The notes beneath the pieces are model-generated. The model ran no database searches. It worked only from the letters and a program-made list of their open reading frames with translations, and was not told the origin of the DNA. DNA of 39,679 nt from a virus: positions 1 to 39,679 of IMG/VR virus record IMGVR_UViG_3300046524_000180; one strand, given 5' to 3'. Shown piece by piece: positions 1 through 39,679 of the stretch. A program made the position numbers and the translations under genes. Within the stretch, counting starts at the first letter, position 1. Every line of letters begins with the position of its first letter.

Positions 1-168
1 ACGCGCGAAGACATTGCCGCCATCACCAACATGAAGCTCAGCAGCGTCTGCGGGCGGGTGCGCGAGTTGCTCGACGCCGGTCGTCTAGCGGTTGTCGGCA
101 GCCGCAAAGACCTCGCCACACACACGAAACAGCAGTTGCTTGCCGTCGTGGCGAAGGCGGCCGCGTGA
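1..168 (+). CDS. winged-helix DNA-binding protein, 3' part only
   Basis: The frame is open from base 1 to the TGA at 166-168; the 5' end lies outside the window. The visible 55 residues resemble the end of a winged helix-turn-helix domain: DIAAITNMKLSSVCGRVREL looks like the turn and recognition helix, followed by a GRLAVVG wing. Small phage proteins of this kind usually sit just before the replication gene and act as regulators or replication accessories. The stop overlaps the GTG start of the next gene, so the two are translationally coupled. The exact role is unknown. Confidence 0.6.
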   Translation, partial: TREDIAAITNMKLSSVCGRVRELLDAGRLAVVGSRKDLATHTKQQLLAVVAKAAA

Positions 169-419
169 GCCACCACCTCGTCAACATCGCGATGGGCATC
201 AGCCTGCCGGGCACGCCGAAGTGGATTCTTTGCGTCCTTTCGCACCTCGCGACGATGTCGACGGGGAAGGTCGAGACCACGACGGCGGATCTCGCTCAGG
301 CCTGCGGCTTCTCGCAGTCGTGCGTGCGCGACCAGATCAAGCGCCTCGAACGCGCCGGCCTGATCGAGGCTGAGCGTCTGGCCAAGGGCGCGCTCGTCAT
401 CAAGGTCAGGACGTTCTAA
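165..419 (+). CDS. small winged-helix protein (phage early operon)
   Basis: This 84-residue protein starts at a GTG that overlaps the previous stop (GTGA). Residues about 35-75 form a helix-turn-helix: TTADLAQACGFSQSCVRDQI is followed by KRLERAGLIEAE, a typical recognition helix and wing. The N-terminal LVNIAMGISLPGTPKWILCVL is typical of phage proteins that precede an O-like replication gene. It is probably a DNA-binding helper of replication or an early regulator. The stop codon abuts the ATG of the replication gene, so all three genes are one operon. Confidence 0.65.
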   Translation: MSHHLVNIAMGISLPGTPKWILCVLSHLATMSTGKVETTTADLAQACGFSQSCVRDQIKRLERAGLIEAERLAKGALVIKVRTF

Positions 420-1604
420 ATGATCGCGCTTGCCGAAGTCATCCACATGCCAGAACACCGCGGCGCACAGCTCGAGGACGGCTACATGCGTGTCGCCAAC
501 GAACTGGCGCGCGCGATCACCTGGGCACGTCTGACGTCGAACCAGCGCTGCATTCTCGACGTGGTGATGTGGCAGACCTACGGCTTCAACAAGTCCGTCG
601 ACGACATCGCGCGGGCGCAGTTCGCCGCCGAAACGGGTATTGACCCGTCTGACGTCCGGATCGTACTGAACCAACTGGTTGAGCTGAACATCATCACGCG
701 GGGCGAAGGCCGGTATGCACGTTCGTACAGCATCAACAAGCGCCACGCTACGTGGAAGCTGCCAGAGGCGCGCAAGCTCGTGAATAAACCTGGTTATCAG
801 GGGGGAAATTCCCTCCTCAACGGGGGGGAAGTTCCCTTTTTTGAGGGGGGAGATTCCCCGATTGAAGGGGGGAAATTCCCCCCCACAAAAGACAACTCCA
901 AAAAACATAACCAAAAGACAACTCCAAAAGAAAACCTTTCGCGCTCGCTTCGCGAACGCTTTGAGATTTTCTGGGAGGCGTACCCGCGTAAGCGATCCAA
1001 GACAACGGCCGAAAAGGCCTTTGCCAAGCTCAACCCGAACGAGCAGCTCTTCAACGACCTGATGGCAGGTCTGGGGCGTGCCAAGACTTCGGAAGACTGG
1101 GCGAACCCGAAATTCATCCCGCACGCCGGCACATGGCTGAGCGCTGGCGGCTGGATGGACGAAATCCAATCCGCGTACACCGATGACGAACTTGCCGTGA
1201 TCCGAGCCTTTAACCAGGCGCTCGGGGAGCGTATCGGCACGGTGGACGAGGCAGTCTTTGTCGAGGCGCGCGCCGGCGCGATCCGCGCATTCATGGGGAA
1301 GCTGGCTGCAGACCCTGAGGCATGGAAGCGGTATTTCCCGGCTGTGCGCGACAAGGTCGAGCTGCCTCCGCACGCGGGCTTCGATTACCTGATCAGCCCG
1401 AAAGGCTATGGCGACGTCAAGGGGCGCATGGCGATAAAGCGCAATCCGGACGGCACCCGCGCATCGGGCGACTGGGACAAGTCGGCGAGCGGCATCAAGG
1501 CGAAGGCGACGGAGTTGGGCATTCCATTCACGGACGAAGACGTAGTGCCCGCCATTGCGGCGCGTGTACGGGCAGCTATCGCAAAACAGGAGCAACAGCA
1601 ATGA
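420..1604 (+). CDS. O: lambda O-like replication initiator carrying the origin
   Basis: The 394-residue protein is most likely the phage replication initiator. Residues 20-115 match the lambda O N-terminal DNA-binding domain: GYMRVANELARAI, then VVMWQTYGFNKSVDDIARAQ and a winged-helix segment. Residues 127-156 are a low-complexity Gly/Pro linker encoded by four G-run/C-run iterons, followed by a Lys/Asn/Thr-rich stretch. From about residue 181, FEIFWEAYPRKRSK and AFAKL match a C-terminal domain common in phage replisome organisers. The last 130 residues are not recognised. No P-like or DnaC-like loader gene follows, so this protein may recruit the host helicase itself. ATG 420 directly follows the preceding TAA. 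Confidence 0.85.
   Translation: MIALAEVIHMPEHRGAQLEDGYMRVANELARAITWARLTSNQRCILDVVMWQTYGFNKSVDDIARAQFAAETGIDPSDVRIVLNQLVELNIITRGEGRYARSYSINKRHATWKLPEARKLVNKPGYQGGNSLLNGGEVPFFEGGDSPIEGGKFPPTKDNSKKHNQKTTPKENLSRSLRERFEIFWEAYPRKRSKTTAEKAFAKLNPNEQLFNDLMAGLGRAKTSEDWANPKFIPHAGTWLSAGGWMDEIQSAYTDDELAVIRAFNQALGERIGTVDEAVFVEARAGAIRAFMGKLAADPEAWKRYFPAVRDKVELPPHAGFDYLISPKGYGDVKGRMAIKRNPDGTRASGDWDKSASGIKAKATELGIPFTDEDVVPAIAARVRAAIAKQEQQQ
799..945 (+). other. ori: putative phage replication origin (iterons plus AT-rich segment)
   Basis: Four near-identical iterons of the form GGGGGGAAATTCCC lie at 800-816, 822-836, 845-859 and 867-884. Their G-runs end at 805, 828, 850 and 872, a 22-23 bp period that puts all sites on one helix face. 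Each is an imperfect palindrome (G-run, A/T core, C-run). Next to them is an A-rich stretch with a perfect 17-bp direct repeat, AAAAGACAACTCCAAAA, at 887-903 and 913-929, a plausible unwinding element. Lambda has the same order, iterons then an AT-rich region inside gene O. The repeats fall in the linker of the O-like protein. Confidence 0.8.
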
Positions 1605-1789
1605 CGATCGGTCTCGGCGGTTTGGTTTTCGCGATTTTCCTTTTCCTGAAGCTTGCCGGTATCGGCGCCGTTGCGACGTGGTCGTGGTGGTGGGTCACGT
1701 GCCCGCTATGGCTCGGCTTTGCCGTCTGGGCCGTGCTTATGGTGCTTGCTGGTGCTCTCGCAATCCTGTTCAAGGTCTGGGCTCGGTAA
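1601..1789 (+). CDS. small membrane protein (transmembrane Fragile-X-F type)
   Basis: The 62-residue protein starts at ATG 1601, overlapping the stop of the O-like gene (ATGA). It is almost entirely hydrophobic, with two predicted membrane segments (about residues 3-26 and 35-58) joined by a Trp-rich turn, WSWWWVTCP. Short phage proteins with this Trp-rich pattern are often labelled transmembrane Fragile-X-F protein; their function is unknown. A larger reading frame that begins inside O ends here, but only this part has membrane-protein character. Its stop overlaps the next start (TAATG). Confidence 0.7.
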   Translation: MTIGLGGLVFAIFLFLKLAGIGAVATWSWWWVTCPLWLGFAVWAVLMVLAGALAILFKVWAR

Positions 1790-2385
1790 TGACCAGCCGC
1801 ACGAACGCTTTGCGCTACCCAGAAGGCACGACGACCGTCGGCACCGCTCGCGTGCGCGAAGACAAGACGGTCGGCCGCAGCTATGCGGAACGCGAGTTGA
1901 TGCGCCGCACTGTCAATGCGCCGCACAGCACGTTCGACGAGGTTGCCGACGGCATCTCGGAGAGCGTGAAGGCTTCTGCCGCTGTCGCCGCGCAAATCGG
2001 CCAGCCTGCGCCGCTCGGCAACGCGATCACACGCCTGACGAAGCCGGCACGCCCGGCGAAGACACCGAAGTACCGCAACACGAAGTGCGAAAGCGGCGGC
2101 ATCAAGTTCGACAGCAAGCGGGAAATGATGCGCTGGCACGAACTTGTGCAGATGCAGGCGCGAGGCGAGATCAGTGAACTGGAATTGCAGGTTCCGTTCA
2201 TTCTTGATCAGGGTTTCAAGGCTTTCGGAGTGACGTTTCGTGTCTGGAAGTACATCGCCGACTTCGTTTATCAGAAAGATGGCCAGACGGTAATCGAGGA
2301 CGTGAAAGGGATCCGCACTCGTGAGTATCTAACCAAGAAACGTTTCATGGCCCGTAGAGGCCTCGAAATCACGGAGGTGAAGTAA
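1789..2385 (+). CDS. DUF1064 family, PD-(D/E)XK-like nuclease
   Basis: The 198-residue protein begins at the ATG overlapping the previous stop. Its C-terminal half (about 80-198) is a DUF1064 domain: KYRNTKCESGGIKFDSKRE, then YIADFVY and VIEDVKGIRT. This order (Glu; Asp in a strand; ExK in the next strand) matches the PD-(D/E)XK nuclease core, with Glu, Asp and Glu-x-Lys as likely metal ligands. Family members are found in phage replication regions and are thought to act as Holliday-junction or flap nucleases. The first 80 residues are probably flexible and unrelated. Confidence 0.75.
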   Translation: MTSRTNALRYPEGTTTVGTARVREDKTVGRSYAERELMRRTVNAPHSTFDEVADGISESVKASAAVAAQIGQPAPLGNAITRLTKPARPAKTPKYRNTKCESGGIKFDSKREMMRWHELVQMQARGEISELELQVPFILDQGFKAFGVTFRVWKYIADFVYQKDGQTVIEDVKGIRTREYLTKKRFMARRGLEITEVK

Positions 2386-3045
2386 ATGGGCGGTCGTAAA
2401 TGGTCAGAGCAGGAAGATGCCGTGCTGCGAGACGTCGGCGCCACCGACGTGACGCTGCATTCGCAGATGCACAGGTTGCCGGGCCGCGAGTGGAATGCCG
2501 CGAAGTGCCGTGCGGCGAAGCTCGGGATAAGCCTTTTGAACCGGGTTGAGTGGACCGAAGAAGAGCGTCAGATCTTGCGTGAGATCTGGGCGAGCAATCT
2601 GTCGATCAAGATCGGTATGAAGCGCCTTCCGCACCGCAGCTACGCCGCCGCCCGCTCAGAAGCACAGCGCCTCGGCATTGGTGGCAAACGTGGAACGACG
2701 GGGCGAACGGGTTATGCATACGTGCAACCCGCTATCGAAGCGGCATTGAAGATTGAGTCACCGCAACGCGCGGATCAATTGGCATCTGCTACCGGCGCCA
2801 CGATTCGGCAAGTGCACAAGGTATTGCGCGCCGGCCATTCGAAGGTGTTCCGCATCGACGGATGGGTCCGCAAAGCGACGTTTGGCGACCCGGCGGCATG
2901 CTGGGCTTTGGGCAGCGCACCAGATGCGCCGCGGCCCGACCCGAAGCCCGCTCACGTCTCACAAAAAGAGTCCGCCGCCCGCGTGCGCGTGCGCCGCGGC
3001 CAGTTCAATCCGTTCGCAACTCTGGTGATGCAGGTGGCCGCATGA
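2386..3045 (+). CDS. SANT/Myb-like DNA-binding protein
   Basis: The 219-residue protein starts immediately after the DUF1064 stop. Its N-terminal half has two similar segments, KWSEQEDAVLRDVGA and EWTEEERQILREIWA, each followed by a helix with RLPGR or RLPHR and a block of the type KCRAAKLGI or ARSEAQRLGI. This is the pattern of tandem SANT/Myb-like helical repeats. Residues about 115-165 look like a second helix-turn-helix (RADQLASATGATIRQVHKVL). It is probably a sequence-specific regulator of the early or middle operon; its targets cannot be read from the sequence. Confidence 0.55.
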   Translation: MGGRKWSEQEDAVLRDVGATDVTLHSQMHRLPGREWNAAKCRAAKLGISLLNRVEWTEEERQILREIWASNLSIKIGMKRLPHRSYAAARSEAQRLGIGGKRGTTGRTGYAYVQPAIEAALKIESPQRADQLASATGATIRQVHKVLRAGHSKVFRIDGWVRKATFGDPAACWALGSAPDAPRPDPKPAHVSQKESAARVRVRRGQFNPFATLVMQVAA

Positions 3046-3398
3046 AGCTCTACCTCGCCGGCCCGATGACGGGTTATCCCGAACAGAACTTCCCGCTATT
3101 TCACGCTGAGACGGCGCGCCTGCGCGCGCTGGGCTTCGAGATCGTCAATCCGGCGGAACTCAATGAGGGCAGCGACGGCGATTGGCTCGCATGCATGCGC
3201 GTCGACATTGTCCACGTAGTTTATTGCGACGGCATCGCGCTACTTCCTGGCTGGGAGCAATCGCGCGGCGCGGCGATCGAGCACAACCTCATTCGCGACC
3301 TCGGTTTGCGGGTGTACATGGCGCATCACTTGATCGGCCTGGCTGGCGAGTTCCCGGTGATCTCGCAGGACGCATTGGTCGACGCGGAGACGGCGTGA
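3042..3398 (+). CDS. DUF4406 protein (nucleoside deoxyribosyltransferase-like)
   Basis: The 118-residue protein starts MKLYLAGPMTGYPEQNFPLF, the hallmark of DUF4406. This family is related in fold to nucleoside 2-deoxyribosyltransferases: the LAGPMTG loop would bind the nucleotide. The segment DGIALLPGWEQSRGAAIEHN is also characteristic. Phage members may act in nucleotide metabolism or DNA modification, but no activity is established. The ATG overlaps the preceding stop (ATGA), and the next gene starts at a GTG overlapping this stop. Confidence 0.75.
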   Translation: MKLYLAGPMTGYPEQNFPLFHAETARLRALGFEIVNPAELNEGSDGDWLACMRVDIVHVVYCDGIALLPGWEQSRGAAIEHNLIRDLGLRVYMAHHLIGLAGEFPVISQDALVDAETA

Positions 3399-3526
3399 AG
3401 AAATCAATTCTGATGCTAGTGCTGGCAGTCGTTCTGGCTGGTCCGCATATTCCCGAGCCGTCTTGCTGGATCGCAGCTGCGCTGTGCTTCGTTGCATCGC
3501 TCGGCTGCATGGGGAAGGGCGAGTGA
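3395..3526 (+). CDS. 43-residue membrane or secreted peptide
   Basis: A GTG at 3395 overlaps the DUF4406 stop, and the frame ends at a TGA that overlaps the next ATG, so the gene is fully coupled on both sides. The product has a Lys-Lys N-terminus and a hydrophobic stretch (residues 4-16) and a second one around residues 25-36, like a tiny inner-membrane protein. No family is recognised. The case rests on tight coupling and hydrophobic composition. Confidence 0.5.
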   Translation: MKKSILMLVLAVVLAGPHIPEPSCWIAAALCFVASLGCMGKGE

Positions 3527-3978
3527 TGTTGTCGCGAAAGACGTCGATGAAGCGGAGCGGCTTCAAACGCAAACAGACCGATGCATTCAAGACGACGTTT
3601 CACACCCAGACGCTGATGCGCAAGGCGGCGATCAAGACGAAGAAGAAGCGCGTCACGGTCGCCGAGGGCGCGAAGTATCTCGCCGCGTGTCGCAACGAGC
3701 CCTGTTACTTGCGCGTGCCGGGCGTGTGCCGCCTGAACCCTATGGACGACACCGTCGTGCCGTGCCATTCAAATCAGTCGCGCCATGGCAAAGCAGGTGG
3801 CCTCAAGGCAGTCAACGAATTCACCGTGCCGGGCTGCAACCCATGCCATAGGTGGATTGATCAGAACCGCGTCGGCACACCGAAGCAGGTCAAGTTCGAC
3901 GTTTGGGACGCAGGCTATGAGATGTGGGTGCCCGTGCGCGCTCGCAAGATGGGATTGGACATGCAGGAGGCGATTTGA
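3526..3978 (+). CDS. DUF1364 (YbcO-like) nuclease family protein
   Basis: The start is ATG 3526, overlapping the previous stop (TGATG). After a basic N-terminus (about 50 residues rich in Lys/Arg) comes CYLRVPGVCRLNP, a His-containing segment (PCHSNQSRHGK) and PGCNPCHRWIDQ. This Cys/His pattern matches DUF1364, the family of YbcO of the E. coli DLP12 prophage, which is regarded as a metal-binding HNH-like nuclease. Such genes lie in the ninR-like region of lambdoid phages between replication and Q, as here. The 150-residue length includes an unusually long basic N-terminal extension. Confidence 0.75.
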   Translation: MLSRKTSMKRSGFKRKQTDAFKTTFHTQTLMRKAAIKTKKKRVTVAEGAKYLAACRNEPCYLRVPGVCRLNPMDDTVVPCHSNQSRHGKAGGLKAVNEFTVPGCNPCHRWIDQNRVGTPKQVKFDVWDAGYEMWVPVRARKMGLDMQEAI

Positions 3979-4292
3979 GATTGCTTGTGAGACTGCGGTT
4001 GCCTTCGGCGTGGCGCGCGCGACGCTGGCGGGAAGACTACGAAATATTCGAGTGCGTTGTTGTGCGGCTGCGTGGGCCTGAATCCAATTTCGCGCACGGC
4101 GAGCGCGGAGCGACGTACATCCGGGCCGACATCGACTTACCCGAGAAGTACCGGAACGAGAAGCTGCTGGATGTGTGGAATCCGGATGGGACATATCCGG
4201 TGGAGGTGGTGGTGAATCACAACCGAAAGACGCTGGCGGCGTTTCTCGCCAGTGGTGATCTGGAGTGGGACGTAAGGGAGAAAGAAGCGTGA
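3975..4292 (+). CDS. hypothetical protein, TTG start
   Basis: No family is recognised. The 105-residue frame lies between two coupled genes; a TTG at 3975 overlaps the previous TGA and is preceded by GGAGG at 3966-3970, five bases upstream. A GTG at 3987 is an alternative start. The N-terminus is Arg-rich, and the rest is a soluble mixed sequence with a likely strand region (GATYIRADIDLP, YPVEVVVNHN). Third-position GC bias supports coding. The stop overlaps the GTG of the next gene. Confidence 0.6.
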   Translation: MRLLVRLRLPSAWRARRWREDYEIFECVVVRLRGPESNFAHGERGATYIRADIDLPEKYRNEKLLDVWNPDGTYPVEVVVNHNRKTLAAFLASGDLEWDVREKEA

Positions 4293-4768
4293 TTGAGTTG
4301 CGCCCGATTACCAGGGATGACGCATTCGAGTTCATTCGCACCCACCATCGCCATCACAACGTTCCAGTCGGCGGCCTCTGGTGGCAGGCCGTCCACGACG
4401 TCGATGGGTCAATCTGCGGCGTCGCCGTTACTGGTCGCCCAGTCGCCCGGCCTTTGGACGATGGGCTGACCGCCGAAGTCACGCGCCTTTGTACGAACGG
4501 TGCTGCGAATGCCTGCTCAATGCTGTATGCGGCTGCGCGGCGCGTGGCCGTAGATAAAGGGTTTCGTCGTGGACTGACATACATCCTTGCGTCGGAAGAC
4601 GGCGCAAGTCTGCGCGCCGCTGGATGGAGACTCCTATGGGAGGTCAAGGGCCGCTCTTGGAATTGTCCGGCGCGACCCAGGGTGGACAAGCATCCGACCG
4701 AGAATAAGACCGCCTATGGATGGGGTGCATGGCCGAATTTCACCGCTGAACATGAGGCAACCCAATGA
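4289..4768 (+). CDS. XF1762-like family protein (GNAT-related)
   Basis: The 159-residue protein starts at GTG 4289, overlapping the preceding stop. It reads VIELRPITRDDAFEFIRTHH, then GVAVTGRPVARPLDDG, TAEVTRLCTNGAANACSMLY and SLRAAGWRLLWEVKGRSW. These are the conserved blocks of the XF1762 family found in many phages, which resembles GNAT acetyltransferases in overall pattern. A substrate is not known. A longer start at GTG 4265 exists but would overlap the previous gene by 28 bases. Confidence 0.7.
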   Translation: MIELRPITRDDAFEFIRTHHRHHNVPVGGLWWQAVHDVDGSICGVAVTGRPVARPLDDGLTAEVTRLCTNGAANACSMLYAAARRVAVDKGFRRGLTYILASEDGASLRAAGWRLLWEVKGRSWNCPARPRVDKHPTENKTAYGWGAWPNFTAEHEATQ

Positions 4769-5025
4769 GCGCACACGCCTATATCCATTACGCCGACGTC
4801 CCCAGCGAACTGACGGCGTCGAGCAGCCAGCGCATTGACAGCGCTACCGGCGCCAAGCTGATCTCGTTCGATGGCTGTCCGCTGACGGGGCAGATCGACA
4901 CACGCAACCCGGCCGAGCCGATGCGGTTGCAGGTCGAGTTTCCGTTCCCTCGTAGCGCCGAACTGCGCAACGCGTTGATCGACTGGCTAATGCACTGGGG
5001 CATTCACTTCACGGTGGTCATGTGA
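4765..5025 (+). CDS. hypothetical protein
   Basis: This 86-residue acidic to neutral protein has no recognised family. Its ATG overlaps the previous stop (ATGA) and its TGA overlaps the following GTG, so it is embedded in the operon. The C-terminal half (LQVEFPFPRSAELRNALIDW) looks like a strand followed by an amphipathic helix. No membrane segment or motif is visible. Confidence 0.6.
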   Translation: MSAHAYIHYADVPSELTASSSQRIDSATGAKLISFDGCPLTGQIDTRNPAEPMRLQVEFPFPRSAELRNALIDWLMHWGIHFTVVM

Positions 5026-5288
5026 GCGCGCCGGCCGAACGCCGCAAGGGCGGAGAACTCGCAAAGCTGGCCGGCATGTGGTCCAACGAGCAGGCCTTCT
5101 GGGATTGGGTGGGCCTGATTCAGGAAAACCCGTGCAATGGTCCGAGCATGGCCGCGTCGTTCATTCGGGCGGTATGCAAGGTCGCGAGCCGCGCAGATTT
5201 AGACCACGACGCCGATGCGCGCGCCCGGTTCGATCAACACATCCGTAAGCCCTACGCGAAGTACCGCGCATCGGTGGGCTGTGTATGA
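5022..5288 (+). CDS. hypothetical protein
   Basis: An 88-residue protein with a GTG start that overlaps the previous stop and a stop that overlaps the next ATG. The central part, MWSNEQAFWDWVGLIQENPC, and the following SMAASFIRAVCKVASRADLD look helical. A family cannot be named. Small genes in this position, between the nuclease genes and the Q-like gene, are often dispensable accessory genes. Confidence 0.6.
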   Translation: MSAPAERRKGGELAKLAGMWSNEQAFWDWVGLIQENPCNGPSMAASFIRAVCKVASRADLDHDADARARFDQHIRKPYAKYRASVGCV

Positions 5289-5902
5289 GGGCCTACTGGC
5301 GCGACGCGCGCGATCCGGCGATTGTGCTCGAGGAAAAACAGAACGAAACCTGCCTAGGCTGTGAGGAGTTGCAAACCAGCCGGTGGTCTGGAACACGGAA
5401 ATATGTATGCAGCAGTGGCGTCCAGAAGGCATCGACGGACATCTACGAAATGCGGCGCTGCAAGAAATACTCTGACGGGGTGAACATGACGCTGGACCAA
5501 AGCGAACAAATCGAAGAACTGCTGCTCAACTGGTACCGCTGGCAGATCTGCCAATCGAATGCCGAGCTGCTCGCGCACTACTACCGCCCCGAAGATCGTA
5601 CGTGCCGTGGCTACGAGACGCCAGCCGGTGTCGACGAACTGACCGAAGAGGCCTATGACTGGGTCGACGACCAGCTCGCTGCGCAGGTCGACACCGTCAT
5701 GGATGACCTTTCGCACCGCGGCACGCTGACGGCGGAGATGCGCGCGGCGATCAGCACCAGTATGCGCAACAAGGTGTGTGGCCGTTCTGTTTGGAGCAGT
5801 GGGCGCGCCGGCGACCAGCACGAGACGTATCAGGCAGCCAAGGAAAATTTACTTCCTATGTTCCTGTCGCGCCGTCTCGTCAACGTTCATGCGCTCGTGT
5901 GA
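5285..5902 (+). CDS. zinc-ribbon protein fused to a Q-like antiterminator-type domain
   Basis: The 205-residue protein has two parts. Residues 1-66 contain CLGCEEL, then YVCSSG and RRCKKY, a likely zinc-binding knuckle. From residue 68, a helical domain begins (MTLDQSEQIEELLLNWYRWQ) and ends with AAISTSMRNKVCGRSVWSSG. The second part resembles proteins that occupy the antitermination (Q) position in betaproteobacterial phages. Being last in the early operon, before the late genes, fits a late activator. A GGGGTG-preceded ATG at 5487 could give a separate shorter protein from the second part only. The Q assignment is an inference. Confidence 0.55.
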   Translation: MRAYWRDARDPAIVLEEKQNETCLGCEELQTSRWSGTRKYVCSSGVQKASTDIYEMRRCKKYSDGVNMTLDQSEQIEELLLNWYRWQICQSNAELLAHYYRPEDRTCRGYETPAGVDELTEEAYDWVDDQLAAQVDTVMDDLSHRGTLTAEMRAAISTSMRNKVCGRSVWSSGRAGDQHETYQAAKENLLPMFLSRRLVNVHALV

Positions 5903-5928
5903 GGGTCAAATATAGTCTGCTTGCGACG

Positions 5929-5955
5929 GGCGCCAGCGTATATTGGCGCGCCCGA
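5929..5955. repeat. imperfect inverted repeat after the early operon
   Basis: GGGCGCCA at 5929-5936 faces TGGCGCGCCC at 5944-5953 across a short AT-containing centre. There is no T-run, so it is not an obvious intrinsic terminator. It separates the early operon from the cargo membrane-protein gene and could be an operator or a transcript-processing hairpin. The bases after it (5975-6005) are AT-rich and may hold the cargo gene's promoter, but no convincing -35 box is visible. Confidence 0.3.
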
Positions 5956-6017
5956 TGAGGCACTGCAATTCGGTGAAGTAGAATTATATTTCCCGGTGGC
6001 ATATCGCCCTCGATCTT

Positions 6018-6680
6018 ATGGCTGGCGTACAAATGGATGCTCTACTCAATATTGGGAAGATTGCAGTCATTGGCGGGGGAATCATCTTTGCCATCTTTGT
6101 CCTGCTTGCAATCGCCGGTTTTTTTCTCGAGGCTCAAGAATCGAGAAAGTTGAGGCGCGCTAACGAAGAAAAGCTCAATGTTGTTGAGCAACGTGTCCTA
6201 GATGAACCTGGAAAGCCCCAACTGGCGTGGGATCTCGCTCGCGCCAAGCTGGAAAACTATCTTGATCGCAACCTGAGTCAGGTGAGCTCGATTTTATGGC
6301 TGACGTACATAGTGATGGTCGCCGGGTTCAGTCTGATCTTGTACGGCTTGTATAAGTCGTTTGATTCCTCTGGTAGCGTAACGATTGCCGTAGTGGGATC
6401 GGCATCGGGCGTGATCATAAGCTTCATCGGCGGCTCGTTCCTCCTGATCTATAAATCGATAATTGAGCAATCGAGTAACTACGTCTCAATCTTGGAGCGT
6501 ATCAACGCGGTCGGGATGGCGGTCCAGGTTTTAAGTGGAATCCCCGATGATCAAGCGGAGTTGAAGCATAAGACCACCGCGCAGCTTGCGAGCGATCTTA
6601 TTAAAATATATAGCGTGGCGGACACGAAGATGTCGAACACTAGGTCGTCGACAACGCGGCGAGTTAGGAGGCAGCGGTAA
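6018..6680 (+). CDS. membrane protein resembling the TRADD-N-associated membrane domain
   Basis: The 220-residue protein has three predicted membrane segments: about 13-36, 90-113 and 121-146. Between them is a charged helix (38-88) with the block LARAKLENYLDRNLSQVSSI, and after TM3 the block SNYVSILERINAVGMAVQVL. This arrangement and wording match the membrane module called the TRADD-N-associated membrane domain, described from bacterial conflict (immunity) systems. Here no adaptor or NTPase domain is fused. The last 15 residues are basic. The gene is lower in GC than its neighbours and lies alone between the early and late regions, the usual site of cargo genes. A role in phage exclusion or abortive defence is inference. 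ATG 6033 is an alternative start. Confidence 0.65.
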   Translation: MAGVQMDALLNIGKIAVIGGGIIFAIFVLLAIAGFFLEAQESRKLRRANEEKLNVVEQRVLDEPGKPQLAWDLARAKLENYLDRNLSQVSSILWLTYIVMVAGFSLILYGLYKSFDSSGSVTIAVVGSASGVIISFIGGSFLLIYKSIIEQSSNYVSILERINAVGMAVQVLSGIPDDQAELKHKTTAQLASDLIKIYSVADTKMSNTRSSTTRRVRRQR

Positions 6681-6785
6681 ACAGGCCCGAGTGCCGGCAA
6701 AAGCAGCGGGCAGAACTTTTTTACATCCCCTCTTGTGAAGCCAAAAGAAATAGGCTACATTCATTCCCGGAAAGATGCGTCCGCG

Positions 6786-6819
6786 AAACCCGCCAGTCGA
6801 GAGACTCGCGGGTTTTTTC
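6786..6819 (+). terminator. intrinsic terminator
   Basis: AAACCCGC-C-AGTC, a GAGA loop, then GACT-C-GCGGGTTTTTT form a long hairpin followed by six T. It closes the transcript of the cargo membrane-protein gene and lies just upstream of the small gene at 6840. Confidence 0.85.
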
Positions 6820-6839
6820 ATTTCTGCTCGGAGATCGAC

Positions 6840-7037
6840 ATGGAAGACATGAGCGAAGCCGAGCAGGCGATGCTATTCGAGTGGACGCAAACGACGGTCG
6901 ACGAAGCTATCGTCGCCGGCCTGATCGTTCCGCCATGGCGGCCAACAGCCGGCCAACACGAGATGCTCCACGGTTATTACATTTCTGGCCTGACGCCCCC
7001 TGAGGCGGCGCTGGCTGCGTTTGGCGTGCGCCACTGA
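6840..7037 (+). CDS. hypothetical 65-residue phage protein
   Basis: ATG 6840 follows CGGAGATCGAC, a reasonable ribosome-binding site; a second ATG at 6849 is possible. The product is acidic at its N-terminus (EDMSEAEQAMLFEW) and contains WRPTAGQHEMLHGYYISGLTPPEAALAAFG, which resembles the short helix-turn-helix-like ends of small phage proteins. No function can be assigned. The longer frame from 6735 would run through the terminator and is unlikely. Confidence 0.55.
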   Translation: MEDMSEAEQAMLFEWTQTTVDEAIVAGLIVPPWRPTAGQHEMLHGYYISGLTPPEAALAAFGVRH

Positions 7038-7041
7038 AAGC

Positions 7042-7277
7042 GCCTTCACGCTGCCCCATTCCTGCGCTCTGGTGTTGCGACCGGACGCGGTACACCGCAA
7101 CTAGCCCGACTGTGCGCCAGCCGACCGGGTGAGAGTGGGGCGACGTGAAGGTGAAGCAACCAGCCGCGCGCGTCGATAGACGGCCACTGCGCCATGCGGG
7201 CTGAGAGCTTTAGCCTTCAACTTGTCTCCTCCACGATGAGAGTCGTTGGATTCGCCCGCTTCATGCGGGCTTTTTTA
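7042..7277 (+). ncRNA. candidate structured non-coding RNA ending in a terminator
   Basis: No gene is convincing between 7038 and 7389. Instead CCTTCACG (7043-7050) pairs perfectly with CGTGAAGG (7144-7151), and CCCCA (7054-7058) pairs with TGGGG (7136-7140) just inside. Within that arm, GTTGCG (7074-7079) pairs with CGCAAC (7096-7101), enclosing ACCG/CGGT (7080-7083/7088-7091). The stretch ends at 7254-7277 in GCCCGC-loop-GCGGGC-TTTTTT, a clear terminator. Nested long-range helices plus a terminator suggest a structured transcript on the plus strand. It may instead be an untranslated leader or a packaging-related element. Confidence 0.45.
7254..7277 (+). terminator. intrinsic terminator
   Basis: GCCCGC (7254-7259), loop TTCAT, GCGGGC (7265-7270) and six T. 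It ends the non-coding stretch upstream of the beta-helix gene and insulates that gene from upstream transcription. Confidence 0.85.
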
Positions 7278-7299
7278 TTCCTGCAATAAATCAGTGTTG

Positions 7300-7336
7300 G
7301 TGCGGCCACGCGTCGAACTTCCTTGCACGGCCGCAC
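7300..7336. repeat. inverted repeat upstream of the beta-helix gene
   Basis: GTGCGGCC (7300-7307) and GGCCGCAC (7329-7336) are perfect 8-bp inverted arms 21 bases apart. They lie 54 bases before the start codon, after the terminator, so they fall in the presumed promoter region of the secreted protein gene. They could be a regulator site or a leader hairpin. Confidence 0.35.
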
Positions 7337-7389
7337 TTGCAACGTCTCAGGCCGAATCCCCTAACCAATAGCAACACTTCAATAAAGTC

Positions 7390-8928
7390 ATGAAAAAACT
7401 GTTCACTGCTTTTGTGCTGTCATTGGCGGCGCTGACGGCTCACGCTCAGGTTTATCCAACAGGTGGACTCCAGTACACCACCAGCGGCGGGATAGTAATC
7501 GGATCCAGCACGACGCTGACCACGTCACAATTAAATAACTGGTCGATATTTACTTCCGCGTCCGCTGTTGCCACGTTGCCCGCCAGTTCGTCGACGCAGA
7601 CCGGTGCAACGATGACATTCATCGGAGGTGGTACAGGCGGCACCATCAAAGGCGCGGGTACGGACAATATAACCAGCGCGCGCACCACCATCGCGAACAC
7701 GTTTCCCGTGGAAGTGGGCCAGACCGTCATTGTGACGAACGAAGGCGGCGGCAACTGGTACGTCGCGTCCATTGGAAATCAGCCCGCCTCCAATAACTGT
7801 CAGAATGTTATGGATTTCGGCGCCGATCCGACAAACTCCGTCAACAACGATTCTGCATTTACCAGGGCGCTGGCCGCGGCACCGACGAACCAGAAGTGTC
7901 TCTATTTCCCCACGGGGACATATAAGTTCGGTGCCCAGATTTCGGTGGCGCAGGTGGCCGGACAGTCTTTGACGATCCGTGGAGATGGCGCAAATCAGAC
8001 GTCCCTGACCTGGCCATCCAATGGCGGCATTTACCTGTCGGCTTCGACAGGTTCCCAGTCGAATGTGTTCCATCTGGAGCATCTGTCGTTGTTGGCGGGA
8101 ACGGCTGGTTCAACCGGCAATGCCGCCTTTACCGCCCAGAACACCAATACGTCTACGCAGCCGGTTCCGGTCGAATTGTCGACGATCGATGACGTGTCGA
8201 TCCATGGTGCCGACGGCTACGTGGCCACCGATTATTGGCGGTATGGGGTACTGCTGTCCAATTGGTCGAACGTCAACGTCACCGGATTGAATATTAACGG
8301 CGGAGGCGGCGGCGGAGACCTTTCCGGGTACACCGCCCAAGGCATCGGCGTGTACTTGACGGCTTCCGCGCCGCCTTACGGTGTCGTCTACAACTTCACG
8401 GATTGCGAGATCAACTATCTGCAGTATGGCATCGAGTACGGTGAGAATATTCAGGGTGTCACCGTCGCCCAGTCGAATTTCACGGGCGGCAAAGTCGGGA
8501 TATTTGCCCCGTACACGAACAGCAGCACGACGCAATTGACGGTGACGTCGTCCCAATTCAACGAAAGCGACTACGGCATCCTCGATCAGCAGGGTATCGC
8601 GTCGACGATGATCGAAAACAACCTGTTCATCATTCCGGTTCCATCAAGCTCCAATGCAGCGATCTCTCTGCAGAGGGTGTACGAAGCGGCCGTGTCAGGG
8701 AACGTTTTCGAGGGGCTTGGGAAAACCAACACGAACGGCCTGGTTGTCGGTACGAAGGTCGGACCGGGCGGCGTTGTAACGGGAAATGTGTTCGACGGCC
8801 TCAATGCCGCAGTCGTACTTGGAAGTGGCTCCGGTAACATGAATGTCCAGTCCAACGTTTATTCCAACAACACTTCGACTGTGATAAATAGCGGATCGGG
8901 CAATACCGTCGGTGGTGGATCGCCTTGA
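7390..8928 (+). CDS. secreted right-handed beta-helix protein (pectate-lyase-3-like)
   Basis: The 512-residue protein begins with a classic signal peptide, MKKLFTAFVLSLAALTAHAQ, with cleavage expected after the AHA. Residues 22-130 are a Thr/Ser/Gly-rich domain with FPVEVGQTVIVTNEGGGNWYV. From about 142, MDFGADPTNSVNNDSAF and YFPTGTYKFG are typical of the pectate lyase superfamily (pectate_lyase_3) domain, followed by repeats rich in Asn, Val and Gly (parallel beta-helix coils). Phage tailspikes use this fold but lack signal peptides, so this protein is probably exported by the lysogen. Its own terminators on both sides mark it as cargo. The polysaccharide target is unknown. The ribosome-binding site is weak. 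Confidence 0.75.
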   Translation: MKKLFTAFVLSLAALTAHAQVYPTGGLQYTTSGGIVIGSSTTLTTSQLNNWSIFTSASAVATLPASSSTQTGATMTFIGGGTGGTIKGAGTDNITSARTTIANTFPVEVGQTVIVTNEGGGNWYVASIGNQPASNNCQNVMDFGADPTNSVNNDSAFTRALAAAPTNQKCLYFPTGTYKFGAQISVAQVAGQSLTIRGDGANQTSLTWPSNGGIYLSASTGSQSNVFHLEHLSLLAGTAGSTGNAAFTAQNTNTSTQPVPVELSTIDDVSIHGADGYVATDYWRYGVLLSNWSNVNVTGLNINGGGGGGDLSGYTAQGIGVYLTASAPPYGVVYNFTDCEINYLQYGIEYGENIQGVTVAQSNFTGGKVGIFAPYTNSSTTQLTVTSSQFNESDYGILDQQGIASTMIENNLFIIPVPSSSNAAISLQRVYEAAVSGNVFEGLGKTNTNGLVVGTKVGPGGVVTGNVFDGLNAAVVLGSGSGNMNVQSNVYSNNTSTVINSGSGNTVGGGSP

Positions 8929-8962
8929 GCTGTCGTTGGCTCTTCATCACTTATTGATCCCT

Positions 8963-9168
8963 TGCTCCAGTTGTCAGCCGGCAGGCCCGGCAGCGTGACG
9001 CGGACGGCTGGAGCATCTGACATTCGTATCCGTGCGGGTACGCGGAACGAGAAAACAGGCGGGCTTGTGGCCGTTCGGCTACGAGCGGGTACGAAAAAAA
9101 TTGAAGTCGTAGCCTGAGAAGATCAGATCTCATGATGCCCGCCCGGCCACCGCCGGCGGGCTTTTTTA
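8963..9168 (+). ncRNA. second candidate structured non-coding region with terminator
   Basis: This 254-base gap has no convincing gene. TGCTCCAG (8963-8970) pairs with CTGGAGCA (9008-9015). A hairpin CGTA-T-CCG/CGG-G-TACG spans 9025-9042. GGCTACGA (9077-9084) pairs perfectly with TCGTAGCC (9107-9114). A strong terminator follows at 9137-9168. The arrangement, long helices then a terminator just before a gene, mirrors that upstream of the beta-helix gene. It could be a 3' untranslated region of that gene or an independent RNA. Confidence 0.4.
9137..9168 (+). terminator. intrinsic terminator
   Basis: GCCCGCC-C-GGC, loop CACC, GCC-GGCGGGC and six T. It lies 15 bases before the first late gene, 9183, so late transcripts from upstream would need antitermination to pass it. 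Confidence 0.85.
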
Positions 9169-9182
9169 TTTACGGTGCATGA

Positions 9183-9461
9183 ATGGCACGTCCACCCAAA
9201 AAGATCGACGCCGATGCGCTGATCGGCGAGATCGCACTTGTGCGGTCGTCGATCTGGCAGAACGGCACACGCAAGGTGGCAGCCATCATCACCGATGCGA
9301 CGACCGACGAAGCGCTGCTGCCTGAAGGCGCTGTCGCGCTAGTGTCGCTCACGGCATTTCCGCCTGGCGCACCGTCCCGCATGATGCGCGACGTTCCGTT
9401 TTACGCCGCGCCGCGCGACGAGAGTTCGTTGCCGGCCGCGTGGATCAAATCGAGGGCCTGA
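9183..9461 (+). CDS. hypothetical phage protein upstream of GpZ
   Basis: A 92-residue protein not assigned to a family. It begins MARPPKKIDADALIGEIALV, continues with a strand-rich part (RKVAAIITDATTDEALLPEG) and ends basic. It is followed after one base by the GpZ-like gene, so the two are co-transcribed and may act together in virion assembly. Confidence 0.6.
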   Translation: MARPPKKIDADALIGEIALVRSSIWQNGTRKVAAIITDATTDEALLPEGAVALVSLTAFPPGAPSRMMRDVPFYAAPRDESSLPAAWIKSRA

Positions 9462-9462
9462 C

Positions 9463-10041
9463 ATGCTGAAGCTGAACGTGAATGCCGATGTGAAGGGCAT
9501 CACGGCGAGCCTGACGCGGTATGTCGGCGAGCAGCAGAAAGCGGTCGTGCGGGCGCTCAACAAAACGGCAATGCAAGCTAGAACGGCCGCAGCGCAAGAG
9601 GTGCGCGGCGCTGGCTACAACATCAAGTCCAGCGCGATCAAGAATTCGTTTTCCATCACCAAGGCGGCCCAGGGTCGCTTGGTCGTTGTGCTGAAGTCAA
9701 CGGGTCGCCCGGTTGCACTCATCAACTACGGCGCGCGCCAAGGCAAGAACGGCGTAAGCGTGCAGGTGAAAGCCGGTCGAACCGTTCTGCGTCACGCGTT
9801 CATTGCGACGATGCCGAACGGTCACCGCGGCGTGTTCGAGCGAACCGGCAAGCAGCACAAGAAGGTGAAGCGCAACGGCAAAACAATCCGCTCAGGGTTG
9901 CCGATCAAGGAACTGTTTGGCCCATCCATCCCGCAGTCGCTCGCCAACGATGCCGTTGAGAAGGCGCTGATGGCGAAGATCAGGCAGAAGTTTCCGCAGA
10001 TCCTGAAGCACGAGCTGGCGTTCGTCGCCGCGAAGCGATAG
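9463..10041 (+). CDS. prophage minor tail protein Z (GpZ-like)
   Basis: The 192-residue protein matches the lambda gpZ-like minor tail family: KAVVRALNKTAMQARTAAAQ near the start, VRGAGYNIKSSAIKNSFSIT, then a basic centre with RGVFERTGK and KRNGKTIRSGLPIKELFGPS, and the helical end KALMAKIRQKFPQILKHEL. Such proteins complete the tail or head-tail junction. Its location is unusual: it precedes the terminase genes, far from the other tail genes, and the tail here is of the contractile Mu type. Confidence 0.75.
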   Translation: MLKLNVNADVKGITASLTRYVGEQQKAVVRALNKTAMQARTAAAQEVRGAGYNIKSSAIKNSFSITKAAQGRLVVVLKSTGRPVALINYGARQGKNGVSVQVKAGRTVLRHAFIATMPNGHRGVFERTGKQHKKVKRNGKTIRSGLPIKELFGPSIPQSLANDAVEKALMAKIRQKFPQILKHELAFVAAKR

Positions 10042-10061
10042 TCAACACGCGAAACCACAGA

Positions 10062-10087
10062 GGGGCGTCCACAGGGCGCCCCTTTTT
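10062..10087 (+). terminator. intrinsic terminator
   Basis: GGGGCG (10062-10067), a loop of nine, CGCCCC (10077-10082) and five T. It separates GpZ from the HNH gene inside the presumed late operon. Confidence 0.7.
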
Positions 10088-10100
10088 ATTTGGGTGGCAC

Positions 10101-10745
10101 ATGGCTTTGATCAGGCTGACCGGCAAATACGCTGTCGGTGCGCATGAGCATGCGATCGTCGACGACGACATGGTCGAATACCTGTCGCAGTGGCGATGGA
10201 AGGCCAAGCCAAACGGCAATCGGAACAATGTGTACGCCGTCCGGAATACGACGGTCGACGGGCGCAACACAACCATCCGCATGCATAGAGTGGTTGCTGG
10301 AATGGATGCGTCGAACCCTCTTGAGATCGATCACGATAACCACAATTCGCTGGACAACCGTCGAGCCAATCTGGTTCCGGCTACGCGTAGTCAGAACATG
10401 CTGAACGCAAGACCGATTGAGCAGATCGGGCACTGCAAGCATTGCGGCATTCCGATGCGAAGGTTGACAACTGCATGTGCCCGCGCAAACACGATGGCAT
10501 GCAAGCCATGCAAGAACAAGAGGAATGTCGGCTTGCGGTGGAGCGCCGTATTTTTCACACGGTGCAAGCAATGCGAAGCTGCAATCATTGCAAGACGTTC
10601 AGGGCGTGAATTCTGCGGCGACACGTGCCGATGTCGTTACCGTGCGGCAATGGGTTACGTGTCTCCGTCCCGCCGATTGGCGGGGCCGGGAGGCAGGAGA
10701 CCGAAAGCAACTGTCACACCCGCGCAAAATGCGAACGGGTCCTAG
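10101..10745 (+). CDS. HNH endonuclease with C-terminal zinc ribbons
   Basis: The 214-residue protein opens with ALIRLTGKYAVGAHEHAIVD and SQWRWKAKP, then IRMHRVVAGM and IDHDNHNSLDNRRANL, the His-Asn-His core seen in free-standing HNH homing-type endonucleases. The C-terminal part adds CKHCGIPMRR with CKPCKNK, and CKQCEAAI with FCGDTCRCRYR, likely zinc ribbons. HNH proteins beside terminase assist cos cleavage in HK97-like phages; alternatively this is a homing gene inserted next to the packaging site. It is basic throughout, fitting DNA binding. Confidence 0.75.
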   Translation: MALIRLTGKYAVGAHEHAIVDDDMVEYLSQWRWKAKPNGNRNNVYAVRNTTVDGRNTTIRMHRVVAGMDASNPLEIDHDNHNSLDNRRANLVPATRSQNMLNARPIEQIGHCKHCGIPMRRLTTACARANTMACKPCKNKRNVGLRWSAVFFTRCKQCEAAIIARRSGREFCGDTCRCRYRAAMGYVSPSRRLAGPGGRRPKATVTPAQNANGS

Positions 10746-11040
10746 AAATAGGATTCGTGTAGGGCGGGAGCGAAGACTCGCGAAAACCGCCCAGCTATGA
10801 ATTCTCAAAGGTGTTCGCACCCATGCCGAAGGGCGTATCAATTCGTGAGTTCGCGCGGCTCGAAGGCGTGTCAGACACGCTTGTCCGGAAAGCGCTGAAA
10901 CTCAACAGGCTCAAGGCTTTCGACGATAAATCGATTGACCCTGCACTGGTCGGAACGGCGTGGCGCGAAGGGAATGCGAGGGGTGCGAACCCCAGTGCGA
11001 ACAGTTCGCACCCGGTTCGCAGTTCGCAGCAAGTGCGAAC
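10730..11040. other. candidate packaging recognition region (cos or pac)
   Basis: The heptamer TGCGAAC or its complement GTTCGCA occurs at 10730-10736, 10813-10819, 10984-10990, 10996-11002, 11004-11010, 11015-11021, 11022-11028 and 11034-11040. Six copies fall within 57 bases in the linker of the terminase small subunit; 10995-11011 is a 17-base palindrome. Just before the small-subunit gene, a hairpin at 10762-10792 pairs GGGCGG with CCGCCC and GCGA with TCGC. Lambda's cohesive end begins GGGCGG and continues with CTCGCG; here the same two hexamers occur 9 bases apart. Binding by the small subunit is inferred. Confidence 0.5.
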
Positions 11041-11422
11041 CCCTCCGGCGATCGATGCCGATGGTGGCGGTTCTCTCGCTGATGCGGCGGGTCGGTTGCT
11101 CGACTCGGGCGCCGTCGCGATGGTCGACTATGCGACTGCGTTGCAGAACAAAGAGAACTACCTCGCGTTGCTGCGGCAGCTTGAATACGAACAGAAATCA
11201 GGATCGCTGGTCGAGTTGGACACGGCGAGCGCAATCCTATTTGAGGAGCATCGGGCGCAGCGCGACGCATGGCTGAACTGGCCTACCAGGGTGGGACCGA
11301 TCCTGGCTGCCGAGCTCGGCCTCGAGGCCGATCGGGTAACTGAGGCCCTTACTGCGCATGTCCATAACCAAATCGCCCAGCTCGGCGAACCAGAGGCCAA
11401 TTTCTCAGAGCGAGAAGGCTGA
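10823..11422 (+). CDS. terminase small subunit (Nu1-like)
   Basis: The protein has 199 residues from ATG 10823; a GTG at 10811 would add four. It opens with a helix-turn-helix, SIREFARLEGVSDTLVRKAL, as in DNA-packaging Nu1-like proteins. A linker rich in Asn, Ser and Pro (about 50-75) carries the clustered TGCGAAC motifs at DNA level. The C-terminal half, LQNKENYLALLRQLEYEQKS followed by WLNWPTRVGPILAAELGLE, is the oligomerisation and large-subunit contact region usual for this family. It would choose the packaging site and bring the motor. Confidence 0.8.
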   Translation: MPKGVSIREFARLEGVSDTLVRKALKLNRLKAFDDKSIDPALVGTAWREGNARGANPSANSSHPVRSSQQVRTPPAIDADGGGSLADAAGRLLDSGAVAMVDYATALQNKENYLALLRQLEYEQKSGSLVELDTASAILFEEHRAQRDAWLNWPTRVGPILAAELGLEADRVTEALTAHVHNQIAQLGEPEANFSEREG

Positions 11423-13514
11423 TTGGTTGCGTGCCGCTGTACGACGGGCATGGACGCCGCCTCCGCGCATCAGCGTTCCGGAATGGGCAGACAAATTTCG
11501 TAAGCTGGCCAAAGAGGCCGGCAGCACGTCAGGTAACTGGTCGACTGCGACCGTTGAGGTGGCGCGCGGGCCGATGATGGCCGTGACCGAGCCGGGTGTG
11601 CATGTGCTCACCACAATGGTCAGCACGCAGTTGTTGAAGACGGCGCTGCTTGAGAACGTCTTTGGCTACTTTGCCCACCTCGACCCTTGCCCGATTCTGC
11701 TGCTGCAGCCGAAGGAGGCCGCGGCTGAGCAGTTCAGTAAGGAGCGTATCAGCCCGATGATTCGGGTGACGCCGGTCCTGCGCGACCTGGTCGGCACGAG
11801 CAAGACGCGGAACGCCGACGAGACGCTGCTGTTCAAGGCGTTTCCCGGTGGCTTCCTTGCCCTTGCCGGTGCCGGCAGCCCGGACAACCTCGCGCGGCGT
11901 CCGGTGCGCGTCATCCTCGCCGACGAGGTGGATAAGTATCCGGTGACTCGCGAAGGCGAGCCGATCGCGCTGGCCGAGGAGCGTACTGCGACGTTCGGCG
12001 TCAACTGGCTGTCAGTGCGAGCTTGCTCGCCGACCGTCGAGGACGAGAGCCGCATTGAGGCTAGTTACAAGGATTCGGATCAGCGCCGCGCTTCGGTCGC
12101 GTGCCCCCACTGCGGGCACCGCATGTTTCCCGACTTCTTCAAGCACGTTGATTGGGAAAAGCGCCGCGACGAGAACGGGACTGTGCTCGAGCACTTCCCG
12201 AAGACCGCACGCATTGCGTGTGAGTCGTGCGGCGAAATCTGGTCAGAAGGCGATCGCCTTCGCGCGCTGAAGACTGTCCGCTGGCACCAGACGCGCGCGT
12301 TTGAATGCTGCGGCTCGCGGCATGTACCGCTTGATGCATACGAGAAGGCGTGGCGCGGCCCGGAGGATGGCCGCGAGTCGTCGACCGATGCCGCGTTGTC
12401 GGCGGTGTGGGACTGGTGGGCGAGCGACCGCTACGCGGTGTATCGCGCGAAATGTCCCGACTGCGGCGAGTGGCGCGTCGATAACGAGCATGCCGGTTTC
12501 CAGGCCAGCAAGCTTTTCAGCCCATGGCAGAAGGACAAACCGTCCGACATCGCCGCGAAATGGTTGGCGGCGGAGGGCGACGAAGACAAGAAGCAGACCT
12601 GGTGGAATACCCAGATGGGTCTGCCGTACCGGCCGAACTCCGGTAAGGCGCTGCGCCTCGAGGCGCTTGTTGCGCGCGGCGAGCGCTGGGCCGCGCTGGT
12701 GCCGGACGGCGTTGCGGTGATCACCATCGGCGTCGACACGCAGGATTACCGCTTCGAAGTCGAGGTGGTGGGCTGGGGGCGCAACGAGGAAAGCTGGTCC
12801 ATTGCCTACGAGGTAATCGAAGGCGACATGGAAACGCCTGATCCGTGGGAGCGCCTCGACGCGTTGCTCAACCGGATCTGGCATCGAGCGGACGGCCGCC
12901 CTTTCGAGGCGATGGCGGTGTGTATCGACTCCGGCGGCCACCACACTCAGAAGGTCTACGACTTCTCGAAAGCTCGCCTCGGCCGAAAGATCTGGGCGAT
13001 CAAGGGCGAGTCCGCGGTGAGCGGCAAGCGCAATCCGGTGTGGCCGGTGAAGAAGCCGACCCGTAAGACCAAGGCTTCGTTCCGGCCGGTGATTCTCGGC
13101 GTGAACGCGGCGAAGGACACCATCCGTAACCGCTTGCATCTCGAGGCACCCGGGCCCGGCTATATGCACTTCCCGAACGACCGGGACATGGGCTACTTCG
13201 AGCAGCTCACGTCCGAGCGATCGGTCGTGAAGGTGACGAATGGCCAGAAGTTCCGGATCTGGGAACTGCCGTCAGGCCGCGCCAATGAAGCACTCGATTG
13301 TCGCGTTTACGCGTATGGCGCACTTTGCGGCTTAACGCACCTCGGATTGAAGTTGAACCGGCGTGCCGATCTCGTTGCAGTACCGCTTGAGTTCGACCCA
13401 CAGGCGCAGACATGGGCGCCCCCGGCACATGCCGAAGCAGCGCCGGCTGTCGCCGCGACGCCTTCGGCCGACGTAAAGCCCGGGAAGAAACGCTTGACGA
13501 ACCGACTGGCATAG
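11358..13514 (+). CDS. terminase large subunit, GpA family
   Basis: The 718-residue motor belongs to the lambda GpA family. PRISVPEWADKFRKL is the family's N-terminal block; MVSTQLLKTALLENVFGYF is the region of the ATP-binding loop; VRVILADEVDKYP is the Walker B-like segment. Two Cys pairs (CPHCGHRM and CESCG) form the zinc knuckle typical of the family. ITIGVDTQDYRFEVEVVGWG starts the RNase H-like nuclease domain. ATG 11358 overlaps the small-subunit gene by 65 bases; no better start is seen. The last 40 residues are a low-complexity tail. Confidence 0.92.
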   Translation: MSITKSPSSANQRPISQSEKADWLRAAVRRAWTPPPRISVPEWADKFRKLAKEAGSTSGNWSTATVEVARGPMMAVTEPGVHVLTTMVSTQLLKTALLENVFGYFAHLDPCPILLLQPKEAAAEQFSKERISPMIRVTPVLRDLVGTSKTRNADETLLFKAFPGGFLALAGAGSPDNLARRPVRVILADEVDKYPVTREGEPIALAEERTATFGVNWLSVRACSPTVEDESRIEASYKDSDQRRASVACPHCGHRMFPDFFKHVDWEKRRDENGTVLEHFPKTARIACESCGEIWSEGDRLRALKTVRWHQTRAFECCGSRHVPLDAYEKAWRGPEDGRESSTDAALSAVWDWWASDRYAVYRAKCPDCGEWRVDNEHAGFQASKLFSPWQKDKPSDIAAKWLAAEGDEDKKQTWWNTQMGLPYRPNSGKALRLEALVARGERWAALVPDGVAVITIGVDTQDYRFEVEVVGWGRNEESWSIAYEVIEGDMETPDPWERLDALLNRIWHRADGRPFEAMAVCIDSGGHHTQKVYDFSKARLGRKIWAIKGESAVSGKRNPVWPVKKPTRKTKASFRPVILGVNAAKDTIRNRLHLEAPGPGYMHFPNDRDMGYFEQLTSERSVVKVTNGQKFRIWELPSGRANEALDCRVYAYGALCGLTHLGLKLNRRADLVAVPLEFDPQAQTWAPPAHAEAAPAVAATPSADVKPGKKRLTNRLA

Positions 13515-13525
13515 ACAGGAAAGCG

Positions 13526-13771
13526 ATGGCTATCACAGATGGAATGAGCAACGTCGACATGCAGTCGAGATTGGCCGCGCTTCAAGCGGCTTATTTCGAC
13601 CTGTCGTCGGGCGCGAAGATCGTGACGGCCACCTATAACCAGGGCGACGGCACGAAGTCGGTCACGTACCAGCAGACGGACATCGCACAGATTCAACGAA
13701 GCATCCTGATGCTGCAGAAAGCATTGGGAATCATCTCTCACTATCCGCGCGCGCGAAGGGTTCTATTCTAA
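13526..13771 (+). CDS. W: head-tail connector, gpW family
   Basis: The 81-residue protein starts at ATG 13526 after AGGAAAGC. It has a helical start (MQSRLAALQAAYFDLSSGAK), a hairpin (IVTATYNQGDGTKSVTYQQ) and a helical end (IAQIQRSILMLQKALG). This is the pattern of lambda gpW, which binds the portal and readies the head for tail attachment. It lies between terminase and portal, as in lambda, and its TAA overlaps the portal ATG. Confidence 0.85.
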   Translation: MAITDGMSNVDMQSRLAALQAAYFDLSSGAKIVTATYNQGDGTKSVTYQQTDIAQIQRSILMLQKALGIISHYPRARRVLF

Positions 13772-15450
13772 TGTCGCTTCTCGTCGATTCTTCCGGCAAG
13801 CCCTTCGGGGATGTGCCGGCCGGCGGTCGCGCGCGCGCAGATACTGGATCGATCGTCCCGGGCCACACGCGGGTCTCGAATTCCAGCCTATTTCCGTATG
13901 ACGCTGCGAGCTATCAGACGCAGGAGATGGGCGATTGGTATCCGTGGATCCGCTCGCCGGATTCGGAAATCAATGTCTCCCGCGACATCATGGTGTCGCG
14001 TTCGCGCGACCTCGCGCGGAATGACGGCTGGGCAAGCGGCGGCATCACCCGGATTCTGGATAACACCGTTGGCGCACACATGCGCCTGTCGTCAAACCCG
14101 GACTGGCAATACCTGCGTCGATTCAGCAAGAAATTCGACGCCGTATGGGCTGATGAATATCGAAAAGCCGTCGAGGCGCTGTGGCGCACCTATTCGGAAG
14201 ACCTCGGTCATTACAACGACGTCTCTCGCCAGCTCACGATGTCGCAGCAACTGCGACTTGCGCTCCGTCACAAATTGATCGACGGGGACAGCCTATTCAT
14301 CGCGCATTGGAAACCTGATCGCATCGGGCGAGGCGCGGCGCAATATGCCACCGCTTTCTTGCTGGTCGACCCAGACCGGCTCTCTAACCCGTATCAGATG
14401 CTCGACACGAAACATCTGCGTGGGGGCGTGGAGATCGACGATGATGGTGTGCCCGTCGCGTATCACATCCGGCGCGCGCATCAGAACGACTGGTACAACG
14501 CCGTCGAGTCGATGGAGTGGGAACGGGTCGAGCGCGAAGACGACGATGGATGGCGCCGAGTGATTCACGACTATGAGCGTGATCGCGCAGGCCAGAATCG
14601 CGGCATCGGCGTTTTCACGCCAGTGCTTGCGCACGCCAAGATGCTGGCGCGTTACTACGGTGTCGAACTGCAGGCAGCAACAGTAGCGACGATCTTCGGC
14701 ACATACGTGACGAGCCCTTATGATCCGGCGATGGTCGAGGCGGCGATGGACACGAAAGACGCCGACGAGCAAGAGCTGGGGTTCTACCAAGAGTTGCGTT
14801 CGGATTGGGCAAAGGACCGACCGGCGATGTTGAACGGAGTTCGCGTTCCTACGCTTGCTCCCGGCGAAGAAATCAAGCAGGTCAACGCCGCACATCCTCA
14901 CGTTGGGTTTGAAGATTTCGCCCATGAGATGCTTCGTTCGATTGCATCGGCGCTCGGCGTATCCGCTGAGCAGATCACGCAGGATTGGAGCAAGACCAAT
15001 TATTCCAGCGCGCGCGCTGCGCTCCTCGAAAGTTGGAAGACATTGACCCGCCGCAATACGGAATTCAAGGTCGGCACCGCAACGCCAGTCTATTCCTCAT
15101 GGCATCAGGAGGCGATGGAGCGAGGCGACCTCGACGACGTGTTGCCGAGGGGTGCGCCCGACTTTATCGAAGCAGCTACCGCGTATTCGCGCTGCGACTG
15201 GCTCGGCGTTGCACGGGGCTGGGTCGATCCCACGAAAGAAGCGGCCGGGTCGGTTATGCGTATGGACGGAGGACTGTCCACTCTCAAGAAAGAATGCGCC
15301 GAGCAAGGTTTGGATTGGGAGGAAGTCATTGCGCAACGCGCGATCGAAGTCGCTGCATTTAAGCGCGCTGGTCTAACCCCGCCGGAATGGGCTGGCGCGG
15401 TGGCTGCCGCAGAAGCCGCGAAACCTGAAGAGAATCCGCAACCCAGATGA
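13771..15450 (+). CDS. portal protein, lambda gpB family
   Basis: The 559-residue protein is a lambda-type portal. The block RDIMVSRSRDLARNDGWASG followed by GGITRILDNTVGAHMRLSS is the family's N-terminal signature; RLALRHKLIDGDSLFIAHW, a long acidic clip region with VERED, GIGVFTPVLAHAKMLARYY and SAEQITQDWSKTNYSSARAA follow in the expected order. It forms the twelve-subunit gate for DNA at one head vertex. Its last codons overlap the protease start (ATGA). Confidence 0.92.
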   Translation: MSLLVDSSGKPFGDVPAGGRARADTGSIVPGHTRVSNSSLFPYDAASYQTQEMGDWYPWIRSPDSEINVSRDIMVSRSRDLARNDGWASGGITRILDNTVGAHMRLSSNPDWQYLRRFSKKFDAVWADEYRKAVEALWRTYSEDLGHYNDVSRQLTMSQQLRLALRHKLIDGDSLFIAHWKPDRIGRGAAQYATAFLLVDPDRLSNPYQMLDTKHLRGGVEIDDDGVPVAYHIRRAHQNDWYNAVESMEWERVEREDDDGWRRVIHDYERDRAGQNRGIGVFTPVLAHAKMLARYYGVELQAATVATIFGTYVTSPYDPAMVEAAMDTKDADEQELGFYQELRSDWAKDRPAMLNGVRVPTLAPGEEIKQVNAAHPHVGFEDFAHEMLRSIASALGVSAEQITQDWSKTNYSSARAALLESWKTLTRRNTEFKVGTATPVYSSWHQEAMERGDLDDVLPRGAPDFIEAATAYSRCDWLGVARGWVDPTKEAAGSVMRMDGGLSTLKKECAEQGLDWEEVIAQRAIEVAAFKRAGLTPPEWAGAVAAAEAAKPEENPQPR

Positions 15451-16325
15451 AAAACTATCCCTTTGCAGCGGCGCGAATCTTCGACGTGCCATTGGCAATT
15501 CACCCGTCGAAAGGACAGGTGATCGCGAAGGCCCTCGCTAGCCGCTTCGGTATAGGCGACATCTCGTTTTCCGGTGATGCGCCCATTATCGTCAAGCCGA
15601 TGGCTTATGACGAGTGGGATGATGGCCCGAATGATGCATACGCGGAAACGCCCTACGATCTGAGCCAGGGCATCGCGATCATTGACGTGTCCGGGACGTT
15701 GGTTCAAAAAAGCAGCTACCTGAGACCATACTCAGGGATGCTGGGTTACAACGCGATCCGACATAACTTCCTCGCTGCGCTGCATGATGACGAGGTCAAG
15801 GCCATAGCATTGTCAGTGGATTCGCCGGGCGGTGAAGTGGCCGGTTGTTTTGATCTGTGTGATCTCATCTACAGCGCGCGCAGCGTCAAGCCGACATTGG
15901 CGATCCTGAGTGAGTGTGCATACAGCGCTGCATACGCGCTGGCTAGCGCATGCGAGCAGATTACCGTGCCGCGGACTGGCGGGACAGGCTCCGTCGGCGT
16001 GATTTGCATGCACATCGACCAGAGCAAGGCGATCGACAAGGCCGGCATGGCCGTGACGATCATCAAGTACGGCGATCGCAAGGCCGACGGCAATCAGTTC
16101 AGCCCATTGTCGAAGGAGGCCTTGAAGCGATTCCAGGACGACGTCGACGAGATGGGCGAGCTCTTCGTGGCCACTGTCGCGCGGAATCGCAATCTGCCTG
16201 CTGACGTCGTTCGAAAGACGCAGGCAACCACCTTTCTCGGTGCCGCCGGCGTCGAGATCGGCTTCGCCGACGCCGTCATGGCGCCGGATGAAGCATTCGA
16301 ATCCCTGCTCGCTGAGCTGGGCTGA
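15447..16325 (+). CDS. S49 family head maturation protease (gpC-like)
   Basis: The 292-residue protein is a signal-peptide-peptidase-A-like serine protease of the phage prohead type. IDVSGTLVQKSSYLRPYSGM, IALSVDSPGGEVAGCFDL and SECAYSAAYALASACEQI are the S49 blocks, the last with the likely nucleophile Ser160. GGTGSVGVICMHIDQSKAID carries the probable catalytic Lys, and IIKYGDRKADGNQFSPLS follows. It would cleave the scaffold and portal N-termini during head maturation. The scaffold part that lambda fuses to gpC is absent; the next gene may supply it. Confidence 0.9.
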   Translation: MKNYPFAAARIFDVPLAIHPSKGQVIAKALASRFGIGDISFSGDAPIIVKPMAYDEWDDGPNDAYAETPYDLSQGIAIIDVSGTLVQKSSYLRPYSGMLGYNAIRHNFLAALHDDEVKAIALSVDSPGGEVAGCFDLCDLIYSARSVKPTLAILSECAYSAAYALASACEQITVPRTGGTGSVGVICMHIDQSKAIDKAGMAVTIIKYGDRKADGNQFSPLSKEALKRFQDDVDEMGELFVATVARNRNLPADVVRKTQATTFLGAAGVEIGFADAVMAPDEAFESLLAELG

Positions 16326-16351
16326 CATTTCCCAAACCCCTAGAGGTATTC

Positions 16352-16972
16352 ATGAGCATTCGTTCCCTTGCGGCGCGCGGGCTGTCGTTCGCCCATCTCG
16401 CCGGCCTGTCCACCAAAGCCGCCAAGGCTGAGGATGACGAAGACAAGAAAGCCGCACGCGCTGAAGGCGATAGCGACGACGAAGACGAAGACAAGAAAAA
16501 CGCGAAGGCAGAAGACGGCGACGACGACAAGAAGGACGACGACGAGAAGTCGAGCAAGGCCAAGTCGAAGGCGGAATCCGACGACGATGAAGACGCCGAA
16601 GAAGACGACGACAAGAAGGACGCCAAGGCCGACGACGGCGATGATGACGATGACGAAGAGATGCGCGGCAAGAGTGCTGCCGCTCGCGCGCGTCGTCGCG
16701 AACAGGCGCGCTGCGCCGCTATCTTCGCTTCGCCGGCCGCTGCTCGCAATCCGGTGCTTGCTGCCAATCTGGCATTCAAGACGCGGATGACGCGCACGGA
16801 GGCGCTCGCTACGCTGGAAGGCACGCCGGCTCCCGCATCGGCTACCCATGTCAACCGGGCCGCTCGGAACCCCAATCTTGGCATCGATGGTGGTGCCAAG
16901 CAGTCTCCTCAGCAGGCTTTGGCGGCACGCTGGGATCAGAATCTCAAGGCTGCAAATCCCAACCGCCGCTGA
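16352..16972 (+). CDS. acidic scaffold-like capsid assembly protein
   Basis: The 206-residue protein starts at ATG 16352 after GAGG. Residues 27-104 are an extraordinary run of Asp, Glu, Lys and Ala, almost certainly disordered or coiled. Residues 105-206 (ARARRREQARCAAIFASPAA, LAANLAFKTRMTRTEALATL) resemble the C-terminal extension of phage gpC-like proteases. A scaffolding role (equivalent to lambda Nu3) is inferred from position between protease and decoration genes and from the composition. No direct family match is claimed for the acidic half. Confidence 0.65.
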   Translation: MSIRSLAARGLSFAHLAGLSTKAAKAEDDEDKKAARAEGDSDDEDEDKKNAKAEDGDDDKKDDDEKSSKAKSKAESDDDEDAEEDDDKKDAKADDGDDDDDEEMRGKSAAARARRREQARCAAIFASPAAARNPVLAANLAFKTRMTRTEALATLEGTPAPASATHVNRAARNPNLGIDGGAKQSPQQALAARWDQNLKAANPNRR

Positions 16973-17003
16973 TCACCACTTCCGCCTCCAAAGGAACTGA
17001 ACC

Positions 17004-17936
17004 ATGGGCAACCCCACTTACGCACCGTTTTTGGAGACCTTCCATAACGGCGGCTTTCTCGTCTCGCAGGCCAACGGCCACCAGTCCATCGACCAAGGCA
17101 CGTTGACCGGCGCCGTCAAGGTTCTGGCTGGTACTGTGCTCGGCACCGTCACGTCTGCACTCACCGCAGCCGCTGCGGCGCTCGGCGTCAATACCGGCAA
17201 CGGTACGTTCGGCGCAATCACGGCGCAGGCCTTTCCGGCCACGATGATCGGCGTCTATAACATCCTGTTCACTGCGGCGACGGCGTTTACCGTCACTGCA
17301 CCGGATGGCCAGACTGCAACCGGCTCGACCGGCGTCGCATTCAGTGCGCTAGGTATCGGCCTCACCATCACGGCCGGCGGCACTGCGTTCGTGGCCGGTG
17401 ACACCTTCACGGTGACCGCTACTGCTACGCCTGGCAATCCGACGGTCACGTCGGCGGCCGGCGGCACGAACACTGGTAACGGTACGTTGGGCTCGCTGAC
17501 TGCTGCGGGCTATGCCGCCAAGGTCGGCGTCTATGCGGTCGAATTCGACGACGCGACGCACTTCATCGTATCCGATCCGACGGGCGCCGAAGTTGGTCAC
17601 GGCACGACTGGAGTCGCCTTCAAGGCGGGCGGTCTGTCGTTCACGATCACTGCGGGCGGTACGGCATTCGTTCCGGGCGATTCCTTCTCGGTAACGGTGG
17701 CGGCGGGCTCGGGAAAGTACAAGCCCTTCGACCCGGCCAACACGGATGGCTCGCAAATCCCGAGCGGCATTCTGTTTGCCACCAAGGATGTCACGACCGT
17801 AGACAAGCCCTGTGCGGTGGTCGTGCGTCAGTGTGAAGTGAATGCATCCGAACTGGTGTGGCCGACGGGCATGAGTGCAGCATCGATCACAGCAGCGCTT
17901 GCGCAGTTGAAGAGCCTCGGGATCCAGCCCCGGTAA
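17004..17936 (+). CDS. head decoration protein (gpD family) with two inserted repeats
   Basis: Residues 1-50 (FHNGGFLVSQANGHQSID, then VLAGTVLGTVT) and 237-310 (GKYKPFDPANTDGSQIPSGI, VVRQCEVNASELVW) are the two halves of a normal decoration protein of about 120 residues. Between them lie two copies of an 80-90-residue module, at about 63-150 and 156-236. Both begin NTGNGT and both contain VGVYNILF or VGVYAVEF, GSTGVAF or GTTGVAF, TITAGGTAFV and GD-F-VT. They look like small beta-sandwich domains displayed on the capsid surface. Confidence 0.8.
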   Translation: MGNPTYAPFLETFHNGGFLVSQANGHQSIDQGTLTGAVKVLAGTVLGTVTSALTAAAAALGVNTGNGTFGAITAQAFPATMIGVYNILFTAATAFTVTAPDGQTATGSTGVAFSALGIGLTITAGGTAFVAGDTFTVTATATPGNPTVTSAAGGTNTGNGTLGSLTAAGYAAKVGVYAVEFDDATHFIVSDPTGAEVGHGTTGVAFKAGGLSFTITAGGTAFVPGDSFSVTVAAGSGKYKPFDPANTDGSQIPSGILFATKDVTTVDKPCAVVVRQCEVNASELVWPTGMSAASITAALAQLKSLGIQPR

Positions 17937-17959
17937 CAAGTAGTCGATCTGACCTGAAA

Positions 17960-17980
17960 GCCGCCTCCGGGCGGCTTTTT
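17960..17980 (+). terminator. intrinsic terminator (first of a tandem pair)
   Basis: GCCGCC, loop TCCG, GGCGGC and five T, 24 bases after the decoration gene stop. Confidence 0.8.
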
Positions 17981-17999
17981 CATTTCCGCAATTCAATAG

Positions 18000-18026
18000 G
18001 CCGCCAACCAGGCGGCTTTTCTTTTT
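18000..18026 (+). terminator. intrinsic terminator (second of a tandem pair)
   Basis: GCCGCC, loop AACCA, GGCGGC, TTTTCTTTTT. It ends 18 bases before the capsid gene. Two terminators in a row between the decoration and capsid genes are unusual inside a late operon. Confidence 0.75.
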
Positions 18027-18044
18027 CCCCGAAAGGAACAAGCC

Positions 18045-19109
18045 ATGGCTGGCGAAATTATTGACATCTTTAACGGCGACGCATTCAGCGCGCTGACCCT
18101 GTCCCAGGGTGTCCAACGCAACCCCTACCAACCGGGTGCGCTGGGGCAACTGAAAATCTTCGATCCGAATCCGATCCGCACGACAGCTGTGTCGGTCGAA
18201 GAGCGCACCGGTACGCTGAAGCTGATCGGATTCAGCGAGCGCGGCACCGAAGGCACGCAGCGCACGACCGAAAAGCGCAAGCTGCGCTACTTCGATGTGC
18301 CGCGTCTCATGCACGACGACACGATTCACACGTACGAACTCCAGAACATCCGCGAGTTCCCGGAAGGACCGACCGGCCAGATCGTGACGGTGCCGATGCA
18401 GCTGGAGCGTGAAGTCGCTCGCCGTCTGGCTGGACCGACCGGCCTGCTCGCGAGCGTCGAATACACGAAGGAATACCTGCGCCTCGCAGCGGTGCAAGGC
18501 CTCGTTCTGAATCCGGCAGACGGCACCGTGCTGTACAACTGGTTCGACGAGTTCCAGATCACGCAGGCGCAGGAAATCGGTTTCAACCTGGCAGCCGGCG
18601 CGGCAAACACCCTTCGTCCGACCATCAACGGCGTCAAGCGTTCAATGGCTCGCAAGGCGCAGGGCGCATTCACCAACCAAACGCGGATCATGGCGCTTTG
18701 CGGTGACGTGTTCTATGACCAGTTCTCCAACCATCCGGATGTGATCCGCACCTTCCTGAACTGGGAAGGCGCGAAGGACATCCGTAGCGATGCGTTCGGC
18801 GACGCGTTTGCCTCGTTCGAATTCGACGGCATCACGTGGGTGAACTATCGCGGATCGGACGACAACACCACCGTCAAGATCGCCGACGACAAGGTGAAGT
18901 TCTTCCCGGTGAACGCTCCGGGCATCTTCCAGGAAGTCATGGCGCCGGGCGAGTCGGCGGAGTTCATCAACCAGCCGGGCGCGGCGGTTTATGTGCTTCC
19001 GATCATCGATCGTGATCGCCGCATGTGGTGGAAGATGGAAGCGTACGCATACCCGCTTTATCTGTGTACCCGTCCGGAAGTTCTGCTGAGCGGTCGCTCG
19101 GAGGCGTAA
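18045..19109 (+). CDS. major capsid protein, gpE family
   Basis: The 354-residue protein matches the lambda gpE capsid family: MAGEIIDIFNGDAFSALTLS, then VSVEERTGTLKLIG, KRKLRYFDVPRLMHDDTIH, VEYTKEYLRLAAVQGLVLNP, RIMALCGDVFYDQFSNHPDV and the end segment GAAVYVLPIIDRDRRMWW. It builds the icosahedral shell. It has a good Shine-Dalgarno (GAAAGGAACAAGCC) and is preceded by two terminators. Its TAA overlaps the ATG of the next gene. Confidence 0.93.
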   Translation: MAGEIIDIFNGDAFSALTLSQGVQRNPYQPGALGQLKIFDPNPIRTTAVSVEERTGTLKLIGFSERGTEGTQRTTEKRKLRYFDVPRLMHDDTIHTYELQNIREFPEGPTGQIVTVPMQLEREVARRLAGPTGLLASVEYTKEYLRLAAVQGLVLNPADGTVLYNWFDEFQITQAQEIGFNLAAGAANTLRPTINGVKRSMARKAQGAFTNQTRIMALCGDVFYDQFSNHPDVIRTFLNWEGAKDIRSDAFGDAFASFEFDGITWVNYRGSDDNTTVKIADDKVKFFPVNAPGIFQEVMAPGESAEFINQPGAAVYVLPIIDRDRRMWWKMEAYAYPLYLCTRPEVLLSGRSEA

Positions 19110-19441
19110 TGCCCGTCAACTGGAATGCCGAGGTCATCGGGCCGTTGATGGGTGTGTTCGGCGAGCCGGTCACATACCGTCCGTTCTCCGGCGGCTCGCT
19201 GCAGATCACCGGCGTGTTCGACGATGCGTACCTCAAGGATGTGATGTTCGAGGACGCATCGTCCGGCGTGACGACGGTGTCAGCGGTCCTCGGCGTCCAG
19301 TTGTCGCAGTTTGCGGTCATGCCAGTCCAGAACGATCAGCTGTATGTCGCGAGCGTCAATACGACGTTTCTCGTGCGCGAGGTGCGCGTCGACAGTCGCG
19401 GCGGCGCAAAGCTGATGCTCAGCAAGGTGAGTTCTCCATGA
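19109..19441 (+). CDS. head-tail joining protein, FII family
   Basis: The 110-residue protein begins at the ATG overlapping the capsid stop. PVNWNAEVIGPLMGVFGEPV, YRPFSGGSLQITGVFDDAY, VTTVSAVLGVQLSQF and FLVREVRVDSRGGAKLML fit the small beta-rich FII-like attachment proteins that join head and tail. A longer frame from 19025 lies inside the capsid gene and is rejected. The stop overlaps the next ATG. Confidence 0.75.
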   Translation: MPVNWNAEVIGPLMGVFGEPVTYRPFSGGSLQITGVFDDAYLKDVMFEDASSGVTTVSAVLGVQLSQFAVMPVQNDQLYVASVNTTFLVREVRVDSRGGAKLMLSKVSSP

Positions 19442-20010
19442 CGACGTCGGCAGACATTCGCGCGTTGTTCGTGACGGCACTCACCGGCGCGACGGACGCG
19501 GGCGCAGCGGTGTATTCGCCATTCGATTGGCCGACTGCATCCGATTCGTACCCTCTGGTTCTCGTGCGGGCGCCCAAGGAGCGGAAAGAGTCGCTTGGTC
19601 GTAATGCGCCGCTGTTCACAGTGACGACCACCATCGAGATCATCGCGCGAACGAAGTCGCCGGCGCTCGTCGGCGATGCTGGATCAGCTGTCGCACTCGC
19701 TGCGGCCGAGGCCCTCAAGTTGCAGATCGAGGTGGCGTTGATCAATAACCCGGCGATCTGGGCCGATCCGAACGGCGGCCAGCGTATCCAACAGTTTGCA
19801 TCTGTCGATTCTGAGATTTCGACGAGCTCGGAAGGCGAAATGCCAATGGCCGAGTTGCTGATGCATATCGAAGTCGAGTTTGCGCAAGGCCCTGCGGACT
19901 TCTTTCCGCTGCCAAGTACGCCTCTCGAGGGTTTCGACGTCACCGTCGAAGAGCCCCCCGGGACGACTGAGCCGTATTTCACGATCGAACTTCCACAACC
20001 CATTTCGTAG
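19438..20010 (+). CDS. tail terminator-like protein
   Basis: The 190-residue protein starts at an ATG overlapping FII. TSADIRALFVTALTGATDAG, YPLVLVRAPKERKESLG and TVTTTIEIIARTKS are typical of phage tail terminator or completion proteins (gpU-like or Mu gp37-like), with an N-terminal helix, a minimal-length strand pair and a long helix (VALAAAEALKLQIEVALINN). It would cap the tail tube at the head end. The assignment rests on position between FII and DUF2635/sheath and on this pattern. Confidence 0.6.
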   Translation: MTTSADIRALFVTALTGATDAGAAVYSPFDWPTASDSYPLVLVRAPKERKESLGRNAPLFTVTTTIEIIARTKSPALVGDAGSAVALAAAEALKLQIEVALINNPAIWADPNGGQRIQQFASVDSEISTSSEGEMPMAELLMHIEVEFAQGPADFFPLPSTPLEGFDVTVEEPPGTTEPYFTIELPQPIS

Positions 20011-20019
20011 GAGCGCCGA

Positions 20020-20199
20020 ATGCGCATCAAACCTGCACCGGGCCTGTCTGTGCGCGACCCGGAGACGAAGCAATTGCTGCCGGCCGATGGCATCGACGTG
20101 CCCGACAACAGCATCCTCTGGACCAAAATTCTCAACGATGGCGACGTCGTGCTGGTGACCGCGAAGTCGGTTCCCGCGAAGGAAGGTGACAAGGCATGA
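20020..20199 (+). CDS. DUF2635 protein (Mu gp38-like)
   Basis: The 59-residue gene starts at ATG 20020 after GGAGCGCCGA. MRIKPAPGLSVRDPETKQLL and LPADGIDVPDNSILWTKILN are typical of DUF2635, the short protein always found just before the sheath gene in Mu-like tails. Its function is unknown. Its stop overlaps the sheath ATG. Confidence 0.8.
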   Translation: MRIKPAPGLSVRDPETKQLLPADGIDVPDNSILWTKILNDGDVVLVTAKSVPAKEGDKA

Positions 20200-21680
20200 G
20201 CACGATCCCGTTCAAAGTCATTCCGTCCGGTCTGCGTCTGCCGGGCTCGTTCTTCGAGCTCGACAATTCGCAGGCCAATACAGCGCAGGGCAACCAGCGC
20301 GCGCTGATCATCGGCCAGATCACGGCGACCGGCATCGCGACGCCGAATGTCCCGATCATTTCGGGCGGTACCGGCGACGCGAATCTGCAGGGCGGGGCGA
20401 GTTCGATGCTCGCCAATATGGTGGCGACGTACCGTCTGAACGACAGCTTCGGTGAAGTCTGGTATCTGCCTCTGGCGGACGCTGCCGGCGCCGCAGCCGC
20501 CACCGGCACGATTGCATTCACGGCGGCGCCGACCGCCAACGGCACGATTGCACTGTACATTGCCGGCCAACTGGTAAGCGTTCCGGTCACGCCGGCCATG
20601 ACCACGGCGCAGATTGCCACCGCGGTCTCCGCTGCAATCAATCTGATCCCGGCAATGCCGGTGTCGGCGTCGGTCACGACCAGCACGGTCACGCTCACGG
20701 CCGACAACAAGGGATTGTGCGGCAACGAGATCAGCATTCTGCTGAACTATTACGGCACGGCCGGCGGCGAAGCGACACCAGCAGGTCTGACGTACACGAT
20801 CACGGCGATGACCGGCGGCACGACGAACCCGACGCTGACGACGGCACTCGGTAATCTCGGCAACATGACGTTCGACTTCATCGCGTCGCCGTACACGGAC
20901 ACCGCGTCGCTGGATGCCGTCAAGCAGTTCCTCAACGACCAGACGGGTCGCTGGAGTTGGACGCAGCAACTGTACGGCCATTCGTTCGGCGCGTACGTGG
21001 GCACGTTTGCGGCGCAGACGACGCTCGGCCTGGCACGCAACAATCAGCACGAAACGATCATGGGTTTCAACGGCAGCCCAACGCCGAGCTGGTTGTGGGC
21101 TGCTGCGCTGTGCGCGCAGGCGGCCGTGAGCGTTCGTGCTGATCCGGGCGTGCCGCTGCAATACCTGCCGCTGCTCGGTGTGCTGGCACCCCCGAATCAA
21201 TCGCAGTTCCTGCCGAGCCAGCGCGAGACGCTGCTGTATGACGGCATCTCAACCTTCACTGTGCAGCAAGACGGCACGGTACTGACCGAGAACGTCATCA
21301 CGACGTACCAGCTGAACACGCAGGGCCTCCCGGACAATAGCTATCTCGAAGTGGAAACGATGTTCCAGCTGATGCTGGAGATCCGGACGCTTCAGACGAT
21401 GCTGTCGTCGAAGTATGCGCGCTGCAAGCTCGCCGACAACAACACGCGTCCGGCGGCGAATTCAGGTCTCGTCACGCCGAACCTGATCAAGTCGGACATC
21501 ATTGCGCTCTACCAGGAGCGTACGGATGCCGGCTTCGTTCAGAACGCTGATGCATTTGCATCGGCACTGGTCGTGAATAAGAACACGGTCAACGCGAACC
21601 GCGTCGACATCCTGTGGCCCGGCACGCCGGTGAATCAGATGCGCACGTTCGCGACCTTGGTCCAGTTCAGGCTCCAGTGA
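20196..21680 (+). CDS. contractile tail sheath protein (Mu gpL-like)
   Basis: The 494-residue protein is the sheath subunit. It starts STIPFKVIPSGLRLPGSFFE and SQANTAQGNQRALIIGQI, the Mu gpL signature, and has an inserted Ala/Thr-rich domain (about 95-190). FDFIASPYTDTASLDAVKQF, WTQQLYGHSFGAYVGTFAAQ and the C-terminal NRVDILWPGTPVNQMRTFAT are conserved in the assembly core. A sheath shows that the phage is a myovirus. Confidence 0.92.
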   Translation: MSTIPFKVIPSGLRLPGSFFELDNSQANTAQGNQRALIIGQITATGIATPNVPIISGGTGDANLQGGASSMLANMVATYRLNDSFGEVWYLPLADAAGAAAATGTIAFTAAPTANGTIALYIAGQLVSVPVTPAMTTAQIATAVSAAINLIPAMPVSASVTTSTVTLTADNKGLCGNEISILLNYYGTAGGEATPAGLTYTITAMTGGTTNPTLTTALGNLGNMTFDFIASPYTDTASLDAVKQFLNDQTGRWSWTQQLYGHSFGAYVGTFAAQTTLGLARNNQHETIMGFNGSPTPSWLWAAALCAQAAVSVRADPGVPLQYLPLLGVLAPPNQSQFLPSQRETLLYDGISTFTVQQDGTVLTENVITTYQLNTQGLPDNSYLEVETMFQLMLEIRTLQTMLSSKYARCKLADNNTRPAANSGLVTPNLIKSDIIALYQERTDAGFVQNADAFASALVVNKNTVNANRVDILWPGTPVNQMRTFATLVQFRLQ

Positions 21681-21701
21681 TCGACTGACCACAATAGCAG
21701 A

Positions 21702-21720
21702 GCCGCCTGATGGCGGCTTT
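21702..21720 (+). terminator. terminator-like hairpin
   Basis: GCCGCC, loop TGAT, GGCGGC followed by TTTGTC. The T-run is short, so it is weaker than the others. It lies between sheath and tube genes. Confidence 0.5.
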
Positions 21721-21742
21721 GTCACTTTCTGGAGGGCATTAA

Positions 21743-22120
21743 ATGTCCAGCAATCTTCTCGCCGGGATCGCGAAGGTCTCGATCGACGGCGTAACGCGTC
21801 AGCTCGAGGGCGGTGCCAAATACAGCTCGTCCACGGTGAAGCGCGAAGCACTGACCGGCCCGGATGGTTTTCACGGGTGGAAAGAGACGCCTGTCCCCGG
21901 CTCGATCACGATGTCGCTGCGCGATGCCGGCGACATGACTGTCGGCGACTTCAACACGTTGCGCAACTCGACCGTCGTGCTCGAACTCGCGAACGGCAAG
22001 ATCGTCACCGGCCGCAACATGGGCACGACGGATGCGCAGGAAGTGGACACCGAAGACGCCAAGTTCGAAGTCAAATTCGAGGGCCCGCAAGTGTCCGAAC
22101 AAACTGTGTCGGTGAGCTAA
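21743..22120 (+). CDS. tail tube protein (Mu gpM-like)
   Basis: The 125-residue protein has a strong ribosome-binding site (TGGAGGG at 21730-21736). NLLAGIAKVSIDGVTRQLEG, KREALTGPDGFHGWKETPVP and GSITMSLRDAGDMTVGDFNT are typical of Mu-like tube proteins. It forms the inner tube inside the sheath and directly follows the sheath gene, as in Mu. Confidence 0.9.
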   Translation: MSSNLLAGIAKVSIDGVTRQLEGGAKYSSSTVKREALTGPDGFHGWKETPVPGSITMSLRDAGDMTVGDFNTLRNSTVVLELANGKIVTGRNMGTTDAQEVDTEDAKFEVKFEGPQVSEQTVSVS

Positions 22121-22123
22121 TCC

Positions 22124-22465
22124 ATGAGCGACGAAGAGAAAAAGCCGCGCAAGGTTATGCCCGACAGCATCACGATCGAGCTTTCGAAGCCGATCATCCT
22201 CAAGGGCACCGAGGAGACGGAAATCTCGGAAATTGAGCTGAAAGAGCCGACACTCGGTCAGCTTCAGGCCTTCATCAAGCGCACGGCCAAAGAACATGCC
22301 GTCGAATGCATGAAGTGGCTGATTAGCGAGATTTCCGGCGTGCCAATGCTCGCGCTGACCAATATCGGCGTTCGCGACTATTACAAGGCGCAGGACTATC
22401 TGACGGCGTTCCTGACGCCTCCAGATGAGGATGACCCCGAGGGAAACGGGGAGGGCTCCCAGTAG
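22124..22465 (+). CDS. tail assembly chaperone (Mu gp41-like)
   Basis: The 113-residue product contains ITIELSKPIILKGTEETEIS and LKEPTLGQLQAFIKRTA, the pattern of Mu gp41-like tail assembly chaperones. It ends in an acidic tail (PPDEDDPEGNGEGSQ). The heptamer GGGAAAC lies in this tail in the right phase for a -1 slip, giving a longer form. In tailed phages the two forms are made in a fixed ratio and coat the tape measure during tube assembly. Confidence 0.85.
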   Translation: MSDEEKKPRKVMPDSITIELSKPIILKGTEETEISEIELKEPTLGQLQAFIKRTAKEHAVECMKWLISEISGVPMLALTNIGVRDYYKAQDYLTAFLTPPDEDDPEGNGEGSQ

Positions 22466-22593
22466 ATTGGGAGCACATCGTTCGCATCACTGAGCGGTTC
22501 TGGCGCTGGCAGCCCAGCGAAACGAAGCAATTGACGTGGAGTGAGGTGCGTAATTATGCGCATCACGCCGCACGCATGTTGAAAAAGGACTGA
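22435..22593 (+). CDS. -1 frameshift extension of the tail assembly chaperone
   Basis: The -1 frame opens after a TGA at 22432-22434 and ends at TGA 22591-22593. After slippage at 22441-22447 it adds about 48 residues, with DWEHIVRITERFWRWQPSET, TKQLTWSEVRNYAHH and AARMLKKD. No start codon with a ribosome-binding site serves it. Its composition is coding-like (Trp, Glu, Arg rich), and it fills exactly the gap between the chaperone stop and the tape measure start. The fused product would be about 156 residues. Confidence 0.8.
   Translation, partial: PRGKRGGLPVDWEHIVRITERFWRWQPSETKQLTWSEVRNYAHHAARMLKKD
22441..22447 (+). promoter_or_regulatory. slippery heptamer for programmed -1 frameshifting
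   Basis: G GGA AAC in the zero frame fits X XXY YYZ exactly and differs from the lambda G/T slippery site (GGGAAAG) by one base. It lies between the last -1-frame stop (22432) and the zero-frame TAG (22463), the only window where a shift can work. No pseudoknot was modelled. Confidence 0.8.
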
Positions 22594-22595
22594 GC

Positions 22596-24539
22596 GTGGC
22601 ACAAGACTTTGTTATCCGCATCCGCGCCGACGATGCGGCGACGGCGACGGTCAACAGGATCAAGGCCGCGCTCAGCAAAGTTACCGAACCGGTCGACAAA
22701 GCGCAGAAGCGTGTCGGGCAGTTGGGCAACGTCGGCCAGGTGGGTCTTTCGAAGCTGACCAAAGGCCTTGGCGGCGTCGAGCGCGCGGCGTCCGGTGTTG
22801 TCGACAAGATCGTCGAGATCATTCCCGGCCTGACGGCAATCGGCGGCGCCGCGTCCCTCGCGGGGCTCACGGCGCTGGCGACCAAGTTCGGGACGTTCGG
22901 TTTCAACCTGAACAAGTCCTCCAAGCTGCTCGGGATGAATGCGCAAGACCTGGCTTCATGGCACGTAGCAGCGAAGCGCGCCGGCGTATCGGCTGATCAG
23001 TTCGATTCGGCGATGAGCGGTTCGCAGATGACGATTCGCGCTGCTGCGTTCGGCGCCGATCCGCACGCGATGATGCTCCTCCAGAAGATGGGCGTGCAGA
23101 TCCAGCGCAACAAAGACGGGACCATCGATTACTACTCGACACAGATGCGCCTGATGAAGGCAATCGAGGGGCAAAAATCGGTGGAAGCGCAGCGCGATGT
23201 GGCAGGAACGTTCGGCATGGGCAGTCTCCTACCGATGCTCCAGCAAGGCACGTACGACTCAGATAAGGCGCGCGCCTTCAGCAAGGGGCTCGTTCCCACG
23301 GCGGAAGAGGTGGAGCGCGCGGCGCAGTTCCATCGGGACATCAACGACCTCGAGGATTCGGTCACGGGCCTTGGAAACAGCATCGGCTCACGGCTGATTC
23401 CGATACTGGATCCGTTGGTGAACGGATTCGCAAAGTGGCTTGACGCGCACCGCGCTCAGATTGCAGATCAGATTGCTACGGCAGTTCAGAAGCTGGCCGA
23501 CTGGGTTTCGAAGATTGATTGGAATAACGTTGCCACCAAGGCCAAACTGCTGTGGGATAACCTGGGTGGCGTAAAGGGCGTGGCGATTGCGATTGCTGCC
23601 ATCAAATTTGCAGGACCGATCGGTGGCGTGGCAAACCTGATGGCGAGCCTGCTTACGCTGACGTCTACCACGATTCCCGCTGCGGTGACCGCGCTCGGTA
23701 CACTCGGCCTCGCGGGGATTGCGGCATGGGGCGCGCTGAAGGTTGCAAAGCTCGCTGGCCTGCCAGACGTTGACAACAAGCAGGGCGTCGAAGATGTGCG
23801 TAACGGCGACTGGCTTGCTGCGTCCACGCATCTCCCGGCGGGCGATTTCCTGCGTGCACTCGCAGCGCGCGCGGCGGGTAGGTCAGACGCGGATATTGCT
23901 GCGTCGCTCCAGGGGGGCGCCAACCCGGCAGATCCGACGTCGGCGCCGGGTGCAACGGATTCGAGCGGGAAAAAGGTGCCGCTCGGCATCAGGAGTAACA
24001 ACCCGACGAACATTCTCGATCACGACCGCGAACTCACGTATGAGACGCCCGAGGCTGGCATCCGTGCGGCCGCAGAGAATCTGCGGCGCGGTTATCGAGG
24101 CCTGACGCTTGCCCAGATCACGGACAAGTGGACTGGGGGTGCGCGTGTCGGGAACGATCCGACGCGAATGGCGAACTACACGGGCATCCTGTCACAGGGT
24201 ACCGGGCTCGCCGCCAATCAGACGCCAGACCTTAATAACCCGGCGATGCTTGCGGCGCTAGTGAAAGCCCAGATTCGGGCCGAGAACGGGCAACAGCCGT
24301 ACTCGGATGATCAGGTAGGAGCTGGCGTCGCGGCCGCGCTCTCGGGCAAGCAGGGCGGCGGTGGTCGGCTTGCCGATGACGGCCATGACTCGCGTGTCGC
24401 ACAGCTTCAGCAGGCTGCGTTGCACGTGACGTTCAGCAATGTGCCGGCCGGCACACGTGTGGAAGCGAAAACGGCGGACGGCGGCTATCTGCCGACGAAG
24501 GTCAATTACGCCATGGGTGGCGATGGAGCATTGCCTTGA
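22596..24539 (+). CDS. tail tape measure protein with peptidoglycan-lytic domain
   Basis: The 647-residue protein starts at GTG 22596, two bases after the frameshift extension. The N-terminus (FVIRIRADDAATATVNRIKA) is typical of Mu-like tape measures; residues about 325-395 are hydrophobic (VAIAIAAIKFAGPIGGVANL and beyond), as expected for the part inserted in the inner membrane. Residues about 461-580 form a separate domain: PLGIRSNNPTNI, YETPEAGIRAAAENLRRGYR and LTLAQITDKWTGGARVGNDP match lytic-transglycosylase-like domains that open peptidoglycan during DNA entry. Its stop overlaps the TTG of the next gene. Confidence 0.85.
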   Translation: MAQDFVIRIRADDAATATVNRIKAALSKVTEPVDKAQKRVGQLGNVGQVGLSKLTKGLGGVERAASGVVDKIVEIIPGLTAIGGAASLAGLTALATKFGTFGFNLNKSSKLLGMNAQDLASWHVAAKRAGVSADQFDSAMSGSQMTIRAAAFGADPHAMMLLQKMGVQIQRNKDGTIDYYSTQMRLMKAIEGQKSVEAQRDVAGTFGMGSLLPMLQQGTYDSDKARAFSKGLVPTAEEVERAAQFHRDINDLEDSVTGLGNSIGSRLIPILDPLVNGFAKWLDAHRAQIADQIATAVQKLADWVSKIDWNNVATKAKLLWDNLGGVKGVAIAIAAIKFAGPIGGVANLMASLLTLTSTTIPAAVTALGTLGLAGIAAWGALKVAKLAGLPDVDNKQGVEDVRNGDWLAASTHLPAGDFLRALAARAAGRSDADIAASLQGGANPADPTSAPGATDSSGKKVPLGIRSNNPTNILDHDRELTYETPEAGIRAAAENLRRGYRGLTLAQITDKWTGGARVGNDPTRMANYTGILSQGTGLAANQTPDLNNPAMLAALVKAQIRAENGQQPYSDDQVGAGVAAALSGKQGGGGRLADDGHDSRVAQLQQAALHVTFSNVPAGTRVEAKTADGGYLPTKVNYAMGGDGALP

Positions 24540-25972
24540 GTACCTCAACGAACGCACTGAATGTCGCCGGCAGCATCGGCGGCGTTGCGTCCGCCGTTGG
24601 AAATTTAGCCAGTCTCGTCGGCTTCCAGACGGGGACATGGCTGGATTCGCTCAAGCAGGCGAGTTATGGTGGGGTGCCGTTCGGAATCGAATCTGTTCGG
24701 ACCTCGGCCGGCAGAAAACAGGCTATCCATAATTACCCGTTTCGCGATGATGTGTGGGTCGAGGATCTGGGCAAAAAGGGGCGGCAGTTCGAGGTTCTTG
24801 GCTTCCTGGTCGAAGACGATCTGATCACCAAGGCCGGCCCGGTCGTCGCGCAACGCAACCAGTTGCTGCAAATCTGCGAGGCTCCCGGAAACTGGACCCT
24901 CGTGCACCCGACGCTGGGCACGATCAGGAACGTCGCGTGTCTGAGCGTCGAGACGATGGAGCGCGTCGACCTCGGCCGAGTGTTTGAGATCCGGCTGACG
25001 CTGATCGTTTCAGGCGATCGGCTATTCCCGAAATCCACCATCTCTAGCGGCGACGCAAGCATCAACAATGCGTCGCTGACCGGCATCGCGGCGCTGGTCG
25101 ACTTCGTCAGAACCACAGCATCCGCGATTCAGGCCGGCGCTGCAGTCGTGCGGCAGGCTGTCTCCACAGTAGTTGGCTGGTATCAGCTTGGCGTGACCGC
25201 GATCAACGATGTCAAGCGCGTGATCGGCGCGGTCTCCACGCTCTTTGGGAACTTCGGACGACTGTTCGGGGGCGCCAATAACGGCTATGCCGGCGCGAAT
25301 GTGAAGGCGTCGCCGAGCACGACCGCGGACGATTTGTTGTCGGCTGCGACCGCGGCGCGAGCTTCGGTCGTTGCCGCTGGCGCGGTGCTGCAAACCGCAG
25401 CGTTGAATCCGTCGGATTCAGCAACGCTCGGTGCTGCGGCGCAGTCGTTCATTTCGACGGTTGCCGCTGCTGCGACTGATCCGGCTGACGCTGTACGCAT
25501 GATCAGTTCGCTGGCGCAGTATTCGCCGGCACCCGTGACCACGCCCGGCCAGATCGGATCTGCGATGAGCGTGATGCAAGTCGCGCTCGCTGCGCTTTTG
25601 CGGCGGTATGCGCTCGCGCAGCTCGCCGTGACGCTAACGACGTACCAGCCGGCTTCGCAGGACGACGCGAACACGACGCTCGCCAATACGGTGAGCCTGT
25701 TCGATGCAGAGATCACGACGGCGGGCGATGCAGGCGACGACGACACTTATCAGGCGTTGCGAACCTTGCGGCAGTCGGTCATTGCCGATCTCGCGGCGCG
25801 CGGCGCGGACCTTGCATCGATTGCGACGTTCAAGTTTCAGGCGCCGCTGCCGTCACTGGTGCTCGCGAACCGGATCTATCGCGATCCGACGCGCGAGCCC
25901 GGTCTCGTGCAGCAGATTGACCCACGGCACCCGGCATTTTGCCCAACGACTTTTCAGGCGCTAGCCAGCTGA
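24536..25972 (+). CDS. Mu gpN-like DNA circularisation/tail protein
   Basis: The 478-residue protein starts at TTG 24536, which overlaps the tape measure stop. Residues 30-160 match the DNA circularisation N-terminal family: DSLKQASYGGVPFGIESVRT, AIHNYPFRDDVWVEDLG, RQFEVLGFLVEDDLIT and NWTLVHPTLGTIRNVACLS. The rest is Ala-rich and helical. In Mu, gpN is a tail-associated protein between tape measure and gpP. The family name comes from a proposed role in circularising injected DNA. Confidence 0.85.
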   Translation: MSTSTNALNVAGSIGGVASAVGNLASLVGFQTGTWLDSLKQASYGGVPFGIESVRTSAGRKQAIHNYPFRDDVWVEDLGKKGRQFEVLGFLVEDDLITKAGPVVAQRNQLLQICEAPGNWTLVHPTLGTIRNVACLSVETMERVDLGRVFEIRLTLIVSGDRLFPKSTISSGDASINNASLTGIAALVDFVRTTASAIQAGAAVVRQAVSTVVGWYQLGVTAINDVKRVIGAVSTLFGNFGRLFGGANNGYAGANVKASPSTTADDLLSAATAARASVVAAGAVLQTAALNPSDSATLGAAAQSFISTVAAAATDPADAVRMISSLAQYSPAPVTTPGQIGSAMSVMQVALAALLRRYALAQLAVTLTTYQPASQDDANTTLANTVSLFDAEITTAGDAGDDDTYQALRTLRQSVIADLAARGADLASIATFKFQAPLPSLVLANRIYRDPTREPGLVQQIDPRHPAFCPTTFQALAS

Positions 25973-27090
25973 TGAGCGACGACATCACCCTGAGGGTGTC
26001 GACGTGTACGCGAAACCCCAATGCAGCGCCTGGGCAGCCGACTTACACGACGTCGAACACCCGAAATATCACGGGATGGCTGGGGATCCGGCTGTCACGC
26101 GGTATCGAGCGGTGCCCGTCCGATTTTGACGTGTCGTTCACCGAGCCATACCCGGGCGTGTCGGACGTCATCGTGCAGGAAGGGGATCAGGTCGAGGTGC
26201 TGCTCGGCGCTGACGTGGTGCTGTCCGGCTTCGTCGATCGCTACCTGCCGAGCTACAACGCGCGCGAGCATACGATCCGGATTACGGGGCGCAGCAAATG
26301 CCAGGACCTCGTCGACTGCTCAGCAAAGTGGACTGGCGGTCAGCTTCTGAATATGCCGCTTCTGCAGATCGCCCAGAACCTTTGCGGCGTGTACAGCATC
26401 CCCGTCGCACTGGCCGCCGGCGCGAATCAGGGTGATCCGATTCCACAGTTGAACATCATGGTCGGCGAGCCGATCTATGACGTGCTCGAGCGGCTCTGCC
26501 GGTTCCGTGCGCTGTTGCTGTACGACCAGCCCGACGGAAGCCTGCTGCTCTCTGGCATCGGCACGCAGCAGGCCGCTTGCGGGTTCAAGGAAGGTGTCAA
26601 CGTGCAGGCGGCGAGTGCCATATTCGGCATGGACGGACGGTTTTCCGACTACGACGCGGTGCGCCAGAGCCTCGACACATGTGAGGACGTTGGCGACGGC
26701 GGCAACCTGATCGCGAGCGTCCAGGATCCGACCGTGCCGCGCCTTCGGTATCGTGCGATTGTTGCTGAGTCCGTGTTCGGCGGTCAGGATGTCGCCGCGC
26801 AGCGGGCGCAGTGGGAAAAGGCTCGACGCTACGGCCGTTCATACGCCGTGCGCGTGTCAACGGATAGCTGGCGGGACTCGGCCGGCGTGCTGTGGACGCC
26901 GAACACGCTGGTGCCGATCGATCTGCCGGGCCTGAAATTGAAGCCGCGGACGTGGCTGATCGCCGACGTGACCTATAAGCGCGACGCGAGCGGAACGAAC
27001 GCCGATCTAGTGATCATGCCACCGCAAGCCTTCTATCAGGAGCCGATCATCCTCAATCCGATCGCGCCCGACGTGAACACGGTGAACTGA
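25972..27090 (+). CDS. baseplate hub protein (Mu gpP-like)
   Basis: The 372-residue protein starts at ATG 25972 within TGATG; an in-frame TTG at 25939 is less likely. TRNITGWLGIRLSRGIERCP, FDVSFTEPYPG, IVQEGDQVEVLLGADVVLSG and HTIRITGRSKCQDLVDCSAK are typical of the gpP/gpD-like hub family that links tail tube and spike. The C-terminal half holds VRVSTDSWRDSAGVLWTPNT. Its stop overlaps the gp45-like start. Confidence 0.88.
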   Translation: MSDDITLRVSTCTRNPNAAPGQPTYTTSNTRNITGWLGIRLSRGIERCPSDFDVSFTEPYPGVSDVIVQEGDQVEVLLGADVVLSGFVDRYLPSYNAREHTIRITGRSKCQDLVDCSAKWTGGQLLNMPLLQIAQNLCGVYSIPVALAAGANQGDPIPQLNIMVGEPIYDVLERLCRFRALLLYDQPDGSLLLSGIGTQQAACGFKEGVNVQAASAIFGMDGRFSDYDAVRQSLDTCEDVGDGGNLIASVQDPTVPRLRYRAIVAESVFGGQDVAAQRAQWEKARRYGRSYAVRVSTDSWRDSAGVLWTPNTLVPIDLPGLKLKPRTWLIADVTYKRDASGTNADLVIMPPQAFYQEPIILNPIAPDVNTVN

Positions 27091-27707
27091 TGGACTCGAC
27101 TTCAATCGAGCGGCTCTTCATGAGGCTGCGCGGATTGTTTGGGCGCGGCCGTGTGACTTACGTCGACGACTCGGGCCCTGTGCAGAAGATGCAGGTCCGC
27201 ATGAACGGCCTGATTACCTCCGACAATCGGCTGCGGCTCGCGGAATTCGGGTTTGCGTCGAATCCACCGGTCGGCTCCGATGTGCTCGCGCTGCATGTCG
27301 CCGGTGACAACAGCGACGGCGCGGTATTCGCGACTAACCATCAGCAGTCGCGGCCAACCGGCTTGTCGGCTGGCGAATCGATGCTGTACAGCCAGGACGG
27401 GAAATACGTCTACATGACGGCAAGCGGCGGAATCGTCGTCGAGGCGAAAGGGCAGGACGTAGTCGTCAACGATGCGCGAGACGTGACGTGGAACCTGAGC
27501 GGGAAGCTGAAGATCGTGGCGCCAGGGGGTGTTGAGATCGACACGCCGGAGATTACGACGCCCGGCGACATCATCGACAACTCGGGAACGAACGCACACA
27601 CCATGGCGCAGATGCGATCGATCTACAACTCGCACACCCATCCGGTTCCGAATGTGCAGCTTGGTGGTCCGGGCACTACAACGAACGGCCCGAACCAGCC
27701 CGAATAG
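27090..27707 (+). CDS. baseplate spike protein (gpV/Mu gp45-like)
   Basis: The 205-residue protein begins ERLFMRLRGLFGRGRVTYVD and continues with an OB-like barrel (VQKMQVRMNGLITSDNRLRL, GSDVLALHVAGDNSDGAVFA). The C-terminal part is a beta-helical spike (YVYMTASGGIVVEAKGQDVV, GGVEIDTPEI) ending with MRSIYNSHTHPVPNVQLGGP, whose HTH may bind a metal ion at the tip. It would pierce the outer membrane when the sheath contracts. Confidence 0.88.
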   Translation: MDSTSIERLFMRLRGLFGRGRVTYVDDSGPVQKMQVRMNGLITSDNRLRLAEFGFASNPPVGSDVLALHVAGDNSDGAVFATNHQQSRPTGLSAGESMLYSQDGKYVYMTASGGIVVEAKGQDVVVNDARDVTWNLSGKLKIVAPGGVEIDTPEITTPGDIIDNSGTNAHTMAQMRSIYNSHTHPVPNVQLGGPGTTTNGPNQPE

Positions 27708-27727
27708 CGCCCAGCGCTCAACAACTC

Positions 27728-27751
27728 AGCCCGCCGCGCGCGGGCTTTTTT
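27728..27751 (+). terminator. intrinsic terminator
   Basis: AGCCCGC, loop CGCGC, GCGGGCT with six T in total, inside the baseplate gene cluster, between the gp45-like and gp46-like genes. Confidence 0.75.
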
Positions 27752-27764
27752 ACGCCTGAGCGAA

Positions 27765-28208
27765 ATGGCCGACGCAACGATCTCGTGGGACACAGCCAAT
27801 AACCGTGGCGACTGGAGCATGTCCGGTCCGTTGCTGACGACTGGCAGCGATCTTCAGACCGCAATCATCATCAGCATCTTTTCAGACCGGATGGCGCAGC
27901 CCGGCGATGTGATCCCAGACGGCTCCAGCGATCCGCGCGGTTGGTGGGCCGACGACACGGTGCCGATCGGCTCACGACTCTGGCTGCTGCGGCGCGCGAA
28001 GCAGACCAAGGAAACGCTCCAGAAGGCATACGACTACCTCGCCGAGGCCCTGCAGTGGCTGATCGATGACGGAGTCGTTGGACGCTTCGACATCAGCACG
28101 CAGTGGGTGCGCACCAGCGTTCTCGGTGCGCAGATCACCGCATACAAACCCGACGGCACTTTATTGACGACGGGCCGCTATACGTGGGCCTGGGAAGGAA
28201 TCAACTGA
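27765..28208 (+). CDS. baseplate wedge protein (Mu gp46-like)
   Basis: The 147-residue protein contains DLQTAIIISIFSDRMAQPGD, GSSDPRGWWADD and RLWLLRRAKQTKETLQKAY, the conserved blocks of the gp46 family, followed by a helix-strand end (GVVGRFDISTQW). It is the gpW/gp25-like part of the baseplate wedge. It ends two bases before the gp47-like start. Confidence 0.9.
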   Translation: MADATISWDTANNRGDWSMSGPLLTTGSDLQTAIIISIFSDRMAQPGDVIPDGSSDPRGWWADDTVPIGSRLWLLRRAKQTKETLQKAYDYLAEALQWLIDDGVVGRFDISTQWVRTSVLGAQITAYKPDGTLLTTGRYTWAWEGIN

Positions 28209-28209
28209 T

Positions 28210-29367
28210 ATGCCGTACGCACGACCAACACTCACGCAATTGCGCGCGCAGGTCGCCGCTGACATTCAGTCTGGCCTTCCAGGATCAGATCCGCTGCTTC
28301 GATTCTCAAGCCTCAACATTCTCGGCACTGCTCTCGCCGGGCTCGCGCAGCTTCAATACGGTTACACCGACTGGGTAGCAAAGCAGTCGAATCCGTTCAC
28401 CGCGCAGGAGGAGTTCCTCGAAGCATGGGCGGCCCTCAAGAATGTGTTCCGCGAAGCGGCCACGCAGGCCGGATCGACAGTGCCGGGACAGATCACGTTT
28501 GCTGGCACAAACGGAACGCCGCTGCCCATCGGTACGCCGATCGTGCGCGGCGATGGTGTCGGCTTCACGACGACCTCTGCGGGCATCTGGTCCGGCAACA
28601 ACGTAACCGTGAACGCCGTCGCCAATGCTGATCCGTCGGGACTGACCGGCGCGTTCGGTAATTGCGCTGTTGGCACGGTCATGACGCTCGGTACGTCTAT
28701 CGCCGGCATCAACTCGACCGGCTCCGTGAGCGTCGCCTTCACCGGCGGCGCCGACGTCGAGAAGGACGACAGCCTGCGCGCGCGGATGCTGCAGGCATAC
28801 CAGAACAGGCCGCAGGGCGGGGCACAGAGCGACTATGTGACGTGGGCGCTACAGGTTAATGGCGTCACGCGCGCGTGGTGCAACCCGAACGGCTTCGGCG
28901 CAGGCACCGTCGTCGTGTACACGATGTTCGATGTCACGGAATCCGCCAACAACGGGTTCCCCCAGGGCGCCAACGGGGTGGCGACGCTCGAGACGCGCGG
29001 CACACCGGCGACGCTCGATCTGCTCACAGTGGCGAACTGGATTTATCCCTTGCGACCGGCGACGGCGCTGGTGTACAGCGTTGCGCCGACGCAGCAGGTC
29101 GTCAATTTCACGATCACTGGAACCAGCAGTTTCACGACGGCGATGAAGTCGGCAATTGCCGCGGCGATCTCCGGCATCTTCGTGCTGTATGGCTCGCCGC
29201 TCAGCACGACGCCCGGCCAGAACGGAACGGTCGATCTGTCGTACATCGAATCGGCAATCGCGGCGATCTCGGGCACTCAGGGCTTCGTGATTACCGCGCC
29301 AACCGCAAACATCGTTGGGACCACTGGCCAGCTTCCAGTGCTCGGAACGATTACATGGCTCCCCTAA
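28210..29367 (+). CDS. baseplate J-like wedge protein (Mu gp47-like)
   Basis: The 385-residue protein opens RPTLTQLRAQVAADIQSGLP and has QEEFLEAWAALKNVFREAAT, GQITFAGTNGTPLPIGTPIV and GGADVEKDDSLRARMLQAYQ, with QGGAQSDYVTWALQVNGVTR. These are the J-like family blocks. It forms the baseplate wedge arms. It abuts the gp48-like gene directly. Confidence 0.92.
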   Translation: MPYARPTLTQLRAQVAADIQSGLPGSDPLLRFSSLNILGTALAGLAQLQYGYTDWVAKQSNPFTAQEEFLEAWAALKNVFREAATQAGSTVPGQITFAGTNGTPLPIGTPIVRGDGVGFTTTSAGIWSGNNVTVNAVANADPSGLTGAFGNCAVGTVMTLGTSIAGINSTGSVSVAFTGGADVEKDDSLRARMLQAYQNRPQGGAQSDYVTWALQVNGVTRAWCNPNGFGAGTVVVYTMFDVTESANNGFPQGANGVATLETRGTPATLDLLTVANWIYPLRPATALVYSVAPTQQVVNFTITGTSSFTTAMKSAIAAAISGIFVLYGSPLSTTPGQNGTVDLSYIESAIAAISGTQGFVITAPTANIVGTTGQLPVLGTITWLP

Positions 29368-29964
29368 ATGGCTGCTCCGAACTATCAGGCATCTGATTTC
29401 CTGAAAGCAATTCAGGCCCTCATGCCGAGGGGACTTGCGTGGCCGCGTGACCCGACGTCGGTCATGGGGCAGGCGATGTCCGGCCTTTCGCCGACGTGGG
29501 CGCGACACACGGCCAGAAACAACAACCTGCTGATCGATGCATTCCCTGCGACTGCGGATGAACTGCTTCCTGAATGGGAAGCCGCCCTCGGCCTGCCCGA
29601 CCCGTGCGCGGGCGTGGCGCCGACGTTGCAGGCCCGACAGGCGCAGGTCGTCGCGCGGTTCGCTTCGTCCGGTGGCCAGTCGATCCCGTACTTCATCAAC
29701 TACGCCAAGAACCTTGGCTACACGGTGACGGTGACGGAATTCACGCCATTCAGGGTTGGGCAACAGCGCATGGGTGCGCAACTCGGTTTGCAGGACTGGG
29801 CCTTCACCTGGCAGATCAATTCAGCGCTCAACACCGTGACGTATTTCCGGACAGGTTTGTCCAGCGCCGGCGAGCCATTGGCCGCATGGGGTAACGCCGT
29901 TTTGCAATGCGAGCTCAGCGCGATCAAGCCTGCGCATACCTATTTGAATTTCGCGTATCACTAA
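29368..29964 (+). CDS. baseplate protein, DUF2313 (Mu gp48/YmfQ-like)
   Basis: The 198-residue protein contains LKAIQALMPRGLAWPRDPTS, ELLPEWEAALGLPDPCAG and QAQVVARFASSGGQSIPYFI, and a Cys-containing end (VLQCELSAIKPAHTYLNFAY). These are typical of the DUF2313 family, which joins the baseplate wedge to the fibre (the gpI position of P2). It sits immediately before the fibre gene. Confidence 0.9.
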   Translation: MAAPNYQASDFLKAIQALMPRGLAWPRDPTSVMGQAMSGLSPTWARHTARNNNLLIDAFPATADELLPEWEAALGLPDPCAGVAPTLQARQAQVVARFASSGGQSIPYFINYAKNLGYTVTVTEFTPFRVGQQRMGAQLGLQDWAFTWQINSALNTVTYFRTGLSSAGEPLAAWGNAVLQCELSAIKPAHTYLNFAYH

Positions 29965-29973
29965 AGGACCAGC

Positions 29974-31233
29974 ATGTTCCAAACCGATCAGCCAACCGCT
30001 GCCAATGTTCTGCCCACTCCGGCGGCGCCCGGAACGCCGGGATATTTCACGAATGGCAACCCGGCAACCGGAGTGCCCGCGACGATCCTCGACGCAGACT
30101 TCGTGAACATGCTCATGCTAGAGCTGGTGAACGTCGTGTCGGCCGGCGGCTTGACCCCGAGCAAAACGACGTACACGCAGGTTCGTGACGCTATCAAGCG
30201 GATTGTGCAGAACACTGTCGTGCTTGCAGATACCGGCGCGGTCAACGCGTACGCGGCGGTCAATGCAACTCCGCTTGTCGCAGGTACGTGGGTCGATGGC
30301 GTCGTGCAAGCGGTAAAGATCGCCCACACCAATACCGGCGCGTCGACGTATGCACCGGATGGACTTACTGCAATTCCGATCTATGGCTTGGGCCTTCAGC
30401 CGCTGCAGGGCGGCGAGCTATCGCTGAACGGCACGGCAATACTGATGCACGCGACCATCGTTGGCGTGAACAGCGGCAACCCGATCGCCGTGTTGATGGA
30501 ATGTGCGGGAGGCGCTCAGCAAGTCCCCCCCGCCACTGCCAGCCAGCACGCCATGCAGCTCGGGCAGGCGACGGGCAGACTTCTCAATGTTCAATTATTC
30601 AGCAGCTCTGGGACCTATACGCCGACCCCGGGAACCAATTCGATTATTGTTGAGGGTATCGGCGGTGGTGGTGCTGGAGGCGGTACGACGGCGGGAGGCG
30701 CTGGCACGGCATCTGGCGGTGGTGGCGGGTCGGCGGGGTGCTACGGACTGGCTCGATTCGTAAGCGGTATTGGGTCGATGGCGGTCACCATTGGCGCAGG
30801 TGGTACAGGAGTGTCGGGCGCTGCAGGAGGCACAGGCGGCACCACCTCGCTTGGCAGTCTGATGACATTGCCAGGAGGCGGTGGTGGCGGCCTGAGTTCA
30901 GGCGCTACTTCCGCATCAGTGACGGGATCGAGCGGCGTCGCTTCGGCGGCAGGCACGATTACTGGTGCCGCGTCTTTCATATCAACGCAGGGGCCAATCG
31001 GTGTCGCTGGCATCGCACTCTCTGCGACGTCCGTCCTCGGCGGTAAGGGTGCTGATACGCGCTTTGGTGCAGGCGGCCAGCCCTCCGGTGCAAACGGTAC
31101 GATCTCAAGTGCAGGAGCCGCTGCGGCCGGGTATGGTGCAGCTGGCGGCGGAGCGATAGGCATTAATAACGGCGCGACCGGAATAGGCGGATCGGGGTTC
31201 AAAGGTATCTTGGCAATCTATGAGTACGCATAA
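29974..31233 (+). CDS. tail fibre protein with glycine-rich adhesin domain
   Basis: The 419-residue protein has a standard fibre N-terminus (PGYFTNGNPATGVPATILDA, VNVVSAGGLTPSKTTYTQVR) for attachment to the baseplate. After about residue 205, SSGTYTPTPGTNSIIVEGIG starts a glycine-rich receptor-binding domain with many GGGG runs up to the end (GGSGFKGILAIYEYA). This type of domain forms a polyglycine sandwich and chooses the receptor. The DNA here is repetitive and could recombine. The host receptor is not predictable. Confidence 0.88.
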   Translation: MFQTDQPTAANVLPTPAAPGTPGYFTNGNPATGVPATILDADFVNMLMLELVNVVSAGGLTPSKTTYTQVRDAIKRIVQNTVVLADTGAVNAYAAVNATPLVAGTWVDGVVQAVKIAHTNTGASTYAPDGLTAIPIYGLGLQPLQGGELSLNGTAILMHATIVGVNSGNPIAVLMECAGGAQQVPPATASQHAMQLGQATGRLLNVQLFSSSGTYTPTPGTNSIIVEGIGGGGAGGGTTAGGAGTASGGGGGSAGCYGLARFVSGIGSMAVTIGAGGTGVSGAAGGTGGTTSLGSLMTLPGGGGGGLSSGATSASVTGSSGVASAAGTITGAASFISTQGPIGVAGIALSATSVLGGKGADTRFGAGGQPSGANGTISSAGAAAAGYGAAGGGAIGINNGATGIGGSGFKGILAIYEYA

Positions 31234-31406
31234 TGGACAATTACGCTGTGGTGAGTCTTGGAATTGTCATCAATGTCATTGTCTGGGATGGAGACGCAGA
31301 TAGTTGGCAACCCCCTGGTGAGACGACGGCAGTTGCAATTCCGGGGGGTGCCCCGGTATCAATTGGCTGGACGTATGACGGAGAAAAATTCACCGCCCCG
31401 GACTGA
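31233..31406 (+). CDS. short tail fibre-associated protein
   Basis: The ATG at 31233 overlaps the fibre stop (TAATG) and gives 57 residues. It reads MDNYAVVSLGIVINVIVWDG, then SWQPPGETTAVAI and GWTYDGEKFTAPD. Short proteins with this NxIVWDG ... IGWxYDGxxFxxP pattern commonly follow phage fibre genes and are sometimes fused to them; they may help fibre assembly. Its coupling to the fibre gene supports a real gene despite the length. Confidence 0.7.
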   Translation: MDNYAVVSLGIVINVIVWDGDADSWQPPGETTAVAIPGGAPVSIGWTYDGEKFTAPD

Positions 31407-31459
31407 GACTGCCGGGTTGCGGTATGATCAGCAGATCCAAATGCGCATGAGGAGACGCC

Positions 31460-32359
31460 ATGAAATTTCCGGGGCGAATATTCAGCCAGTCGAAGACGGA
31501 GCATTTTGAAAACGGGAAACAACAAGTTATCGATCGGTCTGGTCGATGGGTAGCTCACAATATAATTCTCCCGTTCGGGCACACCATCTCTTCCGAGATT
31601 GCGGGCGACCATTACCGGTTGCGTCGCTTCTTACAGGTGGTGGCTGATTGCCAACCGAAACCGTTCTCCGCGTTGCGAGTCGTGGACTTCGGATGTCACG
31701 AGGGGCTCTATTCAATTGAGTTCGGCAGACAAGGTTCTACGGTGGTTGGCATCGAGGGAAGGCAGATCCATATCGATAAGGCCGAGTTCATCCGGAATCA
31801 ACTCGACCTTAAGGATGTTTCGTTTCACTGCGACGACGTTCGCAGTTTTGCGCGTGACAAGTACGGCCGTTTCGATGTTGCAGTCTGCACCGGCATTCTT
31901 TATCACCTCGGCTTCGAAGATGGAATGAAATTTCTCGAGGAAATCTGCGCATCTTCGAATATGGTGATCGTCGACACTCACGTCGGATTGCTTCCGGAGC
32001 ATGCCGCCATGTACAAAGAGAAAGAGTACTGGGGTCACGAATATAGTGAGCCGCCGGTCAATGAAACGGACGTCCATGATGTCCTAAAAAACAATGGTGC
32101 ATCAATCGGAAACAATATTAGCTTCTGGCTAACGCGTGGCTCCTTGTTCAATGCCATGATGGATTTCGGTTGCACGTCAGTTTTTGAGATCGGCACGCCC
32201 GCGATACCCGGCCAGTTCTTTGATCGCGTGACTTACGTGGGAGTCAAGGGAAAGCCTGTAAAAGTGATGTCCGCACCCGAGCATTTTGCTTCAGAGAACC
32301 CAAGGCATGGCCTATATCCATGCTTGCACACTGCAGGTCAACCTCTTCCTGAGTATTGA
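31460..32359 (+). CDS. SAM-dependent methyltransferase
   Basis: The 299-residue protein starts at ATG 31460 after GAGGAGACGCC. RVVDFGCHEGLYSIEFGRQG is motif I (SAM binding), VVGIEGRQIHIDKA is motif II with the acidic residue, VSFHCDDVRSF and FDVAVCTGILYHLG are motifs III and IV. The C-terminal 130 residues are not recognised. It is lower in GC than the tail genes and directly follows the fibre genes, so it may be cargo that modifies a surface glycan, a fibre or a small molecule. A DNA target is less likely, as no base-methyltransferase motif is visible. Confidence 0.7.
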   Translation: MKFPGRIFSQSKTEHFENGKQQVIDRSGRWVAHNIILPFGHTISSEIAGDHYRLRRFLQVVADCQPKPFSALRVVDFGCHEGLYSIEFGRQGSTVVGIEGRQIHIDKAEFIRNQLDLKDVSFHCDDVRSFARDKYGRFDVAVCTGILYHLGFEDGMKFLEEICASSNMVIVDTHVGLLPEHAAMYKEKEYWGHEYSEPPVNETDVHDVLKNNGASIGNNISFWLTRGSLFNAMMDFGCTSVFEIGTPAIPGQFFDRVTYVGVKGKPVKVMSAPEHFASENPRHGLYPCLHTAGQPLPEY

Positions 32360-32371
32360 TGAGCTATTGCT

Positions 32372-32602
32372 ACGCATGAAATAGTGCTTGTAGCTCAGCG
32401 TGAACCCGCCATTGCCGACCGACACGCCGGCCAACGGACCAACGGATCAGTAAACATCGGACAGGTGCAGGCTCTGCTGCGCGACGCTTGGGTCGATCTG
32501 CCACCCTGAAACATCCTCCGACCAACTGTCGCGATGGATGTATGCGCCAGCCTCGACACCGAGCCGAACGCCATAGACCCAGTAATACGGCTCGATGGTC
32601 AA
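32372..32602 (-). pseudogene. decayed outer-membrane-type protein gene
   Basis: On the minus strand, 32602-32450 reads EPYYWVYGVRLGVEAGAYIH, then WSEDVSGWQIDPSV and SLHLSDVY before a TGA at 32449-32447. The same frame continues with VGPLAGVSVGNGGFTLSYKH and YFMR. The alternating aromatic/glycine strands look like beta-barrel segments. A TAA lies just upstream of the first recognisable residue and no signal sequence remains, so the gene is truncated and interrupted. It lies downstream of the SGNH lipoprotein on the same strand. Confidence 0.5.
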
Positions 32603-32619
32603 CGCAATTTAGCAGTAGC

Positions 32620-33360
32620 TCATGGCTCGATCGCAAATTGCTGGACGATTGCGTTCAGCACTTGCGCTTCACGTTGAGCCTTGATTGCGTATAGCGCATC
32701 CCCAGGATGGACTCCATCATTCAGCATACTCTGCCAGTTCGGAAGTGTCTGGATGTAATCGAACTGCCTGATAACTGGGACGTTCTGTATTGACGCCACC
32801 TGATCAATGATCTCCACGTAGGGCGCCAGTTCCGGCAAGCCAGGACGAGTGATCGGATTTGGCTCCTCAAGAACAGGGGTCTTGCCGGCCATGCGAACCC
32901 GTTCTACCCACGTCGTTAGGTTGCTGTAGAACTGGTCCGTCGTCACGCGCTGCGCATCGTTGATAGCATAGTTTTCGATGACTATCTGCGCCAGACTCAC
33001 GGCCAGCCTCTTTTCGAATACCCCCGAATAGTACGGTGCGGTGCCGTTCAGGCTGTCAGCGACGGAAGCGCTAGGAACGCCATTGTTGTTGACGACGATC
33101 CGCGCCGAGAATTCGCCCTGCAGAACAGATTGCAGGACGGCCGGGGCATTGTTCTTTGTCTGGAAAGGCTGTCCGCTCGCGTCTTTTTCCAGACCCCACA
33201 TCGTCGAATCGCCTTCCGCGTCGATGGTAATTGTCTGGACGGATTTTGATTGTGTTGGAGATGCGACTACTGGCGGCGCCGAAGATCCGCCACCGCCGCC
33301 GCAGCCGCTGCACGCCATGACAAGCATCCCCAGCGCCGATGCGCATAACCCCTTCGCCAT
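32620..33360 (-). CDS. SGNH/GDSL hydrolase lipoprotein
   Basis: The start is the ATG at 33360; a frame extending further upstream overlaps the regulator and is not protein-like. The 246 residues open with MAKGLCASALGMLVMACSGC, a lipoprotein signal (Cys17 or Cys20 would be lipidated), then a Gly/Ser linker. TITIDAEGDSTMWG has the catalytic Ser52 of the GDS block; NNNGVPSASV is block II-like; NYAINDAQ is block III-like; DGVHPGD supplies Asp215 and His218. Surface SGNH hydrolases often deacetylate glycans, so this may alter the lysogen's surface. It is transcribed together with the upstream regulator. Confidence 0.8.
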   Translation of the reverse strand: MAKGLCASALGMLVMACSGCGGGGGSSAPPVVASPTQSKSVQTITIDAEGDSTMWGLEKDASGQPFQTKNNAPAVLQSVLQGEFSARIVVNNNGVPSASVADSLNGTAPYYSGVFEKRLAVSLAQIVIENYAINDAQRVTTDQFYSNLTTWVERVRMAGKTPVLEEPNPITRPGLPELAPYVEIIDQVASIQNVPVIRQFDYIQTLPNWQSMLNDGVHPGDALYAIKAQREAQVLNAIVQQFAIEP

Positions 33361-33413
33361 AACTTCTCTCGCGTTGTTTTTGTTCCAGCGCGAGATGATA
33401 CATGGCATGCGGA

Positions 33414-33722
33414 CTACTGCTGCTGCTCTCCATCGGGCGCCGGGGAGTCGGCGTTCAAGTCGATCGTGGCTCCGACTCGGCGCATGCGTTGTAGCACCCG
33501 CTCGATCGTCTTGTCGTCCAGTTCGAGGCGTGCAGCGGCGAAAAATAGCATGTGCGGATTCATGTCCCGCGGCTTCTCGCCTCCAGTGTAGTTGCGCCAT
33601 TGACGGCCGCTCGACACTCCGAATAGCGATGCCATCTTGGACGCCGACAGACCCAGTTCGTTTTTCAGACGATCGAGGTCTTGCGGTGAGGGCGGGTTGT
33701 AGAGCATGGCGGGATCCAGCAC
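33414..33722 (-). CDS. HTH-type DNA-binding regulator
   Basis: The 102-residue protein contains SPQDLDRLKNELGLSASKMA and SLFGVSSGRQWRNYTGGEKP, a helix-turn-helix followed by MNPHMLFFAAARLELDD. This is a common betaproteobacterial phage regulator type. The start is GTG 33722 or the ATG at 33707; neither has a strong ribosome-binding site. A palindrome overlaps the GTG, and a strong promoter lies about 80 bases upstream. It probably controls itself and the downstream lipoprotein gene. Confidence 0.7.
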   Translation of the reverse strand: MLDPAMLYNPPSPQDLDRLKNELGLSASKMASLFGVSSGRQWRNYTGGEKPRDMNPHMLFFAAARLELDDKTIERVLQRMRRVGATIDLNADSPAPDGEQQQ

Positions 33723-33734
33723 CCAAGTGGGTGC
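33719..33734. promoter_or_regulatory. palindromic operator candidate
   Basis: GCACCCA and TGGGTGC form perfect 7-bp inverted arms around two bases. The site lies at the 5' end of the regulator gene, downstream of its promoter, in a position suited to autoregulation. Confidence 0.45.
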
Positions 33735-33803
33735 GAAAGCAGGTATTCATGGCAGTGTCCTTTCGGATAGACGGGCCGCGCGTGTGCGCTTCCAACAGGA
33801 TCC

Positions 33804-33832
33804 AATGTAGGACGTTTGGGCCTATATGTCAA
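33804..33832 (-). promoter_or_regulatory. sigma-70-type promoter
   Basis: On the minus strand TTGACA (33832-33827), a 17-base spacer and TACATT (33809-33804). The -35 box is a perfect consensus. Transcription would begin near 33797 and run through the regulator and the SGNH lipoprotein, independent of the phage late transcript. Confidence 0.75.
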
Positions 33833-33854
33833 TCGTTAGCCGAAACCTTTTTCC

Positions 33855-34994
33855 TTACTCAATGGTTGAAGCGTCCAAAGCAGTTGGCGCCCTTTTTGTC
33901 GTATTGAACCCGCAGATTGCGGCCAGTCTGCGGCCGGCTTGTACCGATAGCGACTCAATCGGAGAGAAAAGGTGAGCGCCGACAAGACACAGCGGGACCA
34001 CAACCAAGATTTCAATCGCGGAAACCGCGAATCCATGGACGCCCGATTTGATCAACCACAGGCCCAGTCGAGACGCCACGATGCACAAGACAAGGCTATG
34101 TACCAGATAGAGTGGAAAGGATAGTAGTCCGAGCTTATGAGACAGTCGGCACTCCATCGCGCTTATCAGGCGTGCATTGACAAGAACGGCCGCAACGACA
34201 ATGGTGCCGAGGATCGATACGGTGGTAGTGCTCGAGTACAGGTGCCGTTGCACAACCGCGACGTACCACATTATCGCAATTAGGCTAATTGATAAATACG
34301 CGGCATAACGCGACGATCGGATTTTCTCGATCGCGCTCGAATCGTAGACTTCCGCCAGCATTATTCCGGCAATGAAAGCCGAGAATGAAGAATCCATGGC
34401 AGCGCAGGCAGACCAGAACAGGACGTATGCAAGCCATCGCGCGCGAAATCTACCCAGCGCGGTGAGGACGGCAAAAACGATAGCGCTGCCAGCTAATTCG
34501 ACACTCATGGTCCATAAGACCGGACTGTATGAATGCAACGGCTCGTAATGGAAAAACACGTCCCAAAGAGCGAAGCGAAGCGCGTCGCCGAGCGATTCGT
34601 GAAATTGATACGCTGAGGCCGGCCAGTTTGTGTGCCCGGTCAACCCAGCCAGTTGAGGTGCGGCGTTCAGTCCCAAGCGCATCATTGAAAAACCAAGTAG
34701 CGATGCAGCAAGGACCGGAATAGCTAGTCGTGGGTATCTTCTGATGGCGAGAGACGCAATACCTCTCCTTGATCCACCGCGCACGAAAGCAATGGATAGT
34801 GAAAATCCAGAGACAACAAAAAACACGTAGACCGCTAGTGCGCCATCCATCGGCGGCATGAGCCAACGAAGGGTATGTAGCTGGTCCGCCGTGAGCACGA
34901 ACGTCGGCAGTAGATGGTAGAGGACAACCGCTAGCGCTGCCCACCCTCTAATACCGTCCAAGAAAAGTAGCCGGCTGGGTTCTCTGTGTTGCAT
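33855..34994 (-). CDS. acyltransferase family 3 (OafA-like) membrane protein
   Basis: The 379-residue protein has about ten hydrophobic segments. FLDGIRGWAALAVVLYHLLP carries Arg16 and His27, the R-X10-H motif of the family; VYVFFVVSGFSLS and RRYPRLAIPVLAASLLG are the next conserved blocks. No extracellular SGNH domain is fused. Phage relatives O-acetylate lipopolysaccharide and change the serotype of the lysogen, which also blocks reinfection. The gene is AT-richer than the virion genes and is transcribed against them. Confidence 0.85.
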   Translation of the reverse strand: MQHREPSRLLFLDGIRGWAALAVVLYHLLPTFVLTADQLHTLRWLMPPMDGALAVYVFFVVSGFSLSIAFVRGGSRRGIASLAIRRYPRLAIPVLAASLLGFSMMRLGLNAAPQLAGLTGHTNWPASAYQFHESLGDALRFALWDVFFHYEPLHSYSPVLWTMSVELAGSAIVFAVLTALGRFRARWLAYVLFWSACAAMDSSFSAFIAGIMLAEVYDSSAIEKIRSSRYAAYLSISLIAIMWYVAVVQRHLYSSTTTVSILGTIVVAAVLVNARLISAMECRLSHKLGLLSFPLYLVHSLVLCIVASRLGLWLIKSGVHGFAVSAIEILVVVPLCLVGAHLFSPIESLSVQAGRRLAAICGFNTTKRAPTALDASTIE

Positions 34995-35021
34995 ATGCGT
35001 CTTCTGACTCTCGAGGCGCCT

Positions 35022-35030
35022 ATTCTATCA
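35022..35030 (-). promoter_or_regulatory. extended -10 promoter candidate for the acyltransferase
   Basis: On the minus strand TGATAGAAT, a TGN extension plus a -10-like hexamer, 28 bases upstream of the ATG. No good -35 box is seen at the right distance, which an extended -10 can tolerate. Confidence 0.4.
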
Positions 35031-35133
35031 GCGCCGCATTTTCGCCCCTTGCAACCCATAACAGCACCAGGAGCGCCTTTTGGCCCGGTCAGATGGTAGG
35101 GGGTGCGTCACGTAGCAAATAACACAACCATTG

Positions 35134-35157
35134 GCCGCCTGAGAGCGGCTTTTTTTA
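35134..35157 (+). terminator. intrinsic terminator
   Basis: GCCGC, loop of six, GCGGC and eight T just upstream of the lysis genes. It would stop any plus-strand transcript unless antiterminated. Confidence 0.8.
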
Positions 35158-35171
35158 TTTCCGGGGATTGA

Positions 35172-35501
35172 ATGGATTACGCCGCCGTCGCAGAGGTTGG
35201 ATGTGCAGGGTTCGCTGCTGTCAGCGGTCTTTTGGGGTGGCTCTGGCAGCGCTCTGAATCATTGCGCGACAGGACTATCAAGGATCAGGGCGAAACCATC
35301 AAAGAGATCGGCAGGGCGCTTGATGCACACAAGCTATACGTCGCCGAGCACTACGTCACCCAGACCGAGTTGACCAAGGCCGTCGGCAGCCTGGAGCGCT
35401 CAATCGAGCGCCTCATTGAGGCGGTCAACCAGAACTCGAAAGAGACGCGCGAAGGCTTCGCCGAGATCCATCGGCGCATTGACACGAAGGCGGATAAATG
35501 A
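35172..35501 (+). CDS. membrane-anchored coiled-coil protein of the lysis region
   Basis: The 109-residue protein has one N-terminal membrane segment (about 5-25, ending GLLGWLWQRSESLRDR) and then a long heptad-like helix (TIKEIGRALDAHKLYVAEHY, SLERSIERLIEAVNQNSKET). It ends at a TGA overlapping the endolysin start. This single-span plus coiled-coil form is seen in phage lysis modules and could be a holin partner or inner-membrane spanin, but neither can be proved from the sequence. Confidence 0.65.
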   Translation: MDYAAVAEVGCAGFAAVSGLLGWLWQRSESLRDRTIKDQGETIKEIGRALDAHKLYVAEHYVTQTELTKAVGSLERSIERLIEAVNQNSKETREGFAEIHRRIDTKADK

Positions 35502-36070
35502 ATCTGACTGTTCCCATCGTTGCCGCGGGGTGCGGCGCGACCGTCATGCGCGCATCGCAGTGGGTGCAGCCGCTTCAGGCAGCGTGCGACAAGTACGCGA
35601 TTACCACGCCACTGAGCGTCGCCGCGTTTCTCACGACGGTCGGCGTCGAGTCGGCACGGCTCGTCTTCACGAAAGAACTATGGGGCCCGACGCTGGCGCA
35701 GACCGCGTATGAGCCGCCATCGAAGAAGGCGAGCGAGCTGGGCAACACGCAGCCCGGCGACGGCCTACGATTCTGCGGACGCGGCCTGATCCAGATAACC
35801 GGGCGCCGCAACTACTCGCTCGCGGCGATCGGCCTCGACCTCGATCTGCTGAATCACCCCGAGCTGCTCGAGCAGCCGACCAACGCCGCGATGTCTGCGG
35901 GCTGGTACTGGTTCAACCGCAGGCTCAACACGCTGGCGGATGCTGGCGATTTCCTCGGCGTGTCGCGCACGGTGAACGTCGGCAGCGCAGCGTCGAAGGC
36001 GACGCCGAACGGTTACTCCGAGCGGCTGGCGCTCTATGGCGCCGCGAAGAAAGCGCTCGGCATCATCTGA
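35498..36070 (+). CDS. endolysin, glycoside hydrolase family 19
   Basis: The 190-residue protein has no signal peptide. LSVAAFLTTVGVESARLVFT holds the likely catalytic Glu51, and KELWGPTLAQTAYE holds Glu60. GDGLRFCGRGLIQITGRRNY and AMSAGWYWFNRRLNTLAD are the conserved GH19 blocks. It would cut the glycan chains of peptidoglycan after a holin lets it through the membrane. ATG 35498 overlaps the upstream stop (ATGA). Confidence 0.92.
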   Translation: MNLTVPIVAAGCGATVMRASQWVQPLQAACDKYAITTPLSVAAFLTTVGVESARLVFTKELWGPTLAQTAYEPPSKKASELGNTQPGDGLRFCGRGLIQITGRRNYSLAAIGLDLDLLNHPELLEQPTNAAMSAGWYWFNRRLNTLADAGDFLGVSRTVNVGSAASKATPNGYSERLALYGAAKKALGII

Positions 36071-36092
36071 CTCCTGTATCCACTCACCATTG

Positions 36093-36115
36093 GGCCCGCT
36101 TCGGCGGGTCTTTTT
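36093..36115 (+). terminator. intrinsic terminator
   Basis: CCCGC-TTCG-GCGGG with a stable UUCG-type loop, G-U and G-C outer pairs and five T, right after the endolysin gene. Confidence 0.8.
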
Positions 36116-36126
36116 CGTTTACGGAC

Positions 36127-36612
36127 ATGACCGACGTTACCCAAATCCACGAAGAGAAAGAGACGTTGACAGTCGACGTCAACATCCCTGGCCATGAGCC
36201 GCGCAAGACCACGGCGCTGTTCGAGCGCACGCGAAAGGTGCTGATCTCGCGCGACGGCGGCCGCTGCTTCGTTTGCAACGCAACGGCGGAGGAGAGCGGT
36301 CATCCGCTTGAGGCGCATCACCACCCGATCGAGCGCTCGTTCGCCGAGATGATCGACTGGGACCGTTTCAAGTTCGACGCGCAGGCCGGCGTATGGGGTG
36401 AGGCGATCAAGGCATTCGACTGGGACCACTTCACCGACTGGACCCAGTTCGTCGACGACATGACCGTCAACGGCATGTTGCTCTGCAAGGCGCACCACAT
36501 CGGGAAAGACGAAGGCATGCATGCACTGCCGTTCCCGATCTGGATCGCGCAAAAGTACGGCAAAGAGGGCTATCAGTTCTCGGTTGCCGAAGTCATTCAC
36601 CACGCAGCATAG
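36127..36612 (+). CDS. HNH-like metal-binding phage protein
   Basis: The 161-residue protein contains ISRDGGRCFVCNATAEESGH followed by LEAHHHPIERSFAEMIDW and later GMLLCKAHHIGKDEGMHALP. A CxxC pair, a His-rich turn and a later Cys-x-x-His-His form an HNH/zinc-finger-like site. The N-terminus is acidic, with NIPGHEPRKTTALFERTRKV. It lies between the endolysin and the holin-like gene, an unusual spot for a nuclease. Its activity is unproven. Confidence 0.6.
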   Translation: MTDVTQIHEEKETLTVDVNIPGHEPRKTTALFERTRKVLISRDGGRCFVCNATAEESGHPLEAHHHPIERSFAEMIDWDRFKFDAQAGVWGEAIKAFDWDHFTDWTQFVDDMTVNGMLLCKAHHIGKDEGMHALPFPIWIAQKYGKEGYQFSVAEVIHHAA

Positions 36613-36620
36613 GAGCATCC

Positions 36621-36839
36621 ATGGCTCAAAACTCAGCAGTCGTCACCGGCGGCGTCGCGATCTCGACCGCCACCCTTATGCCCGCAGTTGAGTGGGCGCT
36701 CGGCCTGGCGTTTCACGTGCCGGTGCCGGCCAGCGTCTCGGCGCTCGTTGCCGGCGTGCTGGTCTCCGGCGCACACGCAGCGATTAACTACGTCGCCGCG
36801 CGCGTCGCGGCCAAGCAAGCCGCTATTCCCGCGCAGTAA
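36621..36839 (+). CDS. holin-like small membrane protein
   Basis: The 72-residue protein has two hydrophobic segments (about 8-32 and 38-62) with a short turn, and a basic end (RVAAKQAAIPAQ). This is the class II holin form. It has a good ribosome-binding site (AGGAGCATCC). It is the best holin candidate in the lysis region, but it lies after the endolysin gene. Confidence 0.65.
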   Translation: MAQNSAVVTGGVAISTATLMPAVEWALGLAFHVPVPASVSALVAGVLVSGAHAAINYVAARVAAKQAAIPAQ

Positions 36840-36880
36840 CCATCTCGCCGCGTCCGCGGCAAAACTCCGAAGGAAATTCC

Positions 36881-37324
36881 ATGAAGAAGCTCATGCTGCT
36901 TGCGGCAGGCCTTGTCGCGCTCGTGGCTGGCTGTGCCACCACTGGTTCGCAAACTCCCGCCGAAGTTCCGGCTAACGTTCAGACGCAAGTCACGAAGGCC
37001 TGCGCAGTTGCCAATCCGACGTTGCTTTCGTTGCAGGCTATGGCGACTCAGATGACTGCCGACCAAGCCGCCGATCTGGTCAAGGCGTCGACCATTGTTA
37101 CCGAAGTCTGTTCGGCAAAGGCTCCTGAAATCAACTCGATGCAAGACCTGGTGAATTTCGCCGTCCCGGCAGCAATCCGAATCATCTCTGCTTCGCCGAT
37201 GAAGGATGCGGACAAGACGACTGCTGAGATCGCGCTGACGGCTGCTTCGGTGGCAGTCTCGGCGGCCCTCGCTCAGTACTCGCCGGCTGTCGCCGTCCCC
37301 GCCTCCGGAGCAACGCCATCGTGA
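36881..37324 (+). CDS. phage lipoprotein
   Basis: The 147-residue protein starts MKKLMLLAAGLVALVAGCAT, a clear lipoprotein signal with Cys18. The mature part is Ala/Thr/Val-rich and helical (LLSLQAMATQMTADQAADLV, IALTAASVAVSAALAQYSPA). Such lipoproteins are frequent in betaproteobacterial phage lysis modules; a role in lysis or exclusion is possible. Its TGA overlaps the GTG of the next gene. Confidence 0.7.
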   Translation: MKKLMLLAAGLVALVAGCATTGSQTPAEVPANVQTQVTKACAVANPTLLSLQAMATQMTADQAADLVKASTIVTEVCSAKAPEINSMQDLVNFAVPAAIRIISASPMKDADKTTAEIALTAASVAVSAALAQYSPAVAVPASGATPS

Positions 37325-37701
37325 GTGCGTTCCTGTCTGAACTCCAGATGGAGAACGCGACGCCGCGCGATGATGGCCTGTGGCGCCTCACGGCGCCGCT
37401 CGTCTATCAGTCTGACGTCGCCAAGATGACGTTCACGGTACCGACGGGGTTCGTCACGGACCTGGCATCGGTGCCGCGGATTCCGATTGCCTATCTGCTC
37501 GCCGGCGGCACGTCGAACGAAGCGAGCGTGGTGCACGACTTCATCTACTCGACGCATCCTGTGCCGCGCAAAATTGCCGACGCCGTGCTGCGCGAGGCGT
37601 CGGCTGTCACCGGCGTACCGGCATGGCGCCGGTGGCTGATGTGGGTGGGCGTGCGGATCGGTGGCGGTGGATCGCACTGGAACGGTTCGGCGACTGCATA
37701 A
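37321..37701 (+). CDS. DUF1353 protein
   Basis: The 126-residue protein begins at GTG 37321. FTVPTGFVTDLASVPRIPIA, ASVVHDFIYSTHPVPRKIAD and REASAVTGVPAWRRWLMWVG are the DUF1353 signatures (FxTDxASVP and VVHDxLY). The family is widespread in phage lysis or tail-end regions and has no known function. It ends with a hydrophobic stretch. Confidence 0.8.
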   Translation: MSAFLSELQMENATPRDDGLWRLTAPLVYQSDVAKMTFTVPTGFVTDLASVPRIPIAYLLAGGTSNEASVVHDFIYSTHPVPRKIADAVLREASAVTGVPAWRRWLMWVGVRIGGGGSHWNGSATA

Positions 37702-37978
37702 CCAGCTGAACCCCTCCGAACCATGCAGCGTTGCTTCGGCAGGCACCCATCTACTCTCGCCATTGGCGACGATCAATCAGCCGAACATCGTAGGAGTGGC
37801 GAACGGTTCAGCGGCGGCGCCCGGCGGCGTAGGCAAGTACCGAGCCCCGGTCTCCGCGGCCAGACTGTGGCGGGTAAATATCAGCAGCGCGACGACTGTC
37901 TACTGCGTTGGCTTTGCCAACTTCTCGACGAGCACGGCAACGGCGAATGTGCTTATGACCTTTCGCCGGGTCAACTAG
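37661..37978 (+). CDS. hypothetical protein overlapping DUF1353
   Basis: A 105-residue frame from GTG 37661 (GTG 37667 is also possible) overlaps the previous gene by about 40 bases. Codons have the strong third-position GC bias of this phage, and the sequence (NQPNIVGVANGSAAAPGGVG, SATTVYCVGFANFSTSTATA) resembles a beta-rich phage decoration or capsid-display protein. The competing frame is Arg-rich and not protein-like. No family is recognised. Confidence 0.45.
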   Translation: MAVDRTGTVRRLHNQLNPSEPCSVASAGTHLLSPLATINQPNIVGVANGSAAAPGGVGKYRAPVSAARLWRVNISSATTVYCVGFANFSTSTATANVLMTFRRVN

Positions 37979-37987
37979 GCTCTCGCT

Positions 37988-38185
37988 TTACTCAATATCG
38001 TCGAGCAGCATAAATCCAAATCGCTTCATTTCAACGATTGGAATTGGCGCATCCTTGGGCCGGCCGCTCGGGCGCTTTTTCAGTCGCTCGCTATTCGCGT
38101 GAATCTCTTCGTCGTTCCTGCTAAGACGCTCTATCTCGGCGTCAACGTCGCCGAACGGGCGCTCGACTGGCCTTATCTTTTCCAC
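37988..38185 (-). CDS. small protein downstream of the second acyltransferase
   Basis: A GTG at 38185 on the minus strand, 10 bases inside the acyltransferase 3' end, starts 65 residues: VEKIRPVERPFGDVDAEIER, then SRNDEEIHANSERLKKRPSG, RPKDAPIPIVEMKRFGFML. It is charged and helical with GC-biased third positions. A longer frame upstream is Arg-rich noise. No family is known. The overlap suggests co-translation with the acyltransferase. Confidence 0.45.
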   Translation of the reverse strand: MEKIRPVERPFGDVDAEIERLSRNDEEIHANSERLKKRPSGRPKDAPIPIVEMKRFGFMLLDDIE

Positions 38186-39249
38186 GATTTTCCGCCCCCG
38201 TTGCGCAGGAAAATTCCTGCGGTGTGCCGAATCATAGCTCTCGCAGGGCGCTCGAAAAAGAAATATACAAAAAGCGATGCGGCCACGAGAACCGCTAGGC
38301 AAATATAAAAATGAGCCGTAACCCCCATCGGATATACCCCCTTCAGTTTCTCCCCGAACCAAAGCATCACTGGCATCTGTAACAGATACATCGCATAGCT
38401 TGCTTCGCCGAGCGTCACCGCCGCGCGGTGCTCGAGCAAGCCAAAGCGTGGCAGCGAAGCTATCACCCATATCCCGGCAAGGAACAGTGGTGCATATAGC
38501 CCGTTCGCGGAGTAAGCCTTGAGCCCGATCAGCGGAGACACGAAGTACACCAGTGCGACAGCAGCGACGCTGCCGGTGCACATAAACGCTATTGGAGCGG
38601 GCCCCGGCTTCTTGAGTTGGAATGCGGTGCCCGCCACCGCGCCGAGTACGAACTCGTCTATGTGCATCAGCGGGAAATAGAAAATGAAGTCGTGGGACTT
38701 CGACGGAAACGCTTCATAGTGGAAACGCAGTAAGTAGAAGGTCAGGATCTGCGTTGTGAACCACAGCGCGACCGCGGCGGCGGTCGTGACTCTCAGGTTC
38801 TTTCGCGTCAATGCGTCAGCAAAAAACGGGAATACCAGGTAGAACAGCGCTTCGACCGAAAGCGACCAGCCGGGCGCATTCAATGTCAGCGGATAACCGG
38901 GCACCCACGATTGCAACAACAAGGCTGAGAGGACAATCTGTGCGGGCGTAGAGGCTGAGATCCAAATCACACTTAGCGCCAAAGCCAGCAGATACACCGG
39001 GTAGATTCGCGCGACTCGTGCCACCCAGTATTCTTTCTTTTCGAACCAGTTCATCGGCGTCTGGTAGACCGTCGCCATAATGAAGCCGGACAGGCAGTAA
39101 AAGAACGACACGGCGTTATTTCCACGCGCGATCGGCAGATGAAGCCAAGTTGCATCAAATGGCGGGACGGCCTGACCGAAGTGGAACAGAACGACGAATA
39201 GTGCGGCGATAAAGCGAAGCGGCGTGAGACGACGCAAATGTTGGTGCAC
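38173..39249 (-). CDS. second acyltransferase family 3 membrane protein
   Basis: I chose GTG 39249 because the family begins right after it; the frame is open to 39324. The 358 residues open with LTPLRFIAALFVVLFHFGQA, which holds Arg12 and His23 (the R-X10-H motif), then NNAVSFFYCLSGFIMATVYQ, VARVARIYPVYLLALALSVI and LNAPGWSLSVEALFYLVFPF, all family 3 blocks, and about ten membrane helices. It is only distantly like the acyltransferase at 33855. It lies at the very end of the prophage, next to the attachment site, as serotype-converting genes often do. Confidence 0.85.
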   Translation of the reverse strand: MHQHLRRLTPLRFIAALFVVLFHFGQAVPPFDATWLHLPIARGNNAVSFFYCLSGFIMATVYQTPMNWFEKKEYWVARVARIYPVYLLALALSVIWISASTPAQIVLSALLLQSWVPGYPLTLNAPGWSLSVEALFYLVFPFFADALTRKNLRVTTAAAVALWFTTQILTFYLLRFHYEAFPSKSHDFIFYFPLMHIDEFVLGAVAGTAFQLKKPGPAPIAFMCTGSVAAVALVYFVSPLIGLKAYSANGLYAPLFLAGIWVIASLPRFGLLEHRAAVTLGEASYAMYLLQMPVMLWFGEKLKGVYPMGVTAHFYICLAVLVAASLFVYFFFERPARAMIRHTAGIFLRNGGGKSWKR

Positions 39250-39380
39250 GGAAGTTCTCAGGCAAAACTTTGTAATGGAGCGCAGTCTACAACAAGATTT
39301 GGTAAGGGTCGGGTGATACAGCACTCATGCAGTGCCAGCCTTATGCCAGCATCCCTTATCCGAGCGCCTGTTTGCAAGAA

Positions 39381-39409
39381 TTTGCGGGGGTTCGAGTCCC
39401 CCGCACGCC
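39381..39409 (+). repeat. tRNA T-arm-like fragment near the prophage end
   Basis: GCGGGGG, TTCGAGT, CCCCCGC resembles a complete T stem-loop, followed by GCACGCC. No matching 5' acceptor (GGCGTGC) or anticodon arm is found within 100 bases upstream. Bases 39385-39402 match 39573-39590 at 17 of 18 positions, so it is a near-copy of the tRNA-Ser T arm 188 bases downstream. Confidence 0.55.
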
Positions 39410-39554
39410 GCGCTAGGGTCACCCAAAAAACCGTACCTATGGAGTCTGTCTCGGTAGGCCAATTATGGGTTTGCGAGCTACGGTTTGGCGATTCAAGGGT
39501 ACGAGGCACGATCGGTATGTATTTGATTTTGCTAGTTTGACTAAGTCAACTCTG

Positions 39555-39601
39555 TATAGGTTAATAGCCTATCGGGGGTTCGAATCCCCCTCTCTCCGCC
39601 A
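39555..39601 (+). other. attR: attachment site: 3' end of a tRNA-Ser gene
   Basis: TATAGGTTAATAGCCTATC forms a long variable arm, followed by the T arm (CGGGGGTTCGAATCCCCC) and the 3' acceptor strand TCTCTCCGCCA ending in CCA. This is the 3' part of a serine tRNA (class II). The 5' half is absent: the sequence before 39555 does not form an anticodon or D arm. Integrases that use tRNA genes leave this 3' fragment at one prophage end while the intact gene stays at the other, presumably to the left of this window. Confidence 0.75.
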
Positions 39602-39613
39602 GGAACGAATGAT

Positions 39614-39648
39614 AAGCCGTTGAATCCGTAAGGATTCAGCGGCTTTTT
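39614..39648 (+). terminator. host intrinsic terminator downstream of tRNA-Ser
   Basis: AAGCCGTTGAATCC, loop GTAA, GGATTCAGCGGCTT: a 14-bp stem with one U-G pair and a T-run at 39644-39648. Most likely the original terminator of the tRNA-Ser transcript, so bases from here on are host DNA. Confidence 0.8.
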
Positions 39649-39679
39649 GTTTTGGCTTGCCGCCCGAGCGTCAAACTGG

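Follow-up and report, generated by a model that had tools for sequence, protein, structure and literature searches.

A gene of 220 codons in the window (the whole 39,679-base virus contig analysed here) encodes the membrane domain associated with TRADD-N systems as a small protein in its own right, and belongs to a subfamily of the PF20712 domain that is distinct, stands alone, had no name before and is carried as mobile cargo by phages and integrons. On sequence grounds we read it as a moron, that is an accessory cargo gene, for an inner-membrane protein that is a candidate one-gene anti-phage membrane effector, a reading to which we give a probability of about 0.5.

A stand-alone PF20712 membrane protein

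The open-reading frame is intact from its ATG to its TAA, with an ambiguous start codon (6018 or 6033), and its product is predicted to be an inner-membrane protein with the spans and helices given in Table 1. The predicted orientation, N-out and C-in, is consistent with the K/R counts in the loops, and the second span of the hairpin is glycine-rich. The preliminary description had named three spans and two sequence blocks, and all of these are present in the hydropathy profile and the translation: LENYLDRNLSQ at residues 78–88 and SNYVSILERINAVGM at residues 153–167.

Table 1 Features of the cargo gene and its immediate surroundings in the window
Feature	Position	Strand	Basis
Q-like early gene, directly upstream	5285..5902	+	position, weak similarity to last gene of phage IPK
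GC-rich imperfect inverted repeat in gap between Q-like gene and cargo gene; weak, possibly chance	5927..5954	+	z −1.4
Stand-alone PF20712 membrane protein gene, 220 aa, short form with one N-terminal span	6018..6680	+	
N-terminal membrane span, aa 15–33	6060..6116	+	hydropathy 2.87
PF20712 core, aa 84–151: helical hairpin, spans aa 89–107 and 126–144	6267..6470	+	profile match, hydropathy
LERINAVGM motif, aa 159–167, predicted cytoplasmic helix	6492..6518	+	invariant in alignments
Intrinsic terminator downstream of gene, hairpin and U-tract	6785..6816	+	−20.8 kcal/mol, z −3.5

Pfam PF20712 (CyanoTRADDas_TM, Cyanobacterial TRADD-N associated 2-transmembrane domain) matches the core of the protein over 67 of its 68 positions (1–67; 4e-14, 52.9 bits against a cut-off of 24.3), and likewise matches 18 of 18 aligned members and scores above cut-off in 24 of 24 records that hold family loci. 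The profile search therefore places the protein in the membrane-domain family first proposed for it and not in an unrelated one. The accompanying claim, that this module is a described effector, is supported as to the domain family but not as to a tested effector: the main text of the TRADD-N paper contains no description of a PF20712-type domain in that role, and a search of one paper library found none naming PF20712 or CyanoTRADDas. PADLOC and NCBIfam returned no model or significant match, PHROGs gave two weak matches, both of unknown function, tblastn found no relative in the GenBank phage and plasmid collections, and a sequence search of the PDB gave nothing useful.

A TRADD-N conflict system would be recognised by an adaptor fused to the membrane domain or encoded beside it, and by linkage to a STAND NTPase, caspase or EACC2 component (PMC8195603). 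No TRADD-N adaptor is fused to the window protein, all of which is accounted for, or stands beside its gene in Pfam and PHROG scans of most neighbouring open-reading frames in the window, and no STAND NTPase, caspase, EACC2 or peptidase lies near it. The gene as it stands is thus not a TRADD-N system, and the earlier suggestion that it lacks the usual adaptor or NTPase agrees with these scans. Its architecture also differs from that of the PF20712 domain, in that the domain here is part of a whole small protein, which adds one or more N-terminal spans before it and a LERINAVGM helix at the C-terminal end.

Other membrane families were compared and rejected. SLATT, a predicted pore former (PMC7159879), and DUF4231 are also small helical-hairpin membrane proteins of defence loci, but show no profile–profile relation to the window family: hhalign gave a probability of 0.4%, with reversed-sequence controls equal or higher, and DUF4231 matched weakly in 2 of 18 members (best 5.6e-4). 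The proton channels MotA/ExbB/TolQ resemble the topology of the three-span form only and likewise show no profile–profile relation (1.6%, reversed controls 1.9 and 11.7%). 8xMP (PF24838) matched weakly in 7 of 18 members and reached 17.2 bits against a cut-off of 30 for the window protein; its hhalign probability was 0.2%, from a small, imperfect alignment of a few poorly chosen open-reading frames that makes it a weaker test than those for SLATT and ExbB/TolQ.

Insertion between early and late genes

The gene lies, as had been proposed, between early genes on its left (O-like initiator, Holliday-junction resolvase, HNH, Mom-like and Q-like) and late genes after it (neck, small and large terminase, capsid decoration, tail, sheath, endolysin and spanin). 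The Q-like gene, which ends 115 bp upstream, has no Pfam or PHROG match; its name comes from its position and from the last gene of Paraburkholderia phage IPK, which it resembles weakly (28% identity over 68 aa, E 5e-6). The early region of IPK is alike in patches at 68–86% identity up to window position 5025. The Q-like gene of IPK ends 108 bp short of one end of the linear record, and the first IPK gene, a small terminase by gene order, starts 84 bp from the other. IPK thus resembles the window in its early region yet carries no relative of the window gene, so that the gene is an addition at its place.

Its base composition and downstream signal point the same way. With a GC of 0.502 against 0.601 in the rest of the record it is the lowest of all open-reading frames above 60 aa, and the terminator begins 105 bp past its stop codon, so that the low GC and private terminator noted in the preliminary description were both recovered. 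Atypical GC, a terminator, absence from IPK and differing slots among phages together mark it as a moron and bear out the cargo character first ascribed to it. No sigma-70-type promoter consensus was found for the gene, and neither the Rfam nor the tRNA scan of the window gave a match. For the record being a prophage, as first described, the basis is its kin and gene content, from which a temperate lifestyle is inferred; neither an integrase nor a repressor was found among the window open-reading frames scanned.

Several other genes of the window deserve mention. Low-GC genes for a methyltransferase and two acyltransferases (31460–32359 (+), 33855–34994 (−) and 38173–39324 (−)) are likely surface or serotype-conversion cargo, one acyltransferase matching the O-antigen acetylase and O-acetyltransferase PHROGs. 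A Mom-like DNA-modification protein at 4265–4768 (+) (phrog_1384, 9e-33) has a possible anti-restriction function. Between the Q-like and neck genes, 7390–8928 (+) encodes a protein of 512 aa whose N-terminus is signal-like and which matches no Pfam or PHROG entry. Unusually, a neck/tail-completion gene at 9463–10041 (+) precedes the terminase genes.

A rare subfamily spread over at least five phyla

The match of the window protein is more than chance, as we found about 25 homologous loci, nearly all with intact open-reading frames, in at least five phyla (Pseudomonadota, Thermodesulfobacteriota, Bacteroidota, Verrucomicrobia and Gemmatimonadota). A single scan of 84,980 species genomes yielded 21 loci; virus contigs added four records, of which L003 represents the prophage already seen as L010, and a draw of Burkholderiales added two loci. 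The domain is rare: in random draws it exceeded cut-off in 4 of 399 genomes from one order and in 4 of 247 from one class. A scan of DNA for the motif pattern returned unrelated phage proteins that hold RINAVGM by chance, and these were discarded.

Members are ca. 200–265 aa long and consist of the PF20712 hairpin with one or two extra N-terminal spans. In the typical order, two N-terminal spans are followed by a cytoplasmic AWDxARxKLExYLxRN helix, the hairpin and a cytoplasmic LERINAVGM helix, giving four spans in most relatives against three in the window protein; the short form with one N-terminal span also occurs in L002 and L029. Conservation peaks at the amphipathic helix entering the membrane, at the glycines of the last span and at LERINAVGM, each residue of which is invariant in alignments of 18 and 20 members, whilst the divergent L029 reads MERINSVGM instead. 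No catalytic set is evident in the alignment, the invariant residues being mostly packing residues and charged helix residues. In the tree the window protein and L002 are sisters (support 96/91), and phage, integron and chromosomal copies are otherwise intermixed.

AlphaFold models of the window short form and the L006 long form (pLDDT 78 and 74, pTM 0.57 and 0.53) both predict, at moderate confidence, long helices that leave the membrane and extend into the cytoplasm. Structure searches found no significant match for either model in the PDB, nor for the window form among viral models. Shorter, divergent PF20712 proteins occur in Candidatus Electronema (L082:7717–8181 and L083:6992–7576), in a genome that also holds a stand-alone copy; one of these PF20712 genes lies inside a respiratory NADH-dehydrogenase-like cluster with a GC of 0.38.

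Carriage by phages and integrons

Relatives of the window gene occupy about six phage or prophage contexts and five integron cassettes. The suggested check of other prophages for the gene at this locus found it in several phages and prophages, but in differing slots, and IPK is without it. For example, in the T7-like phage L037 the gene stands alone on the opposite strand between the major capsid and tail-tube genes, adjoining the capsid-gene terminator, with a GC of 0.53 against 0.64. In L039 the gene is the first of three in a low-GC island, also on the opposite strand, flanked by a large structural open-reading frame (likely the portal) and a terminase-like gene, whilst in L009 and L003/L010 it immediately follows a tyrosine integrase. 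The same L039 island holds two orphan genes (L039:10562–11301) for proteins of 68 aa, with one hydrophobic span, and 158 aa, and could be a small multi-gene variant.

L006, L013, L015 and L030 have attC-type sites that surround the gene or immediately follow it. In L008 the gene is the first of the cassettes and adjoins a divergent tyrosine-recombinase gene in the position of an integron integrase. All five count as integron cassettes by the criterion of bounding attC sites, or of attI and attC near intI. In 18 of 21 loci the gene has a lower GC than the DNA around it (Wilcoxon p = 3.5e-4), and this, together with the rarity of the gene and its varied carriage by phages and integrons, is the signature of mobile cargo.

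Defence genes are seen beside a few copies: in L021, genes for an AbiJ_NTD4/PDC-S32 protein and an AAA_15 ATPase lie directly downstream, a PtuA-type ATPase ca. 2 kb downstream in L020, and one neighbour in L022 has a weak TIR match. For most chromosomal copies no obvious defence gene was seen nearby, and no partner gene is conserved across some 25 loci.

What the cargo protein may do

We favour an anti-phage membrane effector because of the family association, the carriage by both phages and integrons and the defence genes beside some relatives; the missing PADLOC and NCBIfam models, the scarcity of obvious defence neighbours among chromosomal copies and the failure to identify a promoter count against it. 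The exclusion or cell-death role first suggested for the protein is plausible, on support that is contextual. The course of events that we propose, in which we infer the steps beyond the inner-membrane protein itself, is as follows. The protein would be made in the lysogen and would form an oligomer of helical hairpins in the inner membrane, its long helices extending into the cytoplasm. When another phage infects, a change may be sensed by these helices, candidates being the AWDxARxKLExYLxRN region, which is strongly conserved, and LERINAVGM, which is invariant, and the triggered protein would then disturb or permeabilise the inner membrane, halting the infection. Pore formation is only putative, as the fold models are of moderate confidence and match nothing. 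For the subfamily as a whole, we tentatively propose, at slightly less than even odds, that the membrane module of TRADD-N-type systems has been freed from adaptors and NTPases and forms a self-triggered, single-gene anti-phage family, spread by phages and integrons over at least five phyla.

The protein could instead act at the step of DNA entry, blocking injection by particular phages whilst the cell survives. SieA of phage P22 is an inner-membrane protein of 162–164 aa with three spans, whose types are less than 30% identical and affect only P22-like phages (PMC10883804). The window protein, a short three-span form, is like SieA and other exclusion proteins in being phage-borne, small and in the inner membrane, but its core is strongly conserved from Proteobacteria to Bacteroidota and is also found in integrons, and it has no significant match to a PHROG of known function. 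Since the sequence is conserved across phyla, a narrow injection blocker of the SieA kind is disfavoured, and we consider superinfection exclusion of this type unlikely. We think it similarly unlikely that the gene has no part in defence and instead changes the membrane physiology or the stress tolerance of the host, or adjusts lysis or gene expression of the phage itself. Morons and integron cassettes often carry many other traits besides defence, the same record bears the methyltransferase and acyltransferases, likely surface modifiers, and a place just after the Q-like gene could mean late expression. As the lysis genes lie elsewhere in the record (endolysin 35498–36070, spanin-like 36881–37324), the gene is not needed for lysis; it has no significant holin match and its subfamily also occurs outside phages, and a phage lysis protein is unlikely.

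Two further explanations carry little weight. The protein would be half of a split system if it served as membrane effector for a host-encoded adaptor or NTPase elsewhere, as might be read from the TRADD-N adaptor association in its Pfam name and from the AAA/AbiJ pair in L021; the lack of a conserved partner, the single-gene integron cassettes and the opposite-strand single insertions in phages argue for self-sufficiency and make this improbable. Most improbable of all is a decaying remnant that lost its first N-terminal span and its function: the window protein does have three spans where most relatives have four, but its open-reading frame is intact with every invariant core residue present, and the short form is shared by L002, its best-supported sister, and L029.

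Two known systems are near parallels to the anti-phage effector that we favour. PdpSau of S. aureus is a prophage-encoded abortive-infection protein that acts at the membrane against unrelated lytic phages (PMC10127798). It is likewise a single prophage accessory gene, but combines one span with an OB-like cytoplasmic domain where the window family is all-helical with three or four spans, so that the likeness is an analogy only. In published screens at least 16 of 179 V. cholerae integron cassettes (about 10%) were anti-phage (PMC12409362); anti-phage cassettes of Vibrio and mobile integrons are small and single-gene, and the five cassette-borne relatives of the window gene resemble them by cassette type.

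If the protein protects alone, it would be a conflict-system effector in its minimal form, whereas such effectors are otherwise known only as parts of complex, regulated systems. It would let the trigger of the membrane module be studied without its adaptor, and would represent one defence gene with both prophages and integrons as its vehicles. Even if it is non-defensive, it is a clean case of one gene captured repeatedly by unrelated phages at differing sites.
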